Source: Congeria kusceri (lineage: Eukaryota; Mollusca; Bivalvia; Myida; Dreissenidae). Taken from it: DNA of 64,000 nt. Both the position numbers and the translations under genes were made by a program. Below, piece after piece: positions 1 to 64,000 of this stretch (positions are counted from its first letter, which is position 1; every line of letters begins with the position of its first letter). The notes beneath the pieces were generated by a model. The model was not told the origin of the DNA. It made no database searches and saw only the letters and a program-made list of their open reading frames with translations. The stretch covers positions 21,331,356-21,395,355 of the forward strand of contig CM051029.1 of assembly GCA_027627225.1 (NCBI GenBank). Reading direction: 5' to 3'.

Positions 1-3000
1 CAGAACATTCTACCCATGTGTTTTGGAACTAAGGAGTTATACAGCATAATGTGGCAATTCGCCCCATCCCCTAATATTAAAGCATCCACACAGAGAGCAG
101 ACCCCTGTCAAGGCAGATCATTCTACCCATGTGTTTTGGAACTATGGAGTTATACAGCATAATGTGGCAATTTGCCCCATCCCCTAATATTAAAGCATCC
201 ACACAGAGAGCAGACCTTTGTCAAGGCAGAACATTCTACCCATGTGTTTTGGAACTAAGGAGTTATACAGCATAATGTGGCAATTTGCCCCATCCCCTAA
301 TATTAAAGCATCCACACAGAGAGCAGACCCCTGTCAAGGCAGAACATTCTACCCATGTGTTTTGGAACTAAGGAATTATACAGCATAATGTGGCAATTCG
401 CCCCATCCCCTAATATTAAAGCATCCACACAGAGAGCAGACCTTTGTCAAGGCAGAACATTCTACCCATGTGTTTGGAACTAAGGAGTTATACAGCATAA
501 TGTGGCAATTCGCCCCATCCCCTAATATTAAAGCATCCACACAGAGAGCAGACCCCTGTCAAGGCAGAACATTCTACCCATGTGTTTTGGAACTAAGGAA
601 TTATACAGCATAATGTGGCAATTTGCCCCATCCCATAATATTAAAGCATCCACACAGAGAGCAGACCTTTGTCAAGGCAGAACATTCTACCCATGTGTTT
701 GGAACTATGGAGTTATTCAGCATAATGTGGCAATTCGCCCCATCCCCTAATATTAAAGCATCCACACAGAGAGCAGACCCCTGTCAAGGCAGAACATTCT
801 ACCCATGTGTTTGGAACTAAGGAGTTATACAGCATAATGTGGCAATTTGCCCCATCCCCTAATATTAAAGCATCCACACAGAGAGCAGACCTTTGTCAAG
901 GCAGAACATTCTACCCATGTGTTTTGGAACTATGGAGTTATACAGCATAATGTGGCAATTTGCCCCATCCCCTAATATTAAAGCATCCACACAGAGAGCA
1001 GACCCCTGTCAAGGCAGAACATTCTACCCATGTGTTTGGAACTATGGAGTTATACAGCATAATGTGGCAATTCGCCCCATCCCCTAATATTAAAGCATCC
1101 ACACAGAGAGCAGACCCCTGTCAAGGCAGAACATTCTACCCATGTGTTTGGAACTAAGGAGTTATACAGCATAATGTGGCAATTTGCCCCATCCCCTAAT
1201 ATTAAAGCATCCACACAGAGAGCAGACCTTTGTCAAGGCAGAACATTCTACCCATGTGTTTTGGAACTATGGAGTTATACAGCATAATGTGGCAATTTGC
1301 CCCATCCCCTAATATTAAAGCATCCACACAGAGAGCAGACCCCTGTCAAGGCAGAACATTCTACCCATGTGTTTGGAACTAAGGAGTTATACAGCATAAT
1401 GTGGCAATTTGCCCCATCCCCTAATATTAAAGCATCCACACAGAGAGCAGACCCCTGTCAAGGCAGAACATTCTACCCATGTGTTTGGAACTAAGGAGTT
1501 ATACAGCATAATGTGGCAATTTGCCCCATCCCCTAATATTAAAGCATCCACACAGAGAGCAGACCTTTGTCAAGGCAGAACATTCTACCCATGTATTTTG
1601 GAACTATGGAGTTATACAGCATAATGTGGCAATTTGCCCCATCCCCTAATATTAAAGCATCCACACAGAGAGCAGACCCCTGTCAAGGCAGAACATTCTA
1701 CCCATGTGTTTTGGAACTATGGAGTTATACAGCATAATGTGGCAATTTGCCCCATCCCCTAATATTAAAGCATCCACACAGAGAGCAGACCCCTGTCAAG
1801 GCAGAACATTCTACCCATGTGTTTTGGAACTAAGGAGTTATACAGCATAATGTGGCAATTCGCCCCATCCCCTAATATTAAAGCATCCACACAGAGAGCA
1901 GACCTTTGTCAAGGCAGAACATTCTACCCATGTGTTTTGGAACTAAGGAGTTATACAGCATAATGTGGCAATTCGCCCCATCCCCTAATATTAAAGCATC
2001 CACACAGAGAGCAGACCCCGGTCATGGCAGAACATTCTACCCATGTGTTTTGGAACTAAGGAGTTATACAGCATAATGTGGCAATTCGCCCCATCCCCTA
2101 ATATTAAAGCATCCACACAGAGAGCAGACCCCTGTCAAGGCAGAACATTCTACCCATGTGTTTTGGAACTAAGGAGTTATACAGCATAATGTGGCAATTT
2201 GCCCCATCCCCTAATATTAAAGCATCCACACAGAGAGCAGACCCCTGTCAAGGCAGAACATTCTACCCATGTGTTTTGGAACTAAGGAGTTATACAGCAT
2301 AATGTGGCAATTCGCCCCATCCCCTAATATTAAAGCATCCACACAGAGAGCAGACCCCTGTCAAGGCAGAACATTCTACCCATGTGTTTTGGAACTAAGG
2401 AGTTATACAGCATAATGTGGCAATTTGCCCCATCCCCTAATATTAAAGCATCCACACAGAGAGCAGACCTTTGTCAAGGCAGAACATTCTACCCATGTGT
2501 TTTGGAACTAAGGAGTTATACAGCATAATGTGACAATTTGCCCCATCCCCTAATATTAAAGCATCCACACAGAGAGCAGACCCCTGTCAAGGCAGAACAT
2601 TCTACCCATGTGTTTTGGAACTAAGGAGTTATACAGCATAATGTGGCAATTTGCCCCATCCCCTAATATTAAAGCATCCACACAGAGAGCAGACCCCTGT
2701 CAAGGCAGAACATTCTACCCATGTGTTTTGGAACTATGGAGTTATACAGCATAATGTGGCAATTCGCCCCATCCCCTAATATTAAAGCATCCACACAGAG
2801 AGCAGACCCCTGTCAAGGCAGAACATTCTACCCATGTGTTTGGAACTAAGGAGTTATACAGCATAATGTGGCAATTTGCCCCATCCCCTAATATTAAAGC
2901 ATCCACACAGAGAGCAGACCTTTGTCAAGGCAGAACATTCTACCCATGTGTTTTGGAACTATGGAGTTATACAGCATAATGTGGCAATTTGCCCCATCCC

Positions 3001-5152
3001 CTAATATTAAAGCATCCACACAGAGAGCAGACCCCTGTCAAGGCAGAACATTCTACCCATGTGTTTTGGAACTATGGAGTTATACAGCATAATGTGGCAA
3101 TTCGCCCCATCCCCTAATATTAAAGCATCCACACAGAGAGCAGACCCCTGTCAAGGCAGAACATTCTACCCATGTGTTTTGGAACTAAGGAGTTATACAG
3201 CATAATGTGGCAATTTGCCCCATCCCCTAATATTAAAGCATCCACACAGAGAGCAGACCCCTGTCAAGGCAGAACATTCTACCCATGTGTTTGGAACTAT
3301 GGAGTTATACAGCATAATGTGGCAATTCGCCCCATCCCCTAATATTAAAGCATCCACACAGAGAGCAGACCCCTGTCCAGGCAGAACATTCTACCCATGT
3401 GTTTGGAACTAAGGAGTTATACAGCATAATGTGGCAATTTGCCCCATCCCCTAATATTAAAGCATCCACACAGAGAGCAGACCCCTGTCAAGGCAGAACA
3501 TTCTACCCATGTGTTTTGGAACTAAGGAGTTATACAGCATAATGTGGCAATTCGCCCCATCCCCTAATATTAAAGCATCCACACAGAGAGCAGACCCCTG
3601 TCAAGGCAGAACATTCTACCCATGTGTTTTGGAACTAAGGAGTTATACAGCATAATGTGGCAATTTGCCCCATCCCCTAATATTAAAGCATCCACACAGA
3701 GAGCAGACCCCTGTCAAGGCAGAACATTCTACCCATGTGTTTGGAACTATGGAGTTATACAGCATAATGTGGCAATTCGCCCCATCCCCTAATATTAAAG
3801 CATCCACACAGAGAGCAGACCCCTGTCCAGGCAGAACATTCTACCCATGTGTTTGGAACTAAGGAGTTATACAGCATAATGTGGCAATTTGCCCCATCCC
3901 CTAATATTAAAGCATCCACACAGAGAGCAGACCCCTGTCAAGGCAGAACATTCTACCCATGTGTTTTGGAACTAAGGAGTTATACAGCATAATGTGGCAA
4001 TTCGCCCGATCCCCTAATATTAAAGCATCCACACAGAGAGCAGACCCCTGTCAAGGCAGAACATTCTACCCATGTGTTTTGGAACTATGGAGTTATACAG
4101 CATAATGTGGCAATTCGCCCCATCCCCTAATATTAAAGCATCCACACAGAGAGCAGACCTTTGTCAAGGCAGAACATTCTACCCATGTGTTTTGGAACTA
4201 AGGAGTTATACAGCATAATGTGGCAATTCGCCCCATCCCCTAATATTAAAGCATCCACACAGAAAGCAGACCTTTGTCAAGGCAGAACATTCTACCCATG
4301 TGTTTTGGAACTATGGAGTTATACAGCATAATGTGGCAATTCGCCCCATCCCCTAATATTAAAGCATCCACACAGAAAGCAGACCTTTGTCAAGGCAGAA
4401 CATTCTACCCATGTGTTTTGGAACTAAGGAGTTATACAGCATAATGTGGCAATTCGCCCCATCCCCTAATATTAAAGCATCCACACAGAGAGCAGACCCC
4501 TGTCAAGGCAGAACATTCTACCCATGTGTTTTGGAACTATGGAGTTATACAGCATAATGTGGCAATTCGCCCCATCCCCTAATATTAAAGCATCCACACA
4601 GAGAGCAGACCCCTGTCAAGGCAGAACATTCTACCCATGTGTTTTGGAACTAAGGAGTTATACAGCATAATGTGGCAATTTGCCCCATCCCCTAATATTA
4701 AAGCATCCACACAGAGAGCAGACCCCTGTCAAGGCAGAACATTCTACCCATGTGTTTTGGAACTAAGGAGTTATACAGCATAATGTGGCAATTTGCCCCA
4801 TCCCCTAATATTAAAGCATCCACACAGAGAGCAGACCTTTGTCAAGGCAGAACATTCTACCCATGTGTTTTGGAACTAAGGAGTTATACAGCATAATGTG
4901 GCAATTTGCCCCATCCCCTAATATTAAAGCATCCACACAGAGAGCAGACCTTTGTCAAGGCAGAACATTCTACCCATGTGTTTGGAACTAAGGAGTTATA
5001 CAGCATAATGTGGCAATTCGCCCCATCCCCTAATATTAAAGCATCCACACAGAGAGCAGACCCCTGTCAAGGCAGAATATTCTACCCATGTGTTTGGAAC
5101 TATGGAGTTATACAGCATAATGTGGCAATTTGCCCCATCCCATAATATTAAA
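1..5152. repeat. 113-bp satellite array, about 45 copies
   Basis: Head-to-tail copies of a unit of 113 bp (112 bp when TGTGTTTTGG loses one T) run from the left edge of the window to about 5152. Copies are nearly identical and differ at a few recurrent sites: ACTAAGG/ACTATGG, CAATTCG/CAATTTG and GACCCCTG/GACCTTTG. The array stops abruptly after ATATTAAAG. It continues beyond the left edge, so its true length is unknown. It lies upstream of the first visible UGGT exon, probably inside a UGGT intron, because the preceding exon of the family is not found between the array and position 5670. The ORFs of about 65 codons in it recur in register with the unit and are artefacts. Confidence 0.97.
3180..4080. 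repeat. duplicated 450-bp four-unit block within the satellite
   Basis: Two consecutive 450-bp blocks (two 112-bp plus two 113-bp units) share the same order of variants. The rare variant TGTCCAGG occurs once in each, at about 3375 and 3825, exactly 450 bp apart. This is a small higher-order repeat and points to recent local expansion. Confidence 0.85.
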
Positions 5153-5669
5153 GACTCCTTGAAAAACATTATCAGTGGTCTATTTCATGGCTTTTTTTCC
5201 CCACAGTGGTAAAGGGGCCTGGGCCTGTTCAGTTTGTAAAAAGTGAGCCCAATGAAATAGCAAATTGATTTTGTGTCACCTTTAAAGTGAAGTTTATGCT
5301 TATATGTGTAATTTGAAAATAAGAAAAACCCTGTCAGTTAGCACGTTGCACCAATTGATGTAGAAATGTATCATATTTAAATATGAATCTATGTTAGTAA
5401 GGCCAAAAAAAATGTTGTTTGGCAATATTGTATTGTTAATAGCGAATTAGTGTATGGAAATTATTATGAACTCAGGATCTCCAGACCGCAAGGCAGGCAC
5501 CATATCTAATATACCACTGTGACTTGGCATGTTGTGGAAATTATTATGAATATGCAGAATGCAGTATTAATTGGATGCTTGGTTGAGTTAAACCTGTAAA
5601 TTATTTACATCAGTGCTGTCAATCAGGAATTGTCACTTTTATTGCGTGTGTTCGGTTCTTTACTTTCAG
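5153..5669. other. intron sequence upstream of UGGT exon 1 of the window
   Basis: AT-rich single-copy sequence between the satellite and the first visible exon. It holds a short direct repeat (GGAAATTATTATGAA at about 5456 and 5536) and ends in a pyrimidine-rich tract and TTTCAG acceptor at 5664-5669. No further coding segment is visible. Confidence 0.6.
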
Positions 5670-5754
5670 GATTATGATGATGAGTGTAATAAAGAACACG
5701 CAGTCGAAAGTGAAGTTCTGGTTCTTGAAGAACTATTTATCACCCACATTCAAG
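5670..5754 (+). CDS. UGGT1: UGGT exon 1 of window ([13 protein letters not shown] exon)
   Basis: 85 bp between acceptor TTTCAG and donor GTATGT. It starts with the third base of a split codon (expected Arg, AG from the previous exon plus G) and then encodes 28 residues including [10 protein letters not shown] and [15 protein letters not shown]. This is the strongly conserved early part of the GT24 domain. The longer open frame through this region is in the wrong phase. The preceding exon is not in the window. Confidence 0.94.
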
Positions 5755-8700
5755 GTATGTTGATGAAAAGTGTTATACAAAATATAAAAATGCAGAACCT
5801 ATAATTATCTAACCAACATGAATTCCAAAAATTATATCTATCAGAAAATATTCATGAATTCATTTTTAGGGGGCTATATAGGAGTGAGCTTGTCGGTCTG
5901 TTGGTTTCCATGGTTTCTGGATGATAACTCAAGAAAGGCTTGACATATTCAAATAATTTGTGGTACTCGTGCAACATCATAGAACACAGGTCAGGTTAGA
6001 CTTTGGTTACAAACCACTAAATTTTGACAGAGTTATGGTCCCTTTACAACAACTTAAATTCTCTAAAAACATGGTTTCCCGACGATAACATAAGAATGGC
6101 ATAAGACATATTCAAATAATTATGCCTGCCATCGAAGATGTCGGCCTGTCTGCCGGTCTGTCTGCCGGTCGGTTGGTAGACCATTTTCGTTTTCGATCTC
6201 TAAGTTCAACAGTCGGTCGGTCGGTAGACCATTTTTGTTTCCACTCTCTAAGTTCAACAGTTTTTATCTGATCTTCACCAAACTTCATGAAAATGTTTTT
6301 GGGCATAATATCTAGGTCAATTTTGATGATCAGTCAAATTGCCCCAGGAATTGTGGAGTAATGGCCCTTGAATTATCTAAAATTAGCCTTTTTAGCCGTT
6401 TCCGCTCTCTAAGTCCAATAGTTTTCATCCAATCTTCACCAAACTTTATGAAAATGTTTGTTATTATAATATCTAGGTCAAGTTTGATAATCGGCCTCAT
6501 CGCTTCTGGTATTGTGGAGTTATTGCCCTTGAATAATCTGAAATTGGCCTTTTTAGCGGTTTCCGCTCTCTAAGTCCAACAATTTTCATCCGATCTTCAC
6601 TACACTTCATGAACATGTTTGTGGGCATAATGTTTTGGCCAAGTTTAATAATCAGCCAAATCGCCCCAGTAATTTTGGAGTTATGGCCCATGAATTATCT
6701 AAAATGGGCTGTTTAGCAGTTTCTGTTCTCTTAGTCCAACAGTTCATAGCCTGTCTTCACCGAAATTGGTGAAAATCTTTGTGGGTGTGTTATCTCAGTT
6801 AAGTTTGATAATCAACCAAATCGTCCCAGGAATTGTGGAGTTGAAACCCTTAATTATCTAAAATTAGCCTGTTTAACTGTAGCTATTTTAACCTGTTTTG
6901 CCCCCGCATAACTGTTTTACAAACAGCTCTTGTTCTTGGTACACATGTGTAGCATCATAAAATACAGGTAAAGTTCGACTTTGGTGACAAACCACACATT
7001 TTTTACAGAGTTATGGCCCCTTTTTGGCTTAAATTCCCTAAAAAGATGGTTTCTGGACAATAACTCTAGAATGGCTTGACATATTCAAATAATTTTTGGT
7101 ACACGTTTGTAGCATCCTAAAATACAGGTGAAGTTCTACTTTGATTACAAACCACTACATTTTGACAGAGTTATGGCCTGTTTTTGGCTGAAATTCCCTA
7201 AAAACATGTTTTCAGAACAATAACTCATGAAAGTCTCCACATATTTAAAATTATTTTTGGTGCATAGGTGTAAAACCATAAAATACAGGTCAGGTTCAAC
7301 TTAAGTAACAAACCACTGAGTTCTGGCTCCTGTTAAAATTAAATTTTTCAAAATACACTGTTAAACATTCACAAATTAAAGCATTCTCATTGTGTCCATT
7401 TCTTTCGAATGGATGTTTTGTGACAAGGCCATATTGTGGGGGTATATCCGTCACTCATGTGACAATTCTAGTTATGTCTGTTTTCAGTATAGATATCTGA
7501 ATACTTTTCAATTGGAGATTTGAAAATAAGGCAGACGGATAAATGCCCGTACCAGTATAAGTACACATTCCCTAACCAGTGGTTGCCTCGCTGGATGAAA
7601 GACCCGTTAGCAGATCCTTGGAGGGATTCAGATTATCACCAGTAGAATGCGGAATTGTTGCAGTAATCTCAGAAGGCTGGGTCTCGCTGTGACCGCTTTG
7701 GGAAATTTTTGGATTGGCTGTTTGATGAAGATGGCTATACGTTTGTATCGTCGAAGACCCTTGGCCTATATCTGGCTAAACTGGCTGTTTGATGAAGATG
7801 GCTATACGTTTGTATTGTCGAAGACCCTTGGACTATATCTGGCTAAACTGGCTGTTTGATGAAGATGGCTATACGTTTGTATCGTCGAAGACCCTTGGCC
7901 TATATCTGGCTAAACTGGCTATTTGATGAAGATGGCTATACGTTTGTATCATCGAAGACCCTTGGCCTATATCTGGCTAAACTGGCTATTTGATGAAGAT
8001 GGCTATACGTTTGTATCGTCAAAGACCCTTGGCCTATATCTGGCTAAACTGGCTAATGTGAGGCTGCACCTGGTCTGATTGTAATTGAGACATTGAAGAT
8101 TGTACACTGACGGCATTGATATATAACTGCCTGGACCAGAAAAGTTTAGCTCAAAGTTTTGATGGCTCGAAGTTTTAGTGTCGGTCCCTGCGACTTCGAG
8201 CCATTGGGAGTGGTCTGTATATGGTAATGCTTGCTACAGATTCTGAGAAGGCGGAGTCAAAATGGCCAAAGGCCAGAAAAAGTGCCCATTAAAAACAAAA
8301 TTGTTTTAATGATTAAGTGTTCCACTTAATGGGTGAAATCCAGCCATATCATTGGATCAAAATAAAGGTCATATTCTGATGTGTGGTATTCTTCATTTCA
8401 GGAGTTCATTCCTCACTACGCCAAGGAGTACGGTTTCGAGTACGAGCTGGTGCAGTACAAGTGGCTTCGCTGGCTGAACCTATATCCTAATGTGTGTTAT
8501 TCTTGATTTCAGGAGTTCATTCCTCACTACGCCAAGGAGTACGGTTTCGAGTACGAGCTGGTGCAGTACAAGTGGCCGCGCTGGCTGAACCAGCAGAGGG
8601 AGAAACAGCGCATCATGTGGGGTTTCAAGATTCTATTTTTAGACGTCCTCTTCCCGCTCGATGTGAAAAAGATCATCTTTGTAGATGCAGATCAGGTAAG

Positions 8701-11700
8701 ATAGAAGCGGTGAATGGAGTTTATCCCTTTTGATAAAAACAAATCATAGGGCATCCCTTTTGATAAAAACATATCATAGGGGAACATTAGCCCGAGGCCA
8801 AAAAAATAAATTGTGTGTTTCGGGCAACGGTCTCAATGTTTTTTTTTAAAGACACATTTCAGTCCAAAACATAGAAATTAATCTAAAATCTGACAAATAC
8901 GGATTTCACAGAAAACAAAAGTCGCTAAAAACTTTAGGGTCGGGGGGCTTTCGCTAGGTAGGGTCGGGTTGCCCGAAACACAGAATTTTCCATCATGACT
9001 TGTCAAAGCTGACAAAAAGCATTTTATGATTTTTCAAGGCACAGAACTGCTTACAATTAGGATCATGTGCCCATTCTACATGTGGTTTTATTGTGTACAT
9101 ACTGTAGCAAAGGGAATATTGTCCACCTCTGCAAACTTTGAAAGGGGCTTATGTCGTTCTTTGAAGGGGCAAATGTCCTAGAATTAGTTTAATCAACACA
9201 ACAGCTCACATGTAACATACATTTGTACTTACTTGTGTTACAGTGCAGCAAATTATTCTTACTCTTAAGGTTTAAATTTTCGTTATAATTTATTTTCTTT
9301 AAATGTTCATGATTTCAGAAGAAATGGAAAATGAAGAAAATGGATCAGTGTAAAACTAAAAAAAAATTCTGATTTGTCTTTGCCAGATTGTGCGTACAGA
9401 TCTGCAGGAGCTATACGACCTTGACCTGGGTGGCGCTCCGTATGGCTACACACCATTCTGTAGTGACAGGAAGGAAATGGATGGCTTTAGGTCAGTACAT
9501 GGCAGCATACAACATTTCATCCAGCTAAAAAAATCTCACTTATCTTTTATGCTACATATCATAAAAATACACGCCACTTTGTACGTTTCTGTTCTTGTAT
9601 GTATGTCATATGAGTTTACTTAGTGATATATATATATATAGTTCATAAAGCCTGTTTACAGAATGTCACATTTATTTTGATTCATTTTTTAACACATTCA
9701 TGGTATTTATTAAGTTTCAACTCAGTTCGTTGCTATTGGTGTACAGTGTATGTGTTGTATTTTCCAGGTTCTGGAAGTCAGGTTACTGGGCAGGCCACCT
9801 TTCTGGCAGATCGTACCATATCAGGTATGGAGTGGGTGTGTGTTTGAACAAGTATGGGTATTTGTGTATGTTAAATTAGGCCTACACCATAGATAGCCGG
9901 GCCTGGCTAGCTCAGTTGGTAGAGCGCTAGACTGTCAATCCGGGAATCGTGAGTTCGAACCCCAGCCCGGCCACATAACTTGTGTGGGAATTGGTCATAA
10001 AATTATTTCTACGGCCATTCTCCCTATACCTCTGATTAAAGTAGGGCAGTTGTCAGTTACTGGCATAGGTATGTGCACTTAGTACTGGTAAACCGCTTAG
10101 ATAGGCTAAGCTTGCCCAGGAAAAGTGTGAGTAGGTTAACTGACCGCCGTGGTATGACTGAAATTATGTTAAAAGCGGTTAAAAATCCCAACAAACAAAC
10201 AAACATTATAGATGTTTTCCTTATAACAGAATACCGCTTAAGAAAGTTTTATTGACAGATGTTATCTGTCGAGTTGCAATTATCATTTACCCGTATAAAA
10301 TTGAAAGCCAACATGATTTATTAAAGCCCTTTTTTGTCATGATTAATCATGTCCAGTGCTCTTTATCAAAAAAACTTCAAGCCAGTGACCCTTTAGGCAG
10401 CCAACTGTCAATAAATCCGTATCATAAAACATTTCCAGTGCTCTTTTTGTAGTAGACCTCAGGCTTTCTGTCAGATCGCTGCCCATGACTGGCTGTGTAG
10501 CCAACTTTCAAGTAATCCATGTACCCATAATTAAATATTTCCAGTTCTCAGTCTCACTGGACTTGATTATTTTTTGTCAAATAGCCACCTGTAACTGGCC
10601 GGTCAGTAATCCATTTAATTAAATATTTCCAGCAAACTGTACAAGGCAGACTACACGAGTTCCTATCGGATTGCTGGCCAGCCAACTGTCAATTAATCCA
10701 TATAATAACACATTTCCAGTGCTCTGTATGTGGTGAACCTCAACGGTTTCTGTCAGATAGCTGATAGGTTACTAGTGACTGACTTGTGATCCATGTAAAT
10801 AATATTTCCAGTGCTCTGTATGTTGTTTTCCTCAAAGCTGTCTGTCAGATTGCTTCTCCGGACTAGCTGTGCATCCAGCTTTAAAGTAATCCATTTTTAG
10901 GCTGTCAACTGGTCCTACTTTTCCTACTTTATCCTACTTTTTTGATTCACTCATACATGTACTTTTTCCTACTTTTTGGTATAAAATCTCCTATTATTCC
11001 CACTTTTTTAGTTTGTGAGAAATCAAGATGAATTACATAATGTTTTATATGAAAATGAACAATGTTTTAAGTCTATTTGTAGATCTGTTGTGTAGATGGG
11101 ACAATGTGGTACCTTCACCTGCTAATTTGACTGTTGTGTCCGGTACTATTTATATTGTATGTATTGACTTTGACATGCAAAACATTGTATACGCAGGCAT
11201 TTTAAAGGTGCTTAGATATTTGAAAGGTATTTTTAATCAAGTTAAAAGTCATGTACACTGAAGAATAAATCTATTGTCCTATACAAGTGTATATATAAAT
11301 GTGATTTTGTTCCTAATGGTGGGCTTACTGATGGAGCTCAGTGTACTTTCAAGATGAAAATGTCCAGTGTAGAGTTTATGCAGATCATATATAAAATAAG
11401 GTTTTGCTAATCTGAAAACATTACATATTTAGAATCTGGGATAAACGCCACACTGCCTCAGAAATCTAGCAGGTTGTAAACTACTTCTTTATCACCTAAA
11501 TTGGAAATCAAAACAATAGGTTTAATGAAGTTATATTGATAACAACCTCAGCAATGCATTGACCAGTTTTCTTCTTTTTGTTGTAAATGAAAATGTTTAG
11601 CGATTTCTAAAAATATAGCTATTTATCAAGTTTTATTTTTATACATACCGAGTGTTGTTCCTTTTGTATTATGAAAGAAAATCTCAAAGATGGAGTTTAA

Positions 11701-14700
11701 CCCCATGATAAATTTTGTAAATGTCAAACCAATATCTTAGAAATCCTCGTGTGTTTGTAAATTGTGATAAGTTGTGCTAAATTCACATATTCATTAGCCA
11801 TATGTCCTCCCGCCTTATTGGTGTAAAACAAATGCCAGGGACATATGAATTCACAGACATCTTGATGTGGGTTAAAGTCTCTGACTGTTGATCACTTGTC
11901 CCTTACCACTGTAGGTCCAAACCACAGTAGACTCAAACCTTAATGGGCTCAGATTCCTTTAAGTGAGAAAGCTACTCTCCAACCTTAATGGGCTCAGATT
12001 CCTTCAAGTGAGAAAGCTACTCTCCAACCTTAATGGGCTCAGATTCCTTCAAGTGAGAAAGCTACTCTCCAACCTTAATGGGCTCAGATTCCTTCAAGTG
12101 AGAAAGCTACTCTCCAACCTTAATGGGCTCAGATTCCTTCAAGTGAGAAAGCCTCTTCTAGCTTGTTGTAGTCATAGCCTTATTCATATTAAGCTAGTTA
12201 TTGGTATGTTTGTATCATAAATTAATAAATAAAATAAAAAAATCAGGATTTTGGGTAAGTGTTAAAAGAATTAATACGTTTTGATGAGAAATATATACTT
12301 TTTCCTACTTTTTTTCCTACTTTTTTAAAAAGAAAGCTCCTATTTTTTTCCTACTTTTTCACTGAGGACGAGTTGACAGCCTGCATTTTACAAAATATTT
12401 CCAGTGCCCTGTAAGTGGTGGACCTGAAGCTTTTCCACCAAATCGCGGCAGGAGGCCGGCGTCAAAGCCAACTTTATATGCTACTCATCCTAGCTCTAGT
12501 TACGTCATGATTGATATATTTTCAGTGCTCTCTGCATGATGGACCTCAAGGGTTTCTGTCAGATCCCTTCCCGGAATTGGCGTCAAAGCTAACTTTTAAG
12601 TTATCCATGTAAAAAAATTTTTTCCAATATTCTATACGTTGTAGTCCTGAAGCGTTTCCGCCAGATCACGGCTAGTGACCAGCATCAAAGCCAACTTCAA
12701 ACAATCCATGTAATTCTATTTGATTTATGCGTTTTCCCATGTTTTGACATTTCCAGTGCCCTCTACGTTGTGGACCTGAAGCGTTTCCGTCAGATCGCTG
12801 CGGGAGACCGCCTGCGGGGCCAGTACCAGGGCCTCAGCCAGGACCCGAACTCCCTGTCCAACCTGGACCAGGACCTGCCCAACAACATGATCCACCAGGT
12901 GGCCATCAAGTCCCTGCCCCAGGAGTGGCTCTGGTGTGAGACCTGGTGCAGCGACGAGTCCAAGAAACACGCCAAAACTATAGACTTGGTATGACTTGAT
13001 TTGTCAGTTTTTGTTGTCGGTTTGAACGGTGGAAACATGCCAAAACTATAGACTTGGTATGACTTGATTTGTCAGTTTTTGTTGTCGGTTTGAACGGTGG
13101 AAACATGCCAAAACTATAGACTTGGTATCACTTGATTTGTCAGTGTTTGTTGTCGGTTTGAACGGTGGAAACATGCCAAAACTATAGACTTGGTATCACT
13201 TGGTTTGTCAGTTTTTGTTGTCGGTTTGAATGGTGGAAACACGCCAAAACTATAGACTTGGTATGACTTGATTTGTCAGTTTTTGTTGTCGGTTTGAACG
13301 GTGGAAACACGCCAAAACTATAGACTTGGTATGACTTGATTTGTCAGTTTTTGTTGTCGGTTTGAACGGTGGAAACATGCCAAAACTATAGACTTGGTAT
13401 GACTTGATTTGTCAGTGTTTGTTGTCGGTTTGAACGGTGGAAACACGCCAAAACTATAGACTTGGTATCACTTGATTTGTCAGTGTTTGTTGTCGGTTTG
13501 AACGGTGGAAACACGCCAAAACTATAGACTTGGTATCACTTGATTTGTCAGTTTTTGTTGTCGGTTTGAACGGTGGAAACATGCCAAAACTATAGACTTG
13601 GTATCACTTGATTTGTCAGTTTTTGTTGTCGGTTTGAACGGTGGAAACATGCCAAAACTATAGACTTGGTATCACTTGATTTGTCAGCTTTTGTTGTCGG
13701 TTTGAACGGTGATAATTTTAAAGTAGCCCATGCTTTTCTGCATACTATACTGCTGCTTACGTCATTCACCAAATACTAAACGAGGTTACTTGTAACCAAT
13801 CCCAACTTCAAGGCATAACAAATTTGCTTTGATGTATAGCATGTCTTTTCATTTAGATTCCTTTTCTTCATTATTACAGAGTTTCTCCTTTCTTCCATTT
13901 CATATTTGTTAAAATAATGTTTGTTATATAATTGTCTTACTTTGAACTGTACAGCTGATTTGTCTATTAATTATATTTTTTCTTGGTAGTAATTTATCAA
14001 GTAGATTCCTTTTCTTTATAATTAAAGTGTTTCTTCTTTCTTCCATTTCATATTTGTAAAAAGAGTGTTTGTTATATTATTGTCTTATTTTGATCTGTAC
14101 AGCTGAATTGTTTATTAATATTATTTTTGCTTTACAGTGTAATAACCCAATGACCAAAGAGCCAAAGTTAAAAGCTGCCATGCGTATAGTGCCAGAATGG
14201 AAGAACTATGATTTCGAGATAAAAGTATTCTGGGATTCCATATATGGCACGAATACAAGATCTCAAATAGAATACGAGCCTCCAGAGATTGATAGCAAAA
14301 AGAAAGGTAAGGCAGATATGGTCGCATTTTGTAAATTACATAAGTAATTATTAATTGAATCGTTTTTCAGAAGATTGTAATACTAGATCTGTATGCATAC
14401 AGTAACATGTAAGCATTTAATAAATGATGGTATATTGTACTTGATAGTTTATTCTTACGGTTGATTGAAATAGTTTGTAAAATATTAACTTGTTATTATA
14501 ATTATTATTTTAACGTGATAGTAATAAAAATGTGTATGTGTAAATATATTTAAATATAATAATATATAATTTAGTATTGCTATTGTTCTGATATGAATAT
14601 TTGAACGTTAAATAATATTAATACATTCTAAGTTGTAAATATCTAGTCATTTGATTTCATCTGTAATTGTATTTGTTGTTAGCTCACCATGAGCACAAAG

Positions 14701-17700
14701 TGTTCATGGTGAGCTTTTGTGATCGCCCGTTGTCCGTCGTTCGTGCGTGCGTGCGTGTGTGCGTCGTCTACTTTTCATTCAAACAACATCTCCTCCTAAA
14801 CCGCTTGGCAGATTTTCACCAAACTTCTCAGGAATGATCCTTGGGTGGACCTCTTTCAAAGTTGTTCAAATCTTTCCGGTCCGCTGCATATGTAGGTCAC
14901 GAGAGCTAAAAATATTTAATATTTAAAAAGTGAAAACTTCAAAAATCTTCTCCTATGAAACTGCACGGCTTAGAGCTTTCATATATGATTTGTGACATCC
15001 TCTAGTGGTCCTCTACTAAGATTGTTCAAATGATGCCCCTGGGGTGAAAACTGGCCACGCCCCAGGGGTCACATGGTTTATATAGACTTGTATAGCAAAT
15101 GACTTTAAAAATCTTCTCAGAAACCGCAAGGCCTAGAGGTTTCATATTTGGTATGTAACATTGTATAGTGGTCCTCTACAAAGATTATTCAAAAGATGCC
15201 CCTGGGGTCAAAACTGGCCACACCTCAGGGGTCACATGGTTTAAAGAGACTTAAATAGCAAAATGACTTTAAAAATCTTCTTCTCTGAAATCTCAGAACC
15301 CAGAGGTTTCATATTCGGTAGGTAACATTGTATAGTGGTCCTCTACAAAGATTGTTCAAATGATGCCCCTGGGGTCAAAACTGGCAACACCCCGGGGATC
15401 ACATGGTTTATACAAACTTAAATAGCCAAATGACTTTTAAAATCTTCTCTGAAACTGCAAGGCCTAGAGGTTTCGTATTCGGTTGGTAACATTGTATAAT
15501 GGTCCTCTACAAAGATTGTGTAAAGATGTCCCTGGGTTCGAAATTGGCCACGCCTCGGGGGTCGCATGGTTTATATACATTTAAATAGCAAAATGACTTT
15601 AAAAATCTTCTCCTCTGAAACCACAAGGCCCAGAGGTTTTATATTATGTATGTAACATTGTATAGTGGTCCTCAACAATGAATGTTCAAATGATGCCCCT
15701 GGGGTCAAAACTGGCCACACCCCGGGGGTCACATGGTTTATACAAACTTAAATAGCCAAATGACTTTAAAAATCTTCTCCTCTGAAACTGCAAGGCCTAG
15801 AGGTTTCATATTCGGTTGGTAACATTGTATAATGGTCCTCTACAAAGATTATGTAAATGATGTCCCTGGGTTCAAAATTGGCCACATCCTGGGGGTCACA
15901 TGGTTTATATACATTTCAAAAGCAATATGACTTTTAAAATCTTCTCCTCTGAAACCACAAGGCCCAGAGGTTTTATATTTGGTATGTAACATAGTATAGT
16001 GGTCCTCTACAAAGATTGTTCAACTTATGCCCCCCCCCCCCGGTTAAAACTGGCTACATACTGCAGCACTGTAATTTCAATCAGCCTGTAACACTCAAAA
16101 ATTGATACAGCAGACCACAGACCAGACCAGCCAGGTGTATACAGTGTGCTATTTTTAGATCTTATGAAACCAGCTAAGCCAGTTACACAGTGTTGCGAGA
16201 GTGCTTTAGACAATTGTTGGAGATGACCATTGAAATGCATAGAAAATATTATTCACCAGCATGGTCAATCATGTTGTTGTGTAAGTAACTTGGCTGGTTG
16301 TAATGTTTAGGCAATGTGTAAGAAATGTAGTCAATCAGTCTTAGTATATAAGACCGTCTTATATCGTACATTTTCACTTTTGATCTACTACATTGAATTT
16401 GTTACAGGCGAAGTGTTAGCTGTACTTGTAAGCTCTATGCAAACATTGAGCTACTTTTTATATGGGCAATGTTTGCTGACGGGCTGTACTGGGGAACGAC
16501 CATTTCTGTGGTGGAAAGTTTTCCTTCTTTGTCTATATTGTTCCGACAGGAGTTTGGTCGCTACTTTCACGTCCAGAAATTAGATAGTTATTGTGAACGG
16601 TTGCAATAAAAGTTACATACCTGGACAGATAATCCATTCCTTATTAATGTTCCATAAATATTTGTATGAAAACACTTTCATTTTGCATGCCTGAGCTATT
16701 TAAACCTACACACTGTTGCATTTTTAAATAATCTGGCTGTCCTCCACTGTGTAAAATTAAATCGATATTCTGCTACGCTGTAGAAGTGTTACGTCATTCT
16801 ATTGGTCAGTATCAGGATAGCCCCACTCTGATTGGTTTTAGTGCTAAACGATGCTGCAATTTTGGGAATTTCTACATACATGTGATAGATTTATACACAC
16901 ATTTAAATCGGATTTAAATGCTTGTATTAGGTAAATTTCGGCTCATGTTAATCAGTTTAGGCGTTGTTAAAGTATAAAACGTTGATAGATAACTCTATTG
17001 TTGCAAATAATGGAAATTTAAGAAAATTTAAACTTTTAGGTTTCCACCACATAAATGGACGTTCGGCGATGAGACGTTCCAGAGAATTTAGCACTATATA
17101 AAAAGTAACACTAAATTCGCAGCACGTCTCATGAATAAGACTAGCGAAGTGTATATTTCTAATTTAATAATGAAATGCCAAATATGAAATGATAGCATTA
17201 GATCTATATCTAGTCTAACTTAGGTGGAACTGCACAATTTTTTGTAAGGCAAAATGATGCAGCAATCAAGTCTGTGACTCGGACACTGCAGTCTGTTTCG
17301 CCAGCATGTACAGAAACACGTAGCATAGAATTTAGTCATCTACTTTAAATCTTTCATTTGTACAGTTTAATTAATTGTTTGCAGCACACACAAAAACTAC
17401 ACATAGATCATGTCTCTCCAACAAAGTTCTTTATGCTTTGTTGGCAGCAGCCACCCAAGGACTGGCCACATCCCGAGGGTCACATGGTTTATATTGACTT
17501 GAATAGTAAAATGACTTCAAAAATCTTCTCCTCTGATACCCCAAGGCCCAGAGGTTTCATATTTGGTATGTAACATTGTATAGTGGTCCTCTTCAAAGAT
17601 TGTTGAATTGATGCCCCTGGGGTCAAAACTGTCCACAGCCCGGGGCTCACATGGTTAATATAAACGTAAATAGCAAAATTACTTTTAAAAACTTCTCCTC

Positions 17701-18867
17701 TGAAACCACAAGGCCCAGAAGTTTCATATTTGGTTGGAAACATTGTATAGTGGTCCTCTATAAAGATTGTTCAAATGATGCCCCTGGGGTAAAAACTGGG
17801 CACACCCCAGGGGTCACATGGTTTATATAGACTTAAATAGCAAAATGGCTTTAAAAATCTTCTCCTCTGAAACTGCAAGGCCCAGAGGTTTCATATTTGG
17901 TACGTGACATTTTATAGTGGTCCTCTGCAAAGATCGTTCAAATGATGTCCCAGGGGTTAAAACTGGGCCTGCCCTGGGGTCACATTGTTTATATAGACTT
18001 AAATAGCCAAATGACTTTAAAAATCTTCTCCACTGATACCCCAAGGCCCAGAGGTTTCATATTTGGTATGTGACATTTTATAGTGGTCCTCTGCAAAGAT
18101 TGTTCAAATGATGTCCCAGGGGTCAAAACTGGGCCTGCCCTGGGGTCACATTGTTTATATAGACTTAAATAGCCAAATGATTTTAAAATCACCTGAAACC
18201 GCAGTGTTTTCATATTTGATATGTAACATTGTATAGTGGTCCTCTACAAAGATTGTTCAAATTATGCCCCTGGGGTAAAAAGTGGCCATGGCACGGGGCG
18301 TCACATGATTTATATAGACTTATATGGCAAGTGGGCCTTATAAATCTTCCTTGTTGAAACCGTAAGGCCCAGAGGTTTTATGTTTTGCGTGAAACATTGT
18401 GGAGTGGTCCTCTACAAAGAGTGTTCAAATGATGTCCCTGGGGTAAATATTGGCCACCCCCTGGGGGTCACATGCTTTATATACATTTAAATAGCAAAAT
18501 GACTTGAAAAATCTCCTCTTAAACCGCAAGGCCCAGTGGAATCATATTGGGTATGTAACATTGAAAAGTGGTCCACTACAAATATTGTTCAAATTATGCC
18601 CCTGGAGTACAAGGTGGCCATGCCCTGTGGGTCACATGGTTTATGTAGACTAAAAAAACATCTGACACTCCAAAGGCCCAGATCTTTATACTCAGGTAAG
18701 GTGTTTAGTGCCATTTTTCCCTCTTGTTATTAGCCATTATGATGCCTTTAACTCAGGTGAGCGACCTAGGGCCATCATGGCCCTCTTGTTTTTCATTTTA
18801 TTTTGTGTCACTCACATTTATGTTTTCTCTCTTTTCAGAGGCGTGGAGAAATAAAATTGAATTATAA
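5670..18867 (+). CDS. UGGT1: UDP-glucose:glycoprotein glucosyltransferase, C-terminal part (7 exons)
   Basis: Joined exons 5670-5754, 8513-8695, 9387-9490, 9768-9824, 12757-12988, 14138-14306 and 18839-18867 give 285 residues plus one split codon, all with GT/AG introns and matching phases. UGGT is the ER-lumen folding sensor: it transfers glucose from UDP-glucose to the N-glycan of misfolded glycoproteins so that calnexin/calreticulin rebind them. The fragment matches the GT24 catalytic domain through its end: [22 protein letters not shown], the metal-binding DAD in [57 protein letters not shown] and [10 protein letters not shown]. The start of the catalytic domain and the large folding-sensor region lie left of the window. 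The chain ends in KIEL, a KDEL-like but non-canonical tail. UGGT1/UGGT2 assignment is not possible for an invertebrate; the symbol means the family. Confidence 0.96.
5868..7473. mobile_element. tandem-repeat-bearing non-autonomous element
   Basis: Nested imperfect repeats occupy the first half of the intron. One type (about 190 bp, with GACAGAGTTATGG and CTTGACATATTCAAATAAT) occurs at both ends, about 5930-6110 and 6930-7340. A second type (about 170-185 bp, with CTCTAAGTCCAA, CCAAACTTCATGAAAATG and TTGTGGAGTTATGGCCC) is repeated about four times between them, 6180-6900. The right edge reads ATATTGTGGGGGTAT ... TCACTCATGTGACA. Such elements are common in mollusc genomes by recollection. No coding capacity. 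Confidence 0.6.
7540..8055 (+). pseudogene. protein-like relic, family not recognised
   Basis: One frame reads like protein for about 70 codons, interrupted only by TAG and [21 protein letters not shown], then [10 protein letters not shown], stop, AELLQ, stop, [17 protein letters not shown] and [16 protein letters not shown]. Its end is amplified as a minisatellite. I do not recognise the family. It could be a decayed transposon or retrogene inside the UGGT intron. It does not match the UGGT region expected here. Confidence 0.35.
7716..8055. repeat. 67-bp minisatellite, 5 copies
   Basis: Units begin GGCTGTTTGATGAAGATGG at 7716, 7783, 7850, 7917 and 7984, exactly 67 bp apart, with only a few substitutions (CGTCGAAG/ATCGAAG/CGTCAAAG). 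The array sits in the intron before UGGT exon 2 and carries the end of the protein-like relic. Confidence 0.93.
8056..8369. other. intron remainder with a 12-bp-stem hairpin
   Basis: Single-copy intron sequence. ATGGCTCGAAGT (8162-8173) is the exact reverse complement of ACTTCGAGCCAT (8193-8204), a 12-bp stem with a 19-nt loop. No coding segment seen. Confidence 0.55.
8370..8480 (+). pseudogene. truncated duplicate of UGGT exon 2 (acceptor plus first 79 bp)
   Basis: A 111-bp direct tandem copy of 8481-8591. It contains an intact TTTCAG acceptor (AG at 8400-8401) and the first 79 bp of exon 2, [20 protein letters not shown] in translation, with WPRW changed to WLRW. No donor follows. If this acceptor were used, reading would continue into the second copy's intron tail and meet a TGA in frame (CTATATCCTAATGTGTGTTA, then TTCTTGA). 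I infer a decoy or pseudo-exon. Confidence 0.92.
8513..8695 (+). CDS. UGGT1: UGGT exon 2 (DAD metal-binding exon)
   Basis: 183 bp, 61 codons, phase 0 at both ends, acceptor ATTTCAG and donor GTAAGA. Encodes [20 protein letters not shown], then [19 protein letters not shown] and ends [13 protein letters not shown]. The DAD is the DxD-type motif that binds the divalent metal and UDP-glucose in GT24 enzymes. I chose this copy over the upstream duplicate because only it has a donor and an open frame. Confidence 0.96.
8700..8780. repeat. 31-bp direct duplication after the exon 2 donor
   Basis: ATCCCTTTTGATAAAAACA followed by TATCATAGGG or AATCATAGGG occurs twice in a row, the first beginning only about 25 bp downstream of the donor. 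Confidence 0.75.
8781..9386. other. intron between UGGT exons 2 and 3
   Basis: AT-rich intron sequence with no repeat or coding signal that I can support. It ends in TTTGCCAG at 9379-9386. Confidence 0.5.
9387..9490 (+). CDS. UGGT1: UGGT exon 3
   Basis: 104 bp, acceptor TTGCCAG, donor GTCAGT. Encodes [20 protein letters not shown] and [14 protein letters not shown] plus the first two bases of an Arg codon completed by exon 4. [10 protein letters not shown] is a hallmark of the GT24 domain. Confidence 0.95.
9768..9824 (+). CDS. UGGT1: UGGT exon 4
   Basis: 57 bp, acceptor TTTTCCAG, donor GTATGG. Completes the split Arg and encodes [18 protein letters not shown], then AG, the first two bases of the Ser codon completed by exon 5. 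The FWKSGYWxxHL motif is typical of UGGT. Confidence 0.94.
9899..10205 (+). mobile_element. tRNA-headed SINE, copy 1
   Basis: A tRNA-like head at 9900-9972 has a mostly paired acceptor stem (GGCCTGG/CCCGGCC), box A (TAGCTCAGTTGGTAGAGCG) and box B (GAGTTCGAACCCC). It is followed by a body shared with the copy at 24761 (TTATTTCTACGGCCATTCTC, GTAGGGCAGTTGTC, GGTTAACTGACCGCCGT) and an (AAAC)n tail. Imperfect T- and anticodon stems and the conserved tail show a SINE rather than a tRNA gene. It lies in the intron between exons 4 and 5. Confidence 0.88.
10356..10898 (+). pseudogene. ladder of six decayed copies of the UGGT exon 5 acceptor and 5' end
   Basis: Exon-like segments start at 10356, 10439, 10545, 10633, 10720 and 10812, 83-106 bp apart. 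Most are preceded by TTTCCAG, as in the real exon 5 acceptor. Several still translate like its opening [14 protein letters not shown]: the copy at 10720 gives [14 protein letters not shown] and that at 10812 gives [14 protein letters not shown]. After about 50 bp each runs into a shared spacer (AACTTTCAAGTAATCCAT or similar). None has a donor. Divergence is much higher than in the 68-bp array downstream, so this set looks older. Confidence 0.9.
10899..12382. mobile_element. 1.5-kb TIR element inserted in the exon-copy ladder
   Basis: Begins AGGCTGTCAACTGGTCCT and ends AGGACGAGTTGACAGCCT, an inverted repeat of about 18 bp. The flanks CCATTTTT and GCATTTTA match at 6 of 8 positions, compatible with a decayed 8-bp target duplication of hAT type. 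TCCTACTTTTT motifs cluster near both ends. No transposase frame is visible, so it is non-autonomous. It splits the ladder of exon 5 copies, so it arrived after the ladder formed. Confidence 0.72.
11936..12155. repeat. 45-bp minisatellite, 5 copies
   Basis: The unit CTACTCTCCAACCTTAATGG plus GCTCAGATTCCTTCAAGTG and AGAAAG repeats every 45 bp inside the TIR element. Because 45 is a multiple of three, it produces a periodic open frame ([15 protein letters not shown]), which I take to be an artefact. Confidence 0.92.
12405..12756 (+). pseudogene. three more decayed copies of the UGGT exon 5 acceptor and 5' end
   Basis: Exon-like starts at 12405, 12536 and 12628 continue the ladder up to the real exon at 12757. 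The 12405 copy gives AL, stop, [13 protein letters not shown] after TTTCCAG. The 12536 copy gives [16 protein letters not shown] after TTTTCAG with no stop. The 12628 copy gives [17 protein letters not shown] but its acceptor is mutated to CCAA. Each runs into GCRTCAAAGCYAACTT spacer sequence. Confidence 0.9.
12757..12988 (+). CDS. UGGT1: UGGT exon 5 (LDQDLPN exon)
   Basis: 232 bp, acceptor ATTTCCAG, donor GTATGA. The first T completes a Ser codon and 77 codons follow: [59 protein letters not shown] and [18 protein letters not shown]. The LDQDLPN segment carries the Asp that helps coordinate the metal in GT24 enzymes. Codon use is much more GC-rich than in exons 1, 6 and 7. Both edges of this exon are amplified in the flanking introns. 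Confidence 0.96.
12964..13713. repeat. 68-bp minisatellite carrying the exon 5 3' end and donor, 11 copies
   Basis: GCCAAAACTATAGACTTG followed by GTATGA or GTATCA recurs every 68 bp at 12971 (the exon itself), 13039, 13107, 13175, 13243, 13311, 13379, 13447, 13515, 13583 and 13651. Each unit contains the last 18-24 bp of the coding exon, the splice donor and about 44 bp of intron (TTGTTGTCGGTTTGAACGG). Copies differ at few sites. Use of any later donor would read through TTGGTATGA and stop in frame. Confidence 0.96.
13714..13850. other. short single-copy part of intron 5
   Basis: Joins the 68-bp array to the duplicated acceptor segment of exon 6. Nothing coding is visible. Confidence 0.5.
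13851..14137 (+). repeat. 148-bp tandem duplication of intron end with exon 6 acceptor
   Basis: AGATTCCTTTTCTT, CTTTCTTCCATTTCATATTT and CTGTACAGCTGA recur with an offset of 148 bp. The first copy ends in a TTGGTAG whose AG (13988-13989) sits exactly 148 bp before the genuine AG (14136-14137). The duplication therefore reproduces the acceptor position, but nearly nothing of the exon. Confidence 0.88.
14138..14306 (+). CDS. UGGT1: UGGT exon 6
   Basis: 169 bp, acceptor CTTTACAG, donor GTAAGG. Encodes [20 protein letters not shown] and [17 protein letters not shown], a polar tail [11 protein letters not shown] and one base of the next codon. The [10 protein letters not shown] and RIVPEW motifs are conserved in the family; the tail after EIK is variable in all UGGTs. 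Reading through the donor would give a tail ending CKLHK, with no retrieval signal. Confidence 0.94.
14307..14680. other. AT-rich start of the last UGGT intron
   Basis: Very AT-rich, with TAATATTA-type runs. No coding or structured element that I can support. Confidence 0.5.
14681..18785. mobile_element. long element with about 14 internal 160-168-bp tandem repeats
   Basis: Starts with a 16-bp-arm hairpin (AGCTCACCATGAGCAC and GTGTTCATGGTGAGCT, 14681-14715), then CCGTCGTTCGTGCGTGCG. About 14 diverged tandem units follow, each with GGTTTATATAGACTTAAATAG, GGCCCAGAGGTTTCATATT, GTGGTCCTCTACAAAGATTG and TGATGCCCCTGGGGTCAAAA. The end reads CTCAGGTGAGCGACCTAGGG and CCATCATGGCCCTCTTG. By recollection this type is abundant in bivalves. 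It fills most of the last UGGT intron and is interrupted by foreign sequence at 16060-17471. Confidence 0.78.
16060..17471. mobile_element. 1.4-kb insertion inside the tandem-repeat element
   Basis: The repeat unit breaks after ACTGGCTACAT (16049-16059) and resumes after ACTGGCCACAT (17461-17471), an 11-bp direct repeat with one mismatch that looks like a target-site duplication. The 1.4 kb between is unrelated to the repeats. I see no terminal inverted repeat, poly(A) tail or convincing ORF in it, so the insertion type is unknown. Confidence 0.5.
18839..18867 (+). CDS. UGGT1: UGGT exon 7, C-terminus and stop
   Basis: 29 bp after acceptor CTTTTCAG. With the G from exon 6 it encodes EAWRNKIEL and TAA. 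The total length after the CNNP motif (65 residues) fits the family, and the chain ends in KIEL. This resembles the KDEL-type retrieval tail but departs from the strict [KRHQSA][DENQ]EL pattern at its second position. The acceptor, phase, length and tail together support it; RNA evidence would settle it. Confidence 0.78.
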
Positions 18868-19095
18868 CATTTATGTTACCATAGTAATCATTATTTCATT
18901 GTTCATTATTCCATTTTGTGTTAAAACTGCAAATTTATTTATTTTACAATATTTTTAAATTAAAAACATAAAATAGACATAAAATTAAATTACAACATTT
19001 ATGTTGCCATAGTTAACATTATTTCATTGTTCATTATTCCATTTTGTGTTAAAACAGCAAATTTATTCATTTTACTATATTTTTAAATTATTAAT
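18846..19095 (+). repeat. 128-bp tandem duplication spanning the UGGT stop codon
   Basis: ATAAAATTGAATTATAACAT at 18851 recurs as ATAAAATTAAATTACAACAT at 18979. The similarity runs for more than 110 bp (TATTTCATTGTTCATTATTC, TTTTGTGTTAAAAC). The first copy includes the last codons and TAA; in the second the stop is changed to TAC. It lies in the presumed 3' UTR. Confidence 0.92.
18850..18855 (+). promoter_or_regulatory. AATAAA within the coding end of UGGT
   Basis: The Asn and Lys codons (AAT AAA) of the last exon spell a canonical polyadenylation hexamer 9 bp before the stop codon. Cleavage 10-30 nt downstream would fall at or just after the stop. Whether it is used cannot be told from sequence. 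Confidence 0.4.
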
Positions 19096-19713
19096 GGAAT
19101 TTGTTAAACTAATACAGATTTGTACAATAATTTACAATAATCGTTATTGTATATTCATAACTTATGAATCTGATATTATTGTTTAACATGCAGAAACTCA
19201 TAATTTAAAATAACATCTTTAAACAAAAGAGTGTGTAAGGTGAATATTTATTGTTCAATACTTTAATGTTCATGATAAAGGATAAATTGATGTCAAGTTG
19301 GTTTATTTACATGGACATTGTACATAAAAAATCTGACATAAATATATCAGTATTTCTATGAGTTTGTTTTCAAAATAAAACAATTGTGTTAAACGTTACA
19401 CTGACAGTGTTTTCCTCAAATTATGGAATTCTCAAATTAAGATTTTCTTTTTCTTTTTGGAGTTATACATGCCATATTATGAACTGTGTATTAAGGATAA
19501 TCTATCGTTAAAATCATGTATTCAATTTACAGTCTCTGGTATACATTTACTGTTTTACATAATTGGTGTTCAATAGTGTTAAATTAAATTGTTTTAATGA
19601 GAGCAGTCAAAAGTAAATGTATACATGGTTTGTTAAAATATTCCGCTTGGGGATTATCAATACTATGTTAGTTGTTATTGTTTGCATATCATTATCAGTT
19701 AAGTTGTATATAT
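18868..19713 (+). other. presumed UGGT 3' UTR and downstream flank
   Basis: AT-rich sequence after the stop. Besides the 128-bp duplication it contains AATAAA at 19374-19379, a candidate distal polyadenylation signal. No ORF of note. Confidence 0.5.
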
Positions 19714-19974
19714 GAGGTGCGTCGTGGGAAAACCGGGCTTAATGCATGTGCGTAAAGTGTCGTTCCGGATTAGCCTGTGCAGTCCGCACAGGCTAATCCA
19801 GGACGGCACTTTCCACTTTTATGGTATTTTCTGTTACAAGGAAGTCTCTTCTAAACATAAATCCACTGTAGGCAGAAAGTGTCGTCACGAATTAGCCTGT
19901 GCAGTCTGCGCAGGCTAATCTGGGACGACACTTTACGCACACGCATTTAGCCCGGTTTTCCCACGTCGCCCCTC
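19714..19974. mobile_element. palindromic MITE-like element, copy 1
   Basis: Long terminal inverted repeats of about 85 bp: GAGGTGCGTCGTGGGAAAAC with CGGGCTTAATGCATGTGCG at the left, CGCATTTAGCCCGGTTTTCC with CACGTCGCCCCTC at the right. Each arm contains its own palindrome, ATTAGCCTGTGCAG plus CCGCACAGGCTAAT (the right arm has CTGCGCAGGCTAAT). No coding capacity. A second copy is at 43031. No clear target duplication; a T run follows the right end. Confidence 0.9.
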
Positions 19975-21180
19975 TTTTTTTTTCTGAAAGTATACATTAT
20001 TCATGAAAACCACTTTACCATTATTCAGTCTCCGTCAGTCATTATTTTATGATAATTATCTCCAAAATGATATTTAAATGCGAAGACCACTCGTTTAAAT
20101 TCTGGTATACCTTGGATCGGTGTAAAAAATGATTGAAACCGAGCTAAGAACAATGAGTTCTGAAATACATACCATATACAGCAAATCGTGACTTGCGTGT
20201 TATGTTTGTGCAAGGTTTGTAAACAGTGGTAAGTTGTACTGTGTGCAGTGTATAAAATTCCAAATCTGTTTACACAGATTTAAATAATTTAAATGCATGT
20301 ATTTATTTATACCTGGTGTTTACAATTTGTATTTACTGATTGAATTTCTATTAGATTTTGGCGAATACCCATTGCTAACATCTTGGGAATATATATTGAA
20401 ATCAATGATGTATTATAAAGTTGACAGTTAACATTTTGTCAAACATAACAAAACACTATACTTTTGCAATTAATTCTTAGATAACTCCTTGAATTCTTAG
20501 AAAATTCTACATATACAATTAATATGTGATTATTTACATTTGTTATTAATAACATTATTGTTAATGTTACAAACATTGTATGTGCTATGATGTGGGTTAA
20601 CAAATAACATTTTATCAGTGTTATATGTACTTTAAAAATGTTTCTTATAATTGTCATCTGTTTAAGTATGTCGTCAAATGCATTCATGGAAACTACAATT
20701 ATTGAATATACGTTGTTACAAGTGCATTTTCAGGAATCTGCATTTTCTGTCTTTATGCATACACAATTCTTTTCACCCATTTGCCACGTGTCTCTACTCT
20801 TTGAAAACTTCCGATTATTATCCAGATGTGGACCGGGTGTCGGCATCTCTTAAGGTTGCTCAACATACATATGTGTCGGTGTTTTACGCTCCGAAATTCG
20901 ATTCTTTGATATACCACCGAGAGATTGTCACCTCTTGTTTGTTACAAAAAGCACTAATGCATATGGCTATATATTTAATTGTTACTTTTTCCACATCACT
21001 TCAGATCAGTTGTTGCTTACGACAGTGTTACAGTAAGGTTTACATGTATTGACATTAAATAATGTTATATTTTGGAAAATTAAATAGACAGTTTCAAAGT
21101 ATTATGATGTTAAATAAACATATGACTGTTAAGCCAGTTAGATTTAATATAAAAAAAAAATTAATTGTGATCTAAACGTA
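19975..21180. other. AT-rich intergenic sequence
   Basis: No recognised element. The open frames here, up to 124 codons, have no protein-like composition or start context I would trust. Confidence 0.5.
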
Positions 21181-21493
21181 ATGCACATATCAATATTTTC
21201 CCCCAGGGAGGGGGTGGGGGCGGCAGGCAGATACAGGACTTGAGACTGAAAGCGATTTCTGACAGGCGGGAATTTGACACGCCAAATGATTTGGGGTCTC
21301 AGGAAATAGACTTTGGTTGGATTTTAGATCCCGGAAATAGTGGGCCCCCGGGCATCTCCCACTGTGGGGATTTAGACAAAAATTATTGGCTCTAGGGTGG
21401 GAAATTAGACCCCCAAAAATATAAGTAGTCAAATTCCCCTGTGTCAGCCAGCCGCTCCCCCACCCCTGGGGGGAAATATTGATAGGTGCATAA
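21181..21493. mobile_element. G/C-rich MITE with inverted ends, copy 1
   Basis: Ends are ATGCACATATCAATATTTTC and GAAATATTGATAGGTGCAT in inverted orientation, then CCCCCAGGGAGGGGGTGGGG and CCCCCACCCCTGGGGGG. TAA flanks both sides, suggesting a 3-bp target duplication as in PIF/Harbinger-type elements. Internal marks include ATCTCCCACTGTGGGGATTT. A second, inverted copy lies at about 23950-24235. Confidence 0.75.
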
Positions 21494-21529
21494 TGATGAC
21501 CAAATGATATTTGTCTGAAAAGCAATCTA

Positions 21530-21825
21530 TTTATACCTTAGTGGTGTAGGCAAAGAGCAATGTTCGGCTGCATGCTTCATTTTGGTCATTCTTCCCATGT
21601 GTGTGTAGTACATTTTTATCGAGTTCACCGGGATTCTCTCCCATAGGCCATCGCCCTCAGAAGACTGGGTCTGTTTAGTTCCTGTTGTGAAGCACCTAGT
21701 ACAATGCACCTGGGTTTAACGTCTTATGCATAAGACGAGCAAGTTGGATAGGGTGTGGAGGGGCTCGAACCTGCGACCCCTGGGATGTTAAGCCAGTGCG
21801 TTACCACTAGACTACAGATCCGCCA
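21530..21825 (-). mobile_element. tRNA-headed SINE on the minus strand
   Basis: On the minus strand, 21825-21750 reads GGCGGATCTGTAGTCTAGTG with GTAACGCACTGGCTTAACAT and GGTCGCAGGTTCGAGCCCC, a tRNA-Val(AAC)-like head with box A and box B. The poor acceptor pairing and a body of about 200 bp without gene structure suggest a SINE. The tail end is not sharply defined. Confidence 0.6.
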
Positions 21826-23284
21826 CCTTCTACCTTTGACATTTAACCCACTGTATATATTAGGACATTCTTTTTAATAGAATGACTTTTTGTAGTTGAC
21901 AATTATTTACAGAAGTTGAGACAAGAGCATTATTTTTGCACTAGATCTAGTGTGTATACTTAGATAAAGTTTTCATCCTAAATTATAAGAAACTCCTTTG
22001 CTCATGTGTCAATCTACCTAAATGCTTCAATTTTCGGCAGTGTTATTGTATTATGTTAATTATGAATATAGCTGCCAGGCTGGATAGATGTAATACTTGT
22101 TGCCCATGTGGATAGATGTAATACTTGTTGCCCATGTTTGTGTAACATCGACTCTGGACCAAAGGACACTAGACTTGTGGAATAGTTTCATGTTTTGTCT
22201 CTGTGGGAAGTATTTGTTCAAGGTTTGTGCACTGTAAAATGTTCTTAATGTGAATTGCTGAGCAATTTAAGTGTGTAGAAGTACATTAATACATGTTTGT
22301 TGCTTGTATGTATTTTTGGATTTTCGTGTACATGGGAGATTTACATTTATGTTTTAAAACGGTATCCAAAGATTCCAAACTTACTTGTGTTTATTTGCTG
22401 GAAGACGCAGAGTTAATGAAAGACTACCTTCCTCTAAAAGAAGCCATAAAGTACACTGCTAATTTCATTCGATTCTAATTTAGTTATATGTCCTACTTAA
22501 AACTGGTTTCATGATTTACATACTGACTGAATATGAATATTTTTATGTATGAAATATTAGCTAATTCCTGGACACAAGTTACCTCTGTGCATAATTTTGA
22601 ATTGTGAATGAATTAAAATTGTTATGCGTAATAGCGTTGGCATTTAAACAGTGAAAATGAAAATAAATTATTGAAAGGTTCATCGTTCGCTTTCTTATAC
22701 ATCCTTGCTCCAGTAAACATTTTGCTGGATTCTACGACATAGTTACATGGTTTGTAACAAGTAATTTGTTCTGAAGTTTAATGATTAAAGACCAATATTA
22801 AAGCTACACCAGGAAAACAACACACGCAATAAGTACAAGTGCATATGCCGTATTATTAATTGTACACTATCGTGTGTGTCACCAACGATATGCATACCGC
22901 AGCATTTTTTCCCGTGTTTTTTGTCCACAAAAAAATGTTAACGAAGGGAAGAAACAAATACATATTTCCAATGTGAGTTTACCGGAGTTGTTTCCCTTGA
23001 TACAGCATTACACATGACAGGAAAAACATTGTTACTGTGTTAGACAAATACAGACAACACTATTATTTTAAATTACTAAATCTGTTATACTAGGTGTGCT
23101 TGTCTGGTCATTTATATAAGTAATGCAATATTCAAATATAAAATAAAAACAGAAATTGTAAAGTCAATAGATTGATTCACTCAATTTCATGCAAGATATT
23201 AACAAATAGAGGTATTACAAAGATACTTACGTGTACAGTTACACCGTGTGGTAAATTTTTATACTGGTGGTTTATAATCTTAAA
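21826..23284. other. AT-rich intergenic sequence
   Basis: Contains a 28-bp direct duplication (TGGATAGATGTAATACTTG with TTGCCCATG, about 22081-22136). Otherwise nothing that I can support. Confidence 0.5.
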
Positions 23285-23640
23285 TTACACAGATTGACGA
23301 ATTTACAATTTTCCAACTTTTTTTTATAAATTTCCACAGACGATTACTCATTAACAAAACGGTGTTTACAGTATATTTCTATGTCGGTAGTGTTATTTCG
23401 CTCCTTTATATACAATTTAGAGTGTTTCTGTGTTCGTTGAAATTGTTGAGAACACGCGGAACACTTACATTAAGTAAAACCTTACACAGACAAATAAGTC
23501 AGAATGGTCGAGAGATTAGCGCGATAAACTTACTCCTGAGCTTTAAGGTTCGAACCTCGTCGGGAGCAGCTGTTTTATGCTTGTCGAGTTAAGACGTTTA
23601 ATGACATCAAACATACAGACATCAGTGAAAAAGTCCCTTT
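23285..23640 (+). mobile_element. AAAGGGAC-type TIR element with tRNA-like core, copy 1
   Basis: Left part CACAGATTGACGAATTTAC, right end AAAAAGTCCCTTT. Inside is a decayed tRNA-like stretch (GAATGGTCGAGAGATTAGCG and AAGGTTCGAACCTCGTCG). The segment GTTCGTTGAAATTGTTGAG is shared with the copy at 34257. The left terminus is eroded. Confidence 0.6.
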
Positions 23641-23949
23641 GACAATCACAGTTAAGTGAAAGGAAAAAAATCTGGGAAATATCAAGAATAATAACGTTTA
23701 TACTTGTATAATTTCAGTGGTCACGTGACCTATACTTGTAAGTGAAAATAAATGTATCTGTTAGTGAAATGTAAATGAAAAACACCTTATTCTGTAAGTG
23801 TAACAAGTTTGTCGGTATGCTAATGAAATACAAAAGAAATACATAAAAATATTCTATAAACAATCTGTATTTAAGTATGTTCAACTGCTACGATCCATCA
23901 ATATATCAGAACTTATAAAACCATGTTTATTTGTTGATGAACCCATCAA

Positions 23950-24235
23950 TACTTGCTCCCAGGGGGGAGCGGCGGGCTGACCCAGGGGAATTTGACAAAA
24001 TTTATTTTTGGGGGTATAATTCCACACCCTAGAGCCAAGCATATTTGTCTAAGTCCCCGCAGTGGGAGATGCTGTAAGTATATCAAATGGCCCGGGGGCT
24101 AATATTACCTGGATAAGAAATCCGACCAAAGTCTATTACCCCGGAACCTGTCTGGAATCGCTTCCATTCTTAAGTCCCGTATATGCTCGCCCTCCCCCCT
24201 CCGGGGGAAAAACATTGATAAGTGCATAGCATAAA
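23950..24235. mobile_element. G/C-rich MITE, copy 2, inverted relative to copy 1
   Basis: Internal landmarks of the 21181 element recur in reverse complement and opposite order: CCCAGGGGAATTTGACAAAA, CCCTAGAGCCAAGCATATTT, CCCGCAGTGGGAGATGCTG, GACCAAAGTCTATTACCCC. The right end AACATTGATAAGTGCATA preserves the terminal motif; the left end is decayed. Confidence 0.7.
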
Positions 24236-24760
24236 GAACCGTTGAATATTAGATCCAATCGTAGAACATAAACTTACCAATTGTTCATCCTCTGTACTTA
24301 AATATTTAACTGTCATGTACGTATATTGATGCTATTTTTTATGTATATACACGTTGACATATTTCATTGTTAACCATATATGCTGTTGACGATGTACATT
24401 GTGCAAATCAAATAAAGTGTGTGCCTGTCTGTCAAATGAAGTTAAGTAAAAAATAATCTGTAAATAAATTAACGGTAAGGTTAAATAAGTTATCATGTAA
24501 ATGAAAATACGTAAATCAGTTAGTATTGATGAGCTCATCATGAAAAGTGTTATTGCGACCTGAAAATAAATTTCGCGTCCTGATATACAGTCAGCAAAAG
24601 TCATATCGCACTAAATGGAAGTTGTTGTATTTTCTTTATTTATAAGAATTTTAGCTGTGCCATGGTAAACACAAAATTCTTTCGTATTGTTTTGAACACA
24701 TGCACGTATAACTTAAATCATAGCTGACATTTCAAGCTGAAATTCTTATGAAGACAAAAA

Positions 24761-25050
24761 ACCCAGCTAGCTCAGTTGGTAGAGCGCTGGGCTACAAATC
24801 CGAGGATCGCGGGTTCGATTCCTAGCCCGGCCACATAACCTGTGTGGGGATTGGTTATAACATTATTTCTACGGCCATTCTCCCCCTACCTCTGATTCAA
24901 GTAGGGCAGTTGTCACTTACTGGTATAAGTATGTACTCTCAGTACTGGTAAACCAGCTTACACCGGAAAAGTGTGCGTAGGTTAACTGACCGCCGTTATA
25001 TGACTGAAATACTGTTGAAAACGGCGAAAAATCCGAACAAACAAAACGAA
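24761..25050 (+). mobile_element. tRNA-headed SINE, copy 2
   Basis: The head at 24761-24833 has CTAGCTCAGTTGGTAGAGCG and GCGGGTTCGATTCCTAGCCC. The body matches the copy at 9899 (TTATTTCTACGGCCATTCTC, CAGTACTGGTAAACC, GTTAACTGACCGCCGT) with a tail rich in AAAC. Confidence 0.88.
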
Positions 25051-25114
25051 ACTGCGTAAGCAAAACTAAGATGAAACAGTCTAGAACTGTGTTCTGCGTA
25101 GAAGTGTTCAATCA

Positions 25115-25376
25115 GGGCCGGTATTCACGAAGCTCCTTAGGGAAATCTTAACTAAGGTTGTACTTAAGTGAAAATTTCAGATTAAATTTTCTACGTTAAA
25201 TCCAATGTTTAACGTTAACAAACGGATACAAATTGAAATGTCAGAGTAATATTTACTAGTTTGAAACATTTAAATGTAAAAAGAACTCTACCTGAAGCAA
25301 CCACAGACTTGAGAAATTTGATAAATGTAAGGAATATACTTAAGTTTTACCTACGGAGCTTCGTGAATACGGGCCC
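25115..25376. mobile_element. MITE with GGGCCNGTATTCACGAAGCTCC ends
   Basis: Left end GGGCCGGTATTCACGAAGCT and right end AGCTTCGTGAATACGGGCCC are near-perfect inverted repeats of about 25 bp around an AT-rich 210-bp interior without coding capacity. Related ends occur at 26560, 34221, 56641 and 60698. Confidence 0.88.
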
Positions 25377-26559
25377 AGATTAATAAATCGAGCGTTTAAC
25401 TAGCACAGTGTACGGCGGTCTAAGTTTACACCAAATTCTTAGTATTCAGCTTTATGAAATCCAGTCAAAGAAATACTGTGGCTTATTAAAAAGGAAATTC
25501 AACAGAAGTACGTTGTTTAAATGCGTTATTTTAAACCACCACCGGAACTGTAACACGTGTCGTCACACGCAGGCATCGATCTAAGAAGCCGGAAGTCATC
25601 AATTCCTCACTTTCCACTGTCGTCGGAATAAATCTGTCGTTGTCAGATACTCGGAAATGGCTGAAAGATAGCGGTTATTTGCTCGCTATCCTCGTTGCTT
25701 CTTTTCCTAATTAGGCCTGCATAATAACACGGCCCCTAACCGCCCCTTCCTGATTCCTAATTGGGAGTTTGTCTGGCCCCTAATGAATAGGGAACTTTAT
25801 TGGTAACATGCTCGCGAAGCTGGCAAATAATGGTGACAAAATTGTCAACCGCTAGGCTGTAATTTCAATTAACTTTATTGGAAGGTCAATTTGTGAAATT
25901 ACATGGCACATTGGGCGAGAAAATGCAGGCAAACACGAGGAAAGTTTTCGTTTTCGAGAGCTTTGTCATCATTGTCAAAATTAATGTAATTTCGTGCATC
26001 TCAAAATAGCAATGTGCATTGACAGCATTGTGAGAGGAGTTGTATTTTTGCTGTTAACCCATGGCATGCATTATTGTATTGGAAGACCCAGGGTTCAAAT
26101 TGACTGACGAAGTTTGAAAGGTCGAAACTGTTGTAGAAAACGTCGTTTGGAATTACGATGGATAATATGATTTTTTGTTCTGCCCCGGAAATGTATCTTT
26201 CTGATACAAACATGTTGATTAATTTGCAATATCTTAGTTTCGAAATGGTACATCGGCTGTATATCAGGAATGAAGAGAAAGATACTCACGCTATACTTTC
26301 CACCTATCATTGTTATACAAATAGTGCAGACACGTAAATGGAAAGGTTACAGATGTGGATGAAAAATGTATATGTAAATAAAAAATGATCACACGTGATT
26401 TGACTTGCTAATATAAAATCCCCCATCTATTTGCAAAGCAATATGCAAGCTGTAATGGTTCACGTTTCAGCTCTTTCGTGTACGTTATCTACAATTTCTA
26501 AGTTGTTTTTGTTAAAGCTTTTTTGTGTATGTCTTTAATGCATCATTTATTACAAATCA
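25377..26559. other. intergenic sequence without recognised features
   Basis: Moderately AT-rich; no convincing ORF, tRNA or repeat family seen. Confidence 0.45.
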
Positions 26560-26780
26560 GGGTCCGTATTCCAGAAACATCTTAAGTTTATCTTAACATA
26601 CTTTCACTTAAATTCTAATTTTTGTAATATAATATTTTTTAAACTAAATATAAATTTGCGAATTCCTTTGCAGTTACGTGAATAATAGTTAATTAAAAGT
26701 TGATAATAAATACACATTTAGCACAATGCCATTTCAATAATTATATGAAATAAAATGTTAATAAAAATTATGTTTGTAAT
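26560..26780. mobile_element. single-ended relic of the GGGTCCGTATTC MITE family
   Basis: GGGTCCGTATTCCAGAAACA followed by AAGTTTATCTTAACAT resembles the left end of the MITEs at 25115 and 56641. No matching right end is found nearby. Confidence 0.4.
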
Positions 26781-26785
26781 GTTAA

Positions 26786-26965
26786 AGTCGCAATGGTGAA
26801 GTGGATATGGTGTCCGCCTGGCGACAGAGAGGTCCCGGGTTCAGTCCCCACTCAGGCAGCGTTCTCAAGATCTTTCCAAACACACCCAGTACTGGTTCTT
26901 CCCAGGGAAGTGACTCGATAGTGTTTCAATAAGCTTTCGGTGCAAATAAGAAAGTTCAACAAAAG
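26786..26965 (+). mobile_element. tRNA-headed SINE of a second family
   Basis: The tRNA-like head GCAATGGTGAAGTGGATATG, GTGTCCGCCTGGCGACAG and CCCGGGTTCAGTCCCCACTC (box A and box B) is followed by a body with CACCCAGTACTGGTTCTTCC and CAGGGAAGTGACTCGATAG, and CAATAAGCTTTCGG. It differs from the SINE at 9899. Confidence 0.72.
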
Positions 26966-27146
26966 GACATCGAGTCGAGTGTCTCTATAAACGTACACGT
27001 GTTTATTATTTCTACTGTGAGACGTTGCGTACGAAATAATTTATTACATTTATTTAATAAAGTGTTCTTAATTCTTAATGCATGTGGGCTCGCATCTGTT
27101 AAAAAGGCACATGGTTCATCCTCCGATTACCTTCTATCGAAATATT

Positions 27147-27300
27147 AAAGGGACCTGTTCACAGATTGGCAAATTGACCATTTTCATTCTTTTTCTGTCA
27201 TGAAAAATACATTATATGTAAACAAGCGAAATAACACTTCTGACAAAGAAATATGTTGGAAATACAGCGTCGTTCATGAAAAATCATCAATTGAAAGGGA
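27147..27300 (+). mobile_element. AAAGGGACCTGTTCACAG TIR element, left part only
   Basis: AAAGGGACCTGTTCACAGAT with TGGCAAATTGACCATTTTC is the best preserved left terminus of the family also found at 34257 and 45726. I did not find the matching right terminus, so the extent is uncertain. Confidence 0.6.
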
Positions 27301-28125
27301 TAAAATAAAATCTGACCCGGCTAAACGTAAAAATAAGCCTACCCCATATAAAAATAATGTCACTAATAATGGTAAAGTACTATACATCGATTTTATCGTA
27401 ATGAAACGCGTATTAATGTCGTATAAATTGTGTTTTTTGTTGTAAATAGACTATCGAATACAACGTGAAAAGAAAGACAAGTCATAGAGAAAACGTCGTG
27501 TAAGATGTAACCGATAGATGCACTATATTTCTTTTTGTACTAAGATATAATCGTTCGATGTAATATTTTTCACTCGAAAGCACTACACGACATTACGGAA
27601 ATGACGTACATTTAAATACTGACCAGGAATATTCGAACGTTCAAACAGATTTTGGTGTTGGCGGTTGAAAGATAATTGATAAACATGTAAGATCGATAAA
27701 AAAAACCCAGAAAATTCAAAGAAAGCTAAAATGTTAAGCGCTTTTTATATACTATTCTTTATACTATTGTGATATAAATTGAAATATATATAAGTGTCTT
27801 GCTATTTTAAATGTACAGTGAATTTTATAGAATTTCTCGTAGTAGTTTGTATAAAAATCATTAAAACGCGTTTGTAGGAAAATTGTAAAGTTTTACTTAA
27901 AAAAACGGTTGTTAAAAAAAAAATGCGCATAATCGGTATACTGTAAATATGTAAGTAGTTAACATAACTTCACATAAGTTGATTTCGATAATATTGTTTT
28001 TCTTTAGATTCGATTCGTAAAATATTAAGCAGATTCAACTAAAATAAATACTATTATTTTACAACAATCTGTGTGGAGGAAAATTGTAACGCTTGGAATT
28101 TTGACGCTGTTTACGGACATATTTA
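27301..28125. other. AT-rich sequence without recognised features
   Basis: May include eroded parts of the TIR element that starts at 27147; nothing further can be supported. Confidence 0.4.
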
Positions 28126-28413
28126 GTGAGATCAGTATCTGTTATTGCATGTTTATCACAAACTGTTAACCGAGATGACAGAGATGATCTTTATTTTTCG
28201 CACGTAAAAAAGAACAGAAAAATCCACCAAGTTCTTAGCGACCGTGACGGATCAGTAAGAACACGTAACTTATCGTGTTATTCGTGCGATTCCTGTGCCA
28301 ATAATATGTATTACGAGTGTGTTATTGATGAAACGCTAGGACCCATGAAAAGAATAGCAATTAAACCTTTGCGAAAACCATCTACTGACAGTTTGAGTTT
28401 GCTGGACAAATAA
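28126..28413 (+). pseudogene. Cys-rich protein-like ORF, probable relic, family unknown
   Basis: A 95-codon open frame without a trustworthy ATG context. It has a plausible protein composition and a Cys cluster in RNLSCYSCDSCANNMYYEC, preceded by KNRKIHQVLSDRDGSVRT. It resembles in style the C-terminal part of uncharacterised transposon-like proteins seen in molluscs (recollection only). No splice partners or neighbouring domains were found, so I regard it as a fragment. Confidence 0.35.
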
Positions 28414-29070
28414 TTGTCCGAAGAACCAGAAATAAGCAGTGTTGATTGTCCAGGAAATATGCTTGCAATTAGGAATATGGGTGACGCGTCATACCGATAT
28501 TATGATTTACAGGCCACAACAATTGTTGTTTCGTTACGAATGGCGCACCATGATAAATAGGTGCTGAATTTCAAGCTGGTGTTGAAGTGATACACGGGTA
28601 TTATTTCCGTACCACGGATGGGCCATTTTTTAACCAAGACCTGATTAAGAGATATAAGGCCACAGTCCGTAGCGTAGTATATATATGTGCAATGAAATAT
28701 GGTTATTGAACAATGGACTTGAATCGATTAATTCCTTGCACAGACGCATTCTTAAATCGCTGTAGATACGTGTTTGTACTGTATAATTATTTGACGCATT
28801 TATTTAACTATTAATTGTCAGACGTTGTTAATTACATGATATAACTCAAAACATGAGCTGTTATTTGAATGTATCACAAGGGCATTTATAGAACAATATA
28901 AAATACAATGAATACAAACTTAGCAAAACTGTTCCAAAATGAACACATTATTTGTTAAAATGACTACAGTGACTATTAGTCTATTCTAACTTGAACAATT
29001 ATTAAACTGTCATTTAAAATAAAATATGCCGGTTAAGCATAAATAAAAACGAGCGCCTTGACTGAGCGTC
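28414..29070. other. AT-rich sequence without recognised features
   Basis: Follows the Cys-rich relic; no further domain or element can be supported. Confidence 0.4.
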
Positions 29071-29079
29071 AAAGATCGA

Positions 29080-29380
29080 TGATGTTTGACAGATTTTGAC
29101 GTTACGTTTATGTACCGGGCTAGCTCGCGCGACTTCAGAGCGTTTGGAACGCTTTTCATCGGTATTTTGGAAAACACGTGTACCACTTACATAGCGTTAA
29201 AATACACTACAAAGATTGACAGTCAGAAAAGGACGTGGTTCGAGTTCCGGCGAAGGCATTTTTTCATTTATTTTAAATATAATATTTGTTTTGGTCAGTT
29301 CAGCTTTCTTAGTTTTTTGTAGTCACGAAATTAAATGATATTTTTTTTTTAAAACAAAATCTGTGAGCAAGTCCCTTTAA
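29080..29380 (+). mobile_element. AAAGGGAC-type TIR element with tRNA-like core, partial
   Basis: The right end AAAATCTGTGAGCAAGTCCC and TTTAA matches the family terminus. The interior ACACGTGTACCACTTACATA and GCGTTAAAAT is shared with the copies at 45726 and 49603. A decayed box B (GTGGTTCGAGTTCCGGCGA) is present. The left end is not identified. Confidence 0.55.
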
Positions 29381-29439
29381 ACTATTTACTTGTATAGAAT
29401 GAATTATATAAAATTAGTTGAATAATACGCTAAGTCATT

Positions 29440-29518
29440 ACATCTATTGTATTTGTATGTGTTATTGACAATTTACTTGTACAAGCCTTAAATAAAATAT
29501 TTCGTCCTGTTCTGTTCT
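29440..29518 (+). mobile_element. LINE 3' tail, plus strand, severely truncated
   Basis: ATTTACTTGTACAAGCCTTA and AATAAAATATTTCGTCCTG with TTCTGTTCTAATT matches the 3' end of the LINE at 31582 (opposite strand), including the TGTTC-type terminal repeat. Confidence 0.6.
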
Positions 29519-30069
29519 AATTCCAATCTTAGAGACTCTCGAAGTGTCGCCGAGATTTTCTCGGTAGCGTCTTAAAGTGTGAATAGAGAGAGGTCCTCAG
29601 AAATAATAGGCGAAGAAAAGGCGATTCTTCACAATGAATTTATACGCATTTCCCCATACAATTTCGTCCTATACGTTTCTAAGAGCGCCATTGAAGTACT
29701 GCGTGTAGCCTGCAAAAGCATCTATTCTTTCTTGTTCTGCGACACGCGTCGAAATAATGGCGGCTAACAAAGGCTCATCAAAAACCCTTGTACGACGCAA
29801 AATGCCGCATAATAGACTCTTTTAGCTCTACAGAATTTACTAATGAATCTTTTGAAAGTAAAGACGAAATCACGAGAGCTATTGTTCGCGGATGAATACT
29901 GGTCCAGCGAGCATGTATAAGATAGCCGGTTCTGTCAATTAGGCGACTATTGGGTACTCTTGTCTGGAACTTGTCGCGTGTTCTTAGGGAAGCATTCCTT
30001 CTGTGGGGAGATCTGTGGTAGTAGGTCTACTTGAGATACCGCATAATCACAACCGACACTGCCTCTGAA
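29519..30069. other. sequence without recognised features
   Basis: No convincing ORF or repeat. Confidence 0.4.
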
Positions 30070-30265
30070 CGACCATCACTATCATTATCAGCGGCAGCAG
30101 CAGCAGAAGCGGCAATATAATTATCGCCATCATCGCCATCATCATCATCATCATTATTTGTTATTATCATCATCATCATCAACAACAACAACATCGTCTT
30201 AATTATTAACAGCAGCAGTAAACATCAACAGTCTAATCATCATCATCATCATTGTCGTCAACATC
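30070..30265. repeat. CAT/CAA/CAG trinucleotide-rich tract
   Basis: Interrupted runs of ATC, CAT, CAA and GCA triplets (GCAGCAGCAGAAGCGGC, CATCATCATCATCATTATT, CATCATCATCATCAACAAC). Confidence 0.85.
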
Positions 30266-31581
30266 AAAAACAATATCAATAACACCGACATCAGTACAGA
30301 TGTATACATATGAGTGTCATTTAATAATATACTTTTTTTAAATGTTTACATTTTCGCCAATATTAATATGTTTTTTTTTAAATAATTAAAATAGTTAATC
30401 ACGTCTTGTATATTTCTTATAATCTAGTTTTTCATTTTCACTGAATACCTCGACAGGCCAATTTGCATTATTTCCATTAAGGGGGAATTAATTTTAATAT
30501 TCATGAATTTTAATATTCATCAAGACAACGATCATCGAAACCAATTAGTAATTAGCACATCCCTATATTTTTCATTTCCAATATTTATATATAAAACAAA
30601 CCCGCATTATGAAAATAAAGATAGGACCCCGCATTGACCAACATGCAAAGGACAGCACAAGCAATATTGTATTCATAAACGATAAAATTATCAATAAAAG
30701 TAATGTTTTTTCTTTTTCTATAAATATTCATATATATTGTATTAAATTGAATAGATGCTACTAATTGCCGTTTTTTTTGTTATATATTTCCAGAAATATA
30801 TATTTACAAAAACAGACTGCTATTGACAATGAAAACAATATTTCTGTTCAAAGTTCAAGAAAAGTTTCTTCATTTATTTCTGTCTCCATTTGGTCAGTAA
30901 ATCTATCGCTGCCTTTCATCGCAAACAAATCACTGAAAAGGAACTAAACTGCTACAAATTAAACCTAAGTCAATTAATTATCTTTTTCGTTTTTCATTTT
31001 CACCGAGCTTATAAAAACGCGAATTAGACAGAACGAATCTCACGAATAAAGCATAATAAAATAAATGTTCATTAATTCATTTATACAAATATTTCCATAA
31101 TGTGTTACAAAGCGGAAAATAAAGCGTTATTGTATTATTCCAGTTCCATTATTTTAATCTATCTTCTACCACGGTTTGCAAACAATTCAGTCTCCAAGAT
31201 TGATTTAGACAGGCGACCATTATTCATTAGCAGTAAAATAACTATTTTGTTATATTACAACCCCTTTTGTAGATCTTGCCTATAATAAATAGTAATTTTC
31301 CATTATTAAGAAAATAATCATTAAGAAATTAATTATTAAGAAAATAAAACTGACAAATGATTTCAATTAAGTGAACTATGCTTGTCTATATTTTCTATTT
31401 CTTTTTCACCTTTTATCATTATATTTCTAACAAAAAATCGGACAGAACTATATTTTATCTCGGTTGTAATATAGCGGGCTTGTTTAATTATTTTTTTAAA
31501 ATAAAGTACTACTAGTATTGTAGGTGACTTCTCGTGTATGCCGACCGCCTATCGATCATTAACTGTATGCGGCTTTTCGGT
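30266..31581. other. AT-rich sequence without recognised features
   Basis: Long AT-rich interval; contains an 18-bp direct repeat TTTTAATATTCATGAA/TTTTAATATTCATCAA at about 30490. Nothing coding. Confidence 0.45.
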
Positions 31582-34023
31582 AATTAGAACAGAACAGAAC
31601 AGAACATTTTATTTAAGTCTTGTACAAGTACATCGTCTACAACACATATCAATATAATACATGCAATCAACATGACATAGCGTAGTGTTAAATAAATATA
31701 TATAATTCATTCTAATCAATGCATATTTCGAAAGTAGGAAATCGGAGAATGAACGTTAACCGTGTGTTAATTATTAACGAAAGTTAGTGCATTTCTAACA
31801 TTTTCATAGCTTCCTTAATAAACTTACACAGATTAAAAACATCTGATTTAATAGTTGAATTTAAAAGCTGGGTAAATTTATAGACAGACGGTTTTACATA
31901 GAAATATCTTCTAATATATTTTTTTCTGATCTCAGTATAACAGTTGCAAATGATGGCAAAATGGTATTCGTCCTCTATATCTGTAGAATTACAAAGTGTA
32001 CAATATCTTTCCTCTCGTGGAATTCGATTATATCTTCCTGTTTGTATTCTGAGAGGAAGTCCATTTAATCTTAATCTACTCATGTATAAGCAATAACGTT
32101 TTGATAAAATATCTAAATATGGCTCGTAATAATGTGTTGATTTACACAATTTATACTGACACAACATTTAGCTGTTGTCAATTTTTGACATCGTTTCTTG
32201 TTTAAACGTGTCTATAATACGGGTTTTTAACTCATTCAAAAATAAATCCAGATTGATACTGCTAACATTATCAAATACATATGCAAATCCATAATCAGCT
32301 AACAACTTTCTTATATTTGCTGCCCAATTTAAATGTCCGTTATAACTATCAATAACAGATTGGGAATAAATAGTTTTAACAATAATATTGTTTGAGCTAG
32401 CAATTTTCAGCCAGTATTTAATCATTGTAATATATCTACTAATAAACAATGGGTAACGTCCCAACTCACTATATGTAATTGCATTACAAGTATTTATTTT
32501 AACCTTTAACAATCGCTTGCAAAACTTAAGGTGGACTCTTTCAAGTTCCTTTGACTTAGTATAACCCCATACTTCAAAGGAATAATTCAATATAGGACTC
32601 ACAAAGGCATCAAATAACTGACACATTGTCTTAAGGCTTAAGTCAAACTCCTTACATTTGCATAAAAGAATGTTCATTGCTTTCAAAGCTTTACCAACTA
32701 GGTGTTCCTGATTTAAAATAAATTTTCCAGAGTAATTAAAAATTGTTCCTAAAAGTTAAAATCATTTACAACTTCTATTTTTTGTCCATCGTATGACCAG
32801 TTTTCACTATTTAATAATCCACCCCTTTTACGAAAAAACATAATTTTAGTCTTCGAAGTATTTACCTTGAGTCCCCAGGTATCACAGTATGACTTTAAAC
32901 TATTTAAATGTTGTTGTACCTCACATGGGGTTTTACCTAAAATGGCCATATCGTCTGCAAAAAGTAGAAGTATCAAAACAATATCATCTAAAACTAGGCC
33001 AGTATCTTTTTGTAAAAACAACTCTAAATCTTCGACCAAAATAGAAAACAATAGAGGTGACATTACTTCGCCTCGATGCAAGCCCACTGCATATTCAAAG
33101 TAATCAGAATAATTAGAACACAGTTTAACACGAGATTTAACATGCTGATACATATCTCTTACAATTCTTAAGAGTTTTCCACGTACACCACAATTGTATA
33201 ATTTCAACCACAAACCATTTCTATAAATAGAATCAAAACATTTCATCATGTCAACGAAAATAACATATAACCTTTTGTTTTCACTAATATATTTTTGCAC
33301 CAATGACATAAGTACAATTATTGCATCAACAGTGGATCTACCTTTACGGAATCCGAATTGCGCATCCGAAATAGTGTTGTGGTCATTACAAAACTGCTCA
33401 ATTCGCTTGTTTATAACTGTAGTAAAAAGCTTCGCTAAACAACTAACCACTGTAACTCCTCTATAATTATTCACATCGTTTTTATCACCCTTTTTATGCA
33501 ATGGGATAATTATACCTTCAGTCCAGTTATCTGGAAAATAACCTGAGTTTAGTATAGAATTAAACAGATCACACAAATGTGATGATAAAATATCAATACT
33601 TTTAATTAAGTATTCATTTAAAATACAGTCACTGCCAAAAGCTTTGGTCCGTTTCAAAGATTTCACAGCGGTAACGATTTCATTAACGGTAAAAGGTTGA
33701 TCTAGTTCAGGAAAATATTCATTAGGATAATTAAAATCATTGTTTTCGCAAAAAGTCTCCGCCTGAACATTTTCACAATCAAAAATGTCGTTACTTAAAT
33801 TTGAAAAATATTCTTTGAACTCATTTAATGATAAATTATTTCCCACATTACTCGTTCGTTTGCTGAAATATTTCCAGAACTCTTTTGGTTTACTCTTTTT
33901 TAAGTTTTGAATTTCAACCATCTTTCGCTTGTAAAATATTGACTTCTTTTTACGTATGAAATTTTTTATAATTCCTCTTACTCTCACATAGCTGTATTCT
34001 ATTGGCGTCAGACTGACAAACAT
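31582..34023 (-). mobile_element. 5'-truncated non-LTR retrotransposon (LINE)
   Basis: Minus-strand element with the C-terminal two thirds of a LINE polyprotein and a 3' UTR ending CTTAAATAAAATGTTCTGTT with three to four TGTTC repeats instead of poly(A). No endonuclease domain lies upstream of 34023, so it is 5'-truncated, as is usual for LINE insertions. The exact 5' junction and the target duplication are not resolved. The clade cannot be fixed by eye. Confidence 0.88.
31784..34023 (-). pseudogene. LINE reverse transcriptase and C-terminal zinc knuckle, frameshifted
   Basis: The frame 34023-32749 (424 aa) holds the reverse transcriptase: LHKKGDKNDVNNYRG (about residues 175-189), FGFRKGRSTVDAI (223-235), catalytic Asp in VIFVDMMKCFDS (254-265), HRGEVMSPLLFS (316-327) and FADD (355-358). 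The frame 32686-32168 continues it after what looks like a one-base loss in a T run near 32752. A single in-frame TAA at 32168-32170 then separates it from 32167-31784, which holds the CCHC-like RYCTLCN ... DEYHFAIIC and the tail. The motif before MSPLLF reads HRGE where family members usually have a Gln. Two lesions only: a fairly young dead copy. Confidence 0.9.
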
Positions 34024-34220
34024 TAAAACGACGCAGGTCTGCTAGGTATGCGTTGCGAATATGTGTGCATTCAAGGTCAAACAACATTTCGAATTAGTCT
34101 GCGTGGCAGAGAAAGGCGCTCTTGGCACAGTTTCTTTGATTGGAGGCGTTTAAACAATATCCAATATACATAAACTGTGTGGTGAATAGGCCGCGAAAAG
34201 ACAAACAGTTAAAGCAAAAA

Positions 34221-34256
34221 AGGGCCCACATCTATAAAGCTCCTTCGTTAAATTCT
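34221..34256. mobile_element. half of a GGGCCC-type MITE end
   Basis: GGGCCCACATCTATAAAGCT with CCTTCGTTAAATTCTT matches the left terminus of the MITEs at 25115 and 60698. It is cut off by the TIR element starting at 34257. Confidence 0.5.
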
Positions 34257-34716
34257 TAAAGGGACCAGTTCACAGATTGACGAATTGACCATTGTTCATT
34301 TTTTTGTCACAGATTCCCAAAATAAAAGAACAGTGTATACAACGGAGCAGAATAACACTACGGACCTAGACATATACTGTAAAAAACGTTTCGTTAATGA
34401 GGAATCATTGGTTGAAATGGATAAAATTATATAGCGTTCGTCACGCTAAACGATGAAATTATTTGGAGCGTTTCTGTTTTTTTCGTTGAAATTGTTGACA
34501 ACACGTGGAACAATGACATAAAGTAAATAATGCAAAGCAAACTATAACAATCGGAAAGGCCGAGTGGTTAAGGCGATAGCCTTTTAATCCGGAGTCCCAG
34601 GTTCGAACCCAGGATGGACCTTTTTTTTTTTTAGTTCCGATGCTTAAATCTGTCAAGTTAAAAAATTTAATGGCATACTTAAAAAATACGAAAATCTGTG
34701 AACAAGTTCCTGTAAA
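34257..34716 (+). mobile_element. AAAGGGAC-type TIR element with a clear tRNA-like core
   Basis: Left end AAAGGGACCAGTTCACAGAT and right end ATCTGTGAACAAGTTCCTGT are inverted repeats. Between 34552 and 34620 lies a tRNA-like stretch: box A GGCCGAGTGGTTAAGGCGA, anticodon loop CTTTTAA, box B CCAGGTTCGAACCCAGG, then a T run of 12 that could end a Pol III transcript. The 5' and 3' acceptor strands do not pair, so it is not a functional tRNA. This is the best copy of the family in the window. Confidence 0.82.
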
Positions 34717-36075
34717 GTTAGAAACCAGTAAACAATTCCCATAGGGTCACATAGAGTCGCATAGTAAAGTAGCAAAATCGCCTGGCCTAGTTTGCCAGTT
34801 TTCTGTATTTCAGATGTTAAGATGTTGCGAGTCTGGTCTCTTTAGAAAGATGACTCTCTGCTTTCACTGGTATTTTATTTCATTTAAAATAAAAAAAAAC
34901 GATATATGTTATCCTATTTCTAAGAGAAATCATCTCACTTGAGTCACCCGTAAGAAACACAGAATGCATTCGCGATTTCGACGTAAGCGCATGCTTTTAT
35001 TATAAATAAATGCACGTACATAAACTATACGTGCATTTATAACAATATAACAGTATATAATAAACTGCGAATGTTATAATTCACGCAATATTTCCAGTAA
35101 GTGTTACTTTCAACTGCATATTCCCAATTCTTTGATGGAATTTAACAGTGTAATGTATATGTATTAATATAATTATAAGTACTCATTAACCTAAGCATTT
35201 AACACAAAATTGTCATTATGCATTTCCCGAGACACAGTGTAAACCAATTGATGGAAACATTCCGCTGTATACATCTTCAAATATAAAATCTAACAGTCAG
35301 ACATCTAGAACTGTCGTCATATGTATTTGACAGCGGCTGTAAGTGGTTTAGCACATGGTAACTCGTGATCATGGCATAATATCCCAAGGGTCGCTGGTTC
35401 AAGCTAGATACTTATACGAACTAAAAAGGCCCGGTAGCTAACGTGCGCGGAAAGTCTTTTGTATCTCTGGTTGGTATTTACAAAGTTGCTAAGACAATTT
35501 TGAACATAGTTGTAGTAAGGTGAACGCTGTAAATCTAGCAACATGTTGTTTCCAACATTCACACGTTTCATTACATTCCAGGAAACGCTATCAAACTCGT
35601 TTTTCAGTGCATCATCTCTTTATCTGTTTTGTTCCGCAAATGGTATCGAGGACGAACATCAGCGCAATCCACCATTCCACCACGTCACTGATTAACTTGT
35701 GCTCATAGAATTTCAAGAAATGCCATTGAGGTGGTACCTTTCTTCTTGCTGCTATCAACCATCTTAACTAGTACGTATAAGATACAGAGTGCTGATAGAA
35801 GAATTACGTTACACTACCTCGGGGTAGCAACATTTGTTTTCAGCATGCGACGGTTGGTAAACCAGTTAGGCCACTGCCGGAATATCAATATAGATGGTGA
35901 TATAACAGCTTATCAGGTCGTATGTTTGTTCGCTATTTTGTCACTCTAAATAATGAAGATTCATTACACACGAGCATTCCGGTCAAATGACGTAAATTGC
36001 GTACACGAACTTTTCATACGTATCACTGGTAATGTCTTGTAAATAGACCGATCCGGGTTTTGCTACGAATAGTTT
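34717..36075. other. AT-rich sequence without recognised features
   Basis: Includes the inverted AAATGCACGTA/TACGTGCATTTA pair at about 35006-35041. No gene signal. Confidence 0.45.
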
Positions 36076-36080
36076 AAACT

Positions 36081-36103
36081 CCCCCCGCCCCCCCCCCCCC
36101 CGA
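36081..36103. repeat. poly-C tract
   Basis: About 22 C residues interrupted by one G. Such tracts are error-prone in assemblies. Confidence 0.9.
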
Positions 36104-36329
36104 GCTATTGTTAAAGGATTAATTTCCATTCATCGAAATCACAAACATTACCACATGCTCTTTCAAATATCACAAACAAATTCCACGTGCTCCTTTGTGT
36201 GAAATAGTTTAACCACAGAACACGTAATATCCAAGTGCGATGATTGGTTAATATTGTAGATTAATTTAAATATGATTGACATTTGTGAAAGCGTCTATTC
36301 GCGCAATCCGGGTGATTTCGTATCCATAC

Positions 36330-36398
36330 TAATCACGGCCTGTACTCGTATAATCCTAACGCAGTGCAGCGACCCTAACGCAGTGCCAAAATGGCGGA
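36330..36398 (+). repeat. 69-bp inverted repeat, left copy
   Basis: Reads ATCACGGCCTGTACTCGTAT through CCTAACGCAGTGC twice and ends GCCAAAATGGCGGA. It is inverted, with about five mismatches, relative to 37779-37847. AAAATGGCGG resembles the YY1-type core motif, without any other evidence of a promoter. Confidence 0.9.
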
Positions 36399-37778
36399 CA
36401 CAGAGACAGAATGTGATATTATTGTTCATGTTTTTATCATGTTGTTATATTTGTGTTAAGTATACATTTAAATCTTTTAATAGTCATAGTGTCCAGTGGT
36501 TTATGTACTTAATATTTTGTTTGACAATCACTCTGGCGATGCTTGAAGTCATTAAAATGTACACGAAAAAGTCCCCATAAAGAACATTTTTATGTTTCCG
36601 ACCTGTTAAAATATCTTAAAATGCATTAGTGCCTTACTTGAAAACTATATTAGTTCAATGAACATCTCTACGACAATGCGTAATCATATCAAAGTTTAAA
36701 GTCGATGTTTACAGCTAAAACATGGTCTTTATTGTGATGTGGTTATGTGCTTGCGGATAATTCCTGACTGATGTAGGAAACTGTGATGGATAAGTGCGAA
36801 CGTAAAAAGGATAATTACCTAACAAACTGAAAAATAAGATATCTGTTCGTCCTGTATATATGAAATAATTTCTTTTAGTGTTATTAATGTGCTTGTTCAA
36901 TTATTTCCTCTAAACTGTCAGAAGATGTATCACAATATACACACTATAATATTCACAAGAGGGTCACTATGAATGCGTTCTAGGCTTCTATAATTTTAAG
37001 GGTGTTCCACTTTCATTATTTTGAACTATATATACTACATCGTCTTTAATAATAATTAATTTTTGTTTCTGTCTTTGCAAATCGTTTGGCACTCTATCAG
37101 GTAGAATTTCGAGCAATACTCATACTTCCAACTATATATTCGTCCAGCAAAAGCTCGCGATTTTCAACACAGATTTTCATGGTTAAGTTTGCAAATACAC
37201 GTTAAAAATTGTCACTGGTGAACGAGCAAATTATACAATACGATTGGAATGAAAATGGAAATATATAGAGGTCTGTTATAGTCGTTCAGCATACATGTAT
37301 TTTCCTTCATTTATATAGCATATTAGTCGGTTAGGTGTTTTTTCGTCAAGTTTTATACGTTGGTTTGGTTTTTATCAGTTCCTAGTATACATTGCGTTCG
37401 GTTATGATCAACTAGAAGTTGGGTTTTTATCCATTTTCTCGCAGTCTGCACATTCGAACGAGCATTGTGTCCATATCCGATGGGTTAACAACACAGTGTT
37501 AACGGGGTTTTGAAGCAGTATATGTTTGCTTCCAAACAGCGAAAAAATATTGCAATTTATAGCATCTAAGTATTTTTTAAGATTTTTTTAAATAAATATT
37601 TTACTTAGATGATTGGCCTTGTTCCTCAGCATTCCATCTTACAACCCAATTATTGCTAGATGTAACATAAGGTATATTGAATGTAATACTTATTTGATCA
37701 ATGGCGATGGATATTACAACCAAAACATACCTGTACATAAGAAAAATATGCATAAAACAAAGTAGACCCGACTTTCGA
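36399..37778. other. AT-rich spacer between the 69-bp inverted repeats
   Basis: 1.4 kb without a convincing gene. The ORFs at both margins share a peptide only because the inverted repeat is translated on opposite strands. Confidence 0.5.
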
Positions 37779-37847
37779 TCCGCCATTTTGGCACTGCGTT
37801 AGGGTCGCTGCACTGCGTTAGGATTATCCGGGTACAGGCCGTGCTAA
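37779..37847 (-). repeat. 69-bp inverted repeat, right copy
   Basis: TCCGCCATTTTGGCACTGCG through GCACTGCGTTAGGATTATCC to GGCCGTGCTAA, the reverse complement of 36330-36398. Confidence 0.9.
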
Positions 37848-37860
37848 TCAAAACTCCTAA

Positions 37861-38206
37861 ATAACGCATCACATATTCAAAGCTCATTTTAATACATAAC
37901 AAAGATAGTAACACATAGTTACAGGTAATCAAAACGCGATATAGTGACATGAAAACATGTTCCAATCGTAAAATTGAGCCGAAAAGTGTACACAATGAGT
38001 TATGGCTAGATAACGCGCATAACTGACATAATAAAAACTCACACACGTCAATAACGGTTAAGTCCCCCTCATGCATTTAGTTCCGCAGTGCATCTCCGAC
38101 GCATGGACAGAATAAAAGTGGTCACAGTGTACAAAGGAATGGTGACCACACTCGTTCTTTCCATGCGTTTCCTATGTATTTAATGGAGCTTTGAATATGT
38201 GATGCG
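37861..38206. repeat. 346-bp interval bounded by 24-bp inverted repeats
   Basis: TAACGCATCACATATTCAAA with GCTC at the left (37862-37886) is matched by GAGCTTTGAATATGTGATGC with GTTA at the right (38182-38205). This could be a small MITE or the inner edge of a larger palindromic element together with the 69-bp repeats. Confidence 0.65.
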
Positions 38207-38589
38207 TTAGCAGTTTTTATTAGTATACTTTCAGCGTACCACTTAGAAGTGAATATACATAACCATGCATGGGGTCATGGTTGACAATACAAAGTAATGA
38301 TGCTGTTACTTTTGATAGAACTACAACTGCTATCGCTGCTATTACGATTGCACTAATCAGTTGACTACACCTAATATCAGTATTGCAACACTTATATAAA
38401 TATAATCAGTATTATTGTTATTACTTGTATTACTATTACGTCCATTAATATTGGTACTACTATTGTTGAATTGCAACTTTTACTTCTATTCATTATACTA
38501 CCACTGCTGCTGTTGCTGCTACTGCTGTTACAAAACCAACGAAAATAGCAACAACAACAACTTCTACTACTACAAGCACGCTCCACTAA

Positions 38590-39470
<881 letters not shown>

Positions 39471-39600
39471 CTGCTGCTGCTGCTACTACTGCTGCTACTG
39501 CTGCTACTACCACCACCACTACCACCGCCACCACTACTGCCACCACTATCACCCGTAGCAGCAGCAGCAGCAGCATCAGCAGTAGTCGTGATAGTAGTAT
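39471..39600. repeat. mixed GCT/ACC/AGC triplet junction between the two arrays
   Basis: Runs of GCTGCTGCT, ACCACCACC and then AGCAGCAGCAGCAGCAGC form the hinge between the ACT and AGT arrays. Confidence 0.9.
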
Positions 39601-40150
<550 letters not shown>

Positions 40151-41085
40151 CCTCTACTACCATCTCCACCGCCAACACAACAACAACAGCACCAGTTACT
40201 TCTTAAGCTATTCCACCTACTCTTTCACTCCTACCCCGACTATTAAAATAGTTTTATCTTTATAATACTAAATGACTTGGTGAGCACATTTCTTTCCCAT
40301 GCAAGTTCAACTCTATCTGCATTAACAAAATCGCCCCATTATTTGAGAATAAATAAGTTATCATCTGTCAGATTTATTTTATTGCTTCAAAATCGCAGGC
40401 GATCTGTCACAATGGTGTCTGCATTAGTATTTAATAAATCTTTTATTTCCTCAATTTGATTTTAAATAGGCAAATAGCAGGCGCATTTAGAGGTATTTCG
40501 GTCCATATGAAAGCAAATTAAAATATCCCATATAAAGTTTTAAGTACCCACTTTTTATGATTTTCCAATGAACAAAATGTTTAATAAATCCTTCATTTTT
40601 TAAATCGAGTTCAATTTTAAAGTCCATTAGATAGCTTGATTTAGTTTAAGTGACTCTTTGTAAGACTTTGTATTTCTTTTTGGGGCAAAATGTTGTTTTC
40701 TTTTGTATATTTAGTACTGTTGGCTTTTATTTGATGTTTATTTGTTGAAATACAATTGTACAGTTTGTTTTTACATTCGAAACTCTATCAGCTAAATGTA
40801 TTCTCTCATAATAAATAGGTTGAAGACAGTACCGTCACTGTAAAAGTTGAAATATAGATTTAAAAAGTGTTTGCTTTTTAGTCAATTAAGACAAATTGTT
40901 CAGATCTATAAATGTTATATTGATGAGTTGTCATAATTTTGGGCAATTGGGTAAATAATTATTGACTAAAATATCGTGTTTTTTAATATTTTCAACTATC
41001 GTTTGAGTAAAATCTAAATCATCAAAAACAAATATTATACCAAGAATTTGATAACTTGGAAATTTAACCTACGTCCTCTGAATCA
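40151..41085. other. AT-rich sequence without recognised features
   Basis: Nothing coding or repetitive beyond short AT runs. Confidence 0.45.
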
Positions 41086-41265
41086 AAAGTTGTGCACGGT
41101 TACGAGCGCGAGAACGCGAGAACACGATACGAAGTAGAGAAATCACGATGCGAAATTGCGAGGTTACGATGCGAGATCGCGAAAGTAAAAAAAATATCGC
41201 GATCTCGCATCGTAATCTCCCGCCCTCGCATCATGTTTTCGCGTGTTCGATGCGAGGATTTCTAT
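41086..41265. repeat. GATC/CGCG-rich palindromic tract with a perfect 19-bp stem
   Basis: TTACGATGCGAGATCGCGA (41164-41182) is the exact reverse complement of TCGCGATCTCGCATCGTAA (41197-41215), with a 14-nt A-rich loop. Flanks are built from degenerate GCGAGAACRCGA and CGCATCATGTTTTCGCGTG motifs, so the palindrome extends imperfectly to both sides. Confidence 0.92.
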
Positions 41266-41552
41266 GTATGCATTGAGCTGTATACGGTCTAACGATGCAT
41301 TAGCCTGTTATTTTAACGCTATATTGAAAAAAAGAACACGTTCCGTATATCGAAGAAAGCGTTACAAACGTTGTTTTTTTTTAAATTTCAATTGATCTTT
41401 ATTCATAAACGATACATTGTTTCAAATATAAGTACGTCAGGAGTGTTATTTTGAATGTTTTTACCCTAAAAAAACATCCGTACACGCTCCGTGACAACAC
41501 ACGGACGTTGGCGATACACGTACGAGTGAGCAAGACATGCGGCGATACCTGT

Positions 41553-41751
41553 ACGGACTGGCGGTTGATACCCGTACGGACTGGCGGTGGATACCCGTAC
41601 GGACTGGCGGTGGATACCCGTACCGAGTGGCGGTGGATACCCGTACGGACTGGCGGTGGATACCCGTACGGACTGGCGGTGGACACCCGTACGGCGTGGC
41701 GGTGGATACCCGTATGGACTGGCGGTGGATACCCGTACGGACTGGCGGTTT
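41553..41751. repeat. 23-bp minisatellite, 9 copies
   Basis: The unit GGACTGGCGGTGGATACCCG plus TAC starts at 41555 and every 23 bp to 41739, with single-base variants (CCGAGTGG, GGCGTGG, ATGGACTGG). CpG-rich compared with its surroundings. The ORFs on both strands are periodic artefacts. Confidence 0.95.
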
Positions 41752-41769
41752 AGTAACCCGTAGCGATCC

Positions 41770-43030
41770 ATGGTTACATTCGGGACAGTGTGACAGGGGT
41801 ATGCATAATTGTATGAAGATGCCTATTCCATGGTTGTGTTATATTGACGTTCATTTTACGAAGCCATCATATTTTCTGATCGGTAAACTCTCGTTCTGAA
41901 ATCATTTCTGCAGTTGCACTTCAAAATGATTCGTTTATTGACAACTCTTTTGACTGTGTGTTCGTGTTGTCCTCAATGTAAACGTGGCGACAGTTTTCTT
42001 TTTGTTTGCTTATTATTAATATTATGTAGACCCATCGTCGACTCTGAAATTAGCGCTTCCTGTCAAATAATACGAAAACTTTGACGTGAAATTGCTTTTT
42101 AAGCTTAATAGCACTTTTTACAAAAGCGGCTTTTGTATGAATACAGGCCATATTGTTTCCATAACAAAAGTAAAACCCCTAAGTGACTTGCCAATTTGTT
42201 TCTATTGACTGTTTGGGTAGAAAAGAGGTAATAATTATTGAAATAAATAGAATAAACATCAAAATATCCACGCATTGAAAACGACTTCCTAAAGTTATTA
42301 ATTGTATTCATTTACTACCGACAGGGGGCGTGGTCGAACAATCAACACGCAAGCGACGTGAGTGTGGATATGACAACGTGAAATAATTACGCTTTTCACC
42401 GGTGAAATTATTATTATTACGGAAAAAGCCAAAAGGCAAGTGTTTGTTTTGAAATGAAATGAATATGATATTATTGGGGATTTCCTTAATTGCCTTTCGC
42501 ATAAAAGAAGTCAAAATCTTTTAACGGAGTGTGTTTGTTTGGTCCACACTCGTCTAAAAGTTAATAACACCGGGTAGGGAAGTCAGAAATGATTTCTGTG
42601 TGACATTAATAATGATCATTATTCCGGTTTTTGTTGCTCTCTCTTTTATTTGGCAAAGCTACCTATAAACGGCAAAAAAGCAACACAATGCTATGCTTTG
42701 ATACTCGTTTATACGACAGAAAATGGTGTCAATGGATAATGCATGGCCAATTTCCAGCTTTCCGTTCACGCTTAAAGCCACTTTATATCATGATATTGAA
42801 AATTGTGTTTTTGATTATAAGTGACTAAATAAATATTGATTTCGGTGTTTGTTCAATAAACCATACGAATTATAATATATACCCCGGTTCTTTTCTTGAT
42901 GATCATGTCATGCATATTCTATTGTGATTACAATGCGCAGTGCTATACTATAAACATTTCAGTGAATCAGCATATTGCTAACATGTTACTGTAAGAAAAT
43001 CATATGGAACATATCATTATACAGTATATT
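41770..43030. other. sequence without recognised features
   Basis: AT-rich, no gene or repeat family supported. Confidence 0.45.
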
Positions 43031-43290
43031 GAGGCGTGTCGTGGAAAACCGGGCTTAATGCATGTGCGTTAAGTGTTGTCCCGGATTAGCCTGTTCAATC
43101 CGCACAGGCTAATCCAGGACGACACTTTCCGCTTTTATGGTATTTTCTGTTTCAAGGAAGCCTCTTTTAAACATAAATCCACTGAAGGCTGAAAGTGCCG
43201 TCCTTGATAAGCCTGTGCGGACTGCGCAGGCTAATCCGAGACGACACTTTCCGCACATGCATTAAGCCCGGTTTTCACACGACACGCATC
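43031..43290. mobile_element. palindromic MITE-like element, copy 2
   Basis: Same family as 19714: GAGGCGTGTCGTGGAAAACC with GGGCTTAATGCATGTGCG at the left, GCATTAAGCCCGGTTTTCAC with ACGACACGCATC at the right, and the nested GATTAGCCTG/CAGGCTAATC palindromes. A T run follows the right end here too. Confidence 0.9.
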
Positions 43291-45725
43291 GTTTTTTTTT
43301 CTCCGATTTGTTAAGTACGGTAACGTAATTTCTTCAACGACAGAAATACGCCATTAATCGGTTACTCAGTGAATCGCTGAAACCAATTTAGATTAATACA
43401 TCAACCTTCTTAGAATTATAATACAATTATGAAATGTATGGATAATAATACACACATATAGTAATAAAACAAACTAGTATTATTGTACATACAAAGCGAA
43501 AATAATACACAAACACACTTTGGTAAATTGAAAACATAACATTACATTAATTGTATACAAAATACAGGGTGTCCGAAAAGAAAGGTAATACTTTCATACT
43601 TTCAGAATTTTTATTTAATGTTGGAGAATTTGCATCAAAATATGCACACATGTAAAACAAAGGAGTACTTTTTTCGGTAAAACAGTGAAGTAAATACGTG
43701 AAACAATGTCATTATTACATATATTTAGTACAATGTATAATGATAAAAAAGCGACCCTGCTGTTAAAGTTAGTTTTTTTACATTTTTCCAAACTGTTGAG
43801 TGCTCTCCCCTGCTATATTGATATTGAAATCGGTAAAGGTCTAATTACCCAAAACGGAAGTCACATCCTCAGGGTTACATGCTGTCAGTTAGATAATAAG
43901 CACATGTGACTGAGTGCAGGATGCATATAATTTGTAAAATACAGTTTAAATGATCTGTTTTGGTATCATTTTAAAGGTATATATATAAGCAATAAGAAAA
44001 AAGGCTGTTTTGTGCACTACTTTGTTGTCTAGTGGTTACCAGCTTCATAACTTTTGGCCCATGTATTCATGCGCAAAATGGCAGCCTCCATGCCCGTCAA
44101 AACCGGTGTGTTTTTTCTAAGAAAATATTTTGAGTTACAACGCATAGAATTTTTTGACATGCTGTTTTTTCAAAAGGTTATGTCCTCATCTTTCCAACAA
44201 TGTATGGTGATATATTGGAAAGTAGCTTGGTCATGGTGAAAAGTGAGATCAAATTTTGAATATTTTATATGTAACAAAGAAGGAATTTATTTGCGCATGC
44301 GTAACCTTTAAAGAGAATCAGGGGAGGTCACTATGAAATGTTGCCATTTCTTACTAAATCTAAGTTTATCACTATATGTTGTAATTTCGACTTTATCTAC
44401 TCACTCCAAACAGCTTAAAAAATATGTGTGATTATTGTGGTAAATTCATTTTGCAATTTTATTATGACGTTAAAGAATATGGTATCTTTAAACTAACTTT
44501 CGCTCTATTTAAGAATATGTTCATATGCAGAATAAAAACAGATATCATCCGTTCTGTTTAATTAGTGCTTAAATATTTCAAAATGCATCAAATCAAATAA
44601 AACATACATAATAGTAAATATTTAAATATTGTTCTTCATTAATTTTAACTTACTCTTTTTCATTATCATTTCGTAGAATTCGAAGTGTCATGACAAGAAA
44701 CCTTTTAAAATGAACTGCATCCCATACACTCACATGCACTTTTTTATTTAAAAAAGCTCGTCTACAAATAGAAAGACATGAATGCCTTCCCGAGATTAAA
44801 ATAGCATCTAGCCGTGCGTGCAAAAGCGATTTGTCGACCCCTGCATTTTCAGCGCTAAGCCTTTGTAATTTTATTAAATATTCAGTGGAATGAATACACA
44901 GCCTTGAATGGGCGCAAAATAGGATAAAATACGATTTTATTACGCTAATAGTTCAACTAGAAGCTTGTAAACAGGTCTAATGATTTCAGACAGAATGGAA
45001 TACAAAGAGCCTTTATAGACCCAAAACCTCATGTGTTACTTCTATTATATCCCTTTGTAGGCGATTTCAATGAAGCCAAATTATATATAAAGCCGTGAAT
45101 TGAAATCTAAATGAAATTATCCTTCGTTTTTACACCTTAATACTTTTGAGTTTTCTAACTCAGCGTGACTTTTGTATATGTTAAATGAATCCTTGCTAGC
45201 CCGTATTGAAATGCGTTAAAACCGTATTTGAGGCTGTGTTTGTACCATAATAGGACGATTCATTAAACGCCCTGGGGTGTTCTATTCACAGCTGGGGCCT
45301 ATTTTGCTATTTCACTTTCAAACTAGCTTTACCAATGATCCTTTTATGTTATTTGCATACATTCAAAGTCATCTTAGAATGTCCTGCACAATGTAGCCTC
45401 TTGTGACACCATGTGACTTTTTCTTTCCGCTCAATAGGGAGTCTCTTTTGGTCTTGACGTTTCTTTTCGCCGATTGCTGTTAAGTTCACGACATTGTCAC
45501 CAACAGATAGTGCATAACACATTGCGGCAAACGCCGCAAATGACAAATGCCTGAAACAATCGGTGAAGAACGGTGACAGAACTTTGAGCCATCCTTTCCC
45601 GCAGCAGATGCAGTAGTTACCAATAGTTAAGGTTCCGGTAATGAATCTTAGCTCGGGAATATCTAGATTATTGACGTCTCAACATCGGTTCTGCAACATG
45701 ATCTATGCATAAGCGGGTCTGTATC
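43291..45725. other. AT-rich intergenic sequence
   Basis: No gene supported. CAGGGTGTCCGAAAAGAAAG at 43565 looks like a transposon terminus but no partner end was found. Confidence 0.45.
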
Positions 45726-46114
45726 TTAAAGGGACTCGTTCACAGATTTTATGTAGTTTTGAAAAATGCCATTGAATGTCTTAACTGCAAAAGCTACAGC
45801 ATCTGGACTAACAAATAACACATATTAAATAAGGAAAAAAGTCCCACTCGACCATTCTGACTTACTAACAAGTAGTGAATTTTTAACGCTATGTAGGTGA
45901 CACATGTATTTTCCAAAATACCGATGAAAAACGTTACAAACGCTTTATTATTTTAACCATTTCAGTTGTCTATTATCTATTATATTTCCCATATATTTTT
46001 TTTGTCAGAATTATTATTTTGCTTGTTTATATTTGATGCATTTTTCTTTTTGCGATCTATGGCAAACATTTTAAAAATTGTCAATTTGCCAGTCTGTAAA
46101 CAGGTCCCTTTAAA
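45726..46114 (-). mobile_element. AAAGGGAC-type TIR element, inverted copy
   Basis: Both ends are preserved: AAAGGGACTCGTTCACAGAT and GTCTGTAAACAGGTCCCTTT. The interior TTTTTAACGCTATGTAGGTG with ACACATGTATTTTCC is the reverse complement of the segment at 29163 and 49797. The tRNA-like part survives only as GTCCCACTCGACCATTCTGA. Confidence 0.82.
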
Positions 46115-46519
46115 CTTAATCTCAAACTGACCGTGCTGATCAATGACAACGCTTGACACTTATGAGCTTTGTTCTTTAATGGCTAAAATACTTTTATTGT
46201 CTAGAAAGTTCATAGAGACAGATTGTGTACTCAAACTAACAAAACATGACCATTGGATTAAATGATACTTCATGTTAGTAATGAAAGAGTGTGTCAATTA
46301 ACGCAGTGTTAATCAGTATAACTGTTATATCTAGTAATTTTAATTGTTGTCAAACATATTCTAACATGACACCCGCACATTTTTCTATAGACAAAGAGCA
46401 AAAGTAGCCTATCTTAAACTACCCATAAACAACACAAACATAAGTTCCAGTTCTGAGCAGAGTATAGTAGTTCCAATTACAATTGCAAAAAAATATGTTA
46501 AATCATGATTGAATCGAAA
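46115..46519. other. AT-rich sequence without recognised features
   Basis: No gene or repeat family supported. Confidence 0.4.
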
Positions 46520-46680
46520 CATTTTCGCATTTTCGTTGTTAATCGGTCAGTAAACAACTCTTTGTCGTTCTGATGCGTGGCTATTAACATCTCGGGCTAA
46601 CGCCCTCGTGGTTTAATTCCTATGCATCACAACTCCAAATCATTGTTTATTGGCCGATAAACAACGATAAATCGAAAATT
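46520..46680. mobile_element. 160-bp foldback element
   Basis: The left arm CGTTGTTAATCGGTCAGTAA with ACAACTC and the right arm TGTTTATTGGCCGATAAACA with ACG pair over most of their length, extended by ATTTTCG/CGAAAAT. The centre holds its own palindrome CTCGGGCTAACGCCCTCG. Small non-coding MITE-like hairpin. Confidence 0.72.
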
Positions 46681-49602
46681 ATTTCTTAATTATTGTATTG
46701 TAGCTCCCTTTATACTATGATTAGAGGTATAGAGATGAGAGATTGGAGATAAGTACATTTTTGATATTGTTCCTTTCATTTATTACTTCTTTCAATCCAG
46801 TTTGAATCCATGTTCAGATTATTCGAATAATACTCTAGAAGAACATAATTGCATTAATAATGTTCGCATCTTTTTTGTATTCACATTATGACTGGTGGTC
46901 TTTGTTTCTCGGTATAAGCTGGAAATAAAACCATTAACGGCAAATGTCAGGTTTTTATTGGCCCTGAATGGACCAATGGATTACACTTCCGACGAATAGG
47001 TCATCGCTTTTGATTTCTGTAATATCATAGAGGGATTATAGGAAATGTAACAAATCATTGTGTACGACATAAAAGCTAAATCAAATTGGGATTATTTCCT
47101 TTAAAGAGTTCGCGGAAATCACATACGAACGCAGTGCTCTATAAACAACAACATGCACCGAAGCTGCGAATGGTGTTTGTGGAATTAAAGTCCCATTCTT
47201 TCATTGTCATACGAGGTAAAAGCTATCGGGTTTAGATATAATACAAAGTGCATTAATTGTTAGTTGTTGATTGCTTTTGATGTCTAATAATCTGTCTTCT
47301 ATATATCAGGGGCCAACCGTGCTTTGAAGATGCTAAACCATATTGCAGTTCCATTCAACTTCATTAGAAATACTTTGTATTGCCACATCTTACCGGTCTC
47401 TCTACAGGTTTTGTTAATGGGATGTTGTTATCATCCATTTAGTGTAGTAAGATCCTTTAAAATTTACATTCTTCTTTAATTTATCGGGTCTTGCAGAATA
47501 TTGCAAATTTCTAACAATTGTGTGTCCCGACAGCGCATTATTCCCTAAATTAAAACAAATGTACAAATATGGCAAAGTAAAAAGTCATCAGATATATTAA
47601 AGTTATTTTTTACACATGGTGCCGCCAGAGCTCCGATGCAGAGGAAATTTGCTATAGTAAGTAACATATTTCCATATTTTGGGCCAAACAAAGTGGCTGG
47701 CTCAGATGACACCATGCAACCCTCCAGTTTGGAAACAATGTTTTAAAATGGGTAAGCATTGCATATTAGGACACAATGAAGTTTCTATGTCCTTAACATG
47801 AAATACATATAGTTTTCAACCCGAAATAAAGCATTTCGAAACAATCACATATCTGGTAACATGTTGTGGTGGCTATATGCGCTTCTACCAGCGTATGCTA
47901 ATTGGTTTATTGGTCCGGTGGAATTTCTCCGGCGAATTCTTATCTCTTTAAGAGCACAAAATATCAGAATTACATCTTAAAAATAACTTTCTTGAAAATC
48001 ATACACTTTCCCCCACAATTAACCTTGACATCTGTATGTTTGTTCCCCTTTACCAAATATATTGCGATATTTCCCCCGAAATGGCAAATCATAGGGTCTA
48101 GGCCCCATTTCCACTATCTTAAAAACCTGGTACATGTATGGTAAGGATTTACACTCAGTAATAATATGTAAGAAATTGACTTCGTTTTAAATTATTAGCC
48201 AGTACTATGCACTTTGCCTTGCGTAGAACTTATAGATGATGATAATTTACTTATTACACTGTATTTTTGAACATGGTTTACTAAACCAATGAGCACATTT
48301 TTATCACTATTTAGTTCCATAGTTTGAATATAAACGTCGAGATCTAATAACTTGCGTTGATTAATTATAATGAAATAGTTAATTTAGTATTTCCAGAATT
48401 AAAATAAACATCTCTCTGGCACTTTGTTCAGAGACTTCACCTTTCAGCTTGAAATTATACGCAAATTCAAATTGACACCATGATAACCATTTAACATGGA
48501 AGCAGAAGAAAAGAGAATAAAACGGCTCTACTTCGTTTTGATTGGTCCAAATTATCCTAAGAGGAACCGCAATTCAAGTCAATAAAGCGAAAGATCACTT
48601 GAGGCGAAAGTTTGAAAACTACCAATAAACGTCGGGTAATTCAATAAATGAAAGTGTTGTCTTTTTCGGAATACAAATCGGTTTTCGGATAACTCGAAGC
48701 TAAACCGGTCCTATAACTACGTTAGGTTAAACACTTGAAATTATACCTTGAGAGTAAAATTACTGGTGTCTTTGAAAGATGGGAAAGTCACTGGAGTCTA
48801 AAATTATTCTTGTCACTTAGCATGGCCATTTATTCCAATTATTTTATCCCTTATGAAACCGAAAAGCGGACTTGAATGATTTTATCTTCCAGGCACAAAC
48901 GTTATATGAACTCCGTTTTTGCGTTCTTTTCATTTTCTAAAGATATTTCTTTTGCATATTTGAATAAAACATATAAAGCCATGATTTGCCCATAACAAAT
49001 ACATTGTAGAAACACATTTACGTGTTATTTAGTAACCAGGAATTTCTTGTGATAATATGTTATAAATCTAAAAGACAACCGCAGTATTATAAAATGTGAA
49101 GACATCGAAAACAATTATTGCTGTAACGGTTTAAATAGGTCATTCAAATAGATGAAGAAAAACACAGGAGATATGGGAATTAATAAAAATAATGATTCTA
49201 TTGGTCGAATACAGAGCATGAAAACTAAAAAATATTATTCATTATTAGGGATTTCAGTAGCTTTGGAAAACCAGGAGTCAAATGACCCCTAGCCAGAAAA
49301 TGCGAGGGGCCAAAATGAAAATTTCAGGGGTCAAAATATTGAAGTCACAGGAATTTTGTTGCTGAATATTTAATCAATGCTCTGCAAATGTAGTTTTTGC
49401 TGATAAAGGTTAATAACTTTGCAAAAAGCATCATTCGTATGATAAATGTATAATTTTCTAGTGCTTTTGAAGTTTGCAAGTGGAAAACAAATGCATTAAA
49501 ATGACGCAAGGCATTTGTTCGAGTCAAAAATAAGTAAATTGCACTTACAGTTATTGCAGTTTCATAAAAGCTGTAGCTACTGAATTATATAACATCGGAT
49601 TG
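46681..49602. other. AT-rich intergenic sequence
   Basis: Nearly 3 kb in which I cannot support any gene, tRNA or repeat family. Confidence 0.45.
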
Positions 49603-50004
49603 AAAGGATCTAATCACAGATAGGCAAATTTCAAAAGTGTTTGTCACCGATTCAAAAACAAAAACTTAAACTACACTATATAAAAAAGCGAAATAATACT
49701 CCTGACATAAATATACTCGAAAAAAAGTCGTTTATGAATAACATCGATTGAAATGGCAATAAAATACAAAGCGTTTGAAACGCTTTTCGCCAATATTTTT
49801 CAAAGCACGTGTATCACTTACATAGCGTTAAAATTACACTAAACAGCGTGTCTAAGTCTAGATCCAGAGGTCATGAGTTCGAGCCCCGACAGATCCATAT
49901 TGTCTCTCTCTCTTCTTCATGCTTCCTTTGACGGAGCATGTAAGGGTTAGTTAATGCATTTTATTACATTTATTAAAAATACGAAATTGTGAATAAGTCT
50001 ATTT
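49603..50004 (+). mobile_element. AAAGGGAC-type TIR element with tRNA-like core, eroded
   Basis: Eroded ends (AAAGGATCTAATCACAGATA and GAAATTGTGAATAAGTCT). Interior GCGTTTGAAACGCTTTTCG with CACGTGTATCACTTACATAG is shared with 29140 and 45910. Box-B-like GTCATGAGTTCGAGCCCCGA at 49871. Confidence 0.62.
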
Positions 50005-51200
50005 TATGCTTATTGAGGAAATTCACCACAATGCATACATCAGTTTAGCTCGGTGTTTAAGTTTTGTACCTTGTTTGATATGTCCAATAGCATAACAGAG
50101 ATATTATTTGTATCATTTTTACGCACTTCATTTATTGTGAGCCCCAAACTGTAATGGCCATGCCAGTTCCCGCCAAAACCTGATTTAGTGTTGTGATTTC
50201 TTTATGACTTTTATGCTTGACTTCATATGGTACCTGCATCTAAAACTGTGTTGTTACAGCAGTATATGATCTTTTCGATTGTGAGTTTTAAATTAGCCAT
50301 CTGGGATGTTTTATGACATTTTTATGTACCTTTTAAGCCATAATTCATACTTGTGTATTATTTTTGATGGCCTCAATGATAAAAGATGGGAGCAATTGGT
50401 TGAAATTTCTTAGTGAAACGTATAAATTGTTTAACAATAGATGTTAAAATGCTCCCATTTTATGGCTGAAGCAATTTGCAACAGATCAAAAATTTGTATT
50501 CTTATGTATTTATAACCAACAGGTGTTCCAAAGATTGTTTTATTCTCATTTAACAATTGTATCAATACAAAACGTGGACTTGAGCTATAAAAAATATGTA
50601 AATAGTATTATGATGTATAAAAAATGATCATTTACTGGGGTTATTATCTCTGCTCTCTGGTCGTTTATTTCTGGCCTTTAACTGGTACATTGTTTATAAA
50701 AGTATGCCATGTAACATATTGGACCTTTCATGAAGGGAATGGTGGATTTCTAATGTTGTAAAAACTGGGCACCCGACCCTTTGGCTTGTCAAGCTTAAAC
50801 TGAGTATACATATTTTTGTCCAATGTTCGCTATTGTTGTGAAACTGTCAATGTATGTTTATATTTGAAAGCAATAAAATAGTATTAAACCGTAAAATTAA
50901 ACCGCCACATGTCAACGTACGTCAGAAAAGTTGTTACAAATGAATATTTTAAAATGTACATGTAAATTAATTTCACTAACGATGGTTATGTATTATTGTG
51001 GACATATCATCGTCGTAGATATATTAAATGCTCGTAAAACAAATGCATAATATACACAGTTTAACTATAGACAAAATTATACAAGGAAACCCATTTTTAA
51101 GACCTTAATAGTTCTGTTAATTGCAATCAAAACGCAGATAGCGTAGAAACGGGCCAAAATAGCCGACGGAGCATATCAATCTGGGGGTATCGATTTTTTT
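50005..51200. other. AT-rich intergenic sequence
   Basis: Nothing coding or repetitive supported. Confidence 0.45.
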
Positions 51201-51612
51201 TAGGGATGGCAAAACTATTCGAATATTCCATTGAATTAGTGCCATTCAAATAGTTAAAAATAGCAAATTTGTATTGCTTTTTAAAAACCAATACTTTCCT
51301 GCTTGTAGAAAGTATTTTTCTGTCAACATAAAGGCCGTATTTCGTCCATAGATACCCAATACCGTGTTTTCAATAGTATGGGCCCGTGTCACGTGTCAGA
51401 CTAAAAGATATTGAATATACTGGTCGGTGTCAGTCGCCTATAGTCTAGTCGCCAGTAATACGCAATTACACCAGACAGTAGGAAAACATAACTGTTCATT
51501 GTAATTGCAACTCGCCTTTAGACTTGTGAAAGAAGTAACTACAAATAAATTACAGAAGTGAGATCACACATTTTAGCAGTCATTCAGGGACGGGTGCAGA
51601 CCAGGCTGGCCG

Positions 51613-51625
51613 GGGGGGGGGGGTG
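51613..51625. repeat. poly-G tract
   Basis: A run of G residues; a second run of about 14 G is at 53514-53528. Both lie inside the hAT-like element. Confidence 0.85.
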
Positions 51626-51649
51626 CTGGACTAAGATGATGTAGAATTG

Positions 51650-51860
51650 GTAGTGACAGTCATGTTAGCAGCAGTTGCAACAGCCGCAGCAGTTGTTGTA
51701 GTGGTGGTGGTGGTAGCAACAGCACCAGTAGTAGCAATAACAGTAGCAGCAGCTGCAGCAGCAGTAGTAGTAGTAGTAATAGTAGTAGTAGTGGCAGTAA
51801 TAGTAGTAGTAGCAGCAGCAGCAGTAGTAGAATCATCAGCAGCAGTAGTTGAGGGGTAGA
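51650..51860. repeat. GTA/GCA trinucleotide-rich tract
   Basis: Interrupted GCA, GTA, GTG and AGC triplets inside the hAT-like element. The 70-codon Val/Ala frame is an artefact. Confidence 0.9.
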
Positions 51861-52302
51861 AGGAGAAGTAGTTTTTTAAATATCAATCACAGATTATAAA
51901 AAAATCACACAATTATGGACCTTGAAAGACCTTGCAAATTTAAAAAAAGCAGCAAAAAAAACAACAACATTGTTTTGGCTACCAGTTTATAATATATTGG
52001 GAATGGTCATTTGTGAAGGCTTTTACTAGTTTTGTTCGTTGTTTTTTTCATTTTATGTTTATAGGACTGTTTCAACTGTCGTACATAAAACTCGACAAAG
52101 CACATATTTTTGGACCAACAGAACGCAAGTTATAAATGTGTGATTTTGTATACCCTATTACAAAATAGGCTATAAACCATATAGTACTGGTATATAGCAG
52201 GGACCATATGTAGCCATATCTTTGCAAATTTTAAATCACGAGTTTTCACATGGATTATTTCCATATCTACGGTTGTATTCATGTTAAATAACAGTATAAA
52301 TA

Positions 52303-52450
52303 CAAAGTAAGTAAGTAAGTAGTTGTTTATTATAATGACATGTGTACAAGTAACGAAATATTAACATCAAAACATGATATATGAATACACCCGGCCCTCC
52401 GGGCCTGTAAGTCACCTCACTATCAATACAAAATTAAATTTATATAATAA
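52303..52450 (-). mobile_element. LINE 3' tail, minus strand
   Basis: AAGTAAGTAAGTAAGTAG is followed by TTGTTTATTATAATGACATG and ACACCCGGCCCTCCGGGCCT. On the minus strand this is a 3' UTR ending in (ACTT)n repeats. A related tail is at 56749. Different family from the LINE at 31582. Confidence 0.55.
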
Positions 52451-53329
52451 TATTAAACATTATAAAATGAGTATATAACAGTGCATTAAATTTATATACA
52501 TCAATCGAAAGAGTTAACAATCACGATGGACGTGGTTGCTATTATGAGATCATGAATATAAATATATATTAACAAATATATTACGTATTTAAATGTTAAG
52601 TTAATGCTTTACAAACAAAATGTTTCGTCTTTTGGTGAAGGCTTTTAGAATATATTTTGCTCATTGCCTTGTGTTATTGCTCACAAGAAATGCAAGGTTT
52701 TCAATGTCTAAGTTAGGTTTACAAAAATATCATTTGTTAGCACATCCTCAACATTGATGCTTCTTATTTCATTGTATAAAGTACAGTTAAGAGTATATCA
52801 TTACTGTATCCATACATCTCTGTACGAATCAAATGTATTGTGGTAGATTTTTTTTCCTGAAATATTTGGCATTCAGTCCCATCATCAGCCTTAAAAAAAA
52901 ACAGCAATACAAAATATTTGTTATGAAGTATGTGCCATACCTCTATTTAAACCAGATAGTTTGAATAAGGCGTAAAAATATTATGTTTGTTTCAGGTTAC
53001 ATGCCCAAAAAATCACTTGTTTATAAAAAAAAAACATTTAATTATGGGAAAAAAGTAAAATAAACAAAACAAACTCAATAAAATTTTATAGGGTTTGGGC
53101 ATTTTTTGGGTAGGACGAGTAACCTGAAATAAACGCCTTTTTTACGCCTTGGTAACTCTGTTAATTACAATTAGGGTGCTTCCGACAGTGGTTAATTAAC
53201 GACATCGAGTCCGTGACAAAATATTATTCTACCAATTAATATGTTTCCAGCCACTCGAACACCATGATTGACCTGATGATGCTCAGCATGGTACCACCGT
53301 GCTCCCAGATTAAATGTCCAGATAAAGTG

Positions 53330-53500
53330 ATAGATAAGGCAATATACGGTACACACAGTGACACTCCAGCCGTTTACTGCTTGTGTAAGATCAAAGCCCA
53401 ATCCCGACAGTTATAAAATAAGGCAATATACGGTATACTTCTTGATACGTCAGCCCTTTACAACTTGTGTAAGATCAAAGCCCAGCCCGAAAATGATACC
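53330..53500. repeat. imperfect tandem duplication of about 95 bp
   Basis: AAGGCAATATACGGTA and CTTGTGTAAGATCAAAGCCC occur twice in the same order. Confidence 0.8.
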
Positions 53501-53925
53501 ACCGGGCTCAACTGGGGGGGGGGGGGGGGACTGGAGCCCAAAAGCCCGGGCCTGAATCCGTGCCTGGTCAGTATATCTGAGAAACTTCGCTCAAATATGC
53601 TGATAAACTAATGATTATCGGAGCGTGTTTAAATTGATAAAAATGCGTGTTTTTTTAACTATTTGATTAAAAGAACAATTAAACTGGGTACTGCAGTTGT
53701 TTATGTTTTTATACTGTGCAATAATTACATTAATTAGAAAGCGCAATATGTTCATGAAAATATGACAGTACTGGCTAAACGGAACTAATATGCCATACAA
53801 AAAGTTACTATTATGTCTACTAGGCCACAAAGTTCAAAATATGCGAATATTCGAATATTCGATTGAATGAAAAAGCGAAGATTCGAATATCAGTTTTGGT
53901 ATTCGATGCCATCCCTAATTGTTTT

Positions 53926-54037
53926 CGATGCCTCGTATCCTGCAAAGTAAAACGGTAGGTAATTATGTCTCGTAGCCTGCAAAGTAAACGGTAGGTAATT
54001 ATGTCTCGTAGCCTGCAAAGTAAACGGTAGGTTACGC
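53926..54037. repeat. 36-bp tandem repeat, 3 copies
   Basis: GCCTGCAAAGTAAACGGTAG with GTAATTATGTCTCGTA, repeated with small changes next to the right end of the hAT-like element. Confidence 0.9.
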
Positions 54038-54494
54038 GATTCAATCTCTAGAAATCGTGCTACTAAGCACCGCTGGCTTCCGCAGTCTACAACACAATAC
54101 ATGGACAAATTGATATCTATACATGTTATATACATTTTATAGATATCAATCTCTCCAGAAAACAAGTATTTTATCACTCAACACTAAAGTTTAAGATGCA
54201 CCTTATGACACCTTATAGTGTTTAAATAGTGGGCATAGGTTCCAATTCCTTCTATACATTTTTATTTTCCATAATTTTAATTTTACGCCACTTGTCAAAA
54301 TTAGTTTTTCTAACCACTCGTGAAATAAAATTCGATCATTCACCGAAATCAACAATTATACTCTATATATACAAAACGGTAGGATATGTTGATGCCATTT
54401 CAGTAAAATATTAGCATATATGCCTATCTAACCGTTTTTTTAATGCAGAATATATCCGTGATGAATTCTTCGGGACATTAATGAAAGATTGACA

Positions 54495-54760
54495 AACAAC
54501 AACAACAACAACATTTATTTCAGCAATAAAGCTTACAACAGCTTCTAGCCTACAATAAGTACATAAATATTAAATTCCATTTTTTATGATTGCTGAGAAA
54601 GTTTTTGAAATAAGGTGGTAGCAATATAGTAAGCGCAGTGCAGAATTAAGAATTATATTAATGCTAGGTTGACAAACAACTGTATATAGGATCTTAAGAT
54701 ATGATCGTCTATATGAGAAATTCAAACTGCCAGTCCCCGCTGTTTTACCATCCAATACGA
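54495..54760 (-). mobile_element. possible LINE 3' end, minus strand
   Basis: ACAACAACAACAACAAC at 54496 followed by ATTTATTTCAGCAATAAAGC reads on the minus strand as an AATAAA-containing 3' end with a (TTG)n tail. A 61-codon frame upstream (54755-54570, minus) could be the last part of its ORF, but no diagnostic motif is seen. Confidence 0.35.
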
Positions 54761-54779
54761 AAACAGCGAAATGACTGCA

Positions 54780-56640
54780 GTCTCTTAGGCGGCGTTAACA
54801 CCGATTAAGTGCTTTATTGATTGTGCGATTACTACTCTACGTGTTTGTGTCATTATTGGGATTGTAAATCATACCAAGTAATAGTGGCTTGATGTGCATA
54901 CATTTGATATATTCTATATAATATTATTGACAAAGAGCAATTTTGGAACTGTATTAAATATAGGTAAATGAGTTTTTAATGGTATTTTATAATTAATTTC
55001 ATCAAAATAGCCCATCATTTATTTTTGTCCGTATAGAGGCATTATGTCATCAATTACGTAAAATTGCACTACATGTTATAGGTCTTTAGATAATTTTTTG
55101 AAACGCCTTTGTGTAATATTACAAGGCCTAAAGTGAATTCTTTGTAGGCAGTATTATCTATTGCAAAAAATGCCGCATGCAGATTTATATTGAAAATGTT
55201 GAGCTATGCAGCATAGTGTTTGTTCATAAAAGGTGTCATATTCCGTGAAAGGTAAATAATAATAAAATCATTTCGTAATTAAGAGATTGTAGAACTACCA
55301 CCCACTAGAGTTTATATATTGATGGATATCTTTGTACACATTGACTATTAATATAATATAAAAATAGTAAACATTGATATTCGTGCCGGAATGGTCAGGA
55401 TGTCAAAACTTTATGTAAATGTGGGTGTTTAATTAATCAAAACATGAGAATGGTATGTTATCAGTCCTTCTTCAAAGATACGAACGCATAAATGAATATA
55501 TCAGACTAACAATTACTTAAATATCTTCGTATTTAAGTGTTTAAAAACTTCATGTACTAATAACATGTTTTAAATCACAGACTGATACAGTTATTTCCAT
55601 CTAATACAAACATGCATGCGTATAAGACATTACGTAAAAATTAATACGCATATTAAAAGCGAACATACAATAAAACAAACCACTTAATTACATGTATGTC
55701 GAACATATCGCGCTAATGCAAATGCAAGTCATATTGTTGCCTTACTCGTACACATGTATATCTAGCAACAGAATATACCCCTTGCATAATATATATGGCA
55801 GTATACATATCAAACAATATCAAAACACGTTTTGAGTTCAGAATAACAAATATTTCAGTCGAAAATTGAACTATTTTCTGGCGGTAAGCAATTTTTTTCC
55901 ACTTTATTTGCATAATAATAATTGTTAATAACTTTGGAACGTATAGATTACTTGAAACGTGCGAAGTATTGATAGGGTGTCAGATTATGGTCATATTTTA
56001 TTTAAATGTCATTGTTAGAAAGAGTGCATATTTTCTATTATATTTCATGTTTTATTGGAACCTAAATTAACACCTTTATACATCAACACAAACACTTTGA
56101 CTGTTATTATTGCTTTTCAGTGCCATCTTTTTTTCCCTTTTTTTTGCTAATAAATACAGGTCTTGTTTCATTCACTCGTAATATATTTAGTATGTGTTTT
56201 ATTTAATCATTTGTTTCCAAATTGTTTGTTATTGCCGTTTCTATTTTCATTTTATCTAACCATACATTGTAGTCATTTTAGCACTTTGCTAAAGTTTTAA
56301 GAATTTCATTCGACATGTTTATTAATATTTACATTTGATTATACTTTTTATGTATTGTTTTTATTTATCATTTACTTTTCTTTAACTTGATGTTAATTAT
56401 AATTTTATTACATACATGTTTTCTTAAGCGCAATTATTGTTAAACTAAAATATTTCTGTTCTAGTCATAAACACATGCTAAATAACATTTTAAAAAGCAA
56501 CCAATTTATAATTCGGGAATATGAAATTGATACTCGGAATTAAAATTATTTACATCAATAGTTGACAAACACTTTGTGATTTGATAACATTGAAAAGCAC
56601 ATGAAATTAAATTTAATAATTTAATATTCAACACATTACA
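54780..56640. other. AT-rich intergenic sequence
   Basis: No gene or repeat family supported. Confidence 0.45.
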
Positions 56641-57166
56641 GGGTCCGTATTCACCAACCCCTTTTGTAGACTTAGGAATAAAGAACGGACTTATACTGAA
56701 GAACAAGTACCTGTTCGCTCGCAAATATGCCGGGCATCAACGTCGCGAATAAGTAAGTACATAAGTAAGTAAGTAAATTTTTTATGTGTATACATACATT
56801 CTATACAAGCTCTATACAATACCTGCTAAGTTACACCCGGCCCATTGGGCCTATATGTCACCTAAACATCGTTCTAATTACGAGACGTAAGATGAGATTA
56901 TATAATTATTTACATGTTATCAGTGGTAAACAATATGTGAAACAATGAGAAATGACTTCTTCTGCGCATGTAAGCTTTAAAAAAAAAAATTGTAAATAAT
57001 CTCGAATAATAAATGTCATTAACAAATCGTTCTAAACCAAGAATGCTGCAATTAGAGTATATGAAGAAGTATGATGCCAATTAATAGCGTTCTGATAACA
57101 GAGCCGTCTCACGAATATTCTTTCCTCACGTCTTAAGTCTAAGAATTGATTGGTAAATTCGGACCC
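56641..57166. mobile_element. MITE with GGGTCCG ends, interrupted by a LINE tail
   Basis: Left end GGGTCCGTATTCACCAAC and right end TTGGTAAATTCGGACCC with subterminal TAGACTTAGGAATAAAG and CTTAAGTCTAAGAAT. The middle contains the LINE tail at 56749, so the MITE is probably split by that insertion. Confidence 0.68.
56749..56890 (-). mobile_element. LINE 3' tail, minus strand, second copy
   Basis: TAAGTAAGTAAGTAAAT, then TACACCCGGCCCATTGGGCC with TATATGTCACCT, parallels the tail at 52303 (ACACCCGGCCCTCCGGGCCT and GTAAGTCACCT). Confidence 0.55.
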
Positions 57167-60100
57167 AGACAATTAAATCCGAATTCCTGAATATTCAGTT
57201 ATTATAGGCCATACTCGTATATTAGTGCGGGTGGTCCTTGCTAAGAAGATAGCGTCTTTGCCTCGGCACTGATCTGTGCTGATAAGCCTCCTGGCTGTTC
57301 ATTCCATTCTCTCGCGAGTGCAACAAGTTTCATTGAGATAAACGATGGAAAAAGAGAGCTAGATGTGTTGTTTTAAACATTAATTAATGAATCATATCGT
57401 CGTGAGAATGTAAAATCATTTTTTATTTATGCTCTTGAACAGGTACTGAATATTTCGGATTGTTCTTATATCCGAACTTCAATACGTGAATTATTTATCA
57501 TAATCTATTTAAAATTATGTAAATGTATAAATGTTATTTATGTGAATAATTAAATATAAACCAACGTTACCTGACAGCAATATCAACAACATAATGATCA
57601 ACATTTCTCAATAATTATGATAAAAACTACAAAGCACAATTTCAGTCAAAGGGAATGATCTACCAAAGTGATTTGTATTCATACCCGTATACCTGTTATA
57701 TAACCAAAATATTTATCAATTTAAGTGGTCAAATTATCTAAGCATTATTCATTCAAATTAAACAAAAAATAAGTTGACACAATATTGTACCAATGATATA
57801 TTTCAAATGCACGAGTAACGGGAATTTTACTAGTATTGCATGACTTTCAATATCTTCATATTAACTGTATAAGTAAGTAAGTAAGTAAGAACTCCTGCTC
57901 CGTAGGTGATCGCCCTAACCACTATGCCCCGAGACGGTCTATGTATATTAAACAATCACATTCAATTTGTAGTTTTGTGCTATGAGTTTTCATTATTTGC
58001 CCTTTTTTCCCTTTAAATTCACATTATATCTCGTCAATAATGAATTTGACATTTATTTGTTTTAAATGAACTCTTGTAGCTCTGAAAGACCCGGTCGCCA
58101 CGTGACAGCTGTTGACACCACGTGTCATAATTCACAATTCATGGCGGTCTTTTGTCGCGCGCAGTGTGGTATTAACTATTTCTCTGTGAGCCATTTTTCA
58201 TTAAGAAAATGTGGTGCTTGAAGTGTGTTTTCATTGAAGGGACATTATCCATAAAAATCATAAAAAAGGAAGTAATTTCATGATCATTAATTAAAAGTGT
58301 TAAACATATTATGATTGAGTGTATACATTGAAAATAATAATATGTAGATATAGTACAACAAATGTTTAAAACAACGACCATATTTTTATTACTTTTGTTA
58401 CATAATGACTACATTTGTACTATGTCTAAGGTATATCCTCGTATATTTGTGTCTATATCTTAGTAATTTTGTCCGTATAAACTTAACAATTAAACTTTGA
58501 GCTAAATATGAAATTATTCTTTATTGTCGTATGTTTATTTCTCATTTATGTGCATGGAAATGTCACTTCAAAGGAATTCTTTCAACTGGACAGCCATAGA
58601 AATAAATGAATGAAAAACAGTCGATTCAAAACGTAAGATTGTAAATTTGAATTAGATTTAGATACAAATACATGTGCAGTATTATTGTGTTTTGTTATCT
58701 TTAGTAAGCCCTTTCGTACATATATCAATTTTGACTTGCATGGCACGATTATCTGAAAGTTAAACTACATGATGCTATATCTTTAAATCTTTTGACAAGA
58801 GATGTAGTTGATGCTTGTTTTCATTTCATTTCATCGTGCTTCAGAAAGTTGCAATTCTGTTACTCTGGTAGTATCCAACTATTGAAATTAAATTGTAATT
58901 AAATTGAATTAAGTATTCTCTTTTATTACTAATTAATTCAATGTGCGATGGTGAGGATAATCTGTATTTAGATTTATATGTATTGTGAATAATTCTTAGT
59001 CAAGTATTAGGCTCGGGCGCCCGTAAACCGGTTTAAACCCCAATGCTCTGTATCGATCGTTCCAATGCGGCGACACCAGTTTTATTCACATTTGTGTCTT
59101 GTGTTTGTTACGTGCTTGTGTATTGTGCTGCGTTGTTTTGGCAATTGGTGACTTGCATAAAATAAATTATCTCGTGCTGTTAATATAAGTTCTCACCTGC
59201 GGATACAGCTGGAGTTTATATTGGGCTTCATTATTACGTTTTAAAATTAAATACAATAATTGCATATAGATTTAAAAAATAATGCATTGTCAGTTTATAG
59301 GCTTTTCAACTTTTTTTTCAACTCAACGTTTATGTCATCAATGAAATGCAAAGGATGTCAAAACACAAACATACAGATCCGTCTTATACAAAATTGATAT
59401 ATAAACGTATCCTGCAGTTAAACAACGATTGTGAAGGAATCGACTCATGATTGACAAATCTCAATACAACCATTGTCAGAAACTTCTCAATTAAGATTAT
59501 CTTGAACAGAATAGATACAATAATCTTGACTGACAGTGCCTTAAAACTATTGCATCCGCATAAATAAACATTTATATTGAATTAAAAGAAGCATTTGAAT
59601 ATATCTCACAACCTTTGTAGAGGCATTGTGAATCTACATAAAGGCGCCCGTCAAATATCAATAAGGCATATAAACGCATATAAATGTGATAATGAAAGTT
59701 TGTCGGTAGATTTCGCCGCGTGTTTAAAGACATATTGTGCGGGCGCTTGTCAAGTTGTTAGCTTAAACTCAGTTATGCCACCTCTATCGTGCTGAGCATC
59801 TTCGACGTTTGAAGTGTCAATGATCAATTTCTTGTTGAACCATTGTTGAATTTCTATTTGAAAGGATTTGGTGACTGTACCTTGATATTGTAAAAATATC
59901 ATGCTTTGATAATATATTCATACAAAAACTGTTTTGAACTTCAATGGGTAAATTATTTCGTTCAAAGTACTAACATCTGACCGGCAAACAAGCGTGTTTT
60001 AAGTTTTCGCATTCAAAAAACATGCTGTCTGTCATATTTTATTCATTTACTCGATTTATATTAGCAAAAATATCAAGATCTGCATAGAAGGAGTTTGGGC

Positions 60101-60697
60101 TTGCAAGTTTATCCTTCCTGAACAGTGGACCAGAAAATCTAACCAAATACTGCAGTGTAAAGGTCGTTGATGCTTTAGGCCAAATATATATATTTTTTTG
60201 TTTAGTTTCTCGGACGATCCAGTTGGATGGCGGAAATTAAATAAAAACATAAACATAAATTTCTGATATAAACACCCTTTTTCACAATACACATGACGAC
60301 AACAATAATAATTGACAATAAGGCAATGTTTGTCATACAAACATGTAAACTATATAAAATCAACATTAATTTACGTTGAATTAACATATGTTTCACTGTG
60401 TGTTTATATTATAACTGTGAGTTGAAACCTTTTAATATCCATGCAAATTCCAATTTCAAGTAATTCATTGTCACGTACATCAAAATGCCCAAGAGACACG
60501 TCGTTTTCAGGAAATAACGATTTAAATCTGTGTCCGTTATGTGCAATGTCTCTTTTAACAAAAGATACAAACGAAATATTTGATATACGGCCTACTTTCT
60601 GGTTTCTAACCTGTAGGTACTGGTCGTCAATGAGTCATACCGTGTTTTGCTTCGTGTTTTCATATTGCTGTTGTGCCATGTATGAAGAATTGTTTCT
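57167..60697. other. AT-rich intergenic sequence
   Basis: Contains a short (GTAA)n run at 57869-57889. No gene can be supported; ORFs here are short and lack protein-like composition. Confidence 0.45.
58099..58124. promoter_or_regulatory. paired CACGTG E-boxes
   Basis: CACGTG occurs at 58099-58104 and 58119-58124, 20 bp apart (two helical turns), in GCCACGTGACAGCTG and ACCACGTGTCAT. The second is followed 20 bp later by CATGGCGG. The local base composition is richer in GC than the surroundings. Possible bHLH sites of a promoter, but no transcription unit is recognised nearby. Confidence 0.25.
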
Positions 60698-60952
60698 GGG
60701 CCCATATCCACAAAGCTCCTTAGTGTAAATTTCTAAAAATAATAGAATTCCTTAAGTCTGTAGTCGGTTCATTTAAAGTTTATTTTTTCTTAAATGGTTT
60801 TAATCTGGTAAAAAATCAACAGATGTTTCTTATTTTACCATATTTCAAGTATAAAATACTGTATTGATTTTCACAAGGAAAATTGAATTGGAATATTTTC
60901 CTTAAATATGATTTAAGTCAAGATTTTCCTTAGGAGCATTTTGGATACGGCC
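60698..60952. mobile_element. MITE with GGGCCCATATCCACAAAGCTCC ends
   Basis: Left end GGGCCCATATCCACAAAGCT with CCTTAG, right end TTAGGAGCATTTTGGATACG with GCC, an inverted pair with a few mismatches. Same family as 25115. Confidence 0.78.
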
Positions 60953-61919
60953 ACTGGGCGCGGTAACGCTTTTTCTTAATTCTCTCGACCAAGGCTGTTA
61001 CGCTTTCGTTTCGTCATTTATACAGATGTTTTCTTAATACCAAGAAGTCAAAGTTTCGACCAATCCTACCTCAACAAACTTTCTCAAATAGAATGACGTG
61101 GGTGCTCAATATTGAGCAAGCTTTGTTATTCATATCAGATATGCTTAATTGTCTGCTTAATGATAGCTGGTCGCACTAAAAAGCAACTGCCTCAAACGTC
61201 TGTCACACGTTAGTTTCCACTTGAACTGTACTAACCCAATCTTAAAATGCTGCTCAGTATTCTTCTCAAAGAGGTTTGGCTTGTCAGGGGATTCTTGAGC
61301 ACTTTTGTTCGCTCTTCCGTCCACAATAACGTCGAAATCAGCAAAAGCATCAAGCGCAAGGAGTGATCCAGGATTTGGACCTATATCGTTTATAAACACT
61401 TCAATGGTACAACAATGGTGCAAAATGTCATTTGAATATGTAATTGAAATAAAAACGTGTATGTGTCAATAACGCACAACTGTTCAATAAAGCAAGCGGT
61501 ATGAATGGCGCGCACAATGGCCCTTGTTGATGACATCCTTTTTGTATACGTTCATGGGAAGATAGAATATTCAACTATGAACCATATTGTCAGGCCTTCA
61601 TTCAAATGCAAAGGCTAAATATTTATTTTTGAACTAAACGATGCTATTGAAAATAATGTACGACTTTTATTCATCTCATAATCAAACGCATAAAAGATAC
61701 TTCAATGTGCCATAGCATTGATAAAGGGAATTATTTATAAATTATCGTATCATATTGTCAAAGGCTTAAATGTCCGCTTTAATGGTGTAATGACTAGTTA
61801 TATGACTACTGATGCCCTTATGACATTGCAATTCATTTACGAATGCTTGTTAGCATTCAGACAACAATAACGTCAGATATAAATGTAGCGCGACGCTGAC
61901 AATACGTTAGTCGAATTTA
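60953..61919. other. sequence without recognised features
   Basis: A minus-strand 88-codon frame (61423-61157) is present but matches no family that I can name. Confidence 0.4.
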
Positions 61920-62915
61920 ATATGCTTGAAAATTATTTTGGAATGCCAATAGTTGCATTGTATTGTATCTGTGACTTTTTAAATTATAAGCATCAATTCT
62001 CTTTTTGTTTTGAAAGAATCCCATCTAAAAATATGTGTATGCATAAGTGTGTTTCAATTCAAATAGTTGCATTGTATTGTGAGACAAATTAGAGAACTTC
62101 AAATCGCTTTTTAAGACCATGTTTAAAACATATGTAAATATATAATTATGTTCATTGCTTATATGTGATTTATTAATATTCGTATACGCATAACAGATCA
62201 TGTGTTATTTTGTTTGAATCAGTAATATCTAACTCAGTTATACGTATTTTTGTTCTACGTAATTATGTATGTGAACCATTGTCAGTAAGTGCATTGTATT
62301 GAGTATTTGTGACCAATAAATAAACTTGATTTCACTTGTTCTTTTGTATGAATCCCAATAAAATATATGTAGACACTTAATATATGTACGTTTATTATAT
62401 ATTGACCAATGTAAATAATTGCATTTTTACATGGCAGTATAAAATGTAATTGCAGTGTATTGTGTAACTGTAATTAATTTATAAACATCAAATTACTCGT
62501 TCTTTTTCATGAATCCAAAGTATAAAACATATGTATGAATGCATGTTGAAGTATGATTTTTCTATGTGGACCAGTGTAAAGAATTGCATTTGTACATTTC
62601 ATATAGACTGTGATTGCTGTGCAGCGCTGATTTGTGACTTATTATTAACACATTTCTCGTTCTTTTATATGAATTGCAAGCACACATAATTATACGTATG
62701 CGTGCAGACATATGATTGTTTTATGCGGACCGATGTAAATACAGTAATTGGTTTGTATTGCGTATGTGTGACTATTTAATAAATGTTGAATTACTTTGTC
62801 CGTTTTATTAATGCAAATAATAAAATATAACGTATATATGTGTGTAATATTATAGTATGTAATATTATTCTTATCGTTGTATTATGTCGACCAATGTAAG
62901 TAACTGCATTGTGTA
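61920..62915. repeat. diverged tandem repeat, about 145-225 bp period
   Basis: The motif TTGCATTGTATTG plus TTTGTGACT plus TTAATAAA and (C/T)TCGTTCTTTT recurs at about 61952, 62066, 62290, 62450, 62612, 62756 and 62900. Each is preceded by a form of GACCAATGTAAATAA. Divergence between copies is high, so the array is old. Confidence 0.7.
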
Positions 62916-63147
62916 ACTTATTTGTGAGTACTAGTATTTTATACCCGTTATAACTTCGAATAGCTGTATACAATATGTATGAATCACATACAGCATACAG
63001 TTAAAATGTCACTTCGTACATACAATGTTAATAATATGTGTGTGTTATATTTCAACAGATGTTTCCGGATATAATGTAATCTTGTTTTGTCTAGACCAGG
63101 AACGCTGCTGATGATTTTTTTATTTCAGTTTTTAATTGAATAAGCTT

Positions 63148-63563
63148 CAAACCACGCATTCATCTGTAGGAATCAAACCACGCATTCATCTGTAGGAATC
63201 AAACCACGCATTCATCTGTAGGAATCAAACCACGCATTCATCTGTAGGAATCAAACCACGCATTCATCTGTAGGAATCAAACCACGCATTCATCTGTAGG
63301 AATCAAACCACGCATTCATCTGTAGGAATCAAACCACGCATTCATCTGTAGGAATCAAACCACGCATTCATCTGTAGGAATCAAACCACGCATTCATCTG
63401 TAGGAATCAAACCACGCATTCATCTGTAGGAATCAAACCACGCATTCATCTGTAGGAATCAAACCACGCATTCATCTGTAGGAATCAAACCACGCATTCA
63501 TCTGTAGGAATCAAACCACGCATTCATCTGTAGGAATCAAACCACGCATTCATCTGTAGGAAT
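63148..63563. repeat. 26-bp minisatellite, 16 perfect copies
   Basis: CAAACCACGCATTCATCTGT with AGGAAT repeats sixteen times without a mismatch. There are no spacers, so it is not a CRISPR-like array. It ends 18 bp before the LINE relic. Confidence 0.98.
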
Positions 63564-63580
63564 CTTAAGTATAAATTCGA

Positions 63581-63907
63581 ATGTTTATTACAAAATTACG
63601 TGTTTCATCTCATAGATTACATATAGAAACAGGCCGATGGAATAGACCAGAAGCCACACCAGTTGAAAACAGAACATGCTTTTTATGTAATACGTTAGAA
63701 GATGAATATTACTTTATTATGGAATGTGTTTTATATAATGATTTACGTGCTAAGTATATACCCAGATATTTTCGCACCAGGCCAAATATGCAAAAATTCA
63801 TACAACTACTTCAAACAAAAAACAAACAATTGCTTAGAAATTTAGGGGCTTATATATTTTATTCCTTTGAGTTAAGAAATCAGTCCTTATATGACTTATT
63901 TTACTAA
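63581..63907 (+). pseudogene. LINE C-terminal fragment (zinc-knuckle end)
   Basis: A 108-residue frame related to the end of the LINE at 31784: LRVSSHRLHIETGRWNRPEA, RTCFLCN ... LEDEYYFIMEC, LRAKYIPRYFRTRP and FIQLLQ match LRIQTGRYNRIP, RYCTLCN ... EDEYHFAIIC, RKKYIRRYF and FTQLL. The His of the knuckle is replaced by Tyr (DEYYF against DEYHF). Everything upstream is missing, replaced by the 26-bp minisatellite. The 3' UTR runs towards the window edge. Confidence 0.85.
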
Positions 63908-64000
63908 CCAGACTGTTTTTATACTTTTTGTAACTGTAAGTATGTACTGAGATTTAAACTTAACTTAAACTGAGATGTCCTAATCATGTGACTTATATGT

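What the first reader, a model, noticed from the sequence alone, without database searches (positions are those of the whole stretch)
10356..12988. Nine decayed copies of one exon's acceptor and 5' end upstream of UGGT exon 5
Seen directly: TTTCCAG plus a degenerate [20 protein letters not shown] segment recurs at 10356, 10439, 10545, 10633, 10720, 10812, 12405, 12536 and 12628 before the real exon at 12757. Spacing is 83-131 bp once a later transposon is removed. Only the first ~50 bp of the exon is copied, never a donor. The series is a record of repeated local duplication anchored on a 3' splice site. The surviving AGs might compete with the true acceptor or help define it.
Basis: partly seen in the sequence, partly recalled or inferred. 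Interest (0 to 1): 0.88.

Follow-up and report, generated by a model that had tools for sequence, protein, structure and literature searches.

The report
Echoes of exon edges in introns
In a mussel-family gene, short stretches of DNA covering the edge of an exon have been copied over and over into the neighbouring intron, leaving rows of dead splice sites; this kind of repeat is known from lancelets, but here it is in a bivalve and touches many exons of one gene.

Summary
Eight of nine stand far above control intron; 10356 is marginal; "12536" should be 12526. A genome search with the left block hit only this intron and its exon. Across the whole gene (35 exons) 13 of 68 splice boundaries carry such copies, acceptor copies upstream, donor copies downstream, none wrong-sided at the same cut. 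Two myosin exons show the same. About half of random intron segments are locally duplicated too. This matches the "mirages" of amphioxus: tandem duplications across an exon-intron boundary that stay intronic. A splicing role for the surviving AGs is not shown; 89 of 90 copies would bring a premature stop if used. New member of a known kind; no bivalve case was seen in my paper listings.

The parts
12757..12988 (+).
10340..12756 (+). acceptor-side array of exon 33: nine decayed units (intron tail + 3' splice site + exon head) plus the spacer of the true acceptor
10356..10380 (+). copy 1, exon-like part; marginal, partly deleted; AG kept
10439..10503 (+). copy 2, exon-like part; AG kept
10545..10585 (+). 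copy 3, exon-like part; AG kept; recognised mainly by the shared unit
10633..10678 (+). copy 4, exon-like part (end approximate); AG kept; recognised mainly by the shared unit
10720..10763 (+). copy 5, exon-like part; AG kept
10812..10854 (+). copy 6, exon-like part; AG kept
10899..12382 (.). later insertion with 18-nt terminal inverted repeats (94%) and a possible decayed 8-bp target duplication (6 of 8, read by eye), splitting the spacer between copies 6 and 7
12405..12458 (+). copy 7, exon-like part; AG kept
12526..12568 (+). copy 8, exon-like part (reader: 12536); AG kept
12628..12680 (+). copy 9, exon-like part; AG lost (AA); the only one of 90 copies in the gene whose use would be in frame and open
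12964..13711 (+). donor-side array of exon 33: 68-bp unit = last 25 nt of exon + GTATGA/GTATCA donor + 43 nt of frame in all, 11 units including the real one, 97% alike
8371..8591 (+). acceptor-side duplication of exon 30 (authentic exon 8513-8695): 111-bp unit x2, 94%; upstream exon-like start at 8402
13854..14132 (+). 148-bp x1.9 tandem repeat reaching into the polypyrimidine tract of exon 34 (14138-14306); no exon sequence copied

Best explanation
These are 'mirage' minisatellites. A segment of about 95 bp spanning the intron-exon junction was tandemly duplicated in the DNA. The outer copy is cut off from the rest of the exon, so it lies in the intron and is free to decay. The array grew by further duplication of units or blocks, and a TIR element later landed in one spacer. 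The same process acts on donor sites, where the dead copies pile up downstream. Inferred steps: splicing keeps using the innermost, authentic site because only that one borders a whole exon; the copies have no function of their own; the intron simply grows outward from the exon's edges.
For: Copies hold intron and exon sequence in register across the boundary, so the event was in DNA and not from mRNA. Exon-only queries find copies at 13 of 68 boundaries with score 16 or more, in the intron on the duplicated side; the wrong side reaches at most 13 in 66 tests. The nearest copy lies 56-129 bp from the real edge at 12 of the 13. Left block of the array found only in this intron and its exon. Introns are widely duplicated locally: 290 of 600 random 60-mers against 29 of 600 for the best of up to 8 controls each; exon centres 1 of 15. 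The gene model using only the authentic boundaries gives 1521 residues, aligned without gaps and 90.6% identical to Dreissena polymorpha UGGT1. Closest units are not neighbours (10439-10720, 10812-12526). Same structures at two myosin exons (their exon ends are inferred).
Against: No RNA was available, so use of the authentic sites is inferred from protein conservation. The acceptor core ATTTCCAG evolves at about a fifth of the rate of the rest across the nine dead copies (2dlnL 19.4, first of 113 windows), which pure neutrality does not predict; a fairer comparison weakens this (68 of 72 against 164 of 199, p = 0.011) and the other arrays do not show it (76 of 88 against 270 of 314, p = 0.54). 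Not all copies sit at tandem spacing: exon 8's lies 2154 bp off, and exons 10 and 21 have copies about 600-730 bp off. UGGT (13 of 68 edges) is hit more than the sampled myosin exons (2 clear of 60), which is unexplained.
Confidence: 0.88

Rival explanations
1. The surviving upstream acceptors are functional: decoy or regulatory splice sites kept by selection, for example producing transcripts that are destroyed by nonsense-mediated decay and so tune UGGT level.
For: Acceptor core is the slowest part of the array; AG kept in 8 of 9; 88 of 90 copies in the gene would give a stop inside the inserted piece, and the two that would not (exon 33 copy 12628, exon 13 copy) are the two of 20 acceptor copies that have lost AG (the three weak exon-33 units read).
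Against: The rate excess mostly goes when compared with codon positions 1+2 outside CpG and is absent in exons 9, 10, 13, 15, 21 pooled. The AG/stop link rests on two cases and was seen after the fact; stops are expected by chance in intron pieces of this length.
Confidence: 0.08
2. A dispersed transposon or SINE that happens to resemble the exon.
For: The intron does contain mobile-element-like pieces (10899-12382).
Against: Genome search with 560 bp of the array returns only this intron and the exon; arrays of other exons carry their own exons' sequence. The search skips very common words and scores only the best candidates, and the right block was not searched, so it is not a perfect test.
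Confidence: 0.01
3. Remnants of once-functional duplicated exons (mutually exclusive exons) now decayed.
For: Near-whole-exon copies do exist in myosin genes here. Codon position 3 varies more between copies than positions 1 and 2 (identity 0.525 against about 0.66).
Against: Spacing of 83-129 bp leaves no room for a 232-bp exon, and the copies align only to the first 42-66 bp of the exon. The codon-position pattern is also expected if units budded at different times from an exon that was changing only synonymously.
Confidence: 0.02
4. Assembly artefact.
For: Young near-identical arrays (donors of exons 12, 23, 27, 33) are hard to assemble, so copy numbers may be wrong.
Against: Units of the exon 33 acceptor array are only 57-82% alike and carry a later insertion; such divergence does not come from misassembly.
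Confidence: 0.01

Closest known systems
'Mirage' minisatellite-like duplications of intron/exon boundaries in amphioxus (globins BflGb6 and BflGb9, Adh3, TnC, PGBD5; PMC3087553: passages and section 16 read; PMC3902484: one passage read)
   Same: Tandem units of tens to about 160 bp spanning an intron-exon boundary, at acceptor or donor ends; many units keep AG/GT; regular splicing reported as undisturbed there.
   Different: Here in a bivalve; 13 of 68 boundaries of a single gene; both ends of one exon; the exon 33 acceptor array is old (copies 57-82% alike; 81-100% for BflGb6 in that paper).
Intron gain by tandem duplication across an intron-exon boundary, potato RdRp (PMC4974935; abstract and results section read)
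   Same: The duplicated segment holds the intron's 3' end and the exon's 5' end.
   Different: There a new intron and an inserted exonic piece arose. Here no extra exon: the copies only lengthen the old intron.
Internal tandem repeats in human genes of segmental duplications (PMC2812944; start of abstract and passages read)
   Same: Repeats at exon-intron boundaries change gene structure.
   Different: Those lengthen coding sequence or form novel introns.
Artificial duplicated-splice-site constructs (Reed and Maniatis 1986; recalled, nothing seen)
   Same: Several near-identical splice sites in cis, one chosen.
   Different: Natural, with up to dozens of copies; which is chosen is untested.

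Membership tests
Mirage minisatellites | repeat unit spans an exon-intron boundary and holds both exon and intron sequence | tested here: met
Mirage minisatellites | head-to-tail array, unit of tens to about 160 bp | tested here: met
   exon 33 acceptor 83-129 bp; donors of exons 12, 33, 23, 27: 68, 68, 72, 59 bp. Exon 8's copy, 2154 bp off, does not fit
Mirage minisatellites | both acceptor and donor ends can be affected | tested here: met
   6 acceptors and 7 donors of 68 boundaries
Mirage minisatellites | authentic splicing undisturbed | not testable with these tools
   no RNA; the gene model on authentic boundaries is intact
Mirage minisatellites | length instability between alleles | not testable with these tools
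   one assembly only
Intron gain by tandem duplication | a new intron or exon in the coding sequence | tested here: not met
   protein of the authentic exons aligns without gaps to D. polymorpha UGGT1 over 1521 residues; at the protein level only, no RNA
Dispersed transposable element | copies elsewhere in the genome | tested here: not met
   (left block; limits of that search apply)
Retrocopied exon fragments | intron sequence absent from the copy | tested here: not met
   copies carry intron flank in register
Tandem whole-exon duplication (mutually exclusive exons) | complete exon with acceptor and donor | tested here: not met
   exon-33 copies align to the exon head only and spacing is below exon length; near-whole-exon copies were seen instead in myosin loci m8a and m17

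The most novel reading that the evidence does not exclude
In this bivalve lineage, splice-boundary mirages are a main way in which introns grow outward from exon edges, and the dead splice sites are tolerated, or even kept, only where a stop codon behind them shields the protein. The arrays would then be natural competition assays for splice-site choice and fossil records of an exon's past synonymous states.
Probability: 0.2. Interest if true: 0.72.

Novelty: new member of a known kind. Interest (0 to 1): 0.5.

Why it matters
Mirages were described in cephalochordates. Finding them in a bivalve, at 13 of 68 splice boundaries of one conserved gene, suggests that the process is not a lancelet oddity and can be measured. 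Each array is a natural test of how the spliceosome picks one site among many alike: presumably the last of ten acceptor-like sites and the first of eleven donors around a single exon. The decayed units may also preserve earlier states of the exon: of 46 exon sites compared, the copies' majority differs from the exon at 9, and 7 of these are third codon positions.

Tried and rejected
Selection on ghost acceptors: first looked strong; weakened by a fairer comparator and not seen in the other arrays, so not claimed. One search's own exon 33 figure (45 of 48 against 138 of 152, p = 0.38) uses trimmed local alignments of the 6 strongest copies, which raises exon identity; one search uses all nine.

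Cut-off: the score of 16 was set. The rule written in that script (own score above the control maximum by more than 2) marks 15 of 68 on the right side, adding the donor of exon 3 (15) and the acceptor of exon 9 (14), and 1 of 66 on the wrong side (acceptor of exon 32, 13 against 10). The exon 34 repeat is not counted because no exon sequence is copied. One search includes the three weak exon-33 units and leaves out exons 3 and 9.

Frame preference: the nearest copy lies at a multiple of three at 6 of 13 boundaries (72, 90, 111, 114, 129, 2154), about 4 expected; no clear sign of in-frame use. Age gradient along the array: none clear.

Other genes: of 18 myosin exon matches in three loci (36 edges) four exons had copies; on inspection one is a donor mirage and three look like near-whole-exon copies. 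Of 12 more myosin exons (24 edges, flanks of 1.2 kb) one is a clear donor mirage and one is weak (score 19). These 30 are part of the 82 places listed. A survey of a second family (PF00118) did not complete, nor was the genome search for the insertion. Orthologous introns of other bivalves were not available to me.

A slip in my scripts: the last intron's ends were set by hand one base off (exon 34 ends at 14306 and exon 35 starts at 18839); the two slips cancel in the protein and shift two of the 68 boundary queries by one base.
Full report
WHAT IS THERE. The window holds the end of a UDP-glucose:glycoprotein glucosyltransferase (UGGT) gene on the + strand. The peptide of its seven exons here (29-35) is a GT24 domain that aligns to a solved UGGT domain without gaps over 257 residues. 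With 200 kb of upstream sequence and the D. polymorpha protein I built the whole gene: 35 exons, 33 introns placed by script as GT-AG and the last one by reading, no stop in the 1512 residues of exons 1-34. It is 90.6% identical to D. polymorpha UGGT1 and 75.7% to those of Mya and Mercenaria, so the source is most likely a dreissenid bivalve; this is inference.

THE ARRAY. Upstream of exon 33 (12757-12988) nine units run head to tail. Each has a spacer, in most units with recognisable pieces of GCCAACTT...AATCCATGTA, an acceptor close to ATTTCCAG and, in the recognisable copies, 42-66 bp of exon head. Eight of nine are far above 246 control windows and one, 10356, is marginal. Copies are 57-82% alike, with no clear age gradient; the closest pairs are not neighbours, as in arrays that grow by block duplication or unequal exchange. 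A 1484-bp insertion with 18-nt terminal inverted repeats splits one spacer. A genome search with the left block returns three places, all in this intron and its exon; the right block's search did not complete.

THE REST OF THE GENE. The finding is one of many. Using only exon sequence as query, 13 of 68 boundaries have copies in the adjacent intron (within 3 kb) with score 16 or more: acceptors of exons 10, 13, 15, 21, 30, 33; donors of exons 8, 12, 16, 18, 23, 27, 33. All 13 exceed their own controls from other introns; among all 68 boundaries a control reaches 16 once. Wrong-side tests reach at most 13 (66 tests). The cut of 16 was set afterwards; the script's own rule gives 15 of 68 right-sided and 1 of 66 wrong-sided. 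The copies continue across the boundary into intron sequence. For exon 12's donor 44 copies were found, mostly 68 bp apart; for exon 23's nine, eight of them in a 72-bp array; for exon 33's ten besides the real one. At 12 of 13 boundaries the nearest copy lies 56-129 bp away; exon 8's lies 2154 bp away, and exons 10 and 21 have some copies about 600-730 bp away, so later insertions or rearrangement must be assumed there. Sidedness follows from the geometry of a tandem duplication across one boundary, since the outer copy is always the truncated one; scattered exon fragments would not show it.

BACKGROUND. In the same introns 290 of 600 random 60-mers have a local copy on one randomly chosen side, against 29 of 600 when the best of up to 8 other-intron controls is taken; central exon segments have one in 1 of 15. 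The introns are in good part made of local duplications, and the splice boundaries share in this at a lower rate. Detection differs between the classes, so the ratio is rough.

DO THE DEAD SITES MATTER? AG is kept in 8 of 9 exon-33 copies. Across the nine copies the acceptor core changes at about a fifth of the rate of the rest (2dlnL 19.4, first of 113 windows). But if units budded from the live boundary at different times, the live exon's synonymous drift inflates the rest. Against codon positions 1+2 outside CpG the contrast is 68 of 72 to 164 of 199 (p = 0.011, cells taken as independent), and in the pooled other acceptor arrays it is 76 of 88 to 270 of 314 (p = 0.54). I do not claim selection. 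Use of a copy would put a stop in the inserted piece in 88 of 90 cases; the two exceptions are the two of 20 acceptor copies without AG. This is a hint from two cases, seen after the fact.

OTHER GENES. A myosin on C8 (17623840) has a donor array of the same kind, about 92 bp with at least eight copies; a myosin on C6 (33038248) has another. The exon ends there are inferred from the reading frame and GT. In all, 2 clear cases and 1 weak one of 60 edges, against 13 of 68 in UGGT, with shorter flanks for 24 of the 60. Two other myosin loci have near-whole-exon copies, a different thing.

WHAT IT IS. [quoted passage not shown] PMC3902484 (one passage) adds PGBD5 and names Adh and TnC. The three structural criteria that I could test are met, with exon 8 as an exception in spacing; splicing and allele length are not testable here. 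The related potato case (PMC4974935) made a new intron; this one shows none at the protein level. In the rows listed by the nine answered paper searches (titles and starts of abstracts; some lists were cut) I saw no report in a bivalve; the library lacks most subscription papers. The zebra mussel genome paper (PMC9210306, 12 passages) reports 47.4% repeats, 34.4% of the genome unclassified, and tandem repeats in the mitochondrial genome; the passages shown mention no such arrays.

VERDICT. Real, ordinary in mechanism, unusual in density and in where it occurs.

Noticed in passing
window 1-5153: 113-bp satellite, about 46 units, 97% alike, inside intron 28 of UGGT.
   Followed up: no
window 7715-8054: 67-bp x 5 tandem array in intron 29, about 320 bp upstream of the exon 30 duplication; its source was not looked for.
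   Followed up: no
window 9900-9975: tRNA-like head of a probable SINE in intron 32, read by eye; not tested with a tRNA finder.
   Followed up: no
window 31787-34041, minus strand: Open frames that look by eye like LINE reverse-transcriptase remains; no family search made.
   Followed up: no
window 38585-40150: Very long ACT/AGT trinucleotide tracts, 313 and 190 units.
   Followed up: no
L025-L026 (C8:4692000-4705000) and L027-L028 (C17:30820000-30834000): Near-whole-exon tandem copies in myosin genes, three downstream copies shown at one exon, perhaps mutually exclusive exons.
   Followed up: partly
window 12628-12756: The one exon-33 copy whose inclusion would be in frame and open (129 bp) is the one that lost its AG.
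   Followed up: partly
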